In this document: in pieces, positions 1 through 64,000 of the stretch | How positions within the stretch are numbered: the first letter of the stretch is position 1 | Layout: every line of letters starts with the position of its first letter | Assembly: GCA_020845635.1 (NCBI GenBank) | Contig: JADLFI010000039.1 | Span: 1-64,000 of the forward strand | Length of the DNA: 64,000 nt | Source of the DNA: Bacteroidia bacterium | GTDB taxonomy: Bacteria; Bacteroidota; Bacteroidia; UBA4408 | Direction of reading: 5' to 3' | Translations under genes and position numbers: made by a program | Notes under the pieces: model-generated | Told to the model about the DNA's origin: nothing | Seen by the model: the letters and a program-made list of their open reading frames with translations, nothing else | Database searches by the model: none

Positions 1-297
1 CGGCTTTTAGGAGTTATTTTAGGCATACACAAAGATATTGTATATTTCAGTTTTTATTTGTATTTTTATTTCAAAAAAATAAACAGCTTGTGTTAATTAC
101 TACGAGTTTTTTCACAGGCTGACGTTAAAGCCCATCATCAAGTACTTCTTAATGTTTAAATGAAAAAAAATATAGGCTCAAAAATATTTAAAGATAATAC
201 TTTTAAAACTATGAATCAAAATTAATAAAAAAAATGTTTAAAAAATTGATTTACAATAACTTAACAACAAGACAACAATTAAAAACATTTGGTCTCC
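1..297. other. Intergenic stretch before the TPR regulator
   Basis: No supportable gene is visible. The sequence is very A/T-rich. A CAAAGATA at 30-37 reads TATCTTTG on the minus strand, which fits the Bacteroidota -7 box TAnnTTTG. It could serve a leftward gene starting outside the window, but no clear -33 TTTG partner lies at the usual distance, so this is weak. The 3' end of the minus-strand regulator gene lies at 298, and no obvious terminator hairpin follows it here. Confidence 0.4.
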
Positions 298-2199
298 TTA
301 AACACTCATAAAAAAATCATACAATTCAATATGAGTAGGAATTTCAAGTTTTTTACGCAAGCGATAGCGATTCATATCAACACTCTTGGGTGAAATGTTC
401 AAAATAGAAGCTATTTCTTTTGAAGACAAATTTAGCCTAAGCATGGCACATAGCTTCTTTTCGTTATCAGATAATTGAGGAAATTTATGATGAAGTGAGG
501 TATAAAAATCTTCATTGATAAGGTTTATGTTTAGTGTAAACTGTTCGCGCTGTTTATCTAAATTTAGTTTTTGTTCAAATTCTTTCTCCAATACCATCAA
601 CATTTGCTTATCTTCTTTAATTTCTTGTATGCCTTTCTTAAAATTTTCAAGATATTCATTTTGCTGGCTTATATATAAGGCCATCTGAACTATTTCCTGT
701 TTCTTATTTTCCAGTTCAAAAATGGCTTCTTCTTTCTTATTTTTTTCAATTTCGAATTTACTCTGATGAAGTTCGGCTTCTGATTTTAATAAAACTTTAT
801 CCCTTTCGCTTTGCAAAAGTTTATTCTCTACTTGCATTTTCTTTCTCGATAAATATAACCAAATAGCCACTATTGCCAATAAAAGGAAAATAAAAGAGCC
901 AATATAATACAACTTAACCAAATGCTTTTCTTTCTCTAACAACTGAATTTTGTTATTCTTCTTCAACAATTCTTTTTCTGTATTTTCTTTTTTATATCTT
1001 TCCTGTAAATTAGAAATCATAATTGATTTTTCAGTACTAAATAAACTATCGTTAATGAGGTGATACATCTGGTTATGCTTATACGCCTCTTTGTAATCGC
1101 CTTTTAAAGCGTAATATTCAGCTTGCGACTGATACACTTGAGCCAAAATGTAAGGCGAGTTAATTTCATGTCCTATGTTTAATGCTTGTTTAAAATATTT
1201 GTCAGCATCTACCCAATTTTTCAACTGTGTAAACACACGACCCAAATTTTTACACGAAATAGCCAATCCATATTGTTCATTAGCTTTTTCACGTATTTCT
1301 TTTGACTCTTTAAACAACTCCAGAGCTTCAAAATTATTATTTCTCAACAGTAATATTTCGCCCATATTGTTTAAGGCCATACTTATTCCCGATTCCATTT
1401 TACCTTCTTTGAAATAGTCTAAAGCCCTACTGTGATAATAAAAACTGCTATCGTAATTTCCTTGTGCAAAATAACTTATTCCAATGCTGGTTAATGTGGA
1501 GCCTATTCCTTTTCTGTCATTTAGTTTAGTTTGAACCCGTAGTGCTTTACGGTAATAATTAATGGCTCTTTCGAATTGCTTCTCCTGATTAAGAAGGATA
1601 GCAATATTAGTGGTTATATCAATCTCTGAAAGCAAATCTGCAGAGCCTTCTTCCAATTTCTTTAAAGCTTTGGTGTAATACTCCATCGCTTTATCATAAT
1701 TTCCATAATAAAAATTCGTTACACCAATATTATGGATTGTACTTACTTGCCCGTGTATATCGTTAATTTTTTGATATTCTGAATTAGCTTCAGTAAAATA
1801 CTTCTCTGCTTGGGAATAATTGCCTATTGACATGTATGAAAGGCCAATAAGATTTAAAGTTGACGCAATATCTTTAACAGGTGCTTTTATAGACTTTAAT
1901 TGATTGAGTGCTCTAAAAGCCAACTTAACAGATTCTTCATAATCGCCTCTGTTGTATATAACCGATGCCTCAATTTTATCAGAAAGTGCTAACCCGGTTT
2001 TATCCTTATCGCCTTGTGCAATGCTTCGCGCCAAACCAACATGGTATGAGGCCGAATCAGTATTACTCCTACGTAAACTCCACGCAGTTCGTAAATGTTT
2101 ATTAACTGTCAGTGTATCAGCCCTTGTATTACACGGCATTGCCAAAAAGGCTATCGCCACAATAAAACATATAGAAAAAAATTGATAAGCCAATTTCAT
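298..2199 (-). CDS. TPR-repeat, membrane-anchored LuxR-type regulator
   Basis: The 633-residue product has an N-terminal signal-like hydrophobic stretch, then about seven tetratricopeptide repeats of the NxxGxxYxxxGNYxxA type in the first 400 residues. One membrane span (FIFLLLAIVAIWLYL) follows, then a Lys/Glu-rich coiled coil, and the last 65 residues form a LuxR/GerE-type helix-turn-helix (LSSKEIASILNISPKSVD). This layout is common in Bacteroidota; the TPR part is presumed periplasmic and the HTH cytoplasmic. The frame stays open upstream to a GTG at 2247. I prefer the ATG at 2199 because it starts directly at the signal-like segment. The gene is divergent from truA. Target genes cannot be told from the sequence. 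Confidence 0.85.
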   Translation of the reverse strand: MKLAYQFFSICFIVAIAFLAMPCNTRADTLTVNKHLRTAWSLRRSNTDSASYHVGLARSIAQGDKDKTGLALSDKIEASVIYNRGDYEESVKLAFRALNQLKSIKAPVKDIASTLNLIGLSYMSIGNYSQAEKYFTEANSEYQKINDIHGQVSTIHNIGVTNFYYGNYDKAMEYYTKALKKLEEGSADLLSEIDITTNIAILLNQEKQFERAINYYRKALRVQTKLNDRKGIGSTLTSIGISYFAQGNYDSSFYYHSRALDYFKEGKMESGISMALNNMGEILLLRNNNFEALELFKESKEIREKANEQYGLAISCKNLGRVFTQLKNWVDADKYFKQALNIGHEINSPYILAQVYQSQAEYYALKGDYKEAYKHNQMYHLINDSLFSTEKSIMISNLQERYKKENTEKELLKKNNKIQLLEKEKHLVKLYYIGSFIFLLLAIVAIWLYLSRKKMQVENKLLQSERDKVLLKSEAELHQSKFEIEKNKKEEAIFELENKKQEIVQMALYISQQNEYLENFKKGIQEIKEDKQMLMVLEKEFEQKLNLDKQREQFTLNINLINEDFYTSLHHKFPQLSDNEKKLCAMLRLNLSSKEIASILNISPKSVDMNRYRLRKKLEIPTHIELYDFFMSV

Positions 2200-2300
2200 A
2201 TTTAACGACTGATATGGTGCAACCAAAGTAATGACTTTATTAAACACATAAACTTATTCAACAATACTTAACACGTTAATTACATGATTTTGTTGCTTTA

Positions 2301-2327
2301 CAAATATACAAGATTATAAAAAACAAT
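2301..2327 (-). promoter_or_regulatory. Putative promoter of the TPR/LuxR regulator gene
   Basis: CAAATATA at 2301-2308 reads TATATTTG on the minus strand, a perfect match to the Bacteroidota -7 box TAnnTTTG. CAAT at 2324-2327 reads ATTG, one base off the -33 TTTG box, with 19 bases between box starts. This would give a leader of about 95 bases before the ATG at 2199. Confidence 0.45.
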
Positions 2328-2450
2328 AATTATCAGCTCATCAATGGTAATGAACAAGCTACAAGAAATATATTTAACAATCCTTCATTAACTAAATATT
2401 GAACTAGTAAAACTATTTATAAATAAAGCTAAAGTATAATTGGCTGCTAC

Positions 2451-2478
2451 TTTGTTCATTTCAAAAATTGTAAATTTG
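2451..2478 (+). promoter_or_regulatory. Putative truA promoter with very short leader
   Basis: TTTG at 2451-2454 and TAAATTTG at 2471-2478 match both Bacteroidota promoter boxes (-33 TTTG and -7 TAnnTTTG) with 20 bases between box starts. Only nine bases separate the -7 box from the ATG at 2488, so the transcript would be nearly leaderless. This also argues against any start upstream of 2488. Confidence 0.55.
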
Positions 2479-2487
2479 CACACTTCT

Positions 2488-3267
2488 ATGAGCAGCTATA
2501 GATATTTTATTAAAATAGCCTTTGAGGGCGGTAACTTTTGCGGTTGGCAAATACAACCCAATGCCCTTACCGTACAAAAAGTACTACAAGAAACCTTAGC
2601 CTTGTTTTGCCATCTTGAGGGCGAGACTACAGGCTGTGGCCGCACCGATACAGGTGTGCATGCCAATGAGTTTTATGTGCATTTTAATTGCTTGGAACCT
2701 ATTTCCAACCTTGATAATTTTATTTACAAACTAAATCGCGTATTGCCCAAAAGTATTGTGGTAAATGCTGTATATAAAGTAGGCAACAATGCTCACTGCC
2801 GTTTTGATGCCACAAACAGAACATATAATTATTATATTTTACGTAAGAAAAATCCATTTATTAATAATGCTTGGTTAAACAGTTATCCACTTAACATTAC
2901 TTTAATGCAGCAAGCCTGTAACGTACTTTTTGAATACCATGATTTTTCGGCCTTCAGCAAAAGCAACACACAGGTTTTCACTAATAATTGTAAAATAATA
3001 AAAGCACATTGGCAAGATAATGACGAAATGCTTATATTTACTATTTGTGCCAACCGTTTTTTACGTAATATGGTACGTGCAATAGTGGGAAGCATGATAG
3101 ATATTGGAAAAGGAAAATATGATTTGCAAGGTTTCAGAAAAATTATAGAAGATAAAAATCGCAGTAATGCCGGAATTTCAGTACCAGCAAAAGGTTTGTT
3201 TTTAACCTCGGTAAATTATCCTGAAAACTATTTTACAGAACAAGCGCAACTTTTTGGAATAGATTAA
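2488..3267 (+). CDS. truA: tRNA pseudouridine(38-40) synthase TruA
   Basis: The 259-residue product matches the TruA family in length and motifs. The N-terminus carries the FEGGNFCGWQ motif, and the active-site loop GCGRTDTGVHA has the catalytic aspartate at residue 54. Further on come the CRFDATNRTYNYYI strand and FLRNMVRAIVGSMIDIGKGK, both typical of the family. TruA converts uridines 38-40 of the tRNA anticodon stem to pseudouridine in the cytoplasm. The open frame reaches back to 2440, but the ATG at 2488 begins the conserved domain and lies just after a good promoter match. The ABC transporter gene starts eight bases after the stop, so co-transcription is likely. Confidence 0.95.
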   Translation: MSSYRYFIKIAFEGGNFCGWQIQPNALTVQKVLQETLALFCHLEGETTGCGRTDTGVHANEFYVHFNCLEPISNLDNFIYKLNRVLPKSIVVNAVYKVGNNAHCRFDATNRTYNYYILRKKNPFINNAWLNSYPLNITLMQQACNVLFEYHDFSAFSKSNTQVFTNNCKIIKAHWQDNDEMLIFTICANRFLRNMVRAIVGSMIDIGKGKYDLQGFRKIIEDKNRSNAGISVPAKGLFLTSVNYPENYFTEQAQLFGID

Positions 3268-3275
3268 TACAGAAA

Positions 3276-5042
3276 ATGAGTGTAGCAGGAAAAGCATTTG
3301 ATTTTACCCTCTTTAGAAAAATTATGGGCTTTGCTTCGGGCCGTAAATCGCTGCTGGCCGGAGCTGCCTTAATAACTCTTCTGAGCGCTCTACTTTCGCC
3401 TGTTAGACCATATTTGGTTCAATATGCTCTTGACAACTTCATCTCTAACAATGATGCTGAGGGATTAATAAGAATAAGTATAATTATAGCTTTGGTACTG
3501 CTGCTTGAAACATTAACGCAATATTTGGCCGTTTTATTCAGCAACTTGTTGGCACTGCATGTAGTTCATGAAATACGCATACGCTTATATAAGAAATTAA
3601 TACATTTTAAACTGAGCTATTTTGATAAAACTCCTGTTGGAACTCTTGTTACCAGATGTATTAGCGATATTCAAAATATTTCTGAAATATTCTCACAAGG
3701 ATTTTTGGATATTGCCGGTGATTTATTAAAAGTCATAATCATTATAATAGTAATGTTTTACACCAATTGGAAAATAGCTATTTTAAGTTTATGTTCTTTA
3801 CCTTTATTAATCATTTCTACCTATATTTTTAAAAATGCCATACGTGCCGCCTTTAATGATGTGAGAACCCAGGTAGCCTTATTAAATGCTTTTGTTCAAG
3901 AGCATATTAATGGTATGAGTGTGGTACAGGTTTTTAATCGCCAACATCAGGAGTATAATAAATTTAAGACTATAAATAACGAACATCGTAATGCGAATAA
4001 CAGGTCGGTATGGCATTATTCCGTTTTTTTTCCGGTGGTTGATATTCTTTCTGCATTAAGTATTGGGGTATTGGTTTGGTGGGGAGCAAAAGAAACATTA
4101 ATAGGTCAGTTATCTGTTGGTACCATTGTGGCTTTCATTATGTATATTAATATGCTTTTCAGACCTATCAGGCAACTGGCCGATCGTTTCAATACCTTAC
4201 AAATGGGTTTGATATGTAGCGAGCGTGTAATTAAGGTAATTGAGACACAAGAATTTAATATTAACGAAGGTAGTCTTAAACCGAAATCGCTTATTGGAAA
4301 AATAGAGTTTAAAAATGTGTGGTTTGCCTATCAAGAAAACAATTGGGTTTTAAAAAATGTTTCATTCACTATTAATCCGGGACAAAAAGTAGCCTTTGTT
4401 GGTGCCACCGGTTCGGGCAAAACTACCATTGCCTCACTTCTTTGTCGTTATTATGAAATACAAAAAGGTGAAATTTATATAGATGGTATAAATATTATGG
4501 AATACGAACTTAATCACTTACGTACCTTGATAGGTTCGGTAATGCAAGATGTTTTTTTGTTTCAGGGAAGCATATACGATAATATTATTTTAGGTGATTA
4601 TAATCATACCGAGGAAGAGGTAATTGAAGCTGCCAAGGCTACAGGTATTATATCGTTTATTGATAAACTCCCGAAAGGTCTTAACTATCAGGTTATGGAA
4701 AGGGGTAGTCTTTTAAGCACCGGCCAACGGCAACTCATTTCATTTTTAAGAGCATATTTATATAATCCCTCTATTATGATATTAGACGAGGCTACCTCAT
4801 CTATTGATAGTGAATCTGAACAGTTGATACAAACCGCCACCGAAAACCTTACCCGAAACAGAACTTCAATTATTATAGCCCACAGATTAAGTACTATTGT
4901 AAATGCCGATAAAATTATTGTGCTGTCAAACGGTGAACTGAAAGAGTCGGGCACACATGATGAACTGTTAACTCTAAAGGGATATTATTACCAATTATTT
5001 ACCGCTCAAAACAAAAGTAAAGTTAAGCAATTTCAAAACTAA
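3276..5042 (+). CDS. ABC transporter, fused permease and ATPase (MsbA/LmrA type)
   Basis: The 588-residue half-transporter has an N-terminal membrane domain of about six helices (residues 25-320) and a C-terminal ATPase. Walker A is GATGSGKT (376-383), the Q-loop is near 424, the signature is LSTGQRQ (480-486), Walker B ends in ILDEA (502-506) and the switch histidine is at 536. It would act as a homodimer or heterodimer in the inner membrane. The fold is that of lipid or multidrug exporters such as MsbA, but the substrate cannot be read from sequence. It follows truA by eight bases. The next stretch is decayed DNA, and no clear terminator was seen. Confidence 0.93.
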   Translation: MSVAGKAFDFTLFRKIMGFASGRKSLLAGAALITLLSALLSPVRPYLVQYALDNFISNNDAEGLIRISIIIALVLLLETLTQYLAVLFSNLLALHVVHEIRIRLYKKLIHFKLSYFDKTPVGTLVTRCISDIQNISEIFSQGFLDIAGDLLKVIIIIIVMFYTNWKIAILSLCSLPLLIISTYIFKNAIRAAFNDVRTQVALLNAFVQEHINGMSVVQVFNRQHQEYNKFKTINNEHRNANNRSVWHYSVFFPVVDILSALSIGVLVWWGAKETLIGQLSVGTIVAFIMYINMLFRPIRQLADRFNTLQMGLICSERVIKVIETQEFNINEGSLKPKSLIGKIEFKNVWFAYQENNWVLKNVSFTINPGQKVAFVGATGSGKTTIASLLCRYYEIQKGEIYIDGINIMEYELNHLRTLIGSVMQDVFLFQGSIYDNIILGDYNHTEEEVIEAAKATGIISFIDKLPKGLNYQVMERGSLLSTGQRQLISFLRAYLYNPSIMILDEATSSIDSESEQLIQTATENLTRNRTSIIIAHRLSTIVNADKIIVLSNGELKESGTHDELLTLKGYYYQLFTAQNKSKVKQFQN

Positions 5043-5277
5043 ATGGTAGGATTTGATGAATATCCTTACTGATAGTACTCTGCATACATTTGCCACTCAC
5101 ATTATGTAATTATTATAATACTATTGTACCTCAATTTGCCTTTCTCAAGTTGACTTATAATTTTCTCACCATATATTTATTGAAACAAAATTATATGTTA
5201 TCAATCTTTGCGTCTCATTTAGTTATTTCACATAAGAAATCTGTATTTTAATAAACTATATTTTGACAATTGTTCTG

Positions 5278-5859
5278 ATGAATAAAAAGTCGCTTTCAGA
5301 AAGAAATATTTGCACCAAGTTTATCTCTCCTGCTATAGAAAAAGCAGGTTGTGACAGGCAACTACAGATATTGGAAAAGGTTGCTTTTACCGATGGTAAA
5401 ATCTACGTTAGAGGAAAAATCACAGCAAGAGGAGTATGAAAACGTACCGACTACATCCTGTATTACAAACCGAATATTCCTGCTGCAATCAATTGAAGCA
5501 AAGAACAACAACTATTCAGTAAGAGCAGGAATACAACAAGGTTTATAAAATGCTCAAATACTTGACACTCCTTGTGTGTTCAGCAGCAACGGTAACGGTT
5601 CTTTAATTCACGACTGCACAGGTAAAGACGGAAATATAGAAACAGAAATCAGTTTAGACGACTTCCCTACTCCGCAACAATTTTGGCAGAAATACAAAAA
5701 GTATAAAGGCATTGAAAACATAGAGGACATTCAAACCCTAACGATTCCTACCATCAATGAGTTTGGTTCAGTAACAGAAATCATCAAAGCGTTTGGCAAT
5801 GGTGAGAGATCCAAGAAGCCTTCAAAAAATTAGATAACGAATTGTTTAAATTAGCCTAA
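5278..5859 (+). pseudogene. hsdR: hsdR relic: type I restriction subunit with the motor deleted
   Basis: Reading through two stops and two frame changes gives a recognisable HsdR N-terminus. It starts KSLSERNICTKFISPAIEKAG at 5287, continues VRGKITARG and KRTDYILYYKPNIP, then, after a one-base insertion near 5491, EAKNNNYSVRAGIQQGL and FSSNGNGSLIHD, and reaches FWQKYKKYKGIEN. In-frame stops lie at 5437 (TGA) and 5546 (TAA). After GIEN the sequence jumps to what looks like the HsdR C-terminus (EFGSVTEIIKAFGN, then after a frameshift near 5810 EAFKKLDNELFKLA and stop). The helicase/translocase middle, several hundred residues, is missing. Assignment rests on recalled family motifs. No hsdM is in the window. 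Confidence 0.8.
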
Positions 5860-6294
5860 TGCCATTTGTAAAAGGCTATATTCATTTTGTGTGGAGCACC
5901 AAAAACAGTTATTCATTTTTGGATTCCAAGGAAATGAGTTTAAAGGTGTGGAATCACATCAGAGACAACGCCAAGGAGAAAGGTATTTTTATTGATTTCA
6001 TTAATGGTTATAATGACCATTGCCGTTGCTTAATTTCTTTAGGCATAGACCAAACAATACAGAAAGTGATGCAATTGATAAAAGGTGAATCTTCTTTTTG
6101 GGAAAATAAAAATAGGCATACAAAAGAAAAATTTGAATGGCAAGATGAATATTTTGCTGTTTCGGTCTCTGAATCAGCTATTGATAAGGCAGAAATTATT
6201 TAAAAAATCAAGAAAAACATCATTACAAAAAAGCATTTCAAGATGAATATGAAGATTTTTAAGAAAATATGGATTTGAAAAATTTAATGGATAA
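5859..6294 (+). pseudogene. IS200/RAYT-like Y1 transposase gene, inactivated
   Basis: Residues 1-114 (to the stop at 6201) match the IS200-like (Y1, HUH) transposase family of Bacteroidota: YIHFVWSTKN, then NDHCRCLISLGIDQ, LIKGESSFW and QDEYFAVSVSES. The HUH motif should read HCH; here it is HCR (His54, Arg56, codon CGT at 6024-6026). After the premature stop the C-terminal helix with the expected catalytic Tyr continues in another frame (NYLKNQEKHHYKKAFQDEYEDF). A second frame change leads to LRKYGFEKFNG and the natural end at 6294. The ATG overlaps the stop of the hsdR relic (TAATG). Paired hairpins follow directly. The gene is broken by two frameshifts and one motif change, so it cannot make an active enzyme. 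Confidence 0.85.
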
Positions 6295-6298
6295 TTGT

Positions 6299-6353
6299 TT
6301 GGCTAAAGCCAATTTGGAATTTATTTATATAATCCTCCTGCTGAATTAGGAGG
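6299..6353 (+). repeat. REP-like paired hairpins behind the transposase relic
   Basis: Two small palindromes lie in tandem. The first is TTGGCT-AA-AGCCAA at 6299-6312. The second is CCTCCT (6334-6339) and AGGAGG (6348-6353) around an eight-base loop. Imperfect hairpins of this kind are known substrates of IS200-like and REP-associated (RAYT) transposases, which nick at a short guide next to the stem. Their place five bases after the transposase stop fits a right end or REP pair. The function is inferred from position and shape only. Confidence 0.55.
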
Positions 6354-6432
6354 CAGTTCAATAACCCATTCCTTTAAATCAATTGAATGCGGTTTCAACC
6401 CATTCCATCAAAATAAAACCATTACCCACCAT

Positions 6433-6588
6433 CAAACCCAAGAAATCTATTTTAAAACCCCTGAAAATTGGGAATGGTGTAGGTTGAGTGAGATAATTGA
6501 AATGCTTTATGGTAAAATCCTATCAAAATCACAAGGTATAGAAAGTAAAATATTAAACCTTTTCATTTTTTTGCATATTGACATTTAA
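6433..6588 (+). pseudogene. hsdS: hsdS fragment (type I specificity subunit)
   Basis: One frame is open from 6307 to the stop at 6586-6588, but no start codon precedes the coding-like part. From about 6433 it reads HHQTQEIYFKTPENWEW then CRLSEIIEM. The element PENWEWxRLxEI is a hallmark at the start of a target-recognition domain in type I specificity subunits. Only about 35 residues look like HsdS; the rest is lost or scrambled. Together with the hsdR relic upstream this marks a dead type I restriction-modification locus with the transposase relic between its parts. Confidence 0.6.
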
Positions 6589-6818
6589 GTGAGTATTTTT
6601 GAATATAAATAGAGATTATTTTAAGGATAGTCAATATGGGCAAGTATATTACATAGCTTAACAAGAGCGGCAGAGCAACCAATACCAACAATAAAAATTG
6701 ATAGTACATAACCGACATGATTCAAGTTGTGGGTAAAAGTGAGTTTCAGTACACAATTTAAAATAAGGCGACAAGCAAAAAGCCAAATGTGAATGGCATC
6801 AATCATAAAAACAAAAAA

Positions 6819-7730
6819 ATGAAAAAAGTACTACTCATCGCAATTTCGGCATTTTCAATAAATGCTTTTGCACAGCCTGTCATCTTGAATGGCAACAACA
6901 CCCCTCCCTCAGGACTTTCTGTCCCTGTTAACTATGCAACCACAACTTCGGTCGGCCCCGGTGGCAGTAACCAGATGTGGAACTTCGGTTCACTCTCCTA
7001 TACCCCAATTGGTACAGTTGATGTAATTGTTCCATCTACCTCTCCAATTGGCGCATCATTTCCAACATCTAACTATGCACTTTCCTTGGTTGGACAGAAT
7101 TCATACAGTTTTTTTGAAGTCTCATCTAATAAAATGGAGGTGCTTGCATGGACTATTTCTACTCCGGGTTCGGGAAATGATTATTCTCCCAATCCCAAAA
7201 CTCTTATGAAATTTCCGTTTAATTTTTTAGATACTGTAAATGACACCTATCAAAAAGTTGGTGAATCTGTAAATAATGTTACTTTAACTTATGATGGATA
7301 TGGAACATTAGTTACCCCTTCTATTACCTACACCAATGTTGTTCGTGTGAAAGAAGACTATGGCGGAGGTGCTATAGACTATCAATGGTATATCTTAAAC
7401 CCATTTATGTCAATTGCAATTTTCGATCATAACTTTAATAGGTTATATCATTTTGGAGCTTCCCAAGCCACAGACATTACAGACCAAAATAATCTGCAAA
7501 TGCAAGTAAGCGTATATCCCAATCCTGCTGCCGATTATATAACTATCACTAACATTCCAAACGGTTCAACCATAAAAATAACAGATATTACAGGCAGAAC
7601 CTTTTACAGTGCTGAAAACAACAACGAGAAAACAACCATCAGCACAACAAAATTTGTAAACGGAGTGTATTTCATTCAGGTAGCAAATAGCAGTTTAATC
7701 GCTACAAGAAAATTTGTAGTAAACCATTAA
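6819..7730 (+). CDS. Secreted protein with T9SS type A sorting domain
   Basis: The 303-residue product starts with a signal peptide (MKKVLLIAISAFSINAFAQ). A middle region of about 200 residues, rich in Gly, Ser, Thr and aromatics, has no family I recognise. The last 75 residues form a type IX secretion sorting domain: VYPNPAADYITI, ITDITGRTFYS, then a GVYFIQV strand near the end. Such proteins cross the outer membrane through the Por machinery and are released or anchored at the surface. The frame is open back to a GTG at 6789, but the ATG at 6819 begins the signal peptide. A strong hairpin terminator follows. Confidence 0.88.
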   Translation: MKKVLLIAISAFSINAFAQPVILNGNNTPPSGLSVPVNYATTTSVGPGGSNQMWNFGSLSYTPIGTVDVIVPSTSPIGASFPTSNYALSLVGQNSYSFFEVSSNKMEVLAWTISTPGSGNDYSPNPKTLMKFPFNFLDTVNDTYQKVGESVNNVTLTYDGYGTLVTPSITYTNVVRVKEDYGGGAIDYQWYILNPFMSIAIFDHNFNRLYHFGASQATDITDQNNLQMQVSVYPNPAADYITITNIPNGSTIKITDITGRTFYSAENNNEKTTISTTKFVNGVYFIQVANSSLIATRKFVVNH

Positions 7731-7748
7731 GAAATTGACTTTCTTATT

Positions 7749-7786
7749 AGTAATCACTTCCCCTTGTAGGGAGGTGATTACTTTTT
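7749..7786 (+). terminator. Rho-independent terminator of the T9SS cargo gene
   Basis: A 14-pair stem with one G-T pair is formed by AGTAATCACTTCCC and GGGAGGTGATTACT (7749-7782), followed by a T run. It lies 19 bases after the stop of the secreted protein gene. Confidence 0.85.
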
Positions 7787-8310
7787 ACTTGCAATAAAAA
7801 TATCATTAAAAAACACCAAAATTGGTTACTTAAATTTATAGGTGTAAATATTCAACAATGAAATTATAAGATGTTAGCGTAGCATACACCGTAGAGTAAC
7901 GAGTTTTATGCCTGTAAGTAAACAACGCCAATTACCAATAAGTGCTGCTTTTGCTCAATTAGCTCAACCTCCTTACATCTAAATTAATAGTAAATATTAT
8001 GCAACAATACAAGCCGTTAGAATCAAGTAAATTGTATAAGTGGGTAGTTTCCCAAAAAATTCAGAGGGCTTAAAATGTATAGGTAAGGCTAGTTAAAGTA
8101 AGGCAGTTAGGTACACTATAGAACAATTATTTTGGCAATAAAATTCAAGTAAAATATTAAGCCTCTCCTTTTTTACCTGCTTATATATCATTTTAATGGG
8201 TATATTTGAAAACAAAAAGCGTTATGTTTAATAAATTTCTATTATAGGCAAGCGTATAATATGTGCAAACAAAAAGATTAACTTAAGACAGAATGATGAA
8301 AGATTATTTA
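7787..8310. other. Gene-poor stretch, no recognisable gene
   Basis: No open frame of useful length is found. Two short coding-like pieces are visible on the plus strand (from about 7908, MPVSKQRQLPISAAFAQLAQ; and near 7999, a 28-codon piece ending WVVSQKIQRA). They end quickly and match no family I know; they may be debris of a decayed gene or chance. Confidence 0.35.
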
Positions 8311-8338
8311 GTTGATATTCAAAAAAGATTTAATTTTA
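8311..8338 (+). promoter_or_regulatory. Possible promoter of the small lipoprotein gene
   Basis: GTTG at 8311-8314 and TAATTTTA at 8331-8338 each differ by one base from the Bacteroidota -33 (TTTG) and -7 (TAnnTTTG) boxes. They are 20 bases apart, start to start, and lie 13 bases before the ATG at 8352. Confidence 0.35.
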
Positions 8339-8351
8339 GAAAAAAATAATC

Positions 8352-8645
8352 ATGAAGTACGTCACGAACAAGCTTATACTAGTGATTGTAATTGCTTTTT
8401 CCTTAACTTCATGCAACAACTTAAGCAACGAGGTTGAAAACAAACTTAATGAGTTACAAAACAAATCAGAGTCTTTAGATTCTATTATTAACAAAGGGGT
8501 TAACAATGTTTTAACACTTGACTCTCTAATAAACAAAGAAAGCAACAAGGTTAAAAAACTTGACACATTAATAAATAAGTCATCCTCTCAACTTGATTCA
8601 ATCGCGAAAAAAGGAAGTTTGATATTAGAAAAAATAACCAATTAA
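8352..8645 (+). CDS. Small coiled-coil lipoprotein
   Basis: The 97-residue product has a lipoprotein signal with the lipobox LTSC (cysteine at residue 21). The mature part is a short heptad-like coiled coil built from near-repeats of LDSLINKxxxxV (residues about 42, 56 and 70). The pattern recalls Lpp-like or LPP20-like small envelope lipoproteins, but no named family is recognised. It lies 11 bases before the zinc-ribbon gene, so the two are probably co-transcribed. Confidence 0.7.
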   Translation: MKYVTNKLILVIVIAFSLTSCNNLSNEVENKLNELQNKSESLDSIINKGVNNVLTLDSLINKESNKVKKLDTLINKSSSQLDSIAKKGSLILEKITN

Positions 8646-8656
8646 ATTTAATTTTT

Positions 8657-8905
8657 ATGAAATGTCCAAATTGTAATGTAAACTTAGTAATGACAGACCG
8701 GAGTGGTATTGAGATTGATTACTGTCCAGATTGCCGTGGAGTTTGGCTTGACCGTGGGGAGCTAGACAAGATAATTGAACGTTCTTCACAAAATATCAAA
8801 AACATTGTAACAGATAGTTATTCTGATCGCCATCGATTTACCAAAGATAGTGACTATCGCTATAAAAAAAAGAAAGGATTGCTGGATGATTTGTTTGACT
8901 TCTAA
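8657..8905 (+). CDS. Zinc-ribbon protein of the zf-TFIIB type
   Basis: The 82-residue protein begins with two CxxC pairs (CPNC at residues 3-6 and CPDC at 23-26) followed by RGVWLDRGELDKII. This is the signature of the TFIIB-like zinc-ribbon family (PF13453) found as small bacterial proteins. The tail is basic (YRYKKKKG) and ends in LLDDLFDF. It probably binds one zinc ion in the cytoplasm. Its partner and process are unknown. It follows the lipoprotein gene by 11 bases. Confidence 0.85.
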   Translation: MKCPNCNVNLVMTDRSGIEIDYCPDCRGVWLDRGELDKIIERSSQNIKNIVTDSYSDRHRFTKDSDYRYKKKKGLLDDLFDF

Positions 8906-9632
8906 ATCTCCATTTTAGTTGTAATTAAATGCGGATATACCTTGAACAACAAGGATGAGTATGAGAAGAGGAACTTCACACCCCCTCAGTTTTTCACAAA
9001 ACTAAACATGAACCTCTTGAATACTCATTGCTGTTTTGCACTGCAAATGATATTCGTAATTACTTTGTATTTCATACGGTTCTTCTTAATGCAAAACTGC
9101 ATAGTTCAGAAGTGTTCTATTATCGGTGTACATACATATCAGGATAATTCTAAGCTCAGTTTATGTATATAATCTCGCTTCATACTTCTGTTGTTTCTTG
9201 TGTATGTAATATTTGCCGGATATTCATTTACAAGTTGGAGTAAATAGTAGCTAAAGGAATTCCGTTATTTTGTTCATGTGGAGTTTCCGTAGTAGTTGTT
9301 GTTTTCATTGGTCAGGGGGGGGTATTTCGCTTTTGGCATTAAACCCTCAATTTATCAAATGGAGGTATTGGAGAACTTATACAACAAACCCTCAGGCAAA
9401 GTTTAAAAACCGATTGACCTAACTAAAGTATTCCATTCTTTGTATGGAAAAAGAAAAATATGAATAAGGACAAATAATACTACATTATTCCAATGCTTAG
9501 GAAATACCTGTTTGTTCTTAAAGTCTATTTATAGCTCGGCATAAGAATAAGAATGTATCTACTTTGTAAGGATTTATTCAACGATTATGAAACGAATATA
9601 AAAATGCGTTTTAATTACTAATTGATATTCCT
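8906..9632. other. Non-coding or decayed stretch with a G8 run
   Basis: About 730 bases hold no convincing gene. A 76-codon frame from a TTG at 8942 lacks any family signal and is taken as chance. A run of eight G at 9315-9322 stands out in this AT-rich context but sits in no open frame. Pieces such as the FALNPQFIKWRYW reading near 9340 hint at a decayed gene that I could not identify. Confidence 0.4.
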
Positions 9633-11621
9633 CTAATTTCCGGTTACTAAAAATTCTGTTCTTCGGTTTTGTGCTCGTCCCGTTTCAGTTAAATTAGAAG
9701 CAATGGGTTTGGTATCGCCATAACCTTTAAATGATATGCGTGATTTTGGGATACCTCTTTGCAATAAATAATCCATTACGGTAAAGGCTCTGTCGGTGCT
9801 CAATGCTAAATTGGCTTGTGCGTTGCCTACATTATCGGTGTGCCCTCTAATCTCAATCTTCAATGCTTTATTTTCGTTTAAATATTCGGCAAATTTTTCC
9901 AATACTATTTTGCTCTCTTCGGTTAAATCGGCTGAGTTGGTTTTGTAATTAATATTATTGATATTAAATGTAGCCCCTTTCTCAACAGGTTTTACATCCA
10001 TATTAATTTTTATTGGTTTCCCAATAGTAGTGTCTCCGGCTTTAATATACGAATTATAAAAACCATATTGAGGTCTTTTTACGGTAAGAATAGCATCTTC
10101 ATCACCTTTCAGAGTTACTACGGTAGTATATTTACCACTTACAGAGTCAACATCAATAGTTGTTTTCTTTTTACTATTTACGGTTTCTATTTCTATTTTG
10201 GTATTGGTAAGCAAAGCTCCTGTTTGGTCGCGCAATTCGCCTTTTATAAATAATATCTTTTCGGGGCGTGCTTCTTTATACAAGGGAAATGAGAATATGT
10301 CCCATCCCCCGGGGCCCTTGCCTTTTAAATCTTTACTACTAATGTATCCCAGACTGCCATCGGTACTCACAAAAAAACCTACTTCGTCTTTTTCGGTATT
10401 AATAGGCACACCAATATTTTTTGGGGTTGACCAATTTCCGTCATCTTTCAGCTTGGTAAAAAATATGTCATAACCTCCTACACCCGGCCAACCATCAGAA
10501 GTAAAATATAATGTTTGGCTATCGCTATGTATAAAAGGCGATTTCTCGTTTTTCTCCGTATTAATTTGCTTTCCCAAATTTACGGAAGGTTGCCATTGTG
10601 CATGTATATTTTCACGGGTAGTTTTATATAAATCCATTCCCTGGCCATCGGCTCGGGCGCCTGCAAAAATAAGCATTTTCCCATCTGAGCTTAGGGTAGG
10701 CTGTGCTTCCCAGCCATCAGGGGTATTCACATTAGGGCCTAAATTTTTCAAAGCTCCCCACTCGCCATCGCGGTTCAATTCTGATGAATAAATATCGCAA
10801 TTTACATATCCGTTTTTCTCTGCCTTGCATACGGTTATAAATAATTGCTTATTATCTATCGAGAAAGTTATGCCTCCGTAATTTTCTCCGGGGGTATTAA
10901 ATGGTCTGTCCATTGGCGTAGGCTTTACAAACTCGCTATTGGCCTTGTGCGCCTCCATCAGCTCTTCAACCTGTTGTGGAAATAACACATCTTTCCCCTG
11001 CTTCATATAACGTTTGGTGAAGTATATGTATTCATTATCGGGCGAAAGCATAGGCAAAAACTCATCTTCAAAGGTATTAACGTTCTTTACCGCTTGCGGT
11101 TCAAACTCTACTTTCTTTTTGTAAATCTGTTCAAAAAACTTAGCCTGTCTGAGTATTTTTTCGGCCTTGTCAAAGTCTTCCGGTTTCTTAGCATTTTCGG
11201 GGTTTTTGGTAAACTTTTCCAAGTAATTAACCGTCTTGGTATAATCTTCGGCCCCCCAGTAAATTTGTCCCAAATAAAAATATGCATAAGGATTAATGTC
11301 AGGACAAAGCTCAATAGCTTTAAGGAGGTATTTTTCGGCAGGTTTAAAACTTGTACCATTACCTACAGCTAAGGTTATTTGCATTGTTGCCATCTCGTAT
11401 TGTGCTTCGGCAAAATCAGGCTCTTCATCTAAGGCTCTTTTAATAAATTCCATACGTTCTTTAAATTCGTATTTCTTTTTATTACGCCCTTTCTCTAACA
11501 AACTAAGGGCATTTTTATTTTCAACCTCCGGGCAAGTTCCAGCTTTATTGTCCTGAGCCAATACTGAGCTATAAACAATCATTGAAAGTAAAATAAATAA
11601 ATTAGCTTTGCTTAATAACAT
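9633..11621 (-). CDS. PorE-like protein: TPR, beta-propeller, CpD-like and OmpA domains
   Basis: The 662-residue product has a signal peptide ending VLAQ, TPR helices (about 40-155), a PD40/WD40-like propeller (about 185-440; repeats such as LSSDGKMLIFAGARADGQG and FTSDGWPGVGGYDIFF), a carboxypeptidase-regulatory-like beta domain (about 455-540) and a C-terminal OmpA domain with IEIRGHTDNVG and GYGDTKP, which binds peptidoglycan. This order is that of PorE (PG1058), a periplasmic T9SS component. Many OmpA/PD40 paralogues exist in Bacteroidota, so the role is likely but not proven. The ATG at 11621 is preferred over a TTG at 11633. The AsmA-like gene ends 30 bases upstream, so they form a transcription unit. 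Confidence 0.85.
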   Translation of the reverse strand: MLLSKANLFILLSMIVYSSVLAQDNKAGTCPEVENKNALSLLEKGRNKKKYEFKERMEFIKRALDEEPDFAEAQYEMATMQITLAVGNGTSFKPAEKYLLKAIELCPDINPYAYFYLGQIYWGAEDYTKTVNYLEKFTKNPENAKKPEDFDKAEKILRQAKFFEQIYKKKVEFEPQAVKNVNTFEDEFLPMLSPDNEYIYFTKRYMKQGKDVLFPQQVEELMEAHKANSEFVKPTPMDRPFNTPGENYGGITFSIDNKQLFITVCKAEKNGYVNCDIYSSELNRDGEWGALKNLGPNVNTPDGWEAQPTLSSDGKMLIFAGARADGQGMDLYKTTRENIHAQWQPSVNLGKQINTEKNEKSPFIHSDSQTLYFTSDGWPGVGGYDIFFTKLKDDGNWSTPKNIGVPINTEKDEVGFFVSTDGSLGYISSKDLKGKGPGGWDIFSFPLYKEARPEKILFIKGELRDQTGALLTNTKIEIETVNSKKKTTIDVDSVSGKYTTVVTLKGDEDAILTVKRPQYGFYNSYIKAGDTTIGKPIKINMDVKPVEKGATFNINNINYKTNSADLTEESKIVLEKFAEYLNENKALKIEIRGHTDNVGNAQANLALSTDRAFTVMDYLLQRGIPKSRISFKGYGDTKPIASNLTETGRAQNRRTEFLVTGN

Positions 11622-11651
11622 TATAATTTGCAATTTATTATACTGTATTTA

Positions 11652-14348
11652 TTACTTCCCAAACAAACCTTTCAGTTTTTTCTCAGCCTCTTTTTTGGCT
11701 TTCTCTTCAGCTTCTTTCTTTAATCTTTCTTTTTCGGCCTGTGCTTTGGCTTCGGCCTCTTTTTTCAATCTTTCAGCTTCGGCTTTAGCTTTGGCTTCGG
11801 CTTCATCTTTGGCTTTATTTAAGGCTGCTTCGGCTTCGGCCTTCTTTTTATCTAATTCTTGTTTGGCTTTTTCTTCCAACTCAGCTTTCTTTTTATCCAG
11901 TTCGTCTTTAGCCTTATTTTTTAAATCATCAACTGCATTTTGAGTGGTATTTTTTAAATCTGTTTTCACTACCGGATTGGTAGCAGTTCCTGTAAGAAGG
12001 GCATATAGCTTAACTCTGTCGCCAAGGCTAAAATTAGCTCCTTTACTGTTGGCTTGTGCCACTAATCCGTTCAACATCGTATTGGCGGCTGCTCCAAACT
12101 CGGCACGAGCAATATCAAATTCTAAATTATACTTGATAGTTTTATCAAAATTACTTCTGCCTGAAACTGTTAACTTATTATCACCCTGTTTAATTTCAAA
12201 GGGATCTACATCTACTCCCCCATCTTTAAACTTAAATGAAATATTTACATTCTTCAAATCCATTTTTTTATACTTCTCCATCTTAATAGCATCGGCTACT
12301 TTGTTCATAGGTTCATAATTTCCCAATAACACATTCTGGGTTTGCAATCTCCCGGAGCCATTCAAAGTAGGCAACACAGGATTCATCTGTTCATCTAGTT
12401 TTCCGGCAAAGGTCATATTGCAATTAAACTTTCCTGTGGCATACTTGGCAATACCGGCCATTTTCTGAACTGTATTAAAATATTTATACGTGGCCGGAAT
12501 ATCAAATCCTTTGATATCCATAGCAAAATCAACATCAGGTGATTTTAGGTTTTTAGTTCCATATTTTCCGTTCATCATCATAGTTCCTTCCAACAAATTC
12601 ATCATAACATCTTTCAATATTAATTCATTGTTGGCCATTACCAATTTGCCTTTTACATTGCTTATTTCCAAATTATCATAAATTAGTTTTGCAAAAACTG
12701 CATTCATTGAAAAGTCAATATTACCGGGTATTTCAGCCACTGCCATGGCAGCGGTATCAGGGCTTGCTTTACTTGCATCTGCAGGCTCATCAGTCATAAA
12801 TTGGTTGAGGTCAAAGTAATTAGAAGTTAAATTAAGACTGCCTTTCAGCAATTCGTCTTTTAAGGCATAAGCCAAATAATTCTCAACTTTTCCTTTAGCC
12901 TGAATATCTGATTTGCCCAAAGTGCAGGAAAAATCTGTTAAATCAAGATATTGAGGGTTAAACAGCAACACTGCCTTTTGTATCATTACACCGTAAGGTG
13001 TAGCATTACTTTCATATTGCATATTTTCAACGGTAATATTGCCCGATGCATTAAAATCTTTATACTGTTCCTTTTCAATAGATGACATCCGGCCCTTTAG
13101 CACAACATCGGCTGTAATTAGCCCATTCATTTTTTCGTCTTTCTCCATTGGCATTACATCTTTAACCGAATTCAAATCCAACCTGCCCTTTATAAAGCCA
13201 TCAATATTGGCATCGCTTATAGGTGTTGTTATAAGCATACGCATATCTACAGGATTGCCTGCTATTTCAATATGAAATTTATTGATTTGGGTTATGGTAT
13301 GATCAGGAACTCCATCTTTATTACTTATAGCCATATCTATATTGATATTTTCAACTCTTTTAGGTAATGAAGGGTATTTAAACATGGCATTATCTACTTT
13401 TAAGGCAAGTGAAAATGCGGGCATAGTTTTATCGTTGTAAACGCCTTTGGCAAATCCATTAAACGATAGGTTTCCTGAAGTTTCTACATCTGCAAAATCT
13501 TTGGTATATACACCAGGAACTAAAGATAAGAACTCTTTAAAAGCTGTTTTTTTGGCTAAAAATTTCAAGTCCATTTCAATGTCATCGGTAGGCATAGCCA
13601 CAAAACCATCTAGGCCAAACGCCAAAGCATTCAAACGAAATTCATTGTCTTTAAAAGTATATTTAGAGTTCTTCATGTCCATTTCTAAATCGGCCTTAGC
13701 CTCAGCATTTACATTTTTCAAATATTTCATACCACCTTCTGTAAAACTCAGCCCCGTAATGGTGGTCATGGTATTCATTAAAAATAGGTCTTGCGTAAAA
13801 TCACCTTTCAACTCATGATTTAAACCAAGCAACTCGGCACTCATGTTTGATTCCATATCGTTATAACTAATATAACCGTTATTGATGCTCAATTTCTTCA
13901 AACTTAAACTAAACTTGCTTTCCGATTCGGGGCTAACAGTTGAATCGGCTGATGGTTTTGTGATATCCCAATTGGCTTTTCCATCTTTTAAAACAATGGC
14001 ATGAATACGGGCTGTATTTAAGACTATGGCATCAATCTTTATCTTGTCGCCCTTAATAACACTCATCAAGTCCATTTTTATAGACAAGTTCTGAACAGAC
14101 AATAATGAATCTTTATCAAAATCGTCAACCCCTACAATTGAAACGTTATCAATACTGAATGTAAAATCAGGAAAGCTTTTAATAATGGTTAAATCAAACT
14201 CTCCAAAATCAACTTTGGCATTTAAATTATTATTAGCTTCTTCTTTAACCAGCGCTACAATCTTATCTTTAAACAAAAAAGGTGCTGCAAGCAAAAAGGC
14301 AAATAAAACAATAAAAATGACAGCAATAATTTTAATGGCTTTTTTCAT
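11652..14348 (-). CDS. AsmA-family protein with long charged helical tail
   Basis: The 898-residue product has one N-terminal membrane anchor (IIAVIFIVLFAFLLAAPFLF) followed by the AsmA N-terminal pattern and repeating beta-strand units, including SFPDFTFSIDNVSIVG and the C-terminal DNKLTVSGRSNFDKTIKYN. AsmA/TamB-like proteins span the periplasm and take part in lipid transport or outer-membrane assembly. The last 98 residues are almost only Lys, Glu, Ala, Asp and Leu and should form a long helix or coiled coil; this tail is encoded by internally repetitive DNA. The start is the ATG at 14348; the codon at 14360 is TTG. It is the first gene of the pair with the PorE-like protein. Confidence 0.88.
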   Translation of the reverse strand: MKKAIKIIAVIFIVLFAFLLAAPFLFKDKIVALVKEEANNNLNAKVDFGEFDLTIIKSFPDFTFSIDNVSIVGVDDFDKDSLLSVQNLSIKMDLMSVIKGDKIKIDAIVLNTARIHAIVLKDGKANWDITKPSADSTVSPESESKFSLSLKKLSINNGYISYNDMESNMSAELLGLNHELKGDFTQDLFLMNTMTTITGLSFTEGGMKYLKNVNAEAKADLEMDMKNSKYTFKDNEFRLNALAFGLDGFVAMPTDDIEMDLKFLAKKTAFKEFLSLVPGVYTKDFADVETSGNLSFNGFAKGVYNDKTMPAFSLALKVDNAMFKYPSLPKRVENINIDMAISNKDGVPDHTITQINKFHIEIAGNPVDMRMLITTPISDANIDGFIKGRLDLNSVKDVMPMEKDEKMNGLITADVVLKGRMSSIEKEQYKDFNASGNITVENMQYESNATPYGVMIQKAVLLFNPQYLDLTDFSCTLGKSDIQAKGKVENYLAYALKDELLKGSLNLTSNYFDLNQFMTDEPADASKASPDTAAMAVAEIPGNIDFSMNAVFAKLIYDNLEISNVKGKLVMANNELILKDVMMNLLEGTMMMNGKYGTKNLKSPDVDFAMDIKGFDIPATYKYFNTVQKMAGIAKYATGKFNCNMTFAGKLDEQMNPVLPTLNGSGRLQTQNVLLGNYEPMNKVADAIKMEKYKKMDLKNVNISFKFKDGGVDVDPFEIKQGDNKLTVSGRSNFDKTIKYNLEFDIARAEFGAAANTMLNGLVAQANSKGANFSLGDRVKLYALLTGTATNPVVKTDLKNTTQNAVDDLKNKAKDELDKKKAELEEKAKQELDKKKAEAEAALNKAKDEAEAKAKAEAERLKKEAEAKAQAEKERLKKEAEEKAKKEAEKKLKGLFGK
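11659..11945 (-). repeat. Low-complexity repeat encoding the AsmA tail
   Basis: The DNA is a degenerate array of short units coding for KKAExE, KAKxEA and RLKKEAE steps. GGCTTCGGC-type and TTTTTTATC-type words recur many times on the plus strand. It is coding, but the repetition makes length change by slippage possible. Confidence 0.7.
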
Positions 14349-14593
14349 ATTAATTTTCAATATAGGTGTTTATTTTAAGTGTTAAATGGCGTTATTTATA
14401 ATAATTAGTTCTATCTATTTATTTCTTTATAGGAGTAAAACGGATAAATGCTGCACTTTATTTTCAATACAAGAGATTGATTGATATCAATAGCTTAACA
14501 TCTATCAAAACACATACCACTATAATTTGGGACAAAATTACGGAATATCTATATTAGTTAGGAGGATAACCTAAAGTAAAATGATAATAAAAA

Positions 14594-15277
14594 TTAATAC
14601 ATTTTAAAATACCCGTCCATTTCAGTTGGGGGAATTCTTTTATAATCTCCTTCCAACTTAAATACACTATCGTCAGCCCCATCGGGTGAAACAGATTTGG
14701 CCGTTAGTTTCATTGTAATTCCATAGCGTTTTACACGATATTCCATAAGCATACCATCAATAGAGCTATAATTACTAAACCAGTTAACATTAGGCGATTT
14801 AATAGATTGAGTATAATATATATCAAAATTAACAATAGCTCCTGTATTATCTCGGGTAGTGCACTTAACACGCTTACAATCATAACCCGCTATTTTCTTA
14901 GTTTCTTCGGTATGTTCCATTTCCATTTCAGGTTCTGCCTTATTCATACTATCAATTTGGGCTTTATTAAACTCCACCATGTATTTTTTCCCCAACAAGT
15001 TTAATGTTTGAATAATGCTCTTTTTTGAGAAGTCAGTCAAAACTGTGGTTTTCAAAGCGCCTAAGCCTGCTGAAATTTCGCTATTTGAATTATTTTCATT
15101 AAAATGGTAAATAACAGTTTTAGGCATTAAATCCATGCTCATGGTTATTTCGGCAGGGTTTGGGTAAGTAACATCATACTCAATGGTACCTTTACTTATT
15201 TCGCTATTTGTAAAATTCTTACACGAAAATACACATGTAGCAAAAATTAGTGATACTATTATCTTGCTGTTAATCAT
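14594..15277 (-). CDS. Lipoprotein, DUF4412/GLPGLI-like
   Basis: The 227-residue product begins with a lipoprotein signal (INSKIIVSLIFATCVFSC; lipobox FSC). The mature part is beta-rich: SKGTIEYDVTYP at its start, and KKIAGYDCKRVKC in the middle followed by FDIYYTQSI. This pattern, with a KxIAGYxCKK step, fits the DUF4412 and GLPGLI-like periplasmic lipoproteins of Bacteroidota, whose function is unknown. In-frame ATGs also lie at 15304 and 15337; 15277 gives a standard short signal. It is downstream of the permease gene with a gap of about 100 bases. Confidence 0.75.
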   Translation of the reverse strand: MINSKIIVSLIFATCVFSCKNFTNSEISKGTIEYDVTYPNPAEITMSMDLMPKTVIYHFNENNSNSEISAGLGALKTTVLTDFSKKSIIQTLNLLGKKYMVEFNKAQIDSMNKAEPEMEMEHTEETKKIAGYDCKRVKCTTRDNTGAIVNFDIYYTQSIKSPNVNWFSNYSSIDGMLMEYRVKRYGITMKLTAKSVSPDGADDSVFKLEGDYKRIPPTEMDGYFKMY

Positions 15278-15377
15278 TAAAAAGTTATACTTTTTTTGCG
15301 ACATATTAATATTACTCTTCCAGTACAAATATAGCATTTTTCAAATACAAGCTGATGCAATATCAATTATATAAAAA

Positions 15378-17321
15378 TTACGAATTTGATTGAGTATTCA
15401 GTTTACTGTTTTTCATACTATACCCAAAATATATAATTAATCCAACAATAAGCCATATCGTGAACCCTATCCAATTGGCTATTCCTAACTCACTCATCAT
15501 ATATAAGCAACTTAACGCACCCAGCACAGGAATTAATGAATATGATTTTTTGAAACATTGAACTGTTACCCAACATGAAATAATAATAAACACCCAATAA
15601 GGTATTTGGTGCTTAAACACTGTCCAACCGCTAATCATATACTTACCTTTTTCGATATTACTCTTTTCAAAGTAATGTTGTATCTCATCATTATCGAAAT
15701 GCTCCAAAATGGTTTGGGTAATATTTGGATTTTTAAACCACTCGGGATTTAACACCTGCTCTTGAGTTACTGCTTTAAGAAACTCATAATGATCGTTTTC
15801 GTCTAGCACGGACAATATTTCTGTTTTTTCTTTTAATTGTTGTATTTTAAAGAAGTTGCTAAAGCCTGCTTTATTAAAAATTAGCATCAAAACAATAGTC
15901 AATAACAATAAGGCCGGCATAATGTATTTACTATTAAAATATGGCGTTTTAAACTTTCGTTCAGGGGCATTAGGATCTGATTGTAGCTTAATAACTCCTG
16001 CGCAAACAAGAGTAAAAGCAAACAAAGTACCTATGCTACAAATATCTGCCACAGTACTCAAGTCCATAAAAAAAACGGGAATGGCCACTACAAAACCTGT
16101 AATAATAGTGCTATATCCGGGTGTTTTAAATTTTGGGTGTATATGAGAGAATTTTTTAGGCAATAATCCATCTTTACTCATGCTCATCCAAATGCGCGGC
16201 TGCCCCATTTGAAATACTAAGATTACGCTGCTCATGGCCACCACCGCGCTTACAGCAATAAGCCCTGACAATTTGTTTAAATGTAGTTTCTCAAAAACAA
16301 AGGCTAATGGATCTCCAACATTTAACTCTTTATAACTAACCATTCCGGTTAAAACTAATGCAATAAGTATGTATAGTACGGTGCAAATTATTATGGCATA
16401 CATCATGCCGCGAGGTAAGTCCCTTTGTGGATTTTTACACTCTTCGGCTGTAGTACTTATAGCATCAAAACCAATATAAGCAAAGAAAACGGCTGAAACC
16501 CCCTTTAATACACCGGAAATACCATTAGGAGCAAATGGATGCCAATTACTAACGTCAACATAAAAGGCTCCCACAACAATAACAAGAAGCACTACGCAAA
16601 GTTTTATAACCACCATAATATTACTGGCATTACGAGTTTCTTTAATACCACGATACACCAAGGCCGTAATTAAAACAATAATCGCTAAGGCCGGAATGTC
16701 AACAATAATGTGAAAATTCCCAATAGTAGGGGCTAACGACCATGCGTTGTATTTAGCTCTCATATCGGCCGTAAGTTCAGCACCTTGGTTGATAAGGTTT
16801 AAAGCCTCCTGATATCCGTTACGGGCTGTAAAGTAGTCCATAGTTGCCCACTCGGGTACATTAATGCCATGAATGCCTAAAGCAGGAATTTTGATGATTT
16901 TTAATAAAGAAACAAAATAATCGCTCCAAGAAATAGCCACAACAATATTACCCACCGCATATTCCATAATAAGTGCCCAACCAATAATCCAAGCAAAGAG
17001 TTCGCCAAAAGCCACATACGAATAGGTGTATGCACTGCCGCTCACCGGAACCATTGAAGCAAACTCGGCATAAGCAAAGGCTGCAAAGCCACAAGCAATA
17101 GCCGTAAATATAAATAAGAAAACTACTGCCGGACCTCCATCGGCACTGGCCTTACCAATAGTACTAAATATACCGGCACCTATTATGGCAGCAATACCAA
17201 AAGAGGTTAAATCACGCACCTTTAACTGCTTTGATAATGATTCATGAGCATTGGTGTTACTATCTAAGCTCTTTAATATTTGCGAAACTGATTTTTTTCT
17301 AAATAGGTGATTAAAGTTCAT
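15378..17321 (-). CDS. APC-family amino acid permease (cationic amino acid transporter type)
   Basis: The 647-residue inner-membrane protein starts with the typical helix 1 motif IGAGIFSTIG and then AFAYAEFASMVPVSGSAYTYSY of the APC superfamily. FFAYIGFDAISTTAEECKNPQRD is the hallmark of the CAT subgroup. It is longer than the usual 480-500 residues because of two inserted loops: one of about 60 residues between helices near residue 150 and one of about 100 hydrophilic residues near 505-590. Substrate specificity (cationic or other amino acids) is inferred from the subgroup only. The gene follows panB by 30 bases and is probably in the same transcript. Confidence 0.92.
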   Translation of the reverse strand: MNFNHLFRKKSVSQILKSLDSNTNAHESLSKQLKVRDLTSFGIAAIIGAGIFSTIGKASADGGPAVVFLFIFTAIACGFAAFAYAEFASMVPVSGSAYTYSYVAFGELFAWIIGWALIMEYAVGNIVVAISWSDYFVSLLKIIKIPALGIHGINVPEWATMDYFTARNGYQEALNLINQGAELTADMRAKYNAWSLAPTIGNFHIIVDIPALAIIVLITALVYRGIKETRNASNIMVVIKLCVVLLVIVVGAFYVDVSNWHPFAPNGISGVLKGVSAVFFAYIGFDAISTTAEECKNPQRDLPRGMMYAIIICTVLYILIALVLTGMVSYKELNVGDPLAFVFEKLHLNKLSGLIAVSAVVAMSSVILVFQMGQPRIWMSMSKDGLLPKKFSHIHPKFKTPGYSTIITGFVVAIPVFFMDLSTVADICSIGTLFAFTLVCAGVIKLQSDPNAPERKFKTPYFNSKYIMPALLLLTIVLMLIFNKAGFSNFFKIQQLKEKTEILSVLDENDHYEFLKAVTQEQVLNPEWFKNPNITQTILEHFDNDEIQHYFEKSNIEKGKYMISGWTVFKHQIPYWVFIIISCWVTVQCFKKSYSLIPVLGALSCLYMMSELGIANWIGFTIWLIVGLIIYFGYSMKNSKLNTQSNS

Positions 17322-17351
17322 ATATACGCTTAAGTCATCGGTGTTTACTCT

Positions 17352-18167
17352 TTAATATTGCTCATTTTCATTAGGAAAATCAAGTCTTTTTATATCATCA
17401 ACATAAGCACCTACTGCTCCCTTTATGTCTTCAAATAAGTTAAGATATCTGCGCAAAAAACGTGGGTTAAATCCAACATTAAGTCCTAACATATCATGTA
17501 ATACCAAAACCTGCCCATCAACTCCCGACCCCGCACCAATACCTATAATAGGAATAGAAACTTCTTTGGCTATTTTGCTCGCCAATACGGCAGGAATTTT
17601 TTCAAGAACTATGGCAAAGCAGCCTGCATTTTCAAGTGTATGAGCATCTTCAACCAACTGTAAGGCTTCTTCTTCCTCTTTAGCTCGCACATTATAAGTG
17701 CCAAATTTATAAATAGACTGAGGGGTTAAACCTAAATGCCCCATGACAGGAATACCTGCCGAAAGAATTCGTTTAATAGATTCTTCTATTTCCTTACCTC
17801 CTTCAATTTTTATAGCATGTGCCCCACTCTCTTTCATTACCCTTATGGCCGATGTTAAGGCTTCTTTTGAGTTGCCCTGATATGAACCAAAAGGCAAATC
17901 AACTACTACTAAAGCACGGTTTACCCCACGTATTACTGAGGCTGCATGATATATCATTTGATCTAATGTAATGGGCAGAGTTGTCTCATGACCTGCCATA
18001 ACATTACTGGCACTATCGCCCACCAGAATTACATCTATACCTGCCTGGTCAATTACTTTTGCCATTGAATAATCATATGCCGTAAGCATAGCAATTTTTT
18101 CATTTCTGCGCTTCATTTCCTGCAAGGTGTTGGTGGTAACCTTTCTTACTTCTTTATGTACCGACAT
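17352..18167 (-). CDS. panB: 3-methyl-2-oxobutanoate hydroxymethyltransferase PanB
   Basis: The 271-residue product matches PanB across its length (family about 260-280). It shows [39 protein letters not shown] with metal-binding aspartates, [17 protein letters not shown] and [11 protein letters not shown], and ends with [21 protein letters not shown]. PanB adds a hydroxymethyl group from methylene-tetrahydrofolate to 3-methyl-2-oxobutanoate to make ketopantoate, the first committed step to pantothenate and CoA. No other pan genes are in the window. A TATGTTTG box lies 20 bases upstream. Confidence 0.97.
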
Positions 18168-18187
18168 TTTTTCCGATATTATTTAAT

Positions 18188-18195
18188 CAAACATA
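18188..18195 (-). promoter_or_regulatory. Putative -7 box of the panB promoter
   Basis: CAAACATA reads TATGTTTG on the minus strand, an exact TAnnTTTG match. A TTTG on the same strand (18215-18218) lies 23 bases upstream, start to start, slightly longer than usual. The panB ATG is 20 bases downstream. Confidence 0.45.
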
Positions 18196-18253
18196 GTTAT
18201 TTTATTGTTCTTTCCAAAATTAGTTAGGCAGCAATATAAACAATATGTTTTGT

Positions 18254-19351
18254 TTACTTTAAAGATTCTATGGTTTTATCAATATTCTCAAGTCCTTTTT
18301 GCAACTCTTCGGCAGTGGGCCAACCAAAGCCAATTCGCATATATCGTTTGTCCGTTTCAAACCAGTGCCCCGGCCCTACAATCGTTTTATATTTTTTATA
18401 TAAAGTATCGTAAAACAAAGTGTAGTTTATTCTAGACTTTATACGCGGATAGCAAACTACTCCGCCCTGCGGCTCAACCCATTCAAGGTTTTTGGTATTT
18501 TGCATAAAGTTCTTTAGTATAGCAAAATTATGAGCTATATGCTTTTTTACTGACGGAAAAAACCTATTTTCATTTTTAAAATAAAACAAGGCTACGTTTT
18601 CGTCTAACACAGAGTTACATATAAAAATTTGCTCTTTGGCTGCCAAAAAAGTTTCTAGGAGTCGTTTGTTTTTACAAGCAATCCAACCAATCCGAATACC
18701 GGGCAACCCAAAAGCTTTGCTGACAGACGAAACTGAAATTACCTTATCGCTTAACGAGGCAGCCAAAGGAAGTGCTTTGTTAAACGATAAATCTCGATAG
18801 GTTTCATCAACCAGCAAATAACTGTTGTTTTTTTCTGTTATTTCAATAGTTTCATTGAGTTCGTCTTCGTTTAACGCTGTACCGGTAGGGTTGTGAGGTG
18901 TGGTAATACTAATCAGTGCCGGACGTTTCTGAGCCATTGTGTTTAACTTAAACAAATCAAACTGGTACGATTCTTCAAATTTTAAATCTATGTAATCGAT
19001 CTCGCACTCCTGCAAACGTGGGGTTTCAATATTGGTAATATAATTAGGCCTTTGTACCAATAATCGGTTTTGCTTGTTGAGTATAGAGGTTGACACTATA
19101 AACAAACCGGCAGCAGCTCCCGGGGTAATTATAAAATGTTCGGGCTTCATCTTATATCTTTCAGCCAGCATTTGCCTTAGTTCGGGCAAGCCTTTATGGT
19201 CGCCATAACAAAGCGTTATATCTTTAACATCAAAATTCAAATCTTTAAAATTAAAGTCGCTTACCGAGCTTTCGGCTAAATTAAATGCAATATTATTATA
19301 GCCTCTCTCCTCGGGTGATTCGGCTTCAATGGGCATTCTTCTGTATTTCAT
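18254..19351 (-). CDS. PLP-dependent aminotransferase, class I/II (fold type I)
   Basis: The 365-residue product has the class I/II aminotransferase core: YGDHKGLPELRQMLA, a PLP-phosphate region ITPGAAAGLFIVSTS, TTPHNPTGTALNEDEL, LVDETYRDL with the pyridine-contacting aspartate, and the Schiff-base lysine in SVSSVSKAFGLPGIRIGW. It recalls the subgroup that includes capreomycidine synthase and similar amino-acid-modifying enzymes, but I cannot fix the substrate. It stands 86 bases upstream of panB on the same strand, behind a long gene-free stretch. A broad transaminase role is the safe reading. Confidence 0.9.
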   Translation of the reverse strand: MKYRRMPIEAESPEERGYNNIAFNLAESSVSDFNFKDLNFDVKDITLCYGDHKGLPELRQMLAERYKMKPEHFIITPGAAAGLFIVSTSILNKQNRLLVQRPNYITNIETPRLQECEIDYIDLKFEESYQFDLFKLNTMAQKRPALISITTPHNPTGTALNEDELNETIEITEKNNSYLLVDETYRDLSFNKALPLAASLSDKVISVSSVSKAFGLPGIRIGWIACKNKRLLETFLAAKEQIFICNSVLDENVALFYFKNENRFFPSVKKHIAHNFAILKNFMQNTKNLEWVEPQGGVVCYPRIKSRINYTLFYDTLYKKYKTIVGPGHWFETDKRYMRIGFGWPTAEELQKGLENIDKTIESLK

Positions 19352-19925
19352 TAATTCAACTTTTAAGGGTTAAACAATAATTATTTTAAGTTTTCATCTT
19401 GGTAATAAACAAGCACACTTGTACACAAATATTCAACGTATGAATAACTTTTATGTATGCAATTTAATATTATTTTTTGAATAACAAATAAAGTTGAAGC
19501 AGCAGTTATGGGAAGGATATGAATGCAGTAGGTAACCGGCTAACTATGGTTCTTTAATTATTAAAGAAATTTCTTCCATTTTCATAAAGCTTGTATCGGC
19601 TCCATACTATTATCTTTGTTGATACATCAAAATGTGAATTATATACATTCCGAACAGTTAGCCTGCATTTCATAACCTTGGGTAATCATTATACATTTTA
19701 CTATAATGATTTTACTTTTGGGTACTATTCAATATCTAAAATGGGAATTGATTGTTACTGATTTACTGTAAATAGAATATACTACACGCTATATAAAACA
19801 CTTTGTGTAATACTAGTGTATAGGTATTTTCCAAATATTTATCTTCCAAACGGAAAGCAATTATTGGCTTTAGTTTGATGAATTTATTAAATAAAAATAT
19901 CTATCAAAGAAATGCAATTAAACTT
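19352..19925. other. Gene-free stretch with one palindrome
   Basis: No open frame with a family signal is seen on either strand. The stretch lies between the start of the aminotransferase gene and the end of the oxidoreductase gene. One perfect 10-base inverted repeat, AATCATTATA (19684-19693) and TATAATGATT (19702-19711), has an eight-base loop and is followed by TTACTTTTG; it may be a weak hairpin. Confidence 0.4.
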
Positions 19926-20930
19926 CTAATTTCTCAAGCTGTAAATGCGTTCAATAATATCAACTACTTTCAATCCTTCTAAGGCATTAGTAGTTATGGT
20001 TGTTCTTCCTTTTAAAGTATCAATTACGTTATCAATAATATATCCATGATTATTAGCGGAACCTTTATAAGCCCCGTAATCATTAGCCGGATTGGTTGGA
20101 GGTAATTCGGGCATAGAATAATCCTTAATATGACAATACTCAACTTTATCCATATACTGACCTCCAATTTTCACACTCCCTTTACTACCTATTATAGTTA
20201 AAGAACTCTCTAAATTGGTGTCCCACACCGATGTTGAATAGTTAATAGCCCCCATACCACCATTTATAAAATTAAAATTTACAAAGCCACTGTCCTCAAA
20301 GGTGGTTAACTCTTTGTGACTAAAATCGTTAAACTTAGCTTGTATATCCTTAATATCACCAAACAACCAATACATGATGTCAATAAAATGCGAAAACTGT
20401 GTAAACAAAGTACCTCCGTCCATATCGGCTGTGCCTTTCCAGCTTCCTTTTTTATAATAGCGATCATCACGATTCCAATAACAATTTAACTGAACCATAA
20501 ATATATCGCCTATAATTTTCTTTTCAACTACTTCTTTAATCCATACTGATGGTGGCGAGTATCTGTTTTGCATTACACAAAATACATTGCGGTGCATTTG
20601 CAGAGCCTTGTAAATTATAGATTCGCAATCAACTTTATGCAAGGCCATAGGTTTTTCGCATACTACATGTTTTTTGTTTTGTAAGGCTAATAATGCATGG
20701 TGCGAATGCAATCCGTTAGGTGTGCAAACATTTACCACATCAAAGTCAAGATTAGCCTTAAACATATCCTCGGCACTAGTAAAATAAGGTACGTCAAAAA
20801 CTCCTGCACCTGTTTCTTCAATACTTCTAACATCACAAACTGCTACCAACTCCGCCTCTTCATGTCTTCTTATCATTTCAGCATGTCTTTTTCCTATGTG
20901 ACCTGCACCAATTACTGCAAACTTTATCAT
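19926..20930 (-). CDS. Gfo/Idh/MocA sugar dehydrogenase, WlbA/WbpB-like
   Basis: The 334-residue product has the NAD-binding GAGHIGKRHAEMI, the VNVCTPNGLHSHHAL step, the conserved VVCEKPMAL and a C-terminal domain with GGTLFTQFSHFIDIMYWLFGD, all typical of the Gfo/Idh/MocA family. The closest picture is WlbA/WbpB, which oxidises the 3-position of UDP-N-acetylglucosaminuronic acid on the way to 2,3-diacetamido sugars of surface glycans. The 10-base gap to a WlbB-like acetyltransferase gene supports this. No WbpA-like or WbpE-like partner is in the window, so the pathway here is inferred. Confidence 0.87.
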   Translation of the reverse strand: MIKFAVIGAGHIGKRHAEMIRRHEEAELVAVCDVRSIEETGAGVFDVPYFTSAEDMFKANLDFDVVNVCTPNGLHSHHALLALQNKKHVVCEKPMALHKVDCESIIYKALQMHRNVFCVMQNRYSPPSVWIKEVVEKKIIGDIFMVQLNCYWNRDDRYYKKGSWKGTADMDGGTLFTQFSHFIDIMYWLFGDIKDIQAKFNDFSHKELTTFEDSGFVNFNFINGGMGAINYSTSVWDTNLESSLTIIGSKGSVKIGGQYMDKVEYCHIKDYSMPELPPTNPANDYGAYKGSANNHGYIIDNVIDTLKGRTTITTNALEGLKVVDIIERIYSLRN

Positions 20931-20940
20931 ATTCTTTTCT

Positions 20941-21513
20941 TTAAATTTTTCTAACTTTTCCGTCTTTTAACTCATATTTTTCTTTTGATTCAGGACAAAC
21001 AGCAATACCATTCTCAAACTTCAATTGATGCCCATATTCACTTATCCATCCAACTTGCCTAGCCGGGTTACCTACCCATAAACTATAGGGTGGAACATTC
21101 TTGGTTACTACTGCACCGGCACCAATAAAGGCATACTCTCCAATATTATGACCGCAAACAATAGTGGCATTAGCGCCTATCGAAGCGCCTTTTCCTACAT
21201 GAGTTTTGGCATATTGCCCTCTGCGGTTTACCGCACTCCGCGGATTGGTAACATTGGTAAAAACCATTGAAGGACCCAAAAAAACATCATCATCACAAAC
21301 TACTCCTGTATAAATGCTCACATTATTCTGAACCTTAACATTGTTCCCTAAAATTACCTCCGGTGATACAACCACGTTTTGACCTATATTGCAATTTTGC
21401 CCAATAATACAATTACTCATAATATGACTAAAGTGCCATATTTTAGAGCCCTTTCCTATTTGACATCCATCATCAATAAACGCACTGGAGTGTGCAAAAA
21501 ACTCATTTTCCAT
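20941..21513 (-). CDS. Hexapeptide-repeat N-acetyltransferase, WlbB/WbpD-like
   Basis: The 190-residue product is a left-handed beta-helix acyltransferase. Hexapeptide turns run through most of it ([39 protein letters not shown], then [20 protein letters not shown] and [20 protein letters not shown]). The IWHFSHI and [12 protein letters not shown] features fit WlbB/WbpD, which acetylates the 3-amino group of UDP-2-acetamido-3-amino-2,3-dideoxyglucuronate. It precedes the dehydrogenase gene by 10 bases on the same strand, and its product would act two steps later in the same route. The TATATTTG at 21529-21536 (minus strand) is a candidate -7 box. Confidence 0.87.
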
Positions 21514-21565
21514 ATTTATATTTTAATGCAAATATAATTTGATTGCATTTAGTTTTTATCATAAC

Positions 21566-21604
21566 CAAAAAAAATGCAACTAAATAATAAACTTAGTTGC
21601 ATTT
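21566..21604 (-). terminator. Terminator of the T9SS repeat protein gene
   Basis: A perfect 12-base inverted repeat, AAATGCAACTAA (21572-21583) and TTAGTTGCATTT (21593-21604), is preceded on the plus strand by an A run, giving a U tract on the minus strand transcript. It lies about 50 bases after the stop of the gene at 21657. Confidence 0.8.
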
Positions 21605-21656
21605 ATTAATTAACTATTATTGAATTTATTCTTTGTCCAATATTAATTATTGCATT

Positions 21657-23360
21657 TTAATTTTTTATAAAGCTGGCACTCAAATTTTTATTGTTACTTA
21701 TGGTTTTGATAGTATAAAAACCATTCGCTAAGTTTGAGATATTAATCATATTGCTTTCAGAAGTCAAAAAGCCTGATTTGACCACCATTCCGCTTATATT
21801 ATATATTTCGAAACCCGTAGTTTCAACTACTGCTCCAATTCCAATCTGATCATGTGCAGGAACCGGATATACAGTGAGTTTTTCTATTCTGATATTATTG
21901 ACACCAACAGGCATACAATCGGAGCACTCATTAAAACAAACCAATGGCAAAGTAAAATCATTCTCAGGTACTGATAACTCACGGTTATATCCGCCTAGGT
22001 TATCATCAACTCCACAGGCCGAATTACCGGTTTCAAAGGTGTTTCCATTTACAAATTTATACTGCACAGTGCTTGTGGTGTCTAAACTTAAAGTTAACTC
22101 GTAAATATTGTTTCCTACAGGCAACATACTATCGGCTGTGGCATTAAAGTTATTAAAACTTCCGGCTAAAAACACCCCCTGAGGCGATACTGTTTGATTG
22201 CTCATGTTTACACGAAATGTTACATTCGCAAGGCCGGGCAACATACAATCGGAGCACTCATTAAAACAAACCAATGGCAAAGTAAAATCATTCTCTGGTA
22301 CTGATAACTCACGGTTATATCCGCCAAAACTATCATCAACTCCACAGGCCGAATTACCGGTTTCAAAGGTGTTTCCATTTACAAATTTATACTGCACAAT
22401 GCTTGTGGTGTCTAAACTTAAAGTTAACTCGTAAATATTGTTTCCTACAGGCAACATGCTATCGGCTGTGGCATTAAAGTTATTAAAACTTCCGGCTAAA
22501 AACACCCCCTGAGGCGACACTGTTTGATTGCTCATGTTTACACGAAATGTTACATTTACCAAACCTACTGGAGGGGCTTGAACAATATATGAATAATTAG
22601 CTCCTGAATTGGTCTCTTGACGCAAAGTAATTAAATCATAATCACTAACATTCAACAATAGGGCATCAACAGTACTTGTCATAGCATAATAATCAACCTG
22701 AACCCCACTGTTCATTCCGGGGATTGTAGCGGTTCCTGTCAAGTCATTAAAATTAGCGAAAGCCACCTCTACAACATCCGAAGTAGTCCAACTATCAGAA
22801 GTGTAACGAATATAAACTTTTTCCTGAGCGCAACGCGCCTTACTTAATGTAACAGTTACTATTACTGGAACATTATTTCCAACTCCATTTGCAGCAGGAA
22901 GCTGAGTTATAGCATTACTTGCGGCAAAAGTTACAGGCATGCTGTCGGTTTCCATAATTATAGCTTCAGTTGAGTTATAACCCATATTTTTCAAACGTAC
23001 GGTATAATACCTATCTATTACTATACTATCTGTCAAAAAAGAATTTCCAGGATCGTAGGAAGGAGTATTCCCATAAAAAACAAATGGAGTAGGTGTGTTA
23101 ACGATGCAGGTTCCGTAATTATCCCATTTATTATAATAATTATCTGCTTCAATTATAAACTCGTCATCGGTTGATGTAGCCTGTACTGTTACCGAGGGAT
23201 AATTGCTTATATCATCATTAAAATTATATCCTGCACCTGTCCAGTTATTTACAAACTCGGCATGGAAAATAAAATTTTGGGCTTGAACAAAACTGCTGCC
23301 AATCATTAAGATAGCACAAACAGCCATTAAATGTTGAAGTTTTGAATAAAAATTTTTCAT
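21657..23360 (-). CDS. Secreted T9SS protein with two near-identical CBM-like domains
   Basis: The 567-residue product has a signal peptide ending SSFVQAQ, an N-terminal domain of about 250 residues, two copies of a 110-residue beta domain, and a C-terminal T9SS sorting domain (KLTVYPVPAHDQIGI, FEIYNISGMVV, GFYTIKTI). Each repeat begins VNVTFRVNMSNQTVSPQGVF or close to it, followed by LAGSFNNFNATADSM and YKFVNGNTFE. This resembles the AMPK/CBM48-type starch-binding fold, which in such proteins may bind glycans. The two copies are also nearly identical in DNA. The gene ends at a strong terminator and has no obvious operon partner. Confidence 0.88.
   Translation of the reverse strand: MKNFYSKLQHLMAVCAILMIGSSFVQAQNFIFHAEFVNNWTGAGYNFNDDISNYPSVTVQATSTDDEFIIEADNYYNKWDNYGTCIVNTPTPFVFYGNTPSYDPGNSFLTDSIVIDRYYTVRLKNMGYNSTEAIIMETDSMPVTFAASNAITQLPAANGVGNNVPVIVTVTLSKARCAQEKVYIRYTSDSWTTSDVVEVAFANFNDLTGTATIPGMNSGVQVDYYAMTSTVDALLLNVSDYDLITLRQETNSGANYSYIVQAPPVGLVNVTFRVNMSNQTVSPQGVFLAGSFNNFNATADSMLPVGNNIYELTLSLDTTSIVQYKFVNGNTFETGNSACGVDDSFGGYNRELSVPENDFTLPLVCFNECSDCMLPGLANVTFRVNMSNQTVSPQGVFLAGSFNNFNATADSMLPVGNNIYELTLSLDTTSTVQYKFVNGNTFETGNSACGVDDNLGGYNRELSVPENDFTLPLVCFNECSDCMPVGVNNIRIEKLTVYPVPAHDQIGIGAVVETTGFEIYNISGMVVKSGFLTSESNMINISNLANGFYTIKTISNNKNLSASFIKN
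21913..22572 (-). repeat. Two 330-bp direct repeats inside the T9SS protein gene
   Basis: Copies lie at about 21913-22242 and 22243-22572, in frame (110 codons each). I count only about a dozen base differences, most at the unit borders, for example CAGTGCTTG against CAATGCTTG. The likeness at third codon positions points to a recent duplication or ongoing gene conversion. Confidence 0.9.
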
Positions 23361-23570
23361 ATATTTTTAGGTTTATAGTGTCAAAATTACACTAAAATTT
23401 TATATATAAAAATATTTTCTAAAATACTTGTCCCAACACGCTTTTGAGAATGCTTATATGCCAATCCCAATAAGTACTTTAACAATTAATTCTGATCATT
23501 TTTTGGGTCAACGAAAGTAAATTCTTCAATATTTCTAAAATTCTACACTTTAAAGAATTATTCCTTTTCA

Positions 23571-23578
23571 TATTTTTG
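23571..23578 (+). promoter_or_regulatory. Putative -7 box of the class V aminotransferase gene
   Basis: TATTTTTG matches TAnnTTTG. It overlaps the upstream TTG that could start the frame at 23576, so the ATG at 23597 is the better start. The -33 region shows no clear TTTG. Confidence 0.4.
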
Positions 23579-23596
23579 TATAAAGAAGCAAACAAT

Positions 23597-25084
23597 ATGA
23601 GCCATTCTTTTCTGGAGAACTATTTTAAACCTTTTAGAGAAAATATCATTGGGAATTCTCAACATTTTGAGTCGCCCTATGGCAAAAAGCCTATTATTTA
23701 TACTGATTGGACTGCCAGCGGTAGATTATACCGCCCAATTGAAGAAAAGATGATGAATGACTTTGGACCATTTGTAGCCAACACTCACACCGAAACATCT
23801 ACCACCGGGAGCATTATGACTTTATCGTACCTCAAAGCACGTAAAATTATTAAGCAACATGTTAATGCCGGGGAAAACGATTGTATAATTTCTTATGGTT
23901 CGGGTATGACAGGGGTTATCAATAAATTTCAACGAATTTTAGGATTGCGTATTCCGGAGCAACATAAGCAAAATTTCACTATTGCTCCCGAAGACAAACC
24001 CGTTATTTTTGTTACCCACATGGAACATCATTCCAATCAAACTTCATGGTTGGAAACCATTGGTGATATTGAATGGATTATGCCTGATGAAGAAGGATTG
24101 GTAAGCTTAAAAAATCTTGAAATATTATTAGAAAAATATAAAGACCGGAAAATAAAATATGCTTCTGTTACAGCATGTTCTAATGTTACGGGTATTCAAA
24201 CACCTTATTTTGAAATTGCAGCATTAATGCACAAAAACGGAGGATATTGCTTTGTTGATTTTGCATGCTCGGCACCTTATGTTAATATTAATATGCATCC
24301 CAAAGACCCTTTGCAATATTTAGATGCCATATTTTTTTCGCCACATAAGTTTTTGGGAGGTCCCGGCACTACCGGAATTATGGTTTTTAACTCTGCATTG
24401 TATAAGCTTTCTGTTCCTGAAAGCCCTGGTGGAGGAACTGTAAAATGGACTAATCCATGGCGCGAACATAATTATATTGATGATATTGAGACCCGTGAAG
24501 ATGGCGGCACTCCCCCATTTTTGCAAACTATAAAAACAGCTTTATGTATTCGACTTAAAGAGCAAATGGGTGTTGAAAACATACTCAAGCGGGAAGAAGA
24601 AATTTTACATCAGCTAATCCCTGCTTTAAAATCAATAGAAGGTGTGCATCTGTTGGCCGGCAATATAGAAAAACGTTTAGGGGTTTTATCGTTCTATATT
24701 GAGGGGCTTCATTATAATCTTGGTGTAAAGTTGCTGAATGACAAGTTTGGGATTCAAACTCGTGGAGGATGCTCTTGTGCAGGTACATACGGGCATTTTT
24801 TGCTCAATGTGTCAAAAGAGTTTTCAAAAAACATTACCTGCAAAATTGATCATGGCGACTTGTCTGAGAAACCCGGTTGGATTAGAGTTTCCATACACCC
24901 AACCATGACTGATGATGAAGTTAATTACATCATCATGGCCATTAAAGAAACCGTAACTCACCATAAAGTTTGGGCACAGGATTATGTTTATGATAATCAT
25001 GCCAACGAGTTCAACCACCGTTCAATAGTTAATCATGCTGATAGTATAATAGAGAAGTGGTTTGAATTAAACCCAACAAGCTAA
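23597..25084 (+). CDS. Class V aminotransferase / cysteine-desulfurase-like enzyme
   Basis: The 495-residue product has the class V PLP fold: YTDWTASGRLYRPIEE, HTETSTTGSIMTLSYL, THMEHHSNQTSWLE, CFVDFACSAPYVNINMHP, the Schiff-base lysine in FFSPHKFLGGPGTTGIMVF, and TRGGCSCAGTYGHFLL. The last motif sits where SufS-type desulfurases keep their active cysteine. It is longer than SufS (about 405 residues) and stands alone without suf/isc genes, so it may be a desulfurase, a selenocysteine lyase-like enzyme or another class V enzyme. It faces the 3-hydroxyacyl-CoA dehydrogenase gene, with a small palindrome in the gap. Confidence 0.88.
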   Translation: MSHSFLENYFKPFRENIIGNSQHFESPYGKKPIIYTDWTASGRLYRPIEEKMMNDFGPFVANTHTETSTTGSIMTLSYLKARKIIKQHVNAGENDCIISYGSGMTGVINKFQRILGLRIPEQHKQNFTIAPEDKPVIFVTHMEHHSNQTSWLETIGDIEWIMPDEEGLVSLKNLEILLEKYKDRKIKYASVTACSNVTGIQTPYFEIAALMHKNGGYCFVDFACSAPYVNINMHPKDPLQYLDAIFFSPHKFLGGPGTTGIMVFNSALYKLSVPESPGGGTVKWTNPWREHNYIDDIETREDGGTPPFLQTIKTALCIRLKEQMGVENILKREEEILHQLIPALKSIEGVHLLAGNIEKRLGVLSFYIEGLHYNLGVKLLNDKFGIQTRGGCSCAGTYGHFLLNVSKEFSKNITCKIDHGDLSEKPGWIRVSIHPTMTDDEVNYIIMAIKETVTHHKVWAQDYVYDNHANEFNHRSIVNHADSIIEKWFELNPTS

Positions 25085-25089
25085 GAAAA

Positions 25090-25105
25090 AAGAATAAATA
25101 TTCTT
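25090..25105. terminator. Weak bidirectional hairpin between convergent genes
   Basis: AAGAATA-AA-TATTCTT forms a seven-pair AT-rich stem in the 56-base gap between convergent genes. An A run lies on the left. The stem is weak, so this is a low-confidence terminator. Confidence 0.3.
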
Positions 25106-25140
25106 ATTATATTTCCATTTTATTAGGCTACTGAGCTTAG

Positions 25141-26034
25141 TTACTTCTTAGCAAACATAGAAGAAACTACCAATTCTTTTGAATTATCGGAATAGGAATA
25201 AAAACCATTACCACTCTTTACCCCTAAATGACCTGCTGTAACCATATTCACTAATAAAGGACAAGGGGCATATTTATCTTTCCCAAGACCGTCATAAAGC
25301 ACCTGCATTATATATAAACAAACATCTAAGCCAATAAAATCTGCCAATTGCAGTGGCCCCATAGGATGAGCCATACCTAATTTCATAACAGTATCAATTT
25401 CTTTAACACCGGCTACCCCTTCTTGTAACGAAATAATAGCTTCATTAATCATTGGCATTAAAATACGGTTAGCCACAAATCCAGGATAATCATTAGCTTC
25501 AACCGGAATTTTATTGAGTTTTTTCGATGTTTCCATAATTTTTCCGGTAGTTTCATCTGAAGTTGAATACCCTCTTATTACTTCAACCAACTTCATTACG
25601 GGTACCGGATTCATAAAGTGCATACCTATTACCTTTTCGGGTCTTTTCGTTTTAGCGGCAATCTTAGTGATAGAGATACTGGAGGTATTACTGGCTAAGA
25701 TAGTTTCGGGTTTACACCATTGGTCAAGATCTTGAAATATTTTAAGTTTTATATCGGGGTTTTCAGTAGCTGCCTCAACAACTAAATCAGCATCGGAAAC
25801 AGCAGACTTTAAGTCGGTATTACATTGCAGATTACTCAATGTTAAGTTCTTTACTTCCTCAGTAATACTACCTTTGGCAAGCATTCTATCTAAATTCTTG
25901 GTAATAGTGGCTATGGCTTTATCAAGAATAGGTTGTGATATATCAACCAAGTTAACTTTATAATTGTGTTGGGCAAACACATGAGCAATTCCATTTCCCA
26001 TTGTTCCTGAACCAATCACTGTAACATTTCTCAT
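25141..26034 (-). CDS. 3-hydroxyacyl-CoA (3-hydroxybutyryl-CoA) dehydrogenase
   Basis: The 297-residue product shows the NAD-binding start VIGSGTMGNGIAHVFAQHNY, the LVVEAATENPDIK step, ILASNTSSISITKIA with the active-site serine, and GMHFMNPVPVMKLVEVIRG with the catalytic histidine. The C-terminal domain carries FVANRILMPMINEAI and GMAHPMGPLQLADFIGLD. It oxidises (S)-3-hydroxyacyl-CoA to 3-oxoacyl-CoA in beta-oxidation or butyrate-type routes. Length and the lack of a fused hydratase match the stand-alone Hbd/PaaH group. No other fatty-acid gene is adjacent. It faces the class V aminotransferase gene. Confidence 0.95.
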   Translation of the reverse strand: MRNVTVIGSGTMGNGIAHVFAQHNYKVNLVDISQPILDKAIATITKNLDRMLAKGSITEEVKNLTLSNLQCNTDLKSAVSDADLVVEAATENPDIKLKIFQDLDQWCKPETILASNTSSISITKIAAKTKRPEKVIGMHFMNPVPVMKLVEVIRGYSTSDETTGKIMETSKKLNKIPVEANDYPGFVANRILMPMINEAIISLQEGVAGVKEIDTVMKLGMAHPMGPLQLADFIGLDVCLYIMQVLYDGLGKDKYAPCPLLVNMVTAGHLGVKSGNGFYSYSDNSKELVVSSMFAKK

Positions 26035-26238
26035 AGTAATCTCTATATTATATTTTTAAGTGGGGCGAAATTAACATTTCATTTTATTTCAGCCAAATTA
26101 TGCCTTAGCTATTTAAAATGATTTGCAAATTTTATATATGGTATAAATATTAATAAATTACAAAATCTTATCATAGGTCAATTTTTAGTAATCATAAAAA
26201 TAGGAAGTTTGCAGCATAAACTTAATATCCTAAAAATT

Positions 26239-26823
26239 ATGACAAAAAAAATCGTATCACTATTTGCAGCTCTTTTAGTAGCTTCATTCTCGTTTGCCCA
26301 AACAATTTGGAAATCAGACAATGCTCACTCTAATGTAAAATTTTCTGTGGCTCACCTCATGATATCGGAGGTAGAAGGTAATTTTAAAGTTTTTGATGGT
26401 CAAATCAATTCAAAAAACCCTGATTTTACTGATGCCGATATTAACTTTACAGTGGACGTAAACTCTATTAACACCGATAATGAAATGCGTGATAAACATT
26501 TAAAGAGTGATGATTTCTTTAATGCTGAAAAATTTCCTCAAATGAAATTTAAGAGTACTTCATTTAAAAAAGTAAGCGGTAATAAATATGTATTAGAAGG
26601 AAATCTTACCGTGAGAGATGTTACCAAAAAAGTAAAATTTGATGTAATTCATAGAGGAATTCAAAAAGATGGTTACGGAAATGTAAAAGCGGGCTTCAAA
26701 GCAACAGGTAGCATTAACAGAATAGAGTATGGCCTAAAATGGAATGTTTTAACCGAGGGTGTAAATACAGTTGGTGAAGATGTTGCGTTTGTGGTTAATT
26801 TAGAGTTTAATCAAGCAAAATAA
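26239..26823 (+). CDS. YceI-family periplasmic lipid-binding-like protein
   Basis: The 194-residue product has a signal peptide (MTKKIVSLFAALLVASFSFAQ) and a YceI lipocalin-like barrel: WKSDNAHSNVKFSVAHLMIS at its start, INTDNEMRDKHLKSDDFF, FPQMKFKSTSF, LEGNLTVRDVTKKVKF and FKATGSINRIEYGL. YceI proteins bind isoprenoid chains in the periplasm; several are stress- or acid-induced. The frame is open from 26209, but the ATG at 26239 begins the signal peptide. The gene stands alone and converges on the alpha-2-macroglobulin gene across a strong hairpin. Confidence 0.93.
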   Translation: MTKKIVSLFAALLVASFSFAQTIWKSDNAHSNVKFSVAHLMISEVEGNFKVFDGQINSKNPDFTDADINFTVDVNSINTDNEMRDKHLKSDDFFNAEKFPQMKFKSTSFKKVSGNKYVLEGNLTVRDVTKKVKFDVIHRGIQKDGYGNVKAGFKATGSINRIEYGLKWNVLTEGVNTVGEDVAFVVNLEFNQAK

Positions 26824-26864
26824 TTATTGTTTGTTTTCATCATTAAGTTGTTTCTAGTGTTGTT

Positions 26865-26896
26865 AAGGCTTATATTCCCAAGGGAATATAAGCCTT
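26865..26896. terminator. Bidirectional terminator between YceI and A2M genes
   Basis: A perfect 15-pair stem, AAGGCTTATATTCCC and its complement, with a two-base loop lies between two convergent stops. It can serve both strands, although no long T run follows on either side. Confidence 0.7.
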
Positions 26897-26933
26897 ACAT
26901 ATTTTACACAACACCCATAGATACTTGAATTAA

Positions 26934-29900
26934 CTAAATAATTTCCAATACAGGCAATGATTTCCATACCTTATCCTCATTGGTATAATATAAGTAAGCG
27001 CTACCTGCCGGTGATTGAAACTTACCCTTAATTTCAGATTTCAAATCAAAATGAAGTACTTTTTGCTCTGAAGGCAACATTTGGCGATAATATAAATTCA
27101 GCTTATTACCATTTATCTCATAAAAATCTACCAATTTCTTATCCATCATTTCTTTCAGTTGCCAAGGCTGTACACTGCATCCTCCTGGTATTCCAACAAC
27201 AACCATGGTATTAGGTAATCCTTGATTGGTTTTATTCTCAATCTTAACATTCAGTCGTACGGTTTCTCCGGCTTTTATTTTAGTGTCTGACAGGCCTAAA
27301 TCTAACCCCACCACGCAATCTTTTGACGATGTGGGTAAATATGAAAACCATTTTACCGCTATGGAGTATGGAAGTGGATTTTTTGCTTTTCGGTACTTCA
27401 ACTGGATTTTATTTTTCCCTTCATGTAAAAATGATTCTAAGCCTGCAATAACAATAGCATCACGTTCACCTGCTTTATATTCCAGTTCTTTAACTTTTTG
27501 CCCCTCAATATAAACCTCCAACACCCCATCTTCATTTGTATGTTTATTGAATATGGCATATTGAGTTAAAGCCTTTAAGGCCATTATGGTTGATTGGGTA
27601 TTCCCAAATCCACCATTTCCATTTCTTGATTTTATTAAAAAATCAACCGCTTTATTTAATTGTTGATGGTTCATCTGGTCACTTTGCAACATTGCCAACA
27701 CGGCCAATGATGTTGTTTCAACCTTCAATGCTATTCCGGTACTGCGGGTTATTGAGTGTACCAAACCATTAAAGCTGCCGTCATCCTTTTGATATTTCAA
27801 CAATTCATTTAAAATACTTTGTGCTCTTTTATCTTTTTCATAAGCAAATAAAGCATTAGCTGCAAGCCCTAACAAATATGGGTCTTTGCTCTTTTTTGCT
27901 TCGTCATACAAATGATTAATTTCTAACTTTATATTACTGTATTTAGCACATGCCAGTGCAAAAGTAATATAAGCATCAGTAATATTTTTATCGGCACGAC
28001 CAAAATTATCAAGGGCTTTACTGTTTCTCTTATAACCTCCAATACCATCTTTACTGGCCATTAACCAATCGGCTGTTCGGTCTATCATGCTCTGCTCAAC
28101 TCCGCTATACACTCTTTTCATATCATTAAATTGCATTAATCCATAAGCTGTTAAAGCCTCATGACCGGGAGCTCCACCAAACCATTCATATCCTTTTTCT
28201 TTAGTTTCAAAAGTAATTAACCTCTTATATCCTTTGGCAATTAGCTCATTGGCTCTGGCTTCTATTTTAGGATTTACCTCTCCCATAATATCCAAATACT
28301 CCTTTACCAACACATTGGGATAACTGCTCATAGAGGTCTGCTCAAAGCAACCTACAGGTTCGTTTAAAATGCTTTCTATTCCTTTCATTAAGTCACTAAC
28401 AACGCTTGGATAAGCCGTTACCGAAGCTACTATAGAGCCTTTTACTAAATTATCAATATCTACTACGTAAGAATTATTGGTTTCTTTACCGCTAAACGAA
28501 ACTTGCTTAGGATAACCTTCAGGAATTATTGAAAAATTACGTTCAAATGAATCGTTATAAACATTACTCTTAAACGATACAATTATAGCACCTTTCTCAA
28601 TAGGCATCTTAGTATAATATTTCAATAAGACAGTTTTACTTTCACGCGGTGCTATAGTAACATTGTTTTCTATATTATTCAAACTCTGCAATTCATCCGG
28701 AACATTAATATTAAGTTGGCCGTTAATTTTATTATCACTATTATTCTTTATCAACAATGGCAAAACCAATTCATCATTTTGAACTAATATTTCGGGCATT
28801 TTAAGAGTCATATTCAAAGGTTGTTGAGTAAAAATTTTATACTCTGTATAGGCTGCCTCACCATTGTTTCCTATCCCCTGAAACACAAATCGATAGGAAG
28901 CCAAATCATCGCCTGTATAAAACTCAATTTCTTTTTTTCCCGTATGATCTATGTTGATTGAAGGATTCCAGTAAATGGTTTTTCTAAAGTCATTTCTAAC
29001 CTGTGTTTCACTATTCTTACTATAGTCCGGAACATCAAACACACGCGCTTTGTAGAATCTAATACCCACGTTTGGCTTAGGCTCTTCTCCTTTATCAAGC
29101 AGTTCTTCATCAAGATCGTTTAACATTCTCATACCTTCAAAATTCTTGTTGGGGTCAAGATTTACCACTTCTTGTTTCTCCAATTCTGCTTCTGCTACAG
29201 GTATCATATCAACGGGAACTTGAATTTTCTTTTTCATATTCATATTATCTTCCTTATGATGAATCATGGCACCACCAAAAGCTTCGTTTTTGGGTGAACC
29301 TTCGGCCCGCGCTTGCATTGCTGTATAAGCCACTCTCGGAAAATCAACAGGATCTAAATAGATGGTTTTATTGGAGAAATAATCTGATAAAGTTTGTTGG
29401 TAATTGTTATATCCTTTTGCTTTTATGCTTAAAACCGGGTTTTCGGTTATATCAATATTTTTAATCACAAACATTCCTCTATTATTGGTTTGATATTGGT
29501 AGTTTCCGCAAGTAATAGTGGCTTGGGAAACAGGTTTGAATGAATATCTATCTAATACGGTAGCTCTTATAATGGCTTTCTCTGATTTATATTTAACTAC
29601 GGGATAATCATTTTCAAGCATATATTCCCAAGTAAATCTGCGCCAACCAGAGGTAAGCATAACATAATCAAGTGCAGTTTCTGCTTTTGAGTCATTGGTA
29701 AAATAAAAATTAGGTTCTTCAATCTTACCTTTTACATCAGGCTCCAAGTATAATTTTGATATAATATTGCCTTGCTTATCATCAGCAAAAACAAGTAACT
29801 CATCATTAGTTACATTCAAGCTTAAATTGGCTGCTACAGGATGCCCTTCGCTATCGCTAACTTTTATCGTTGCTTTTACTTTTTCGCGTGGCATATACTT

Positions 29901-31253
29901 TTCTTTATCAGTTTTAACAACTACGTTCAATTTTTTATCCCTATTTACAAAAACCAACCTTTCGTTTTCAGGGATTCCTTCATGGTTAAATAAGGTAATC
30001 TGACAAACTCCTATAGGCATTTCCTTAATTGGAATTTTTATTAAAGAAGTACCATTTTTAGCATCAATAGCAGTGCTGTAATAAATCTTGCCACGTATTT
30101 GTGCTGTAAGCGAAAGTTCCTGTGTATCTAATGCATTAACCGCTACAGTTATTGACGATGAATTTTGCTCGGTTACATTAAGCACAAACCCTTCATTTAA
30201 TGCCTGTGGTAAACCATACACCGCTTCAATACCTACAGGGCTTGTTATTCTTGCAGTATAACTTTCATCGGGTTTTGGCAACAGAGCAAATGACCCCATA
30301 CCCCTAAAATAACTCTTAAAGTCGGTTATTTTATTCCCTTTACTATCTAATACAACTCCTTCAATATCGGCAGGTTTCCCGAACTCATCAGTGGCTTTAA
30401 AAGCCACTTTATTAGTTAAATTATCAATTAAATCACCACCCTCCGGGTAAAATTTCAAAGTAATATTATTAAGCACTATAGGAATGCTTCTTGAAATACT
30501 TTCGTTCATCCCATCGTACTGCATCATCACATTGAGCAAACCGTCATTACTACTTAATCGTGTTGGAAGTTTAAATTTAATATGCATATTGCCATCATGA
30601 TCAGTCGTTGCTTTTGACCTATTGATTTCCTTGTCGGCAATTTTTACCGCATACTCAAAAGGAAAGTTTGATAAAACTTTATTATCATTACTTTCAAGAT
30701 TTAGAAGAGCAATTACCTCATCGCCTTTGCCGTAACTCTTACGATCAAATTCGAGCTTCATTTTAAGTCGAGGTGTAATTAACTGTTGAACATTAATTTC
30801 TTTTTCAAAGAATATACTATCAGGCTCGTTTTTTTGCCATTGACTAAAGGCGCGTATTTTATATATACCACCTACGCAATTACCGGCAAATAAGAAGTCG
30901 CCTGCAGCCTTTCCGTCTTTACAAATAAGTTTAAATTCCTTTTCAATATTGCCTTTTGGGGCTACAATTTGAATTTGAACAATGTCGCTCATTTCAGAGG
31001 CTTTCATGCTTTTTGCGTCACGCAAATAAACGCTGAACCACATGGTTTCGCCAGGATTATACAAGTATTTATCGGTATGTATAAAAACTCTATCTTGTGG
31101 TAAAGTGTTATTAAAGTTAATAAACTTTTCTTTAAGCAGAGTTAGAAATGCATTATCTCTTTCTGCAGTAAAAATAATGTCGGCATGCATTAATCCACTT
31201 AACAATATAATGAGGCTGCATGCAGTAATGGAAATGATTGTGAAACGTTTCAT
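26934..31253 (-). CDS. Alpha-2-macroglobulin family protein with thioester motif
   Basis: The 1439-residue product has an N-terminal hydrophobic signal, then an MG2-like domain (VFIHTDKYLYNPGETMWFSV), further beta domains, a carboxypeptidase-regulatory-like insert near 555-625, the A2M domain (TIYWNPSINIDHTGKKEIEF) and an alpha/alpha-toroid thioester domain. The thioester signature CxEQ is intact in EPVGCFEQTSMSSYPN, with Cys969 and Gln972. Bacterial A2Ms trap proteases that enter the periplasm; the thioester lets them bind the attacker covalently. Many are next to pbpC, but here no such gene is nearby. The gene stands alone, between two terminators. Confidence 0.92.
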   Translation of the reverse strand: MKRFTIISITACSLIILLSGLMHADIIFTAERDNAFLTLLKEKFINFNNTLPQDRVFIHTDKYLYNPGETMWFSVYLRDAKSMKASEMSDIVQIQIVAPKGNIEKEFKLICKDGKAAGDFLFAGNCVGGIYKIRAFSQWQKNEPDSIFFEKEINVQQLITPRLKMKLEFDRKSYGKGDEVIALLNLESNDNKVLSNFPFEYAVKIADKEINRSKATTDHDGNMHIKFKLPTRLSSNDGLLNVMMQYDGMNESISRSIPIVLNNITLKFYPEGGDLIDNLTNKVAFKATDEFGKPADIEGVVLDSKGNKITDFKSYFRGMGSFALLPKPDESYTARITSPVGIEAVYGLPQALNEGFVLNVTEQNSSSITVAVNALDTQELSLTAQIRGKIYYSTAIDAKNGTSLIKIPIKEMPIGVCQITLFNHEGIPENERLVFVNRDKKLNVVVKTDKEKYMPREKVKATIKVSDSEGHPVAANLSLNVTNDELLVFADDKQGNIISKLYLEPDVKGKIEEPNFYFTNDSKAETALDYVMLTSGWRRFTWEYMLENDYPVVKYKSEKAIIRATVLDRYSFKPVSQATITCGNYQYQTNNRGMFVIKNIDITENPVLSIKAKGYNNYQQTLSDYFSNKTIYLDPVDFPRVAYTAMQARAEGSPKNEAFGGAMIHHKEDNMNMKKKIQVPVDMIPVAEAELEKQEVVNLDPNKNFEGMRMLNDLDEELLDKGEEPKPNVGIRFYKARVFDVPDYSKNSETQVRNDFRKTIYWNPSINIDHTGKKEIEFYTGDDLASYRFVFQGIGNNGEAAYTEYKIFTQQPLNMTLKMPEILVQNDELVLPLLIKNNSDNKINGQLNINVPDELQSLNNIENNVTIAPRESKTVLLKYYTKMPIEKGAIIVSFKSNVYNDSFERNFSIIPEGYPKQVSFSGKETNNSYVVDIDNLVKGSIVASVTAYPSVVSDLMKGIESILNEPVGCFEQTSMSSYPNVLVKEYLDIMGEVNPKIEARANELIAKGYKRLITFETKEKGYEWFGGAPGHEALTAYGLMQFNDMKRVYSGVEQSMIDRTADWLMASKDGIGGYKRNSKALDNFGRADKNITDAYITFALACAKYSNIKLEINHLYDEAKKSKDPYLLGLAANALFAYEKDKRAQSILNELLKYQKDDGSFNGLVHSITRSTGIALKVETTSLAVLAMLQSDQMNHQQLNKAVDFLIKSRNGNGGFGNTQSTIMALKALTQYAIFNKHTNEDGVLEVYIEGQKVKELEYKAGERDAIVIAGLESFLHEGKNKIQLKYRKAKNPLPYSIAVKWFSYLPTSSKDCVVGLDLGLSDTKIKAGETVRLNVKIENKTNQGLPNTMVVVGIPGGCSVQPWQLKEMMDKKLVDFYEINGNKLNLYYRQMLPSEQKVLHFDLKSEIKGKFQSPAGSAYLYYTNEDKVWKSLPVLEII

Positions 31254-31349
31254 AGCATAAAATTTTAATGGTTACAGCTATTAGATGCATCAATCACTTA
31301 AATTCCATAAACAATATAAAAAAAATTTGACGATACCGCTTTCACGAAA

Positions 31350-31380
31350 CAAAAAAGCCTCAGAAAAAAACTGAGGCTTA
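31350..31380 (-). terminator. Terminator of the act-cox operon
   Basis: AAGCCTCAG and CTGAGGCTT form a perfect nine-pair stem at 31356-31380 around an A7 loop. On the minus strand it is followed by a run of six or more T, just after the coxA stop at 31398. Confidence 0.88.
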
Positions 31381-31397
31381 TATTCTTAATCATCTAA

Positions 31398-33227
31398 TTA
31401 ATGTTCTTCTTCGCTTTCTTCTCCGGGAGCTAAAGGAACTGTTTGAGGAACAAAATCTTGGTCTTTACCCGGTTTGCTGTAGTCATAAGCCCAACGATGT
31501 ACGGTAGGCAACTCTCCGGGCCAGTTTCCGTGTAATTGCTTATCAATAGGAGCAGTCCACTCAATAGTGTTACTATTCCAAGGATTCTGGCTGGATTTTT
31601 TACCACGATACATACTGTAGAAGAAGTTAAACAAGAAAAGTATTTGTGCTAAACCACCTATTATCGCAAAAATTGTCATCATTACGTTTATACTTTGTAA
31701 GCCATCAAATAATGCAAATGCTTCATTGCTGTAATAACGTCTTGGAACACCACCAAACCCTAGGAAGTGCATTGGAAAAAATACACCATAAACGGCAATA
31801 AATGTTATCCAAAAATGGGCATATCCTAATTTGTTATTCATCATACGTCCAAACATACGAGGAAACCAATGATAAATACCGCTAAACATACCAAATACAG
31901 CCGAAGCTCCCATTACCAGATGGAAATGGGCAACAACGAAATAAGTGTCGTGTACGTTAATGTCAAGTGTTGAGTTAGCCAAAATAATACCTGTTACCCC
32001 ACCAGAGATAAAGGTAGAAACTAAGCCAATGGCAAAAAGCATAGCCGGTGAAAACTTCAATGTTCCTTTCCACAGCGTGGTAATATAATTAAATACTTTA
32101 ACGGTTGAAGGGATTGCAATCATTAATGTAGTAAATGCAAACACCGAACCTAAGAAAGGATTCATACCGGTAATAAACATGTGATGCCCCCAAACTATTA
32201 TTGAAAGGAAACCAATAGCAACCATTGAACCCACCATAGCTCTATACCCAAAAATAGGCTTACGGCTCATCGTTGAAATAATTTCAGAAGTTATACCTAG
32301 TGATGGCAATAATACAATATAAACCTCAGGGTGACCTAAGAACCAAAACAAGTGTTGGAATAATATTGGACTACCACCGGTTTGCTCTAAAGCCTGTCCG
32401 CTGATAAAAATATCTGAAAGATAAAAACTAGTACCTAATGATCGGTCGGCAATTAGCAAAAGAACACCGGCAAACAACACAGGGAAAGTTAATAAACCAA
32501 CCACAGCAGTAATTAAGAAACTCCAAATAGTTAAAGGCAATCTTGACATGGTCATGCCTTTGGTTCTAAGATTAAGAATAGTTACAATATAGTTGATTGA
32601 TCCTATCAAAGAACCCGCCACAAAAAATATCATACTTATCAACCACATATTCATTCCCAAGCCTGAACCCGGCATAGCTTCTTGAATGGCACTAAGAGGA
32701 GGATATACTGTCCAACCGGCAGCAGCAGGTCCTGTTTCAATAAACAAAGAGGCAAACATAATTATACTTGAAATGCCATACAACCAAAACGAAATCATAT
32801 TCAAGAAACCTGAGGCCATATCCCTGGCACCTATTTGGAAAGGAATTAACAAATTACTGAAAGTCCCACTGAGTCCACCGGTTAATACAAAGAATACCAT
32901 GATAGTACCATGAATAGTAACCAATGCCAAGTACATATTAGGGTCTAAAACCCCATCGGGTGCCCATTTCTTGCCTAAGAAAAATTCTAAAATCCCGAAT
33001 CCGTGCCCAGGCCATGCCAACTGAAGACGAAAGAAGATAGAAAGCATCATGCCCACTACTCCCATAAATATAGCAGTTACTAAAAACTGCTTCGAAATCA
33101 TTTTATGGTCGGTGCTAAAAATATATTTTGACCAAAAACTTTGTTCTTCATGATGATGATGATCATGTGCATGATTATCATGTTCGTGCGTATCATCGTG
33201 GCTTAAAATATTTGCTTGAGAGCTCAT
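31398..33227 (-). CDS. coxA: Cytochrome c oxidase subunit I (aa3 type)
   Basis: The 609-residue inner-membrane catalytic subunit carries about 12 helices. The low-spin haem histidine is in TIHGTIMVFF, the Cu-B/Tyr site is WFLGHPEVYIVLLPSLG, the other Cu-B ligands are WGHHMFITGM, and the haem ligands of helix X are in HDTYFVVAHFHLVMG. The glutamate of GHPEVY marks the A1-type D-channel. The subunit reduces oxygen to water and pumps protons. The first 30 residues are unusually His-rich (HEHDNHAHDHHHHEE). It is the last gene of actABCDEF-coxBA, 68 bases after coxB, and is followed by a terminator. Subunits III and IV are encoded about 19 kb away. Confidence 0.97.
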   Translation of the reverse strand: MSSQANILSHDDTHEHDNHAHDHHHHEEQSFWSKYIFSTDHKMISKQFLVTAIFMGVVGMMLSIFFRLQLAWPGHGFGILEFFLGKKWAPDGVLDPNMYLALVTIHGTIMVFFVLTGGLSGTFSNLLIPFQIGARDMASGFLNMISFWLYGISSIIMFASLFIETGPAAAGWTVYPPLSAIQEAMPGSGLGMNMWLISMIFFVAGSLIGSINYIVTILNLRTKGMTMSRLPLTIWSFLITAVVGLLTFPVLFAGVLLLIADRSLGTSFYLSDIFISGQALEQTGGSPILFQHLFWFLGHPEVYIVLLPSLGITSEIISTMSRKPIFGYRAMVGSMVAIGFLSIIVWGHHMFITGMNPFLGSVFAFTTLMIAIPSTVKVFNYITTLWKGTLKFSPAMLFAIGLVSTFISGGVTGIILANSTLDINVHDTYFVVAHFHLVMGASAVFGMFSGIYHWFPRMFGRMMNNKLGYAHFWITFIAVYGVFFPMHFLGFGGVPRRYYSNEAFALFDGLQSINVMMTIFAIIGGLAQILFLFNFFYSMYRGKKSSQNPWNSNTIEWTAPIDKQLHGNWPGELPTVHRWAYDYSKPGKDQDFVPQTVPLAPGEESEEEH

Positions 33228-33295
33228 AATATATTACTGTTATTTAATTACGATTGTGTGTTTTATTGAGAGTAAAAATTATTAAATATAAAAAA

Positions 33296-34327
33296 TTAGT
33301 TTGAAGCTAATTTGATTTCTTCGTTTTGATTATTGTTTTGAGCCGACATATATTTTTTCTTAAATGTGTCTTGCTCTCTTAACCATTCTTTATAATCTTT
33401 TTCAGAATCTACAATAATATTCATTTGCATATTCCAGTGAGTTGCTCCACAAATTTTGTTACAAAGCAATAAATAGTCAAATTCCGGGTTCTTGGTTTTT
33501 TCGCGCATTTCAGCAGTGGTAATTGTAGGTTTAAAATGAAATTGGGTAACCATTCCGGGAACCACATTCATTTGTGCCCTAAAGTGTGGCATGTAGGCAC
33601 TATGAATTACATCTTTTGAACGAAAATACATAATAACAGTTTTCCCTACCGGAATATGTAATTCTCCATTTACCAATTTATCGTCCCATGCAGCTTTATC
33701 AGTAGTATCAAGCGCTAGAGGATTCATATCTCCGGTAAGACGGTAATCAAATTTTCCTAAAGTATTATCTCTACCGGCATAACGAGCTGTCCATTTAAAT
33801 TGTTCCCCAAAAACTTCCATAACAATAGCATCTTTGTGATCGGCAGGGGTAGTAATTTTATTCCATAATGATAATCCATATACTGAAACAACGGTTAAGA
33901 ATGCAGCAGGAATAATTGTCCACAATAGTTCTAATTTTGCATTATGTGGAAAATAAAATGCAGTGCGGCCTTTTTTAGCATAGTATTTATATGCAAAAAA
34001 GAATAAAAGGAAATTAACTACTACAAATACAAAAGTAATGATATAATAGTTAAAAGCATTTAATTTGTCCACTTCTTGACCATGCTCAGAGGCTGCTTCA
34101 GGCAATATATGATCCCAATAATGATTTGTTACCCAAGCACAGAAAATAAGGAAAGAGATGATAAAAACCATCATCATATTACTATTAAACCTATTTTCCG
34201 AATCAGGAATAGGATCTTCATCAGGAGAACTTCCTTTTAGTGTTGAAGACAATTCATATACTTTAATCAGGTTAGCAAAAGCTACAACGCCTAGTACTAA
34301 GGTTACAATGGTTAAAAATGAAATCAT
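33296..34327 (-). CDS. coxB: Cytochrome c oxidase subunit II (CuA subunit)
   Basis: The 343-residue product has three predicted N-terminal membrane segments and a periplasmic cupredoxin domain. The CuA site is complete: the early histidine in DVIHSAYMPHFRAQ, then CNKICGATHWNM with both cysteines, the second histidine and the methionine. This subunit takes electrons from cytochrome c or directly from the alternative complex III. The extra first helix (MISFLTIVTLVLGVVAFANLI) is common in Bacteroidota. It sits between actF and coxA on the same transcript. Confidence 0.96.
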   Translation of the reverse strand: MISFLTIVTLVLGVVAFANLIKVYELSSTLKGSSPDEDPIPDSENRFNSNMMMVFIISFLIFCAWVTNHYWDHILPEAASEHGQEVDKLNAFNYYIITFVFVVVNFLLFFFAYKYYAKKGRTAFYFPHNAKLELLWTIIPAAFLTVVSVYGLSLWNKITTPADHKDAIVMEVFGEQFKWTARYAGRDNTLGKFDYRLTGDMNPLALDTTDKAAWDDKLVNGELHIPVGKTVIMYFRSKDVIHSAYMPHFRAQMNVVPGMVTQFHFKPTITTAEMREKTKNPEFDYLLLCNKICGATHWNMQMNIIVDSEKDYKEWLREQDTFKKKYMSAQNNNQNEEIKLASN

Positions 34328-34368
34328 GTTTATTAATTATATATTCAAAATTATTACTTTTCTTATTC

Positions 34369-35547
34369 TTATAATTCAAAATGGTAACTTTCTTCAATCA
34401 TTGGGTGATTTTCAGGGACAACTGCCGATTTGGATAGTGCATTAAAGAACACCCATAAAAACATGCCACCAAAGAATGCTGTAGAAGCAATTTCAACAAT
34501 TCCAATATGGGCATGAGTTCCCATAACACCTGGCATTACAATTAGCCATACATCAAGCCAATGTCCTATTATCATAATAACCCCTACAAACAATAATGTA
34601 CCCTCTCTTCTTTTTGCGTCTCTTGACATAAATAATAAGAAAGGAACAAAGAAGTTAATTACAAAATTAAGAATAAAAATTGGTTTTAATCCTGCTTCTT
34701 GTCTTATAGCATAATAAGCAACCTCTTCAGGCAAGTTGGCATACCAAATTAACATAAACTGAGAGAACCACAAATAAGTCCAGAAAATACTAAAGGCAAA
34801 CATATATTTAGCAATGTCATGGATGTGATTCTCATTAACTTTTGGCATATAACCATTACGTTTTAAATAAATAGTAAGCAAACCAATTACAGTTAATCCG
34901 GTTACAAACAAACCAGAGAAAATATACCATCCGAATAAAGTACTAAACCAGTGAGCATCAATAGACATTAATATATCCCAAGCTCCGGTAGAAGAAGTAA
35001 CCGCAAACAATACTAAAAACACATGCGACACTTTTGAGGCTTTCCAATAATAATCAGTGCCTCCTAATTTATCTTCCTCAATAGCATATTTTTTAAGCAT
35101 AATAGCCGAACCTCCCCATATTATTCCATAAAGCACCAATCTAATAACAAAGAAGGGAATATTTAAAAATGCTTTTTTACCATACATTACTTTATCAAAA
35201 TCGGGCGAAGCTTTGTCATACAAACCTTCATGTGTCCAATGATAAAGGTCATGGTGTCCGAAGATAAATATTAAGATTAAAATTCCGCAAGCGTAAGGTA
35301 AGAACTGAGCCATAGCTAAAGGAACACGTAAAATACCGGCACTCCACCCTGCTTCTGAGGCAAATTGAAAGGTGTAAAAAAACAAACCGCACAAAGCGAT
35401 AGCCAAAAGAAAAAAGTTACCGTGCAATAAACTTGCCCATGTTCTGGTAATATCAGTTGCAAATCCATAGGCAATACCAACAATTCCAACGGCCATTAGA
35501 GCCATTGCCAGTGTTTTATTATTTTTTGTTACAGCGTATGTAGTCAT
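34369..35547 (-). CDS. actF: Alternative complex III subunit ActF
   Basis: The 392-residue polytopic protein has about ten helices and matches ActF, the smaller NrfD/PsrC-like integral membrane subunit of the quinol:cytochrome c or quinol:oxidase oxidoreductase. Features include TSSTGAWDILMSIDAHWFSTLFGWYIF and WFSQFMLIWYANLPEE. ActF is proposed to take part in quinol binding or proton transfer with ActC. It lies 38 bases after actE and 41 before coxB, which couples complex III and oxidase in one operon. Confidence 0.94.
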   Translation of the reverse strand: MTTYAVTKNNKTLAMALMAVGIVGIAYGFATDITRTWASLLHGNFFLLAIALCGLFFYTFQFASEAGWSAGILRVPLAMAQFLPYACGILILIFIFGHHDLYHWTHEGLYDKASPDFDKVMYGKKAFLNIPFFVIRLVLYGIIWGGSAIMLKKYAIEEDKLGGTDYYWKASKVSHVFLVLFAVTSSTGAWDILMSIDAHWFSTLFGWYIFSGLFVTGLTVIGLLTIYLKRNGYMPKVNENHIHDIAKYMFAFSIFWTYLWFSQFMLIWYANLPEEVAYYAIRQEAGLKPIFILNFVINFFVPFLLFMSRDAKRREGTLLFVGVIMIIGHWLDVWLIVMPGVMGTHAHIGIVEIASTAFFGGMFLWVFFNALSKSAVVPENHPMIEESYHFEL

Positions 35548-35585
35548 AGGTATAATGTATATTCGGTGCTTTTGTATTTATTTAA

Positions 35586-36239
35586 TTATTTTTTCTTTTC
35601 ATCAGCAACAGGTTCTGCTTTAGCTGGTGTTGCTTTTTTTACCAATTCATCAATATAATGTATAATCAACCATCTTTCTTCCTTGGTTACCTGCGAGGCA
35701 TGTGAGCCCATCAAGTTTCTTCCATAGGTAATTGAATGGAACATTTTTCCATCGTTTAAGCCATTTGCTTCAACCTTATCCCAAAACTTACCCGGAGAAG
35801 GAAACTTGCCATTTTGAACTAATTTGCCATTACCATCACCGGCATCACCGTGGCAGTGGGTACAAAAATCAGTATATAACTTCTTTCCCTTAGCCAAATT
35901 AACTTCATTAAGCTCTATAGGGTTTTTTAAATTCTTTCCGGCTTCCTCATATCCTTCATTAGTATTAGGATAAGGATAAGATTGATTATTTATTCCAAAG
36001 GCTGAATTAGGAAATTGTCCCTGAGAAATTGTTCCGGCTACAGGTGGTCTAGCTCCTAACTGGTCTTTAAAATTAGGATTTTCTTCGTAAGGTTTATAGG
36101 CTACTGAACGATACATATCAGGCATAAATTCAATACCCGGACTTAAAGGATCGCTTTTACAACCATTAAGCAACACTACAGATACTGTAGTTAGTGCTAT
36201 TCCTACTAGTGTACGTTTATAAATTTTCATATTATTCAT
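35586..36239 (-). CDS. actE: Alternative complex III subunit ActE, mono-haem cytochrome c lipoprotein
   Basis: The product has a lipoprotein signal (RTLVGIALTTVSVVLLNGC) and one c-type haem site, FCTHCHGDAGDGNG, in the C-terminal half with the distal methionine likely in NLMGSHASQV. The N-terminal half has the GIEFMPDMYRSVAYKPY and PPVAGTISQGQFP pieces typical of ActE. It carries electrons at the periplasmic side of the complex. Three ATGs are possible (36269, 36239, 36230); the first would overlap actD by 11 bases. I chose 36239, which still begins at the signal peptide. Confidence 0.93.
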   Translation of the reverse strand: MNNMKIYKRTLVGIALTTVSVVLLNGCKSDPLSPGIEFMPDMYRSVAYKPYEENPNFKDQLGARPPVAGTISQGQFPNSAFGINNQSYPYPNTNEGYEEAGKNLKNPIELNEVNLAKGKKLYTDFCTHCHGDAGDGNGKLVQNGKFPSPGKFWDKVEANGLNDGKMFHSITYGRNLMGSHASQVTKEERWLIIHYIDELVKKATPAKAEPVADEKKK

Positions 36240-36258
36240 AAAATCGTTAAATTCTTTA

Positions 36259-36783
36259 TTACTTGCCATATTCTTTTACTTCCTCAGCTCCGTGCTTCAA
36301 TAATAATTCTGTTAATTCGGCCTTTTTTGAAAAATCGTTACATTCAACCTGCATCACAAATCTATCATCGGTCATTCTTTTATCCGGTACAAATGCAGTA
36401 ACTCCGGGTAGGGTTTTACTTCTTAAATAAAAAGTTATAACCATTCCGTGTGCTGCACAAAATATTGCCGATTCAAAAATAACCGGAATAAAAGCCGGTA
36501 GGTTCTTGTAAAAAGCAAAGCTTGGTTTCCCACCAATATCCATTGGCCAATCGGTAATCATCATATAATTAGTCATAATGATAGCCAAAATAGTTCCAAT
36601 TACTCCATAAATAAAGGAGGTTATAGCTATACGAGTTGGTTTATGCCCAACCAGTTTATCTAAACCATGTACCGGAAATGGACTATAAACTTCTTTAATA
36701 CGAACACCGTTACTACGTAAAGGTTTAATGTTTTCCATTAAAACATCTTCGTCATTATAAATTGCAAAAATATATTTACTCAT
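36259..36783 (-). CDS. actD: Alternative complex III subunit ActD (DUF3341)
   Basis: The 174-residue product has a soluble N-terminus (IFAIYNDEDVLMENIKPLRSNG), then VYSPFPVHGLDKLVGHKPTR, two membrane helices and a C-terminal soluble piece (DDRFVMQVECNDF). This is the DUF3341/ActD family, an inner-membrane subunit that binds no cofactor and stabilises the complex. It lies between actC and actE; its stop is next to or overlaps the actE start, so translation is probably coupled. Confidence 0.94.
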   Translation of the reverse strand: MSKYIFAIYNDEDVLMENIKPLRSNGVRIKEVYSPFPVHGLDKLVGHKPTRIAITSFIYGVIGTILAIIMTNYMMITDWPMDIGGKPSFAFYKNLPAFIPVIFESAIFCAAHGMVITFYLRSKTLPGVTAFVPDKRMTDDRFVMQVECNDFSKKAELTELLLKHGAEEVKEYGK

Positions 36784-36811
36784 AACTGATTATTATTCAA
36801 ATATTAATTTA

Positions 36812-38212
36812 TTAATGATGTGCTGCATGTGCGTGTGGGTTATTTTTTTGGGCACGCTTGGCTTGGGTGCTTGATGATTTAACAATAGTCTTCAACTCGC
36901 TCATAGCGATTACAGGGAAGAAGCGAGTAAATAAAAGAAAGCATGTAAAAAATAATCCTAAAGAACCAATATAAATACCTACCTCAACCCACGATGGATG
37001 ATAATTGCCCCACTCTGATGGAACATAAGCCCTGTGAAGAGATGATACAATAATAACAAAGCGTTCAAACCACATCCCTGTGTTTACAACAATACTTAAA
37101 ATGAATGTAAAGGTAATATTTGTTCTTAAACTTTTAATCCAGAACAATTGCGGAGATATTACATTACATGTCATCATGCTGGCATAGGCCCACCAATAAT
37201 AACCTGTGGCACGGTTAATAAAACAATAACTTTCATATTCTACACCCGAATACCAAGCAATAAAAAATTCAGTGATATAAGCAATACCAACTATAGAACC
37301 TGTTACCAAAATAATTCTATTCATCATATCAATATGAAGAGTGGTAATGTAATTCTCAAGACTTAATACTTTACGGGTAATAATCAATAAGGTTTGCACC
37401 ATAGCAAATCCGGAGAAGATAGCTCCGGCAACGAAATATGGAGGGAAAATTGTAGCATGCCATCCAGGAATCAAAGAAGTGGCAAAGTCCATAGATACAA
37501 TGGTGTGAACCGAAAGTACGAGTGGAGTTGAAACCCCTGCCAATACTAATGAAACCTCTTCAAAGCGTTGCCAATTTTTTGATGAACCTGTCCAACCAAA
37601 AGCTAAAAGTCCATACCAAAATTTCATGGCTTTGGTCTTGGCACGGTCTCTAACTACAGCAAAATCAGGAATTAAGCCGGTGTACCAAAATACTAAGGAA
37701 ACTGTAAAATAAGTAGAAACAGCAAAAGTATCCCAAACTAAAGGTGAGTTAAAGTTAACCCACAATGAACCAAACTGATTAGGAAGTGGAAGTAACCAAT
37801 AAGGTAACCAAGGACGACCAATGTGAGTTAAAAGGAAAGTAGCGGCACAAATTACAGCAAAAATGGTCATAGCTTCAGCAGAACGATTAATAGATAAGCG
37901 CCATTTTTGACGGAAAAGTAATAATACTGCTGAAATGAGTGTTCCGGCATGACCTATACCAACCCACCAAACGAAGTTGGTAATATCCCAACCCCAATCA
38001 ACTATATTATTAATTCCCCATACCCCTATTCCTTCTCCTACGGTAATGGCTACGCTTAATACCCACCAAATTAGTGCCGCAAAAGCTACTATAAAACACC
38101 ACCACCAGTATTTGTTGGCTTTTCCCTCAATAGGCCTACAGATATCTTCAGTAATTTCATGATTGGTTTTGTCACCCAGTATTAATGGTTCTCTTATCGG
38201 GGCTTCGTACAT
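36812..38212 (-). CDS. actC: Alternative complex III subunit ActC (NrfD/PsrC-like)
   Basis: The 466-residue membrane protein has about ten helices and belongs to the NrfD/PsrC polysulfide-reductase membrane family. Motifs include NFVWWVGIGHAGTLISAVLLL, shortened here in the middle of helix 2, and SVHTIVSMDFATSLIPGWH. ActC is the main quinol-binding subunit beneath ActB. The C-terminal tail is His/Ala-rich (KNNPHAHAAHH). It lies 60 bases after actB and 28 before actD. Confidence 0.95.
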   Translation of the reverse strand: MYEAPIREPLILGDKTNHEITEDICRPIEGKANKYWWWCFIVAFAALIWWVLSVAITVGEGIGVWGINNIVDWGWDITNFVWWVGIGHAGTLISAVLLLFRQKWRLSINRSAEAMTIFAVICAATFLLTHIGRPWLPYWLLPLPNQFGSLWVNFNSPLVWDTFAVSTYFTVSLVFWYTGLIPDFAVVRDRAKTKAMKFWYGLLAFGWTGSSKNWQRFEEVSLVLAGVSTPLVLSVHTIVSMDFATSLIPGWHATIFPPYFVAGAIFSGFAMVQTLLIITRKVLSLENYITTLHIDMMNRIILVTGSIVGIAYITEFFIAWYSGVEYESYCFINRATGYYWWAYASMMTCNVISPQLFWIKSLRTNITFTFILSIVVNTGMWFERFVIIVSSLHRAYVPSEWGNYHPSWVEVGIYIGSLGLFFTCFLLFTRFFPVIAMSELKTIVKSSSTQAKRAQKNNPHAHAAHH

Positions 38213-38272
38213 AATCTTTAAATTATTATATGATTAAACTTTTAATTTTTTCTTGAATACTAATTAATTAAT

Positions 38273-41200
38273 TTAAGAAAGTGATTCTTCAATATTTCTA
38301 ACTTTTACCTGATAGAATACAGATGGTTTTACCCCTAATTCCTCAAGCATGTAGTATGAACGCTCATCTTCTTTCATTTTGGCAACTTTACTATTGCTAT
38401 CGGCAATATTTCCAAAAGTAATAGCATTTGTTGGGCAAGATTGTGCGCATGCTGTTTCAAATTCACCGTCTCTAATTTCTCTTCCTTCTTTTTTGGCGGT
38501 AAGTTTGCCTTCCTGAATACGTTGAATACACATAGAACATTTTTCCATAACCCCACGTGAACGAACGGTAACATCAGGGTTTAAAACCATTTTACCTAAA
38601 TCGTTATTCATATTAAAGTCAAACTGTTTATTTTCAAAATATTTAAACCAGTTAAATCTACGTACTTTGTAAGGACAGTTATTGGCGCAATACTTAGTTC
38701 CAACACAACGGTTATAAGTCATGTGGTTTAAGCCTTCGTTACTATGTGTGGTAGCAATTACCGGACATACTGTTTCGCATGGAGCATGGTTACAGTGCAT
38801 ACACATTAGCGGTTGGAAAACTACTTGTGGATTTTCCTCAGGCACCTCCATTTCATGGTAAGTCTCAATAATTCCTTTATTTTCAAGCTCTCCTTTTTCT
38901 TTTGTCATGCTGCTGGAATAATATCGGTCAATGCGTATCCAATGCATTTCACGATTCATTCTAACTTCGTCTTTTCCAACTACTGCAACATTATTTTCCG
39001 ACTGACATGCAACAACGCAATTACCGCAACCGATACATACGTTTAAGTCAATCCCCATGCTCCATTGAAGCCCCGGTCTGGCAAAGCCCGGTTTATCTTC
39101 TGTGGCCCATAAATCAACAGTATGTGCAGGTACTTTTTTATGTTCATGACCATTGGCTAGGGAAAGCATTACGGTTTCATTCCCCGCTTTTGGATCTTTT
39201 AAGTATTCCGAAAATGTTGTTTCCTTTACCATATTCCTTCCCATCAAGGTTTGGTGGGTTTGAGTGGTAACAATCATATATTTTTCTGCGCTATCTGCAA
39301 TACTCACTTTAGTAGCATAATAGCTTAACAAACCATCAGCATTTTTACCCATATAGGAATAAGCATTAACTCCAATATTATTAGCTACTTTTCCTGCTTT
39401 GGTTCTTCCATATCCTAATGCCAAGCCAATTGTTCCTTCGGGCTGTCCGGGTTGTGGAAACACCGGTACGTTTTGAAAAGTAACACCATTAACGGTTAAG
39501 TTAACAGTGCTCATTTTTTCTTCTTTTTCATGAATAATATTATAACCTCTTCTCTCCATTTCTTTTGGTGACATGGTTATGTAATTATCCCAAGTTGTTT
39601 TTGATATTGGGTCTGGCATTTCTTGTAACCAAGGATTGTTGGCTTGATTACCATTCCCAATGCCCATTTTTTGATAGAAAGTAATTTCTAATTCACTTCC
39701 TTTTTCGTTTGCTACATCAGCAGCATCAGCAGTTAAATCATACGACCATGCTAAAGGCTCGGCCAAACGAGGAGATGTTTCAAAAATACCGTCATGCAAA
39801 CACTTCTCCCAGAAATTCTCAAAGAAAGGCTCAGTGTTTTGCATGGTAAACATACTTTTCTGCCAAACAGATTTTATGTAATCCTGATAATTTCCTGAAC
39901 CCTTCATCCATGCTAACAAACTCTCGCCAATAGCTCTGGTATTAAATAATGGGTAAATAGTAGGTTGAATTAAGGCAAAGCTATTAACTTGCGGACTAGC
40001 ATCTCCCCATGACTCTAAATAATGATGGTTAGGACAAACATACTTGCACTTATCGGCTGTTTCGTCTTTTGAAATATTAAACGATACACTTGTGCCTACT
40101 TTTGCTAATGCAGCTTCAAATTCTAATGCCTTTGGAGAAGTATAAACCGGATTACAATTATGCATCATTAAAACACCAACTTTTCCTCCTTTCATTTCAT
40201 CAATGAGGGTAGAAAACTCAGCATCGTCTCCTTTGCCAAGGTTTAAATGGTTAACTATATCAATAGTTTTATCATAATTATGTAATAAGTAATTTATACC
40301 ATTAACCACAGTTTGGATGTGCGAATCGTTTGAACCACATATTACTATTGATTTTCCTTGATTTGCCCATAAAGCGTCAGCAGCTTTGGCTATAGATTTA
40401 TCGAAAGGTACTTTACCGGCCGACAAGGTAGCAGCACCGGCTTTTGTAGCAATGGCATTATATAAGTTAACAACCCCTGCTCCTATTTGCGAAGGTTTTA
40501 CTCCCACACGTACATCAGCATTAGCTCCTGATAAAGATAAAATACTTTCAAATTGAAAGTGTTTGCTCATTTCCTTTTTATCTTTACTTAGTTTTCTGCT
40601 TTTTCCGTACTGGCGTGCAAATTGTATAGGTGATACCCAATTTCCGAGAAAATCAGCGCCAAAACTCACAATTACATTGGCATTACTAAAATTATAAGTA
40701 GGTATAACAGCAGCTCCAAAGGTTTTTTGGTTGGCTTTTCTAATACCTGCATAAGATATAGCATCATAGGTTACCAGCTTAGTGGTAGGATATTTTGCGG
40801 TAAACTCAGCAATCAAAGCATTTAATGAAGGACTGGTAATGGTTGAACTTAAGATTCTTATTCCATTTCCGGCTGCATTAGCAGCTTCTAATTTTGCAAT
40901 AAGGTCACTGTCAATTTGCTTCCAATCAGTGGCTTTTCCGTCTTTTAAAGGGCCTTGTAATCTTTCGTTATCATAGAGTGACAGTACTGATGCTTGTACT
41001 CTGGCATTTGTTCCTCCACCTGAAAAACTAGATAATTTGTTCCCTTCAATTTTTATAGGACGACCTTCTCTGGTTTTTACCAAAATATTGCAAAAATCAT
41101 TACCGTCATCATAAGTAGAAGCATACCAATTAGCTATGCCAACGGTAATTTCTTCGGGCTTAATAAGGTAAGGAACTGTTTTTCTCACAGGAGTTTCGCA

Positions 41201-41401
41201 GGCGGCAAGTGAAGCGGCCGTAACCGAAAACCCTAAAAATTTAAGAAAATCTCTTCGAGGTGTTTTAGTGTCGGCTAATGACTCTTTTCCTAAGAAGTTT
41301 CCTATAGGAAGTTGTTCTGTAAATTCGTTTTTTGATTGCTTAATAAATTCATCATTATTATTAAGTTCTCCTAGCGATTTCCAATATTTTTTATTATTCA
41401 T
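38273..41401 (-). CDS. actB: Alternative complex III subunit ActB, fused molybdopterin-like and Fe-S protein
   Basis: The 1042-residue product begins with the extended Tat domain found in this family (YWKSLGELNNNDEF, then TKTPRRDFLKFLGFSVTAAS at residues 46-65). A molybdopterin-oxidoreductase-like domain (B1) that binds no molybdenum fills about residues 70-720. The C-terminal B2 domain has ferredoxin-type clusters: CIGCGNCVVACQ, CMHCNHAPCETVCP, CVGTKYCANNCPYKVRRFNW, CSMCIQRI and CAQSCPTNAI, expected to hold three 4Fe-4S and one 3Fe-4S. It passes electrons from quinol at ActC to the haems. It follows actA by 53 bases. Confidence 0.95.
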   Translation of the reverse strand: MNNKKYWKSLGELNNNDEFIKQSKNEFTEQLPIGNFLGKESLADTKTPRRDFLKFLGFSVTAASLAACETPVRKTVPYLIKPEEITVGIANWYASTYDDGNDFCNILVKTREGRPIKIEGNKLSSFSGGGTNARVQASVLSLYDNERLQGPLKDGKATDWKQIDSDLIAKLEAANAAGNGIRILSSTITSPSLNALIAEFTAKYPTTKLVTYDAISYAGIRKANQKTFGAAVIPTYNFSNANVIVSFGADFLGNWVSPIQFARQYGKSRKLSKDKKEMSKHFQFESILSLSGANADVRVGVKPSQIGAGVVNLYNAIATKAGAATLSAGKVPFDKSIAKAADALWANQGKSIVICGSNDSHIQTVVNGINYLLHNYDKTIDIVNHLNLGKGDDAEFSTLIDEMKGGKVGVLMMHNCNPVYTSPKALEFEAALAKVGTSVSFNISKDETADKCKYVCPNHHYLESWGDASPQVNSFALIQPTIYPLFNTRAIGESLLAWMKGSGNYQDYIKSVWQKSMFTMQNTEPFFENFWEKCLHDGIFETSPRLAEPLAWSYDLTADAADVANEKGSELEITFYQKMGIGNGNQANNPWLQEMPDPISKTTWDNYITMSPKEMERRGYNIIHEKEEKMSTVNLTVNGVTFQNVPVFPQPGQPEGTIGLALGYGRTKAGKVANNIGVNAYSYMGKNADGLLSYYATKVSIADSAEKYMIVTTQTHQTLMGRNMVKETTFSEYLKDPKAGNETVMLSLANGHEHKKVPAHTVDLWATEDKPGFARPGLQWSMGIDLNVCIGCGNCVVACQSENNVAVVGKDEVRMNREMHWIRIDRYYSSSMTKEKGELENKGIIETYHEMEVPEENPQVVFQPLMCMHCNHAPCETVCPVIATTHSNEGLNHMTYNRCVGTKYCANNCPYKVRRFNWFKYFENKQFDFNMNNDLGKMVLNPDVTVRSRGVMEKCSMCIQRIQEGKLTAKKEGREIRDGEFETACAQSCPTNAITFGNIADSNSKVAKMKEDERSYYMLEELGVKPSVFYQVKVRNIEESLS

Positions 41402-41454
41402 AGTTTTTATACTAAGCTCTGTTTAACAGAAAAATTACTAATTAAAATATTTGA

Positions 41455-42732
41455 TTAATAATGGCATTTACCACATTCAATACCCCCCATCATACTTACA
41501 GTAATTGGTTTATTACCATAAGTCTTTTTAAGTTCTTCATGCATTTTGTCGTAATATGGATTACCAGCCATTTTAACTTCTGTTTTTCTATGGCAGTCAA
41601 CACACCAACCCATTGTTAATGGCGAAAATTGACGTAAAGTGTCCATTTTTTCAACAGGGCCATGACATGTTTGGCATTCTATTTTACCAACAGTAACGTG
41701 CTGTGCGTGGTTGTAATATGCATGTTCCGGTAATTGATGTACTTTTACCCATTTAATAGGTTGAGGATTTGGTCCATAGGTTTGTTTGTCCGGATCATAA
41801 TCTAACGCTTTATAAATTTTTGCAATTTCTGTTTTTCCGGTAACAGTACCTTCCTGAATTCCTTTATGACAATTCATACAAACATTAGCAGAAGGCACAT
41901 TTGATATTTTACTTTTTTCAACCCCAGAGTGGCAATACACACAGCTAATGCCATTTTCTCCTGCGTGAATTTTATGACTAAAGAAAATAGGTTGCTCAGG
42001 TGCATATCCTTGATAAACACCAATGCCCATCATACCGTCCCAAGCCGCTTTAGATAAATAACCACTTAACAAAATGAGAACAACAGCTACAATTTTTTTA
42101 TTGTTTCTTAACCAATGTTTGCAGTAGTCCCAGTTATAGGTTACAGGCTCCGGCTCGGGTAAACCAGCCTGGTTATTGACCATTCGCTGCATTGATTTTT
42201 TTACTCCGCTTAATACGCCAATCAGGATTAGGAAAAGAATAATTAAACCTAATAAGAAATATAAAGTTGTATTTGGGTTTGAGGCGGCAGGAGCTGTTGA
42301 ATCAGCCGGTTTAGCTGCTTCTTTAGGCTTAGCTGCGCCACCTCCTACTGCTTCGGGGTTGGCAATATATGCCAAAATTGACTTTATTTCGTCATCAGAT
42401 AATGCTTGCGAAGGCATTACCGATTTATTATACTCTTCAAAAATTTTAACTGCATAAGAGTCGCCACTTTTAACAAGTGCCTGCGAATTTTTTATCCATT
42501 TAATAAGCCATTCTTCAGCCGGTTGAGGTACCTTAGAGGCAACATCTTTAAGGCCGGGACCTACAAGTTTGGCATCTGTTAAGGTATGACAGGCGGCACA
42601 ATTATTCTTAAATAATTTCTGTCCGGCTGCTGCATCCTGACTGTATAAACTTACAGGACGCAATAGTAAGAAAGCTGCTAATATTACCAGCGGCTTAAAA
42701 CAAAATGTAAATACTTTATTATTTGTTTGCAT
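41455..42732 (-). CDS. actA: Alternative complex III subunit ActA, multihaem cytochrome c with extra cytochrome domain
   Basis: The 425-residue product has a signal peptide, an N-terminal mono-haem cytochrome domain (NNCAACHTLTD) with a methionine ligand likely in KSVMPSQALSD, a Pro/Ala linker, a membrane helix (TLYFLLGLIILFLILIGVL) and the ActA part with five CxxCH sites: CVYCH, CMNCH, CQTCH, CVDCH and CGKCH. Six haems in total. Classical ActA has five; the fused cytochrome domain is seen in many Bacteroidota. The ATG at 42732 starts the signal peptide; the codon at 42756 is GTG. First gene of the operon. Confidence 0.94.
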   Translation of the reverse strand: MQTNNKVFTFCFKPLVILAAFLLLRPVSLYSQDAAAGQKLFKNNCAACHTLTDAKLVGPGLKDVASKVPQPAEEWLIKWIKNSQALVKSGDSYAVKIFEEYNKSVMPSQALSDDEIKSILAYIANPEAVGGGAAKPKEAAKPADSTAPAASNPNTTLYFLLGLIILFLILIGVLSGVKKSMQRMVNNQAGLPEPEPVTYNWDYCKHWLRNNKKIVAVVLILLSGYLSKAAWDGMMGIGVYQGYAPEQPIFFSHKIHAGENGISCVYCHSGVEKSKISNVPSANVCMNCHKGIQEGTVTGKTEIAKIYKALDYDPDKQTYGPNPQPIKWVKVHQLPEHAYYNHAQHVTVGKIECQTCHGPVEKMDTLRQFSPLTMGWCVDCHRKTEVKMAGNPYYDKMHEELKKTYGNKPITVSMMGGIECGKCHY

Positions 42733-42782
42733 ATAAGTAATTTTTTCTTTTGTCACAATAGTGTCATCATATTTTCACGCGG

Positions 42783-42790
42783 CAAAATTA
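42783..42790 (-). promoter_or_regulatory. Putative -7 box of the act-cox operon
   Basis: CAAAATTA reads TAATTTTG on the minus strand, an exact TAnnTTTG match about 50 bases before the actA ATG. No clear -33 TTTG is at the standard distance; ATTG lies slightly closer. Confidence 0.4.
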
Positions 42791-43029
42791 TAAGAATACC
42801 TAATCAATAGACACATTTTAGGGACATTTTTTTAGAAATTTATTAATTTAAAAAGATTCTAAACAACTTACATACCTCGCTACTATACAAACAATTAAGA
42901 AGATTTGAGATACTTTTAACTATTAAATTGTTAGTAATATCCCAAGTTTTTCAACAAATAATCGTATCACGATAATTTCAAAATGTGGTTTAGATAGATT
43001 GTCAATTTTTTTTTTAAAAATGCAAAAAA
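42791..43029. other. Spacer between icd and the act operon
   Basis: No gene is seen. The stretch is very AT-rich, holds the upstream part of the act promoter region and ends at the icd terminator. A T9 run lies at 43007-43015. Confidence 0.4.
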
Positions 43030-43057
43030 AAGACCTTAATAGTGCTATTAAGGTCTT
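43030..43057 (-). terminator. Terminator of the dnaX-M16-icd unit
   Basis: AAGACCTTAATA and TATTAAGGTCTT form a perfect 12-pair stem with a GTGC loop. On the minus strand it is followed by a run of T, 24 bases after the icd stop. Confidence 0.9.
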
Positions 43058-43080
43058 AAAGAAAAAGGTAAAATTTATTG

Positions 43081-44313
43081 TTACTGTGCAGCAAGCTTGT
43101 TACGTAAGTTGGTATTTAAAGACTCTAAAAAGTCTTCGGTGGAAAGGTATTGATCTTGGCTTACATTGTTGCCATGAATACAAACGGCTAAATCTTTGGT
43201 CATTTTTCCGCTTTCAACAGTTTCTATACATACTTTTTCGAGGGTTTGACAAAAATTAGCCAATTCATTGTTTTGATCGAGCATAGCCCGGAAAGCTAAT
43301 CCTTGAGTCCAGGCAAATATTGATGCTATTGGATTGGTTGAGGTAGGCTTACCTTGCTGATGTAAACGATAATGACGTGTAACAGTACCATGTGCTGCCT
43401 CAGCTTCCATAGTTTTTCCATCAGGTGTAATAAGTGAGCTGGTCATTAGTCCTAATGAACCAAAGCCTTGGGCTACAGTGTCGCTTTGCACATCACCATC
43501 GTAGTTTTTGCATGCCCAAACAAAGTTGCCATGCCATTTTAGGGCCGATGCCACCATGTCATCAATTAAACGATGCTCGTAGGTTAATCCTAATACATCC
43601 ATTCTGCTCTTAAATTCTGATTGGTAGATTTCTTCAAAAATATCTTTAAATCGGCCATCATATTTTTTAAGGATGGTATTTTTTGTTGAAAGATACAGAG
43701 GCCATTTTTTCATTAAGGCTTGGTTAAAGCATGAGCGTGCAAATCCTCTAATAGATTCATCAGTATTATACATAGCTAAAGCTACACCATCTCCTTTAAA
43801 ATTATATACTTCAAAAGATTGAGGGGCAGAGCCGTCTTCAGGGGTAAATGTAATAGTAAGTTTTCCTTTGCTTTTGGTTACAAAATCAGTAGCACGGTAT
43901 TGATCACCAAAGGCGTGACGACCGATACATATAGGTGATGTCCAGTTAGGAACCAGACGAGGAATATTTTTCATTACAATAGGCTCACGAAAAACAGTAC
44001 CATCAAGTATATTTCGGATAGTACCATTAGGCGATTTCCACATTTGTTTTAAATTAAATTCTTTGACACGCGCCTCATCAGGAGTAATGGTTGCACATTT
44101 TATACCTACATTGTACTTTTTAATAGCTTCTGCAGCCTCTATTGTAACTTGATCGTTTGTTGCATCGCGATGTTCAATGCCTAAATCATAGTATTTAATA
44201 TCTAAATCTAGATAAGGGTAAATCAGCTTTTCTTTAATAAAAGCCCAAATTACTCTGGTCATTTCATCGCCATCGAGTTCTACTACAGGGTTGTTAACTT
44301 TAATTTTGTTCAT
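43081..44313 (-). CDS. icd: NADP-dependent isocitrate dehydrogenase (eukaryote-like dimeric type)
   Basis: The 410-residue product matches the homodimeric NADP-IDH subfamily best known from eukaryotes: [86 protein letters not shown] and [14 protein letters not shown]. Substrate arginines and metal aspartates of these motifs are present. It oxidises isocitrate to 2-oxoglutarate in the TCA cycle and supplies NADPH. It follows the M16 peptidase gene by 33 bases and ends at a strong terminator. Confidence 0.97.
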
Positions 44314-44346
44314 TGGTTAGCTTGGTTATTGATTATTAATATGTTA

Positions 44347-47325
44347 TTAGTATCCAAAAATATCTGATAAGGTTAAATAGGTAATCTCGCCATAATTCTC
44401 AAGTGTTTTCAAATCAAGATTTGATTTACTTCCCAAAACCATAATATTATATTTCTTATTCTTAATGCGTGTTTGCTGGAATGATTTAATATTCTCAAAA
44501 GTTAGAGTTGGTAAAGCATCGTAAATATCTTTACGTATATCATGATTGTTTCCTAGCTTTTTGGCGTTCATATAATTAAACAAAATATTGCTTTTGGTAA
44601 TTCTTTCGGTTCTAATTTGTTCTTCGGTAGCTTTTTTGGCCGATGCAAACAAGTTATCACTTTCAGGCATATTGTTTAGCAAGTCAACCATACCGGCCAT
44701 GGCTTCGGGAAGTTTATCTGACTGGGTTCCAATGTATGCCATAACATAGTGTGATTTATTTTTATTATCGGGTAAGGTATATCTGCTAAAAACAGAATAG
44801 GCTAAAGCTTTTGACTCGCGCATGGTTTGAAACACAATACTTCCCATATTGCCTCCAAAATATTCGTTAAATAAAGTAATTGTTGGAATAACAGATAAGT
44901 TGTATGCTTGATCCTTTGAAAGCATTAATATTTCTGCTTGTTTCATATCATAATCAATTACAAAAACCTTGTTTTTTGGAGTATCTTGCTGTGTAAATGC
45001 CATAGGCTCAGGAATGGCTTTTAAAGGTGTAACAGCTTGATGGTATTTATTAATTTTAGCGGTAAACTCATCTGTTTTTAGTGGACCGTAATAATATATA
45101 TCATGCTGATATGAAGTTAAATCTTTTATTTTTTGAATAAGCTCTTCAGGTTTTATTGATTTTAACTCCTCTGCTGTGAGAATATTGGTAAAAGGTGATT
45201 TAGCCCCGTATATGGCATAGTTTTGCATACCACTCCAAAGAATTTTATTTTTACTTAATTTATTATCTTCACGTTGTTTTAATATGGAGGCAACCAAATT
45301 TTCGAGCGCTTGGCTATCAGCTTTGGGGTCTTTTAATAACTCTTCAAAAAGATTAATGGCATTATCAAAATTATCATTTAATCCTTCTAAACTAACATAT
45401 ACCCTATCTTCAGAAGCAAATACAGAGTAATTGCAGCCCAGTTTATAAAATTCTTGTTTTAACTCTTCATTACTATACTTCGAGGTCCCTAAATAGTCAA
45501 GATAATTAACGGCTAACTCTAATTTTTTATCATTATTTTTTCCCATCTCCAGCACATAAAACATTTTAAACAAGTTGTTCTCGCTGTTATGGTTTAAATA
45601 TATAGGTGCACCTATGGCTGATTTGTACTGAACAATGTCTCTATTGTAATCAATAAACACGGGTTCAATTACAGGGCTTTGAGCTTCGGTAATGGCCTTT
45701 AGGAAGGGCGATTGTGCATCACGGTTTAATTCAACAGGGGTAATTTCGGGCTTTATTACTTTTTGAACATTTTTATCTTCACCCGTACGCTTATAAACAA
45801 CTACATAATTATTATTGAAATTATTTTTTGCCCACTCTGTAAGCTCTTGCTTGGTAATGGCTGCCATTCTGTTAATTTGATTGGAATAGTCTTGCCATGA
45901 CACATCGCTAATAAAGGCATCAAGCATTGCTCTGGCTCTTTCATCATTGTTTTCGAAGGCCTCAATTTGTTTGAGTTTGATGTCATTGATAACTGCTTTC
46001 ATCATCCAGTCAGGAAAATCGCCTTTTTTAAATTTTTCAATTTCTTCTAATAGTAGGTCTTTGGTTTGTTCCAAGCTTTGTCCTTCTTTAGCTGTAGCGC
46101 TAAAAAACATCACTCCGTAATCATTCAAAATATATGGGAAAACATCTGCTTCTAAAACTTTTTGTTTTTGATTCAAATTTAAATCTATCAAACCGGCAGT
46201 TCCGTTATACAATATTTTGCCGGCCAACTCGGCATAATCTCTATCATTTGTTTTTTGCCCCCCTACACGATAGGCCACTACAACTTGTTCTGCATCGGGA
46301 CCATACACATTGCGAACTATGGGTTTGGTAATTGGTGCTTCTTTTCCGGGAATATACTCAGGTACCGGTTTGGCTTTCATACTTCCAAAACGACTGTCAA
46401 TTAACCTTATAGCACGGTCATAATCAAAATCACCCGACATAATTATGGCCATATTGTTAGGCACATAGTAGCTATTGTAATATTCTTTAATTTTTTTGAT
46501 TGATGGGTTTTTCAAATGGTCAATGGTTCCAATAGTAGTTTGCTTACCGTAATTATTATTGGGAAACATAGCTTCAAACAAGGTTTCAAACATTTTCCTG
46601 CCGTCATTGTCCAGTCCTCTGTTTTTTTCTTCATATACTGCTTCAAGCTCGGTATGAAAAATTCGCAATACCGGATTGCGAAAACGTTCGGCTTCAATAG
46701 TTAGCCATTTTTCCAGTTGATTAGATGGAATATCGTTCACATAAACAGTTTGTTCAAACGAAGTAAAAGCATTGGTTCCTTTAGCCCCTATAGAACTCAT
46801 CATTTTATCATATTCATTAGCAATAGCAAATTTTGCAGCTACTCCGCTAATGCTGTCAATTTGGTGATAAATAACTTTACGCTTTTTCTCGTCATTTGTT
46901 TTGCGGTAGGTTTCGTATAGAGCTTCAATTTTATCAAGCTCCACTTTTTCCTTTTCAAAGTTAAGCGTTCCGTATTTATCGGTTCCTTTAAAAAGCATGT
47001 GTTCCAGATAATGTGCTAATCCGGTAGCATCAGCAGGGTCGCTCTTGCTCCCTGCCTTTGTTGCTATATAAGTTTGAATTCTTGGGGCATCTTTATATAC
47101 ACTTAGATATACTTTTAACCCATTATCCAAAGTATAAATACGTGCGTTAAGCATATCGCCTTTTACTGTTTCGTATTTATAGGCAATGTCAGTATTTGGC
47201 TTAAGGTTATTGCCAACAGTTTGTAACTGTGTGTTTTTTGTGTTATGTATATTTTTCTGAGCGTAAGCACCGGTAGCTACCAGCACAGCTAGCATCACTC
47301 TTATAAAATAATTACTTTTATTCAT
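44347..47325 (-). CDS. Secreted M16 zinc metallopeptidase, two-domain
   Basis: The 992-residue product has a signal peptide (IRVMLAVLVATGAYAQ) and an N-terminal M16 domain with the inverted zinc motif HYLEHMLFKG (HxxEH) and the distal glutamate likely in ELEAVYEEKNRG. The C-terminal half repeats the M16 fold without a zinc motif (VIPTITLFNEYFGGNMGSIVFQ type), as in pitrilysin-like and PqqL-like enzymes. It would degrade small peptides in the periplasm. It sits 10 bases after dnaX and 33 before icd, probably by transcriptional read-through rather than shared function. Confidence 0.93.
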   Translation of the reverse strand: MNKSNYFIRVMLAVLVATGAYAQKNIHNTKNTQLQTVGNNLKPNTDIAYKYETVKGDMLNARIYTLDNGLKVYLSVYKDAPRIQTYIATKAGSKSDPADATGLAHYLEHMLFKGTDKYGTLNFEKEKVELDKIEALYETYRKTNDEKKRKVIYHQIDSISGVAAKFAIANEYDKMMSSIGAKGTNAFTSFEQTVYVNDIPSNQLEKWLTIEAERFRNPVLRIFHTELEAVYEEKNRGLDNDGRKMFETLFEAMFPNNNYGKQTTIGTIDHLKNPSIKKIKEYYNSYYVPNNMAIIMSGDFDYDRAIRLIDSRFGSMKAKPVPEYIPGKEAPITKPIVRNVYGPDAEQVVVAYRVGGQKTNDRDYAELAGKILYNGTAGLIDLNLNQKQKVLEADVFPYILNDYGVMFFSATAKEGQSLEQTKDLLLEEIEKFKKGDFPDWMMKAVINDIKLKQIEAFENNDERARAMLDAFISDVSWQDYSNQINRMAAITKQELTEWAKNNFNNNYVVVYKRTGEDKNVQKVIKPEITPVELNRDAQSPFLKAITEAQSPVIEPVFIDYNRDIVQYKSAIGAPIYLNHNSENNLFKMFYVLEMGKNNDKKLELAVNYLDYLGTSKYSNEELKQEFYKLGCNYSVFASEDRVYVSLEGLNDNFDNAINLFEELLKDPKADSQALENLVASILKQREDNKLSKNKILWSGMQNYAIYGAKSPFTNILTAEELKSIKPEELIQKIKDLTSYQHDIYYYGPLKTDEFTAKINKYHQAVTPLKAIPEPMAFTQQDTPKNKVFVIDYDMKQAEILMLSKDQAYNLSVIPTITLFNEYFGGNMGSIVFQTMRESKALAYSVFSRYTLPDNKNKSHYVMAYIGTQSDKLPEAMAGMVDLLNNMPESDNLFASAKKATEEQIRTERITKSNILFNYMNAKKLGNNHDIRKDIYDALPTLTFENIKSFQQTRIKNKKYNIMVLGSKSNLDLKTLENYGEITYLTLSDIFGY

Positions 47326-47335
47326 GATATATTAA

Positions 47336-49123
47336 TTAAACATCTAAATCGAGTTTTTTCCTAAGATTTTCTATTTGTGGATTTATCTGAGCCATACGTA
47401 TGTACTTCTCACGGTTAGTGTATGGTTTTTTTTCTGTGTCTTCTTTATTGATAATTAGTTTTATTTGGATAGTATCATTTTGTAAATCATTTTGCAAAGT
47501 CATTTTTAACTCCCCCAAAACAGTATTCAAATCATTTTCTTGTACCGAATTAAAAATAGTATAAGTGATAATGTTATTATCAATCAATTGAGGTTTGTTA
47601 CATGAGAGTGTGTGCGATAATGAGGATTTTCCTTTGTTTTTCATATTTAAAGCAAAAGAATCCCATGATTGCTGTAATTGTTCTTCGGTAAATGGATGAT
47701 TACGCTCTTGCAAAACAGTTACTTTCTCTTCGGTGTCTTCCTTATTTATTTTTCGTTTTATGGAAGCTAAGGTGGGTTTTGATGAGGCAACTTTATTTAC
47801 AATTACTTCTTTTGTAACCGGTAATGGTTGTTGATTAGTTTCAACGTGGGTATTAGGTGTTTCTAAAGGCTTTGAATGGGCAGTATTGGGCATATTGCCG
47901 GATGCTGCGATATTGGTATTCTGTAAAGTATTGTTTATAGGTTCGGCAGCTGTAGATGTGTTATTGGCTACCGTTTTGTATTGAGGGTTTGGTTCTAATT
48001 CAACTTTTTTTTTTTCGCCATCAGGTGTAGGAACCTGCAAAGCACACAATTGCATTATGGCCAACTCAACCAACAATCGTTGGTTAACACTATTTTTATA
48101 GGCGGCCTCAGTTTTTGTACAAATATCTATACCTTTAATTAAAAACGTAAGCGAACACAATTGCGCTTGATTTTTATATCGCTCTTTAATATTAGGACTG
48201 GTTTCTAAGAGTTGAAGTGTAGCTGTATCGCGGCTAACCAGTAGGTTACGTAAATGAAAAGCTAAGCCATTAATAAAAAAGTTACCTTCAAAACCATGTC
48301 CAAGAATATCGTTATATAATATTAAAGAGGCAGAAATATTTCCTTGTAAAATATCATCTGTAAGTTTAAAATAGTAATCATAATCAAGAATATTCAAATT
48401 TTCGATTACGGCTTTGTAGCTTACATGATTTCCTGCAAAGGTTACAATCTGGTCAAACATACTAAGGGCATCACGTAAAGCACCATCGGCCTTCTGGGCA
48501 ATGATGTGTAAGCCATCATTTTCGTAGGTAATGTTCTCTTTTTGTGCAATCTCAGCCAAATGATTTGCCATGTCTTCTACCCTAATTCTATTGAAGTCAA
48601 ATATTTGGCACCTGGAAAGTATAGTAGGTATAATTTTATGTTTTTCGGTGGTTGCTAAAATAAATATTGCATGAGGCGGGGGCTCTTCAAGAGTTTTTAA
48701 AAAGGCATTAAATGCAGAATTACTCAACATGTGCACCTCATCAATGATAAACACTTTGTATTTACCTATTTGCGGAACAAATCTTACCTGATCAACTAAA
48801 GCTCTGATATCATCTACAGAGTTATTACTTGCAGCATCAAGTTCAGAAATATTTAAAGAGCGACCTTCAATAAACGAAACACAACTTTCGCACTTATTAC
48901 AAGGCTCAATGTTTTCATCAACATTAAAACAATTAATGGTTTTGGCTAATATACGCGCACAAGTTGTTTTACCTACACCACGCGGTCCGCAAAAAAGAAA
49001 TGCTTGTGCTAAATGATTACTTTTAATAGCATTCTTTAAAGTTGTGGTAATATGGTTTTGCCCCACTACCGAGCTAAAGGTAATGGGTCTGTACTTACGT
49101 GCCGAAACTATATATTTTTCCAT
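47336..49123 (-). CDS. dnaX: DNA polymerase III subunit gamma/tau
   Basis: The 595-residue product has clamp-loader ATPase domains I-III in the first 370 residues: KYRPITFSSVVGQ, Walker A GPRGVGKTT, a zinc module (CFNVDENIEPCNKCESC), DEVHMLS and LEEPPPHAIFILATTEKHKI with GALRDALSMFDQI. A low-complexity linker leads to a tau-like C-terminal part. At codons 370-373 (GAA AAA AAA AAA) there is a run of 11 A. A one-base slip either way meets a stop within two or three codons, which would give a gamma-like product of 374-375 residues. It heads the dnaX-M16-icd unit. Confidence 0.96.
   Translation of the reverse strand: MEKYIVSARKYRPITFSSVVGQNHITTTLKNAIKSNHLAQAFLFCGPRGVGKTTCARILAKTINCFNVDENIEPCNKCESCVSFIEGRSLNISELDAASNNSVDDIRALVDQVRFVPQIGKYKVFIIDEVHMLSNSAFNAFLKTLEEPPPHAIFILATTEKHKIIPTILSRCQIFDFNRIRVEDMANHLAEIAQKENITYENDGLHIIAQKADGALRDALSMFDQIVTFAGNHVSYKAVIENLNILDYDYYFKLTDDILQGNISASLILYNDILGHGFEGNFFINGLAFHLRNLLVSRDTATLQLLETSPNIKERYKNQAQLCSLTFLIKGIDICTKTEAAYKNSVNQRLLVELAIMQLCALQVPTPDGEKKKVELEPNPQYKTVANNTSTAAEPINNTLQNTNIAASGNMPNTAHSKPLETPNTHVETNQQPLPVTKEVIVNKVASSKPTLASIKRKINKEDTEEKVTVLQERNHPFTEEQLQQSWDSFALNMKNKGKSSLSHTLSCNKPQLIDNNIITYTIFNSVQENDLNTVLGELKMTLQNDLQNDTIQIKLIINKEDTEKKPYTNREKYIRMAQINPQIENLRKKLDLDV
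48005..48015 (-). promoter_or_regulatory. A11 tract in dnaX, candidate slippage site
   Basis: Eleven A (coding strand) span codons Glu370-Lys373. With one extra A the frame reads AGT TGA; with one A fewer it reads AAG TTG AAT TAG. Both shifted frames stop at once. In Thermus thermophilus an A9 tract at a similar place gives the shorter clamp-loader subunit by transcriptional slippage; the same here is inference. Confidence 0.55.
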
Positions 49124-49131
49124 TAGGACTG

Positions 49132-49139
49132 CAAATATA
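49132..49139 (-). promoter_or_regulatory. Putative dnaX -7 box with near-leaderless start
   Basis: CAAATATA reads TATATTTG on the minus strand, an exact TAnnTTTG match only eight bases before the dnaX ATG. No good -33 TTTG is seen at the usual distance. Confidence 0.45.
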
Positions 49140-49321
49140 ACATAATTGGGTTATCCTTAAAAGCTATTTTATTAATTAGATTTACTATTTGTATTTTTTA
49201 CAAATTAAGCAAAAAAACTATGAAAATATTTAACAGGATAACTTGTCATATACGTACAGTATTATATTTCTATCGGAGGAATAAATTAATGGTTAAGTAG
49301 CTAAATATTCAAAAAAAACTT

Positions 49322-49329
49322 TACTTTTG
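49322..49329 (+). promoter_or_regulatory. Putative -7 box of the 167-residue secreted protein gene
   Basis: TACTTTTG matches TAnnTTTG and lies 23 bases before the ATG at 49353. No clear -33 box is found. Confidence 0.4.
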
Positions 49330-49352
49330 TTACTTCAATAAATTATTTTTTT

Positions 49353-49856
49353 ATGAAACTACTAAATACTATTTTATTCTCTGTTTTCTTTGTTTCGTTT
49401 TCATTTGCACAGAAACAAAAATGTAATTTTAATTTAAATGAAAAAGACCCTCAGAGTGGTATTGAAAAGAAACATATAATGACAGGTATTAATAATCAAT
49501 TTCAGGTTTGGACTAATAATAACGGAGGTTCTTATAAAATAGGATTAGAAATAACTATGACTGAATTACAAAAAGACATTATTAACAAAGGCGATACCAT
49601 GACTATTTTACTAAGCAATAATGATGTACTATTGGCCATTGCTGATGATAAGTACTTGCCGGTTGGAAAAGCTGATGAGATGACTGAATCTACTACTTAT
49701 TACCCTTTTTATAGTGTTTCTGCTAATGATTGGAATACTTTAGGAACCAATAATATTCAGGTATTAAAAATAAAATTAGGGAAAGAATATTATAACTTTG
49801 AAATCAACGATTCAAAAGCCAAGAAATTAAAGCAAGCAATAATTTGTGTAAAGTAA
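49353..49856 (+). CDS. Secreted protein of unknown function
   Basis: The 167-residue product has a clear signal peptide (LNTILFSVFFVSFSFAQ). The mature part of about 147 residues has alternating beta-like stretches, two cysteines (one near each end: CNFNLNE and IICVK) that could pair, and no family I recognise. It stands alone between the divergent dnaX gene and the convergent end of the cox cluster. A periplasmic or outer-face location is likely. Confidence 0.72.
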   Translation: MKLLNTILFSVFFVSFSFAQKQKCNFNLNEKDPQSGIEKKHIMTGINNQFQVWTNNNGGSYKIGLEITMTELQKDIINKGDTMTILLSNNDVLLAIADDKYLPVGKADEMTESTTYYPFYSVSANDWNTLGTNNIQVLKIKLGKEYYNFEINDSKAKKLKQAIICVK

Positions 49857-49887
49857 TTTTATACTTCTATAATATTTAGGCAATAAA

Positions 49888-50169
49888 TTAAGGGTGCAAT
49901 TGTTTTTTAGAGAGCAAATTCTTAAATAATTGCCACTTTTGAATAATATCATTCTTAAAGAAATATCCCATAATACCCATAAACAATAGGTAAGGGATAA
50001 GCATTAAGTATAAAATACCCGAATTAATACCACGTGCCACATTACCTCCTGCATCTAAATTAGAGGCAGGGCCTAAGCGGCATTGGGAGCAACCTTGTGC
50101 TAATACAGCTTCCGAGAAAATCATCAGAATTGCTATGATAACAATTAAAAAGAGTATTCTAGATTTCAT
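49888..50169 (-). CDS. Small CxxC membrane protein of the oxidase cluster
   Basis: The 93-residue product has an N-terminal signal-like helix ending SEAVLAQ, directly followed by GCSQCRLGP (Cys27 and Cys30), a short polar piece with GGNVARGINSG, a second helix (ILYLMLIPYLLFMGIMGYFF) and a short basic tail. Small proteins like this often follow the DUF420 gene in Bacteroidota oxidase loci. The CxxC just outside the membrane could bind copper or act in thiol exchange, which is inference. It is the last gene of the coxC cluster, 24 bases after the DUF420 gene. Confidence 0.72.
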   Translation of the reverse strand: MKSRILFLIVIIAILMIFSEAVLAQGCSQCRLGPASNLDAGGNVARGINSGILYLMLIPYLLFMGIMGYFFKNDIIQKWQLFKNLLSKKQLHP

Positions 50170-50193
50170 AATAAATACAAATATAGTAATAAA

Positions 50194-50724
50194 TTATTTA
50201 GAATAATAGGGAGATATCATAAGATATACAATAACACCGGTAATAGTAACGTATAGCCATATTGGGTATGAAAATCGTACAATTTTCTTATGTTTTTCTA
50301 TTTTCATTTGCAATCCATAGTAAAACGACATTAAAATTAAAGGTAAAACAAAGGCAGCAAGAATAATATGCGTTATTAATATAAATAAATATACCCCGCG
50401 CAAAGGATTATCTTTCGGAAAACTTGTTTCTTGAGCCAACCAATGATAGGTTAGATAGGATACAAAAAAGATACATGACAAAATAAAAGCAGTTATATTT
50501 AGTTTTTTGTGCAACTTAACATTTTTGTGTTTTACATAATAAAAGGACACGAGCAGTATAATAGTGCATGTAGCATTTATACTTGCGTTTAGTTTAGGTA
50601 ATTGGTAAATAAAACTGGGTATATTTTCAGGCACCGGTAAAATTCTTTTATTTAATACCATTACGGCTGCAATAACCAATACTGATAAAAGAATAATTAT
50701 TCTGGTAATTAGTTTATCATTCAT
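50194..50724 (-). CDS. DUF420-family membrane protein (CtaM-like)
   Basis: The 176-residue product has four to five predicted membrane helices. It shows the DUF420 pattern: PKLNASINATCTIILLVSFY, VKLHKKLNITAFILSCIFF and YLFILITHIILAAFVLPLIL, with the conserved histidines in helix contexts. DUF420 proteins sit in oxidase gene clusters and are linked to oxidase assembly or activity (CtaM in Firmicutes). It lies one base after the SCO-like gene. Confidence 0.85.
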   Translation of the reverse strand: MNDKLITRIIILLSVLVIAAVMVLNKRILPVPENIPSFIYQLPKLNASINATCTIILLVSFYYVKHKNVKLHKKLNITAFILSCIFFVSYLTYHWLAQETSFPKDNPLRGVYLFILITHIILAAFVLPLILMSFYYGLQMKIEKHKKIVRFSYPIWLYVTITGVIVYLMISPYYSK

Positions 50725-50725
50725 A

Positions 50726-51415
50726 TTATTTCGTACTTTTTAGTTTTCCATACTCTGAAGCGAGCACAAGAATTTCATCGCTCATTCTATTGGTTTCTTT
50801 CAAATAAACCCCTTTATAATGCCCTCTAATTTGTTTTTGTTTATCAACTAAAATAAGCGAAATATTTTCATACATACTTTCATCTAAGTTTTGTATAAAT
50901 CCGGGGGTTTTAAATATTTCTAACAAACTATCGGCTTGTATTGGAGATACCAAGTTTACTATTTTCTTATCTGCATGAATCTCGTAGGCGAAATGTTTTA
51001 AACTTTTTAAAGAATCGTTAGGGAGCTCGGTCATTAAAATGATAAACTGAAAATCATTTTTGTAGGCTTTTAATTTTTTTTGTAACGTGTAAAGCTGAGC
51101 TGCAAGCTGATTTGCTTGGGTTGAATTGTATTTGACTACACCCAAAACAAAAAATTTGTCATTTAAATTAACTGATGATACAGTATCATTGTTTTGATTA
51201 ATGAACGAAAACTCGGGTAAAGTATAAAAGGAAGAGTCAGCGGAGTTTGGCTGTATAGTTGCCGGACCGTAATGGGGCAATTTAATAAATATGCCTGAAT
51301 TGGCCTTAGTAAAAGGCTTGCGTATTACAAAAAAATATAATCCCAAACACAAAAGTGATGGGATTATAAAAACAAAAAAAGTAATAAGTTTCTTATTTAC
51401 TGTACCTTTACTCAT
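50726..51415 (-). CDS. SCO1/SenC-like protein without the copper-binding cysteines
   Basis: The 229-residue product has one N-terminal membrane anchor (ITFFVFIIPSLLCLGLYFFV) and a thioredoxin-like domain in the position SCO takes in cox clusters. The SCO fold is suggested by YTLPEFSFINQNNDTVSSVN, FQFIILMTELPNDSLKSL and DKQKQIRGHYKGV. The CxxxC that should follow the first strand is absent: residues 88-104 read FFVLGVVKYNSTQANQL. The only cysteine is Cys23 in the anchor. It therefore cannot deliver copper by the usual CxxxC-His site. It lies between coxD (37 bases) and DUF420 (one base). Assignment rests on position and weak likeness. Confidence 0.68.
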   Translation of the reverse strand: MSKGTVNKKLITFFVFIIPSLLCLGLYFFVIRKPFTKANSGIFIKLPHYGPATIQPNSADSSFYTLPEFSFINQNNDTVSSVNLNDKFFVLGVVKYNSTQANQLAAQLYTLQKKLKAYKNDFQFIILMTELPNDSLKSLKHFAYEIHADKKIVNLVSPIQADSLLEIFKTPGFIQNLDESMYENISLILVDKQKQIRGHYKGVYLKETNRMSDEILVLASEYGKLKSTK

Positions 51416-51452
51416 TTAAATACACTATCTATTAAAGAGTTAATCAATAATA

Positions 51453-51884
51453 TTAGTGTTTAGAGGCTTCTTTGGCAGGGGTATGAGATTGGTGAGTATG
51501 TTTGGTTAAGTTTTTATCAATAACATAACGACCGCTTTTTGAATAAGTACCTTCTCCGGGGTCAACCAAGAAAACAAGATACAAAATTAAAATAGCAAAA
51601 GGACCTAACACCGTCCATTTAAATGATTTAACTTCATCACCCAAATGCATAAATGACATCACAATGTATGCCGCTTTAACAATCGTAAGACTGATAAAGA
51701 ATACCATTAAGAATGTTCTCCCTAAATTCCAGGCATGAGCTTGAAAACCAACAACCAGTTCAACTAAGGTAACGATTAATAATATCCAAAACACCTTCCA
51801 AATTGCTTTACGCACTTTTTTTCCATGTTCCTCATCATGAAGAGCCATTTTTTCGTATGAAGGATAACCATCATTAAATTCCAT
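51453..51884 (-). CDS. coxD: Cytochrome c oxidase subunit IV (prokaryotic, CoxD-like)
   Basis: The 143-residue product has three predicted membrane helices (VFWILLIVTLVELVVGF, FLMVFFISLTIVKAAYIVMS and VLGPFAILILYLVFLVD) with the MHLGDE motif between the second and third, typical of bacterial oxidase subunit IV. The N- and C-termini are hydrophilic; the C-terminus is His/Lys-rich (KHTHQSHTPAKEASKH). It stabilises the oxidase. It follows coxC by 42 bases. Confidence 0.9.
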   Translation of the reverse strand: MEFNDGYPSYEKMALHDEEHGKKVRKAIWKVFWILLIVTLVELVVGFQAHAWNLGRTFLMVFFISLTIVKAAYIVMSFMHLGDEVKSFKWTVLGPFAILILYLVFLVDPGEGTYSKSGRYVIDKNLTKHTHQSHTPAKEASKH

Positions 51885-51926
51885 AATACTTATATTAAAT
51901 TGTTATTATTAAATTAAAATTTAGCT

Positions 51927-52652
51927 TTACAATAAATAGAAGAAAGTAAACACAAATACCCAAACTAAGTCCACAAAATGCCAGTATAATCCAACTTTTT
52001 CAACCATTTCATAATGCCCTCTTTTTTCGTAAGTTCCTCTAATTACATTTATATAAATAATAACATTTAGCAAAACCCCGGTAAATACGTGAAATCCGTG
52101 AAATCCGGTAATAAAGAAAAAGAAGTTGGCAAAAACAGTATGACCATACTCATTGTACGTCATATTGGCGCCATGCACAACCTGATCAACAAAAACGCCA
52201 TCAACTAAAACATTTCTAACAGCTCCTTCTGGTGTTCCAACAATAAAGTTATACCACTCCCATGCTTGTGAGCCTAAGAATAAAGCTCCTCCAATAATGG
52301 TAAGTAACATCCACATAGCCACTTGATTTTTCCTGTTTCTGTGACCTGCTTCAACGGCTAATACCATAGTTACTGAGCTCATAATCAGGATAAAGGTCAT
52401 TAACCCCACATAAGCCAATGGAATACTTCCATCATAGAATGGAAAATGATGAAAAACATGTCCCGGATCAGGCCAAATGTCAGTATATTTATGGCGCATA
52501 AAGCCATAGGCGGCTAATAAACCCGAAAATGTAAAGGCATCAGAAAGCAAGAAGAACCACATAAACATTTTACCGTAGCTCATACCGAATGGAGAAACAC
52601 CTCCTCCACCCCAATTGGCTTTAGATTGCGTAGAAACTGCGTGACTTGACAT
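51927..52652 (-). CDS. coxC: Cytochrome c oxidase subunit III
   Basis: The 241-residue product has five or more membrane helices and the subunit III motifs YGKMFMWFFLLSDAFTFSGL, VLAVEAGHRNRKNQ, TGFHGFHVFTGVLLNVI and the terminal GLYWHFVDLVWVFVFTFFYL. Subunit III keeps subunit I stable and helps proton uptake. It starts the second half of the oxidase genes, which are about 19 kb from subunits I and II. An upstream TACTTTTA on the minus strand (about 52681-52688) is a near match to a -7 box. Confidence 0.95.
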   Translation of the reverse strand: MSSHAVSTQSKANWGGGGVSPFGMSYGKMFMWFFLLSDAFTFSGLLAAYGFMRHKYTDIWPDPGHVFHHFPFYDGSIPLAYVGLMTFILIMSSVTMVLAVEAGHRNRKNQVAMWMLLTIIGGALFLGSQAWEWYNFIVGTPEGAVRNVLVDGVFVDQVVHGANMTYNEYGHTVFANFFFFITGFHGFHVFTGVLLNVIIYINVIRGTYEKRGHYEMVEKVGLYWHFVDLVWVFVFTFFYLL

Positions 52653-52812
52653 AAAATAATTGTTAATTTATTGAGAGCGTAAAAGTAAAAAAAAAATAAT
52701 TACAACAAGTATATTTTTATAAACCATTCATCAACTATCTAATTTAGAATGATTCTAATTTATAAAACCTAATGCACTAAAAGGAGACAAAAAAACAAAT
52801 TACTCCAAAAAA

Positions 52813-53319
52813 CTATCTTAATATTTCATAGTTACCTACTTCATAACGTATAGGTGCTTGCAAATCGTTTTTAATGTGTACCCGAGCTTCAAAGGCTGTA
52901 TTGACAGTTAATCCGGGTAAATAAACACGAGCAGGATATACTTTATTAAACTCGTCACTTGGCACCAAGGAGTAAATAAATTTTACCTTTATAGTGTCTC
53001 CTTCATGAGGTTTATTCTCAACTCCATATCCACAACTGCGCCATTGGGTTATTACCACATCGGCTACACAGGGGTATGATTTACAAGGTTCTTGGTTTTC
53101 ATCTTTGTTGGTAAGATAAATATTTAAAACATAAGCCTGCATCATACAAGTTCCGGGTTCAACAGGGTATGCCATTGGTGATGTGGGAGTTTCGGTATTT
53201 GTATTGCTTTGATGGGAAGTGGTGGAAGCTATGCTTGACTGTTGATTTTTGCATGCAACTCCAAGGGATGCAAAGGCAATCAATACAAAGGTTGATAATA
53301 TTTTGAATAAGGTACTCAT
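52813..53319 (-). CDS. Cysteine-containing lipoprotein of unknown function
   Basis: The 168-residue product has a lipoprotein signal (LIAFASLGVAC, Cys23), a Ser/Thr/Asn-rich linker of about 30 residues, and a beta-type domain of about 110 residues. Four or five cysteines are in the domain (GTCMMQA, EPCKSYPC, RSCGYG), and could form disulfides or bind a metal. No named family is recognised. Its ATG overlaps the stop of the upstream YkgJ-type gene by four bases (ATGA), so the two are translationally coupled. Confidence 0.72.
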   Translation of the reverse strand: MSTLFKILSTFVLIAFASLGVACKNQQSSIASTTSHQSNTNTETPTSPMAYPVEPGTCMMQAYVLNIYLTNKDENQEPCKSYPCVADVVITQWRSCGYGVENKPHEGDTIKVKFIYSLVPSDEFNKVYPARVYLPGLTVNTAFEARVHIKNDLQAPIRYEVGNYEILR

Positions 53320-53804
53320 GATTGATTATTTTCGTTTAGGTGTGTAAAAATCTTGGCCACTGCAGGACAAACTAAGGTATTTTTAAGGGTAATATCCAAA
53401 ATTTGTACCATTCTTTTTCTATTGGTATGCGGATACTCGCGACAAGCCGTAGGGCGGTCGTTATATATGGTACAATAATTTTCATGATCTAAAAAAAAGC
53501 AAGGCGCACTTTTCAGAACATAGTCATTATCTTCATCAACTTTTAAATATTTATCAATAAAAGCAGATGCTTTCATTTTAAGAGCTTTGGCAGCACGTTC
53601 AATATCTTTCATGTAAAAAATGGGGCTGGTAGTTTTACAGCAATTGGCACACTTTAAACAATCTATCTCTTCAAAAACTTTTTCATGAAGTTCATGAAAA
53701 ATATTATCTAAAAGGGCTGTTTTTTTTCGCTTAAATTTTTCAACTATTCTTTTATTCTCTTCATATTTTTTCAAGGAAATTAAAAGATATTTTTGATAAA
53801 TCAT
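53316..53804 (-). CDS. YkgJ-family cysteine cluster protein
   Basis: The 162-residue product shows the YkgJ/UPF0153 pattern: CLKCANCCKTTSPIFY near residue 50, then APCFFLDHENYCTIYNDRPT and ACREYPH. The eight or so cysteines are expected to hold an Fe-S cluster or zinc. The biochemical role of the family is unknown. The stop overlaps the start of the lipoprotein gene by four bases. A CAAAGATA at 53859-53866 (TATCTTTG on the minus strand) is a possible -7 box 55 bases upstream. Confidence 0.87.
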   Translation of the reverse strand: MIYQKYLLISLKKYEENKRIVEKFKRKKTALLDNIFHELHEKVFEEIDCLKCANCCKTTSPIFYMKDIERAAKALKMKASAFIDKYLKVDEDNDYVLKSAPCFFLDHENYCTIYNDRPTACREYPHTNRKRMVQILDITLKNTLVCPAVAKIFTHLNENNQS

Positions 53805-54054
53805 ATACTACTCTTAAATAGAAGGAGAAATTTAACTCTGGCTAATTATAAAATTACACAAAGATAGGTAATATGTGCAAATCAATTACATTTTAAATTT
53901 TATTTCTATTCCATTTGACTGAAAAATAACTTATAAAGTACATTAAAACATTTTGCATTTATTATAAACACAAAAGTGTTAAAAGAAGATTAATAAAAAA
54001 GCTGATTTAAATTTAATTATATGCTAGATTGCATACTTATATTATTTAGTCATT

Positions 54055-54771
54055 ATGAAAAAAATTCCATTAGTATTTTTACTCATTCTTTTTGGCCTGC
54101 TTGAGGCAAAAAACTACAGTGAAAGTACCGATGTGGTATTCAGAAGTACAGCACACGAAGCAACATATAGCTTTGGTATTGATATAAGTCGGTATCAAAC
54201 AATTGACTGGAACAAACTTGACACCAATATTAATTTTATTATTTGCAAAGCAACTGAAGGAATAACTATTACAGATCCAAAGTTTTCGACTTTTTGGTCT
54301 AATATTAATCCACGAGTTAAGAAAGGAGCATATCATTTTTTTAGGCCTCAAAATTCAGGAATAGAACAAGCAAAGTTATTTTTAAGTACTGCAAATCTTG
54401 AGGCAGGACATTTATTACCGGTATTAGATGTAGAGCATGGTAGAATATACAAACACATTCACCCATCGGTAGCAGCCAAGCATTTGAAAGAAATGATCAG
54501 ATATATTGAAGAAGAATTGCAAGTAAAACCTATTATATATACCAATGCCGGTTTTTGGAACAGACAGTTTGCTCCATTTTTCAAATCAATGGAAGGTGAA
54601 TATCATTTATGGATTGCCGATTACAGATTTCGTGAAGAGCCTGCTATTCCTAAAGGTTGGCAAGATTGGACAATATGGCAACACAGTTGCAAAGGAGTTG
54701 TAAAAGGCGTTTTGAACGAAGTAGATTTGAATGTATGCAAGGTAGATTTAAATGATTTAACTATTAAATGA
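54055..54771 (+). CDS. GH25-family lysozyme (muramidase), exported
   Basis: The 238-residue product has a signal peptide and one glycoside hydrolase family 25 domain. FGIDISRYQTIDWNKL begins the domain with an acidic residue at Asp43, FIICKATEGITITDPKF follows, LPVLDVEHG carries the catalytic Asp-x-Glu pair, and IYTNAGFWNRQF and WTIWQHSCKG close it. GH25 enzymes cut the MurNAc-GlcNAc bond of peptidoglycan. It could serve wall remodelling or killing of other bacteria; no immunity-like or secretion-linked gene is adjacent. Confidence 0.93.
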   Translation: MKKIPLVFLLILFGLLEAKNYSESTDVVFRSTAHEATYSFGIDISRYQTIDWNKLDTNINFIICKATEGITITDPKFSTFWSNINPRVKKGAYHFFRPQNSGIEQAKLFLSTANLEAGHLLPVLDVEHGRIYKHIHPSVAAKHLKEMIRYIEEELQVKPIIYTNAGFWNRQFAPFFKSMEGEYHLWIADYRFREEPAIPKGWQDWTIWQHSCKGVVKGVLNEVDLNVCKVDLNDLTIK

Positions 54772-54821
54772 ATCGTCAGTATTAAAAATAATTTCTACTT
54801 TTATACAATAAATTTTTTTTC

Positions 54822-56294
54822 ATGGAACATTATGATTTATGCGTTATAGGTGGAGGCCCATCGGGTTATGCTGCTGCCATGAGAGCCATAGACTTCGGAA
54901 AAAAGGTTCTTTTAATTGAGAAGGACAAAATAGGCGGTACGGGTTTATTTAATGGTGCATTGTGGAGCAAAACCATGTGGGAGTATTCGGAAAGAATGGT
55001 ACAGGTAAAGGAAGAAACAGGTGTTAACCATGCCAGTTTTGAGGGCATGATGCGTATGGTTGATGAAGCTTTATTTGAAAGAAAATTTCAGATGACTGTG
55101 CACATGAAGTTATTACATGAAGAAACTGAAAGCAAGTTGTTTCATTACGTAAAAGGAAAAGCTTCTTTCGTTGATAAGAATCATATACGTATAGAAAAAA
55201 AGAATGAAGAATTTACTATACATGCTGATTATGTTGTAATAGCCACCGGAAGTAGGCCACGATTAATTAACAGTATTCCGGTTGATGAAAAAATAATTTT
55301 TACCAGTGATGGTTTAGATAATTTGAATAAACTACCTGAAAGTTTAGTTATTGTAGGGGCAGGTGTAATTGGTTGTGAATTTGCCACAATTTTTTCAAAT
55401 TTAGGTAAAACCAAAGTATTCTTAATTGATAAAGGCGACAGAATATTGCCTTTTGAAGATGAAGATGTAGCCCATACGGTAATGGATAACTTAGAAAGAA
55501 ATGGGGTTGTTATTCATAAAAATTCGAGTTTAAATAAGATTGAAGTTATTGAAGGTAAAGTTCATTATCAGTTAAAATACAATGATGGCAGTATAGCTAA
55601 TTTTACGGTTGACCATGCTCTTATTTCTATTGGAAGGGTTCCTAATGTAGAAGACTTAAATTTAGAAGCAGCGGGTGTGGAGCTTACCCCTGCCGGTTAT
55701 ATTAAAGATTTTGATACGCAAACAACCACCCCAAATATTTATGTAGCCGGTGATATAAGTGCCAATATAGCTTTGGTAAATGTTGGGGAACGCGAAGGTC
55801 GGCATGCCGTAGCCCGAATTTTTGGCGAAAATATTAAGCCATTGGTTTATACTAATATTTCAACTATTATGTTTTTGAATCCAGAAGTAGCCTCTGTTGG
55901 TATGGGCGAACAAGAAGCACAAAAAAAGAACATAAGTGTAAAAGTAGCCAAGATTGACTATTCGTGTATAGCACGTGCCATAGCCATGCGAAAAACCAAC
56001 GGTTTTTTTAAAATTATAGTAAGCAACGATGACGAAATGCGGCTATTAGGTATGCGTGCTGTAGGTGAGCATGCCAGTAGTGCCATTCAAGCAGTAGCAT
56101 ATCTCATACATACCAACCAAAGTATTGAAGAGTTAGCAGTTATGATGCATCCCCACCCTTCTATTATTGAGGGCATACAAGAATGTGTAAGAATGTTATT
56201 AGGAAAATCAATATACAAATCATCGGTATTTAAAGATAAATTAAAGTGTTATGTTAGAGATAATGATGTTTGTATTCCGCTTGAAAAATTATAA
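54822..56294 (+). CDS. FAD/NAD oxidoreductase like dihydrolipoamide dehydrogenase, lacking the redox cysteines
   Basis: The 490-residue product has the class I pyridine-nucleotide disulfide oxidoreductase fold: FAD motif DLCVIGGGPSGYAAAMRA, a second Rossmann fold VIVGAGVIGCEFATIFSNLG, IYVAGDIS and a C-terminal dimer domain with MMHPHPSIIEGIQE, which retains the His/Glu. The active disulfide should be in GGTCLNxGCxPSK; here it reads GGTGLFNGALWSK, with Gly41 and Ala46 in place of the cysteines. It cannot act as a normal lipoamide dehydrogenase. Soluble transhydrogenase SthA also lacks the disulfide, so NAD(P) exchange is one option. rsmI follows 24 bases later. Confidence 0.88.
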   Translation: MEHYDLCVIGGGPSGYAAAMRAIDFGKKVLLIEKDKIGGTGLFNGALWSKTMWEYSERMVQVKEETGVNHASFEGMMRMVDEALFERKFQMTVHMKLLHEETESKLFHYVKGKASFVDKNHIRIEKKNEEFTIHADYVVIATGSRPRLINSIPVDEKIIFTSDGLDNLNKLPESLVIVGAGVIGCEFATIFSNLGKTKVFLIDKGDRILPFEDEDVAHTVMDNLERNGVVIHKNSSLNKIEVIEGKVHYQLKYNDGSIANFTVDHALISIGRVPNVEDLNLEAAGVELTPAGYIKDFDTQTTTPNIYVAGDISANIALVNVGEREGRHAVARIFGENIKPLVYTNISTIMFLNPEVASVGMGEQEAQKKNISVKVAKIDYSCIARAIAMRKTNGFFKIIVSNDDEMRLLGMRAVGEHASSAIQAVAYLIHTNQSIEELAVMMHPHPSIIEGIQECVRMLLGKSIYKSSVFKDKLKCYVRDNDVCIPLEKL

Positions 56295-56318
56295 TCGATC
56301 TATTTTTCAGTTATTGTT

Positions 56319-57002
56319 ATGCTTTATCTAATACCCACTCCTATTGGTAATTTAAAAGATATTACTTACCGCTCTATTGAAACATTGCAGAGTGTAGATG
56401 CGGTAATAGCTGAAGATACAAGAAAGAGTGGATTGTTATTAAAACATTATGGAATTGAGAAAAAGTTTATCCCCTATCATCAACATAACGAACATAAAAT
56501 ATTGGGTGCTATTATTGAGAGGCTAAAATCAGGGATGAATTTAGCTTTGATAACAGATGCCGGCACTCCCGGTATTTCTGACCCTGGATTTTTGCTGGTA
56601 CGCGAATGTATTAAGCACGAAATTACAGTAATTAGTTTACCCGGCCCAACTGCCTTTGTACCTGCATTGATTAACTCGGGTTTACCTTGCGAAAGGTTTT
56701 GTTTTGAAGGCTTTTTACCGCTAAAAAAAGGACGTCAAACCCGAATGGAATTGCTTAGTAAGGAAGAAAGAACTATGATATTCTATGAGTCACCTCATCG
56801 CTTAATAAAAACATTACAACAATTTCAAGTGGTATTTGGTGTCGAGCGTAAGGCTTCTATAAGTCGTGAACTCACAAAAATTTATGAAGAAAATAAGCAA
56901 GGAACTTTAAAAGAACTAACAGAGTATTTTCAATTACGTGAGGTAAAAGGAGAACTTGTTATAGTTGTGGAGGGTCTTAATAAAAAGAAAAACGAAGGAT
57001 AA
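56319..57002 (+). CDS. rsmI: 16S rRNA (cytidine(1402)-2'-O)-methyltransferase RsmI
   Basis: The 227-residue product matches RsmI: LYLIPTPIGNLKDITYRS at the start, VIAEDTRKSGLLLKHYGI, ALITDAGTPGISDPGFLLV with SAM-binding glycines, LPGPTAFVPALINSGLP and FYESPHRLIKTL. It methylates the 2'-O of C1402 in the ribosomal decoding centre. It is shorter than the E. coli enzyme (286 residues), as the C-terminal helical extension is absent, which is common in Bacteroidota. It follows the flavoprotein gene by 24 bases. Confidence 0.95.
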   Translation: MLYLIPTPIGNLKDITYRSIETLQSVDAVIAEDTRKSGLLLKHYGIEKKFIPYHQHNEHKILGAIIERLKSGMNLALITDAGTPGISDPGFLLVRECIKHEITVISLPGPTAFVPALINSGLPCERFCFEGFLPLKKGRQTRMELLSKEERTMIFYESPHRLIKTLQQFQVVFGVERKASISRELTKIYEENKQGTLKELTEYFQLREVKGELVIVVEGLNKKKNEG

Positions 57003-57492
57003 CTCCAATTTATACCTGTTTAATAATATTTAGATGTGGTACACATGTTTTAAATTAGGTGTTGTGAACTATAATAAATTCATAATTAACCCACCATTTG
57101 TTTAGCATTAGTTCGTTTTGCTTCTATTCTTTCATCTTTATTTGCAAACAAAAATTTTCATTAAAAAATATCCACAGGTAAATAATTTACTCTAGCTGGA
57201 ATAATGGTAAAGAGTAAAAGGTAATTTTTTGGGATAATGATTAATTCCTTCAAAAAAATTACTGTTAGTACTGTAACACCCCATCATGATTTTGCGGCAT
57301 ATTGCAGCTATAGGTATTATTTGGACAAAGTACCTTTTTGAATAAGTTACACACAAACCAGGAAATATTTGTGGTTTAGCCGGTAGGAAGCTTAATAATC
57401 GGGTATGATTATTGTGAACCTTCATATACGTTTGGTTAAATATCATGTACAAAAAAACTTTAATAAAATATTACAGATTCACTTTACCATAA
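57003..57492. other. Gene-free stretch between rsmI and the flippase gene
   Basis: No gene with a family signal is found. A minus-strand frame at 57192-57452 has no recognisable content. An inverted repeat TTTACTCT (57186-57193) and AGAGTAAA (57211-57218) with a 17-base loop is followed after eight bases by TTTTTT; it may be a weak terminator for rsmI, though 180 bases past its stop. Confidence 0.35.
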
Positions 57493-57500
57493 TACCTTTG
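57493..57500 (+). promoter_or_regulatory. Putative -7 box of the surface-polysaccharide run
   Basis: TACCTTTG is an exact TAnnTTTG match. It lies 135 bases before the TTG start of the flippase gene. No clear -33 TTTG is seen. Confidence 0.4.
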
Positions 57501-57634
57501 TACTTTCATATAGGGTCAAATGTTTATTAGAATAAAAATGTTATCAGCATTAAAAAGTTAAGATTAATATTAGCCCCCTTATTCGGAAAGTAAAAAAAGC
57601 TGACTATTATTGCTAATAATTAAAGAATTAGAAA

Positions 57635-59101
57635 TTGAGCGCAATAAAAAAATTAGCCTCTCAAACTGTAGTTTACGGCTTGAGCAGTATAGTGGGCCGA
57701 CTGCTCAACTATTTGCTGGTGCCTTTATATACCAATACTTTTTTACCGGCACAATACGGTATTGTTACCGAGCTTTATGCTTATGTTTCGTTTTTGGCGG
57801 TTGTTATGACTTATGGTATGGAAACTGCCTATTTCAGATACTCTCAAAAAGACAACATTTCTAAAAATGCTGTTTTTTCAACCAGTTTTCTTTCTATATT
57901 ATCTACTACAACGCTTTTCTTAATTGTTGCTTTAGGCTATTCGCAAAGTATTGCCAATTTTTTAAACTACCAACAAAACGTTTGGTATTTGTGGTGTATG
58001 ATTTTTATAATTGCTATTGATGCCCTAACAGCTATCCCCTTTGCCAAACTAAGAGCCGAAAATAAAGCATTAAAATTTGCGGGAATAAGGCTGATTAATA
58101 TTTTTGTAAATATATTTTTAAATCTATTTTTCATTGTACTCTGCCCAATATGGGAAAAGAGTAATCCGGAATTGGTACACCATTTTTATAATGCCAATAT
58201 CGGAATCGGATATATTTTCATTTCAAACCTTGTGGCCTCTTTCGTTATGCTGATTCTTCTGTTGCCCGAGCTGAAAATTAAATTTGAATTTGACAAGGAA
58301 TTATGGAAAGAACTCATAAAATACGCACTTCCATTGCTATTTGTTGGACTTGCAGGTATGGTCAATGAAACAGCCGACCGTATTATGCTAAAATATTGGC
58401 TTCCGCCAGGTAAAGATGTTATGGCCGAAACGGGAATTTATGGTGCATGTTATAAAATAAGTATTATTATGACCATCTTTATTCAAACATTCAGGTATGC
58501 AGCAGAGCCCTTCTTTTTTAACCACTCCAAACAAACCGATGCGCGTCAACTATACGCTGATGTAATGAAATATTTTGTTATTGCCTGCTCCATCATTTTT
58601 TTAATGACCATGTTATACCTTGATATTGTTAAGTTCTTTATTGGAAAAAAATATTGGGCAGGCCTTCCCATAGTTCCGGTATTACTTGTGGCAAATTGGT
58701 TTTTAGGTATTTATTTTAATTTAACGGTTTGGTATAAGCTAACCAATAAAACACATTACGGTGCAGCTATAAGTTTAATGGGAGCCATTATAACCATTAT
58801 TTTCAACATATTACTTATTCCTCGATTTGGATACTATGGGGCAGCCTGGACTACCTTAATATGTTATGCAACTATGATGTTGCTCAGCTATTTTCAAGGG
58901 CAAGTTCATTTTCGGATAAATTATGATCTAAAAAAGATTTTAGGTTATCTTCTTCTTTCTATTCTACTTTATTGGGTTTCTACATTTGTGGAAGCGAGTT
59001 TTAACGTTAAAATGATTGTAAATACATCTATAGTTATGATTTACATAGGATTTATAGTTTTAGTGGAATATAAAAACTTCATAAAGCTTAAAAATGAATA
59101 G
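57635..59101 (+). CDS. Oligosaccharide flippase (Wzx/MATE-like), TTG start
   Basis: The 488-residue product has about 12-14 membrane helices and the polysaccharide-transport pattern: SQTVVYGLSSIVGRLLNYLL at the start and a central NETADRIMLKYWLPPG with GIYGACYKISIIMTIF. It belongs to the flippases that move lipid-linked sugar units across the inner membrane. The start is a TTG; it gives the N-terminus typical of this Bacteroidota family, and no ATG precedes the first helix. The stop is directly next to the ATG of the TonB-like gene. Confidence 0.9.
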   Translation: MSAIKKLASQTVVYGLSSIVGRLLNYLLVPLYTNTFLPAQYGIVTELYAYVSFLAVVMTYGMETAYFRYSQKDNISKNAVFSTSFLSILSTTTLFLIVALGYSQSIANFLNYQQNVWYLWCMIFIIAIDALTAIPFAKLRAENKALKFAGIRLINIFVNIFLNLFFIVLCPIWEKSNPELVHHFYNANIGIGYIFISNLVASFVMLILLLPELKIKFEFDKELWKELIKYALPLLFVGLAGMVNETADRIMLKYWLPPGKDVMAETGIYGACYKISIIMTIFIQTFRYAAEPFFFNHSKQTDARQLYADVMKYFVIACSIIFLMTMLYLDIVKFFIGKKYWAGLPIVPVLLVANWFLGIYFNLTVWYKLTNKTHYGAAISLMGAIITIIFNILLIPRFGYYGAAWTTLICYATMMLLSYFQGQVHFRINYDLKKILGYLLLSILLYWVSTFVEASFNVKMIVNTSIVMIYIGFIVLVEYKNFIKLKNE

Positions 59102-59719
59102 ATGAAAAAGGTTATATTTATTTTTCATTTATGTTTGATAGCAACAAACATTTGTATTGCCCAAAGCTACGATACTACATATTACGAGAACAAATCGGTA
59201 TTATTTATCAGCACCCCTACCATTCATGGCGATTCTGTGATAAGTTTTTATGATACTAAAGGGAAAAGTATTTTAAGCTCTTCCTATATCAAGCATAGTT
59301 TCTTTGACAAAAAATTCGGGAAAAACAGAACCATCATTGTAATCAACAAATATCTTTATGAAGACTATTGTGTATCAGAAAATGATACCGTTTATAACTA
59401 TTTTGAGTTTGATGATAATTTTGACAGGCAATTGCAATCACTTTACAATTACCTTGAGCAGCACGTTGTTTACCCGCGTAATGCGATGAAGAAAAAAATA
59501 CAAGCACTTGTAAAAATAGGTTTTATGGTTGAAACCAATGGCAGAATGTACTCAATTACCCCACTCACCAAACATTACTGGGGATTTGAGGAAGCAGTAA
59601 TAAAAGTTCTTGAGGAGAAAAAACAATTTGGATTTGTGACTTATAAAAACCAATCAGTTAAATTATATCTTGAGATACCATTTTATTTTAGAATAAAGGA
59701 AAGAACCCTCACTGATTAA
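59102..59719 (+). CDS. Secreted protein with TonB C-terminal-like domain
   Basis: The 205-residue product has a signal peptide (IFIFHLCLIATNICIAQ). Its C-terminal half recalls the TonB C-terminal domain common in Bacteroidota: YLEQHVVYPRNAMKKKIQAL, VKIGFMVETNGRMYSITPL and EEAVIKVLEE. No N-terminal membrane anchor or Pro-rich spacer is present, so it is not a classical energy transducer; it may be a stand-alone periplasmic protein. It starts in the base after the flippase stop. Confidence 0.8.
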   Translation: MKKVIFIFHLCLIATNICIAQSYDTTYYENKSVLFISTPTIHGDSVISFYDTKGKSILSSSYIKHSFFDKKFGKNRTIIVINKYLYEDYCVSENDTVYNYFEFDDNFDRQLQSLYNYLEQHVVYPRNAMKKKIQALVKIGFMVETNGRMYSITPLTKHYWGFEEAVIKVLEEKKQFGFVTYKNQSVKLYLEIPFYFRIKERTLTD

Positions 59720-59794
59720 CAAAATAACATTTCATAATTTTGAATTTACTATCTTTACCCCTAATTATTTTATATATAAAATTATCATTAATAA

Positions 59795-60382
59795 ATGAAT
59801 AAAATTATCCGGTATTTACTACAAGGAATATTGTTTACGGTACCTGTAGCTATTACTTTCTATATTATAATCAGCATATCAAAATGGGTAGGTATGTTTG
59901 TTGATTTTTTAGGTGTTTCTATTCACCCTATTGTTGACCCCTTGTTTGGATTGATTGGTGGGGTATTATTTTTAATCATGATTGGGGCTCTTAGTAGTTC
60001 AATTTTCTTTTATCCTATATTCAACAGAATAGAGCAACTCATAGAAAAGACTCCCTTTTTAAAAATTGTTTATAGCTCAGTAAAAGATCTTTTATCGGCA
60101 TTTGTTGGGCAAAAGAAAAAATTCAATCAACCTGTTATTGTAAAAATAAATGAGAATCCTCCTATTGAACGCTTAGGCTTTATTACCCAAAACTCACTCG
60201 AAGATTTACATATTTCTGAAAACAAGGTAGCTGTATATTTTCCTTTAAGTTATAGTCTTTCGGGCGATTTAATTATAGTTTCAAGTTCTTATGTTAAACC
60301 GGTTCCCGTTCCGGCTGCTGAATTTATGAAGTTTATAGTATCGGGGGGAGTTACTAAAATTGATGAGAAAGACACTAATTAA
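59795..60382 (+). CDS. DUF502-family membrane protein
   Basis: The 195-residue product has two membrane helices (LLQGILFTVPVAITFYIIIS and LFGLIGGVLFLIMIGALSSS) and a C-terminal soluble domain with FLKIVYSSVKDLLSAFVG, IERLGFITQNSLEDL and VAVYFPLSYSLSGDLIIV. This is DUF502, of unknown function. In plants a member (COV1) affects vascular patterning through the Golgi, but no bacterial role is fixed. It precedes the phosphatase gene by three bases. A TATCTTTA about 45 bases upstream is a near -7 box. Confidence 0.9.
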   Translation: MNKIIRYLLQGILFTVPVAITFYIIISISKWVGMFVDFLGVSIHPIVDPLFGLIGGVLFLIMIGALSSSIFFYPIFNRIEQLIEKTPFLKIVYSSVKDLLSAFVGQKKKFNQPVIVKINENPPIERLGFITQNSLEDLHISENKVAVYFPLSYSLSGDLIIVSSSYVKPVPVPAAEFMKFIVSGGVTKIDEKDTN

Positions 60383-60385
60383 GCT

Positions 60386-60874
60386 ATGCACACAAGAAAT
60401 ATATTAATGGTTTGTTTAGGGAATATTTGTCGCTCGCCACTGGCCGAGGGTATTATGAGAGAGAAACTAAAACAACGAAAGCTTGAAATTTATGTTGATT
60501 CTGCCGGAACATCTAGTTACCATATTGGTGAAAATCCTGATAGAAGAAGCATAACTAACGCTTTAAAGAATGGAGTAGATATTAGTAAATTAATAGCACG
60601 CCAGTTTAAAGTTACCGACTTTAATGGTTTTGACGTGATATACGCTATGGACAAACAAAACATGAAAGATATCTTAAAACTTTCAAGAAATAGCGAAGAT
60701 GCAGCTAAGGTTAAATTGTTGCTCGATGAATTGGACAACACAAATTTTAATGAGGTTCCTGATCCATATTTTGGAGGCGAAGATGGGTTTCAACTTGTAT
60801 TTGATTTGGTTAACGAGGCTTGCGAGAAAATTGCTGAAAAGTTACAGCATGAAATGAATAACTATAAATTGTAA
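60386..60874 (+). CDS. Low-molecular-weight protein tyrosine phosphatase
   Basis: The 162-residue product has the LMW-PTP P-loop near its start: VCLGNICRSPLAEGIM with catalytic Cys10 and Arg16. The general acid is in VPDPYFGGEDGF. The FDVIYAMDKQNMKDIL step is also typical. These enzymes often oppose tyrosine kinases that control capsule or polysaccharide export, which fits the flippase and glycosyltransferase context. No tyrosine kinase is in the window. It lies three bases after DUF502 and six before asnB. Confidence 0.94.
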   Translation: MHTRNILMVCLGNICRSPLAEGIMREKLKQRKLEIYVDSAGTSSYHIGENPDRRSITNALKNGVDISKLIARQFKVTDFNGFDVIYAMDKQNMKDILKLSRNSEDAAKVKLLLDELDNTNFNEVPDPYFGGEDGFQLVFDLVNEACEKIAEKLQHEMNNYKL

Positions 60875-60880
60875 TGAGGT

Positions 60881-62734
60881 ATGTGTGGAATTGCGGGTTA
60901 TTACTCTTCTTCAGGCAAATTTAATAAGACTCTTTTAGAACAAGCCACACAAAGCATTTACCATCGCGGCCCCGATGCAGGAGGTACTTTTATACAGGGA
61001 TCTGTAGGATTAGGACACAGAAGATTAAGTATAATAGATTTATCTGAAGGTGCCAACCAGCCCATGGTAAGCTCCAATAAACGTTATATCATTGTTTATA
61101 ATGGTGAAGTTTATAATTTTAAAGAAATAGCCCAAGAAATTATAAAGCAAAAGCCGGAAATAAAATTTAAAACAACATCAGATACCGAAATTATTCTGGA
61201 AGCGTTTGTATTATGGGGTGTTGAAATGATTAATAAAATGAATGGTATGTTTGCTATTGCCATTTATGACAATGAAAAACAGGAACTTTTTCTTATCAGA
61301 GATCGGCTAGGCATAAAGCCAATTTATTATTATTACAATGAGCGCGATTTCTTTTTTGCCTCTGAGTTGAAAGCCATAAAGTCGGTACTTCCATTGCTTG
61401 AGCTTAACTATGATGCTATTCCTTATTTTTTTCATTTAGGTTTTATACCTGAACCATATAGCATCTATAAAAATGTTTTTAAATTTCCGGCCGGAAGTTA
61501 TTTGAGAATAAATAATGCGGGTATTGAAATTAAACCATTTTGGCAGGTACAGGACAAAATAAAAGCCGAAACTTTAGATAACGAAAAAGAAGCGAAAGTG
61601 CAGTTAAAATATTTAATTGAATCATCTGTAAAATATCGCTTAATAAGCGATGTTCCTTTTGGTACTTTTTTAAGTGGTGGTATTGACAGTAGCTTGGTTA
61701 CGGCTGTTGCCCAAAGTGTTTCAAACACCCCGGTTAAAACATTCTCCATAGGCTTAGAGGAAGAGGAATATAGTGAGAGCAAATATTCTGAACAGGTGGC
61801 CAAGTATTTAAAAACCGATCATCATAGCTTTAAAGTTAGTATGAACGATGCTTTGGAACTTATTGATGAAATTGAAAAAATATATGATGAACCCTATGCC
61901 GACAGCTCAGCATTTCCTACTTTAATAGTATCAAAACTGGCTCGTAAATACGTTACCATGACTTTATCCGGTGATGGTGGTGACGAGCTGTTTATGGGAT
62001 ATGGGGCACATCTTTGGGCGCAAAGGCTAAAACATCCTTTGGTTTCGGCTCTCAGGTATCCTATACAATTTGCTCTGCAAATGGGAAATAACAGAAGCAA
62101 GCGTGTAGCCAATCTTTTTCATTCATATTCTAATAAATATTTACATAGTAATATCTTGTCGCAAGAACAAAATCTTTTTTATGAAAAAGAACTTTCTTCA
62201 ATTGTAGGACATTCTCTTAACCATCAAGTTTCAAGCCTGTTTCCAATAAAAACAGAGAAACGAAAACTTACTGCTGCAGAGTTGCAATCATTGTTTGATT
62301 TGAGAGTATATTTAAAAGACGATTTGTTGGTTAAGGTTGATCGGGCCTCTATGCAACACTCGCTCGAAACACGTGTTCCATTGTTGGATTACCGTATTGT
62401 TGAGTTCTCATTAAACCTTAATCAAAGCCTAAAATTAAGAGACAAAACAGCAAAGTATTTGTTGAAAGAAGTTTTGTATGAGTATGTTCCGGCTCATTTT
62501 TTTAATCGCCCCAAAAAAGGATTTTCCATACCTATGCATCAATGGCTCAGAAAAGATATTAGAACTTATGCCGAAAAATATATTAATAAAGAAATATGTG
62601 AGCGATACGGTATTGTAAATTGGGGGTATGCACAAAAATTAAAAAAACATTTTTACCAAGATGGGCTTGATTTTTATTATAACCGATTATGGACAATAAT
62701 TTGCTTTCATAAATTTATGGAACAAAATTTTTGA
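60881..62734 (+). CDS. asnB: Asparagine synthase (glutamine-hydrolysing) or related amidotransferase
   Basis: The 617-residue product begins MCGIAGYYSS with the N-terminal nucleophile Cys2 of class II glutamine amidotransferases. It contains GLGHRRLSIIDLSEGANQPM, the ATP pyrophosphatase loop FGTFLSGGIDSSLVTAV, EPYADSSAFPTLIVS and LSGDGGDELFMGY. The enzyme would make asparagine from aspartate and glutamine. In polysaccharide loci such AsnB-like proteins may amidate sugars or other acids, so the substrate is open; the C-terminal motifs (DYRIVEFSLNL, FNRPKKGFSIPMHQWLR) are those of that group. It follows the phosphatase gene by six bases. Confidence 0.92.
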   Translation: MCGIAGYYSSSGKFNKTLLEQATQSIYHRGPDAGGTFIQGSVGLGHRRLSIIDLSEGANQPMVSSNKRYIIVYNGEVYNFKEIAQEIIKQKPEIKFKTTSDTEIILEAFVLWGVEMINKMNGMFAIAIYDNEKQELFLIRDRLGIKPIYYYYNERDFFFASELKAIKSVLPLLELNYDAIPYFFHLGFIPEPYSIYKNVFKFPAGSYLRINNAGIEIKPFWQVQDKIKAETLDNEKEAKVQLKYLIESSVKYRLISDVPFGTFLSGGIDSSLVTAVAQSVSNTPVKTFSIGLEEEEYSESKYSEQVAKYLKTDHHSFKVSMNDALELIDEIEKIYDEPYADSSAFPTLIVSKLARKYVTMTLSGDGGDELFMGYGAHLWAQRLKHPLVSALRYPIQFALQMGNNRSKRVANLFHSYSNKYLHSNILSQEQNLFYEKELSSIVGHSLNHQVSSLFPIKTEKRKLTAAELQSLFDLRVYLKDDLLVKVDRASMQHSLETRVPLLDYRIVEFSLNLNQSLKLRDKTAKYLLKEVLYEYVPAHFFNRPKKGFSIPMHQWLRKDIRTYAEKYINKEICERYGIVNWGYAQKLKKHFYQDGLDFYYNRLWTIICFHKFMEQNF

Positions 62735-62790
62735 TTATTCATCAAGCATTTTATATTTTCAATATTTTCACCAGCGGCCCAAAATACTTT

Positions 62791-64000
62791 ATGATAAGGA
62801 ATATTAAATCATACTGCAAATCGTATAAATCAATATTAATAATTGTATTGGCCGGATTACTTGCACGATTAATATTTACATGGTTTATAGCACCATCCTT
62901 TTTTAACAGAGAATATATTGAAATTGATAATGACACCCCTATTTGGATGGCCTCCTTGGCAAATTTACTATTAAATGGAGAGCTTAGCTCTAACCTTAGT
63001 AATGAAATGGCCTCTTATGGTCGTATGCCCGGCTACTCATTTTTTTTTCTACCTCCTTTTGGATTGGCTACTCTTATATACAACATAAAGGGTTTTGACA
63101 GCACAAATCCTGAGATATGGTTTCTAATAATAAAAATTACAGCATATACACAAATTGTTTTAGACAGTATTAGTATATTTTTGATTTACTATTTTTCACT
63201 CAAAACCATAAAACAACATAGTGTTGCAATTATTTCAGCATTGCTTTATGCCTTCTATCCTTTTGTAATCGTATGGAATCCGGTGTGCTATGCTGAAATA
63301 CCATCTATATTTTTTGCCCTATTGGCTCTGTCCATTATAGTGGGTTCCGATAAGAAAATTTATTGGGCTTTAGCCGGGTTTTCTATGGGTTTCTCCATAC
63401 TGAATAAACCACAATATGCTATCCTTGTTCCTTTGATATTATTGCTTATTCACTCAAAGTATAAAGATAATAGTGGAACTAATCTTAAACATTTTTTGGT
63501 ATTTATAGTTTGCTTTGGTTTAATGTATGGTTCTTGGCCATTACGTAATTATATCAGATTTAATAAGGTTGTTTTTACCCAAGACATCAGAGCCTTTAGC
63601 AACTGGAATGTTGATGTTATGGCATTTATGCATTATATATACAGTGTAAAATCTGAATGGGAGCCTCAGTTTACTAATATTATCAAGAATCAGAAAGTAA
63701 CTTTTCCCAAAGAAGCCTACACCAATAGCCAAGATTCAATTAAGTTGGAACATGCCATAGCTTTAGCAAAAACATGTGGGGCGGGATTTAGCCAATGGAA
63801 CGGGTATTGGAAAGAACCAATTTCCCCGGGTGATAGTATGAATGATTGTTCCTCTGAAATAGCACAAATATTTAATGAATTGAGAGAAAAACAAATTAAA
63901 CAATTTCCTTTCAATTATTATGTATATGTTCCTTTGCAAAACCTAAAGAAAGCAATCTTTAAAACAGAACTGGTAAATAAAAATAATATCATGGGTAAGG
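62791..64000 (+). CDS. GT39/PMT-like membrane glycosyltransferase, cut by window end
   Basis: An open frame from the ATG at 62791 continues to the last base (403 codons, no stop). It begins with an N-terminal helix (ILIIVLAGLLARLIFTWFIA), then DNDTPIWMASLANLLLNGEL, the loop MPGYSFFFLPPFG and several more helices, then WPLRNYIRF. This is the layout of GT39/ArnT-type enzymes, which move sugars from polyprenyl phosphate at the periplasmic face. The acidic DND near the first loop is where the catalytic aspartate lies in that family. It is the last gene of the polysaccharide-type run. Confidence 0.82.
   Translation, partial: MIRNIKSYCKSYKSILIIVLAGLLARLIFTWFIAPSFFNREYIEIDNDTPIWMASLANLLLNGELSSNLSNEMASYGRMPGYSFFFLPPFGLATLIYNIKGFDSTNPEIWFLIIKITAYTQIVLDSISIFLIYYFSLKTIKQHSVAIISALLYAFYPFVIVWNPVCYAEIPSIFFALLALSIIVGSDKKIYWALAGFSMGFSILNKPQYAILVPLILLLIHSKYKDNSGTNLKHFLVFIVCFGLMYGSWPLRNYIRFNKVVFTQDIRAFSNWNVDVMAFMHYIYSVKSEWEPQFTNIIKNQKVTFPKEAYTNSQDSIKLEHAIALAKTCGAGFSQWNGYWKEPISPGDSMNDCSSEIAQIFNELREKQIKQFPFNYYVYVPLQNLKKAIFKTELVNKNNIMGK

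Follow-up and report, generated by a model that had tools for sequence, protein, structure and literature searches.

A type I restriction gene that ends within the start codon of a transposase gene raises the question of whether the second gene is a settled member of the operon, a late insertion, or a neighbour brought close by decay. Such a junction occurs in the 64,000-nucleotide stretch of DNA analysed here (the window), which comprises positions 1 to 64,000 of the forward strand of contig JADLFI010000039.1 of a Bacteroidia bacterium (GTDB lineage UBA4408; GenBank assembly GCA_020845635.1). A preliminary description of this DNA regarded the transposase gene as a settled, translationally coupled member of a restriction operon. 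In the present study, the junction is considered together with its surroundings, its intact relatives, and the distribution and selection of the Y1 gene family to which the transposase gene belongs.

Results

The stop-start junction and the remains of the operon

Positions 5851-5863 read TTAGCCTAATGCC, in which the TAA at 5857-5859 and the ATG at 5859-5861 have one base in common, forming a forward-strand TAATG (5857-5861) that closes the hsdR relic and opens the Y1 gene with a 1-base overlap. The frame closing at this TAA reads ...EIQEAFKKLDNELFKLA*, and in an alignment with 10 other copies the ATG at 5859 coincided with the homologous start of the Y1 genes of relatives. The overlap is exact because homology, and not ORF calling, sets both the end of hsdR and the start of the Y1 gene. 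The sharing of the last A of the relic's TAA with the transposase ATG, as first described, was thus confirmed by the sequence and by the homology of both ends.

The hsdR relic, on the forward strand, consists of two directly joined parts. The N-terminal part (5275-5717) represents residues 1-146 of an EcoAI/FtnUII-type HsdR in a broken frame, and its positions 5275-5713 showed 71-78% identity in tblastn to these residues of the intact hsdR of locus L033. The C-terminal part (5705-5859) ends in the TAA at 5857-5859 and was recognized by its match to the end of the intact hsdR of locus L036 (5705-5827, 71% over 41 residues). Approximately 620 HsdR residues are missing between the two parts, there are several frame breaks, and the read-through gives a weak match to the final positions of Pfam EcoEI_R_C, below the cut-off (E 0.0024). 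The N-terminal part is 83% identical in DNA to a second hsdR located at a contig end in the same genome. This second hsdR, of the L033 type (L125:8702-9646, equal to G000:C43:17701-18645; 90% protein identity), runs off the contig.

Downstream, a forward-strand hsdS fragment (6409-6534), comprising the linker and the start of the second target-recognition half, was identified by tblastx and blastn to hsdS of L033, L035, L036, and L151, and the fragment alone gave no Pfam match. No match to hsdM was found in the first 16 kb of the window, and an L033-type hsdM was not found in the genome, where the best match to L033 hsdM was 32% and lay on another contig. To the left of the relic, truA and an ABC transporter, reaching up to approximately 5040, are kept in the genus relatives L252 and L253 (L255 in part). 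In the approximately 1.5 kb beyond the ABC transporter in these relatives, no match to the relic was found, and the living form of the window locus was not seen because no intact sister copy was found.

The Y1 (IS200-like, HUH/Tyr) transposase-family pseudogene (5859-6294, forward strand) was supported by PF01797 (E 5e-20), by the alignment, and by its frames, the reading frame being kept over 5859-6203 and shifted thereafter. Its HUH motif is DHCR, the second His being replaced by Arg at 6024-6026, whereas this His was kept in 10/10 other aligned copies. The helix bearing the catalytic Tyr is also lost, owing to a frameshift a little upstream of the in-frame stop (6201-6203). Judged from its sequence, the locus is what remains of a type I restriction operon of the EcoAI/FtnUII type, and every piece of it is dead, with hsdR gutted, hsdM gone, and the HUH motif broken.

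Beyond the pseudogene, a forward-strand palindrome, GGCTAAAGCC, lies at 6301-6310, 6 bp past the homologous Y1 stop; such palindromes occur in most members of the subfamily. It is followed by a second, CCTCCT-N8-AGGAGG (6334-6353, forward strand), as found behind many relatives. The right flank of the window was 74% identical to that of L036. The window's own genome contains 20 instances of the form GGCTWWAGCC, versus 2 of a reversed control. A further GGCTTTAGCC palindrome lies near the end of the window (63366-63375), and approximately 20 sites of such form were counted in the genome.

Family assignment

The motif Y[IV]xxQxxHH was present in 71/73 proteins of the set, its region in the window lying beyond the frameshift, and DHxH was present in 65/73, as DHCH in seven hsd-linked copies and as DHLH in L073. 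According to Quentin et al. (2018; PMC6006769), TnpAY1 subclass 1.2 is marked by the signature Y---Q--HH and an HUH motif of the form DH[IV]H, and is a low-copy group, generally without IS200 ends, found mostly in Cyanobacteria and Bacteroidetes. The present proteins resemble this subclass in Y---Q--HH, the WQ motif, low copy number, and occurrence in Bacteroidota, and may do so in the general lack of IS200 ends, but differ in that a table of that paper gives no REP for the subclass, whereas the palindrome GGCTAAAGCC stands behind the gene in most members here. Since its HUH motif is DHCR, the window copy can be at most a dead member of the subclass. The window's own genome contains one full match and one 30% match to the Y1 protein, and other genomes mostly contain one or two close copies. 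Two close tandem Y1 copies with near-identical flanks in L060 (6001 and 6695) are unusual in this mostly single-copy family.

RAYT (TnpAREP, class 2) proteins are likewise low-copy HUH/Tyr proteins with dispersed palindromes, but their own Tyr context is Y---NP, whereas that of the present proteins is Y--xQxxHH. The RAYT label was rejected, as NCBIfam REP_Tyr_transpos scored 34.8 for the L033 protein and 22.4 for the window protein against a cut-off of 80. With IS200/IS605 elements the window copy shares the Y1_Tnp family (PF01797); it differs from them in that no left end was found and in having one close genome copy instead of many. The hsdR of L033, scored in place of the relic, matched NF046051 of the EcoAI/FtnUII type (1177.7 bits, cut-off 550). 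The order of this operon type is hsdR-hsdM-hsdS, to which the relatives add Y1 genes joined to hsdR and/or hsdM, whereas the window has no hsdM and only fragments of hsdR and hsdS.

Intact type I loci carrying Y1 genes

A scan with the Y1 protein yielded the 30 closest loci, and 60 further regions were fetched around more copies. Type I genes or a fragment occurred in 7/30 of the closest loci (L032-L036, L042, and L047), L034 having only an hsdR fragment beside the Y1 gene. The search for other Bacteroidota type I loci in which a Y1 gene overlaps the end of hsdR by TAATG, proposed in the preliminary description, was successful with L033 and L035. L033 has the order hsdR-TAATG-Y1-hsdM-TAATG-Y1-palindromes-hsdS, each gene with Pfam support, and in L035 hsdR-TAATG-Y1 is followed by hsdM-Fic-Y1 (15 bp). 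In L032 the Y1 gene is joined to hsdM by TAATG, and hsdR and hsdM stand 6 bp apart with nothing between them; the Y1 gene at that junction in L033 and L035 is therefore an addition. Among the 60 further regions, the sole type I case was L073, of a different type I family, in which the hsdR TAA is directly followed by the ATG of the Y1 gene, ahead of an MS fusion. The position of the Y1 gene thus varies, being behind hsdR, hsdM, or Fic.

In L036, L042, and L047, the Y1 gene lies between hsdR and hsdM, 94, 223, and 139 bp behind hsdR, respectively, with the left palindrome GGCTTTAGCC present, and the hsdR of L036 also ends in TAATG, 94 bp ahead of the Y1 ATG. These three intact loci, with the gene at 94-223 bp and the left palindrome in place, speak against the initial view as it was stated.

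Some of these loci showed other features. Between the Y1 gene and hsdS, L033 (6480-6680) contains many head-to-tail repeats of the 15-bp unit AATTCAGATGGAGGC, and shorter runs of this kind lie behind the Y1 gene in L032, L034, L036, and L037. L035 contains a second hsdM 3' end (6741-6778; LLNQLEQAVK*-like, with ATGA into hsdS) just before hsdS and after Fic, Y1, and the palindromes, an arrangement resembling an insert with a copy of the hsdM tail on either side.

Frequency of the association

The subfamily set consisted of 77 entries drawn by similarity to the window protein and not by context, without the window entry, duplicates, and L110 and L115 (no ATG); L108 was counted twice, and L060 contributed two copies. 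With hsd genes detected by the L033 and L035 proteins and some contigs short, 8/77 entries lay in type I loci, versus 0.2-1.0 expected if genomes have 0.5-3 type I loci each (P ~1e-5 or less). Joins of -1 to 0 bp to an upstream ORF occurred only in L032, L033, and L073, all of them to hsd genes. Abutment was found in 3/8 hsd-linked entries versus 1/69 others (P 0.003), with a doubtful ORF at +1 in L098 counted against the association.

In the reverse direction, EcoEI_R_C matches were found in 98/296 genomes, and 80 hsdR loci, chosen without reference to transposases, were examined with Y1 profiles that included extra ones covering longer Y1 genes such as those of L149 and L161. A Y1 gene occurred within 9 kb in 8/80 loci, and 8/8 were co-oriented with hsdR (P 0.004), although the Y1 matches in L172 and L237 were weak and in pieces. 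Strong Y1 genes numbered 4 versus approximately 0.4 expected from 315 hits (summed matches) in the 296 genomes (P ~1e-3). Only 2/80 loci had a Y1 match in the 200 bp following hsdR, one of them weak and in pieces, and an overlap of hsdR with a Y1 gene was seen in 0/80.

The L033 hsdR as query matched in 24 of 395 genomes; 22 loci were examined, and 19 had both hsdR and hsdM. A Y1 gene occurred in 2/19 of these (L149 and L161, both longer and of other kinds), which, along with the 8/80 hsdR loci, rules out the Y1 gene as a universal part of L033-type operons. The gap between hsdR and hsdM exceeded 400 bp in 8/19, with cargo such as Abi_2, PDDEXK_3, and GmrSD_N; longer Y1 genes also occupy these slots. 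Across the EcoAI-type loci L150-L163, these gaps contained varied small genes, those of L150 and L155 having no Pfam match.

Behind 98 hsdR stops, a mechanical start search found that the next ORF overlapped in 13 cases and that TAATG was present in 5 (L155, L186, L192, L201, and L236), and by the profiles used none of the five TAATG-joined genes was a Y1 gene. The TAATG overlap of hsdR is thus not specific to transposases and is shared with unrelated genes. Since a tight join to any next gene is common for hsdR, a Y1 gene with such a join behaves as an operon gene.

Phylogeny and selection

In a tree of 57 proteins, from which L061, L072, and entries below 55% were left out, the hsd-linked Y1 copies required 6 changes, at least 3 of them forced by well-supported branches. 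Y1 genes accordingly entered type I operons at least three times, and such repeated origin indicates recurrent capture and not one ancestral arrangement. A single event probably underlies the copies in L032 and L033. The window copy was placed near L033, L032, and L035 with weak support.

Among the window-type Y1 copies of L032, L033, and L035, dN/dS was 0.13-0.14 at dS 0.25-0.31, and that of hsdR and hsdM among the same three loci was 0.02-0.05; the Y1 copies in operons are under purifying selection. Between the Y1 genes of the other type behind hsdR in L033 and L035, dS was 1.94, compared with 0.57 for hsdR and 0.50 for hsdM. Because this value is far above those of hsdR and hsdM, the two genes may have arrived separately, each with a TAATG join, or may reflect gene conversion.

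Short stretches resembling the C-terminal coding tail of hsdM stand directly before the Y1 start in L061, L062, and L046, where no hsdM was detected, and more weakly in L045 and L057. In a vestige test against mononucleotide shuffles, 8/81 entries reached P <= 0.01, including two true hsdM joins, L061 twice, L068, and L044. Such tails could have been carried off from an hsdM join, for which the test is suggestive only.

Discussion

The intact relatives show Y1 genes repeatedly taken into type I restriction operons, and because of this the overlap in the window would be the trace of a recurrent arrangement and not a fluke. We propose the following scenario, which we consider probable: a low-copy Y1 gene of TnpAY1 subclass 1.2 was captured as cargo behind hsdR in a type I operon, where it is read by TAATG stop-start coupling. 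The gene would have been taken into a cargo slot directly behind hsdR and would be read in sense orientation from the operon message, ribosomes that end hsdR restarting on the overlapping ATG. The encoded protein would most likely be a nuclease carried as a self-maintaining passenger, processing the GGCTTTAGCC and CCTCC palindromes that flank its gene; the operon would provide a safe, expressed home, and selection on the nuclease activity itself would preserve the gene. The left palindrome may have been lost because the operon supplies expression there. The whole operon in the window would then have decayed. The initial view of a settled, coupled operon member is partly supported, by the intact joins at L032, L033, L035, and L073, although the lack of any such overlap among the 80 hsdR loci counts against it; the Y1 gene nevertheless appears to be recurrent operon cargo and not a fixed or working restriction subunit.

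The overlap in the window may instead have arisen during decay, if an L036-like locus lost the stretch between its two ATGs through a small deletion with ATG microhomology and the coupling was never used. Judged by summed tblastx score, the hsdR of L036 is the best match to the relic and aligns with both of its parts, and since L036 has a spaced Y1 gene, 94 bp beyond the TAATG, with a left palindrome, a late deletion is conceivable. The similarity of the two right flanks and the other large losses from the relic, namely the middle of hsdR, hsdM, and half of hsdS, are consistent with such an event. However, decay does not explain the exact join where genes are intact, as in L032, L033, L035, and L073, and we hold this origin to be possible but doubtful. 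It appears extremely unlikely that an ordinary IS200-type element was inserted late and has its left end concealed in the hsdR tail, even though the L033 protein passes NCBIfam transpos_IS200 (66.9, cut-off 55) and a left palindrome exists in 26/47 subfamily entries (L072, a duplicate L061 entry, and entries below 60% left out). Apart from the right palindrome, no GGC..GCC palindrome was found in 5001-7000, including the hsdR tail, which leads towards the stop as hsdR-homologous DNA, and the hidden left end, whose presence in the hsdR C-terminus would have spoken against the initial view, was rejected; furthermore, close copies number one in the window's genome and one or two in most genomes. 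The right palindrome was present within 100 bp past the stop in 36/47 entries. As 21/47 entries lack the left palindrome, little can be concluded from its absence in the window, and the subclass generally lacks IS ends. In line with the initial argument on a fresh IS, the hsdR tail has no left palindrome, but a missing left end is not special.

The Y1 protein might also take part in the work of the type I enzyme, for instance as a single-strand nickase on HsdR-pumped DNA or as a shuffler of hsdS via the palindromes. Y1 genes are coupled to R or M genes, co-oriented, and under purifying selection; the palindromes stand between the Y1 gene and hsdM or hsdS; and in L033 both hsdR and hsdM carry a Y1 gene. 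On the other hand, most similar type I loci have no Y1 gene, the two among 19 L033-type loci being of other kinds, its position varies among type I loci, no PADLOC model matches the Y1 protein, and most family members lie outside detected type I loci. We thus regard a working partner as very unlikely. The broader proposal that an HUH nuclease is a recurrent, coupled type I accessory in Bacteroidota, acting with the enzyme or reshaping hsdS via palindromes, with the window as its relic, is likewise improbable.

The word 'restriction' does not occur (0 occurrences) in the main text of PMC6006769. By title or abstract opening, and mostly among journals outside subscription, no description of Y1 genes coupled to hsd genes was found in the literature. 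In the scenario of capture as cargo, the locus would show a route by which a transposase-family gene enters a host-defence operon, with a one-base overlap, the loss of one element end, and continued purifying selection. It would also mark the hsdR-hsdM and hsdM-hsdS junctions in type I operons of Bacteroidota as cargo slots, which may be a hunting ground for other small defence genes.

Follow-up and report, generated by a model that had tools for sequence, protein, structure and literature searches.

The cytochrome oxidase (cox) cluster of the window, the whole stretch of 64,000 nucleotides of a Bacteroidia genome analyzed here, encodes a protein whose sequence, gene position and predicted fold identify it as a true SCO homologue, but which has none of the three copper ligands of the family (both cysteines of the CxxxC motif and the distal histidine). 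SCO proteins normally carry copper to cytochrome oxidase. The ligand-free protein, referred to below as SCOx, is not peculiar to this genome: the loss recurs across the class, and the ligand-free copies are under purifying selection.

SCOx is encoded by an open reading frame with an ATG start and no internal stops (Table 1). As stated in the preliminary description, the gene lies between coxD and a DUF420 gene and CoxB retains a full CuA motif (H...LLCNKICGATHWNM). A single base separates the SCOx stop codon from the start of the downstream DUF420 gene, whose product corresponds to CtaM, a protein needed for the aa3/caa3 oxidase in B. subtilis and the aa3 oxidase in S. aureus (PMC9145763). A scan for promoters and terminators around SCOx gave counts at or below chance.

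Table 1. SCOx, its notable positions and the surrounding cox genes, in window coordinates.
Feature	Position	Strand	Description
SCOx, ligand-free SCO-like protein	50726..51415	-	229 aa, N-terminal membrane anchor and thioredoxin-like domain
SCOx membrane anchor, residues 8-31	51323..51394	-	single predicted helix, carries C23
SCOx residues 88-104	51104..51154	-	position of CxxxC copper/redox motif, cysteine-free
SCOx E183	50867..50869	-	column of the copper-ligand histidine, by alignment
coxC, oxidase subunit III	51927..52652	-	PF00510
coxD, oxidase subunit IV	51453..51884	-	PF03626
DUF420/CtaM-like membrane protein	50194..50724	-	oxidase biogenesis; PF04238, 148.6 bits
Small CxxC membrane protein	49888..50169	-	conserved after DUF420; by sequence and relatives
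coxB, oxidase subunit II	33296..34336	-	complete CuA motif; by sequence
coxA, oxidase subunit I	31398..33233	-	PF00115

Similarity to SCO1/SenC proteins extends over the domain of SCOx. A profile built in this analysis from 58 SCOs of relatives, most of them intact, matched it with an E-value of 2.2e-26, and phmmer searches of PDB sequences matched it to Sco of B. subtilis (BsSco, 2.6e-4) and B. anthracis (8.9e-4). The AlphaFold model of SCOx (mean pLDDT 74, pTM 0.67), which is based on an alignment of intact SCOs and is thus biased toward the Sco fold, has two Sco structures, 4hde and 1xzo, as its top matches (Z 15.3 over ∼160 residues). Peroxiredoxins and ResA-like proteins follow closely, because the fold is shared. 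Sequence and gene position support the SCO identity independently of the model. The preliminary description of an SCO-like protein with a thioredoxin-like frame thus holds, and both structure and profile place SCOx inside that fold. The search with PF02630 that it had proposed did not detect SCOx up to an E-value of 10, nor did any other Pfam or NCBIfam family match.

Residues 88–104 of SCOx (FFVLGVVKYNSTQANQL) contain no cysteine, and the only cysteine of the protein, C23, lies in the membrane anchor; both observations agree with the preliminary description, to which we add the loss of the third ligand. By alignment, E183 replaces the distal histidine of intact relatives. The single predicted anchor helix typical of SCO copper chaperones is present, and C23 is retained in all six ligand-free proteins from the family of the window's genome. 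Comparison with close relatives, which had been suggested as a check, showed that orthologues in three congeners and two further genomes of the family are also ligand-free, full-length and at the same locus, and a sequencing error or frameshift masking the cysteines was rejected on this evidence. Two other genomes of the family retain CxxxC and a histidine. That SCOx lies outside the SCO family, or owes its missing cysteines to sequencing error, is scarcely credible: the silence of Pfam and NCBIfam would fit such a reading, but the SCO profile, the structures, the gene position and the orthologues concordantly refute it.

The extent of the loss was assessed by drawing genomes of the class with DUF420 as anchor, reading their cox neighborhoods and assigning cysteine and histidine states by alignment columns. 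The gene order coxD–SCO–DUF420 is maintained across many families. An SCO was present in the cox cluster of 115 genomes from 49 family codes. By the threshold used, 68 of these contain only intact copies in the cluster, some of which (for example G018, G096 and G124) have a more divergent ligand-free copy upstream that falls below the threshold. The sole SCO of the cluster is fully ligand-free in 21 genomes from 11 families, has CxxxC without the histidine in seven and has a single cysteine in two. Thirteen genomes from five families contain a tandem, in which a ligand-free copy lies directly upstream of an intact one; in two further pairs, the upstream copy has CxxxC without histidine, and G008, whose proximal SCO was read from the ORF itself, is also a tandem case. 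Partial losses amount to ∼11 of the 115 genomes. One in-cluster ORF (G024) was too divergent and was left out of the counts.

On a tree of CoxC and DUF420, which is independent of the SCO proteins (whose own tree has long branches), at least 17 changes between intact and altered single copies are required, a parsimony count that carries no direction. We read these changes as losses, since it is implausible that three ligands were gained again and again. Genus g25 displays the erosion in a series from intact through half-eroded to ligand-free: two species are intact (CKTIC and CKSIC, each with the histidine), and other members have ENKSIC or SCNTIP without the histidine, or no ligands at all. 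In-cluster SCOs that keep CxxxC and have lost the histidine were also noted individually (L158, L231, L092, L099, L147, L148, L154, L171 and L227); such copies may represent dithiol-only variants that do not carry copper.

All 33 checked genomes whose sole in-cluster SCO is altered (the window's genome included, one doubtful case excluded) encode an intact SCO elsewhere, defined as one with CxxxC and a histidine ∼85 residues further on. Among 24 control genomes with an intact in-cluster SCO, a second strong SCO was found in 15 and was absent from nine. Fisher's test gives p = 1.5e-4 when genomes are counted and 0.002 when family codes are counted, with the qualification that members of one family are not independent samples and that the families are a coarse grouping.

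The intact SCO of the window's genome is encoded on another contig (C3, L001:1327-1998), away from the cox cluster and flanked by radC-like and murQ-like genes. It shares ∼27% identity with SCOx and differs from it in keeping the CQSIC and HTQN motifs; it scores 91.8 bits with the Pfam model. A third, more distant SCO (CAGVC) is located on contig C55 next to a second heme-copper oxidase, which has a short subunit II of its own (L002 / L086). The PF02630 search of the genome lists just these two proteins. The third SCO has an apparent C-terminal membrane helix. The preliminary description had concluded that copper must be delivered by another protein or that SCOx has another role, and had proposed a search for a second SCO or a PCuAC protein. 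The intact unlinked SCO is a concrete candidate, on its sequence, for the alternative copper source. The search for PCuAC (PF04314) in this genome found no match, and PCuAC was rejected as the supplier.

The other half of that proposal, another role for SCOx, is also favored, since purifying selection acts on the gene despite the absent ligands. Pairwise dN/dS (Nei-Gojobori) is 0.19 for the ligand-free pair of the window and G001, 0.089 for the pair G164/G084 and 0.06 for the ligand-free tandem copies of G103/G071; in other ligand-free pairs dS is saturated and pN is well below pS, and with saturation affecting many comparisons some of the values of about 0.06–0.19 are rough. The evolutionary rate of SCOx within the window's genus exceeds that of CoxC, CoxD and DUF420, which could also be compatible with weak constraint. 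Positions conserved within the genus comprise the anchor, the LP.YGP and F.F.NQ motifs and a C-terminal D..IRG.Y...E..L..EY tail; the active-site shell is not conserved.

SCOx shares with the SCO1/SenC chaperones (BsSco/YpmQ, PrrC and human SCO1; PF02630) a membrane anchor, a thioredoxin-like domain, a gene beside those of the oxidase, and a similar profile and fold; it differs from them in lacking CxxxC and the distal histidine and in being missed by the Pfam model. Copper-ligand-free SCO homologues are already known in plants. HCC2 of Arabidopsis has neither CxxxC nor the histidine; COX does not require it, and under oxidative stress it gives partial rescue of a yeast sco2 sod1 strain (PMC3971200, PMC6307045). 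By analogy, HCC2 is a parallel to SCOx: each is an SCO paralogue that lacks all three ligands, in a host that retains an intact paralogue. However, HCC2 is mitochondrial, belongs to a lineage of its own, retains five cysteines at other positions and is unnecessary for COX, whereas SCOx has a cysteine-free soluble domain and is encoded in a cox operon. No report of a ligand-free SCO in bacterial cox operons was found in the literature searched; a prior mention in other work on SCO genome analysis is possible.

We give about even chances to the reading that SCOx is a former chaperone that lost its site beside an intact paralogue and was kept as a non-copper partner of the oxidase. Descent from a typical in-cluster copper chaperone, with loss of the copper and dithiol site in a lineage where an intact unlinked paralogue performs that chemistry, is shown by the homology, the loss itself, the intact paralogue, the recurrence and the selection. 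SCOx would then be kept as a membrane-anchored binding partner in the biogenesis or stability of an aa3/caa3-type oxidase, where it would most likely dock close to subunit II and CtaM, with the intact SCO loading CuA in trans. We infer this partner function from the retained scaffold, the gene position and the selection; the cox gene order could, however, reflect ancestry rather than function. A broader proposal, that Bacteroidota-type bacteria repeatedly turned the cox-operon chaperone into a non-metal accessory subunit or scaffold, either of the oxidase or possibly of the complex that the oxidase forms with alternative complex III, and left copper delivery to an unlinked SCO, seems unlikely. 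For the window itself, we consider it rather unlikely that SCOx, instead of being an assembly factor, is a stoichiometric accessory subunit, whether of the oxidase alone or of the oxidase in complex with alternative complex III: the anchor, the conserved scaffold and the operon shared with oxidase subunits would suit a subunit, but an intact chaperone occupies the same spot in many relatives.

The main rival, which we nonetheless consider quite unlikely, assigns SCOx to a copper-independent defense against oxidative or redox stress, a role already proposed for plant HCC2, and treats the cox position as merely ancestral. The partial rescue of the yeast strain by the ligand-free and COX-dispensable HCC2 (PMC3971200, PMC6307045) points in this direction, as does the match of the predicted fold to peroxiredoxins and glutathione peroxidases; yet thiol chemistry is impossible in the soluble domain of SCOx because it contains no cysteine, and the gene remains in the cox operon across many families. 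Slow decay of a gene made redundant by a second SCO would account for the association with an intact copy and for the pace at which SCOx outruns its neighbors in the genus. We disfavor it as improbable, given the low dN/dS, the full length of all ligand-free ORFs in the window's genus and the persistence of ligand-free tandem copies in families f28, f37 and f54. That residues elsewhere in SCOx bind copper or a different cofactor is very improbable. A few histidines and methionines are left, and one of them, H147, is retained throughout the six ligand-free family members, but intact SCOs also have a histidine near this position, and no new conserved cluster of His, Met or Cys was seen.

Three modes of action come into question for SCO: copper transport, thiol reduction and, in addition, plain docking. 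In these bacteria the chemistry disappeared repeatedly and the scaffold stayed at the oxidase locus, which makes a docking role directly testable. For annotation, a gene named as an SCO family protein by its position is not evidence of a copper chaperone, and the functional SCO may be unlinked from the cox cluster.

Upstream of coxC, a predicted cysteine-rich lipoprotein of no known Pfam or NCBIfam family (52813-53319, minus strand) adjoins a PF03692 CxxCxxCC protein (53316-53804). The small CxxC membrane protein immediately after DUF420, with the motif QC[ASV]xC[RK], matches no Pfam or NCBIfam family; a homologue that has the CxxC was found in 85 of the 85 genomes with a match, from 37 family codes, and the protein is a candidate thiol protein of these clusters that lacks a name.
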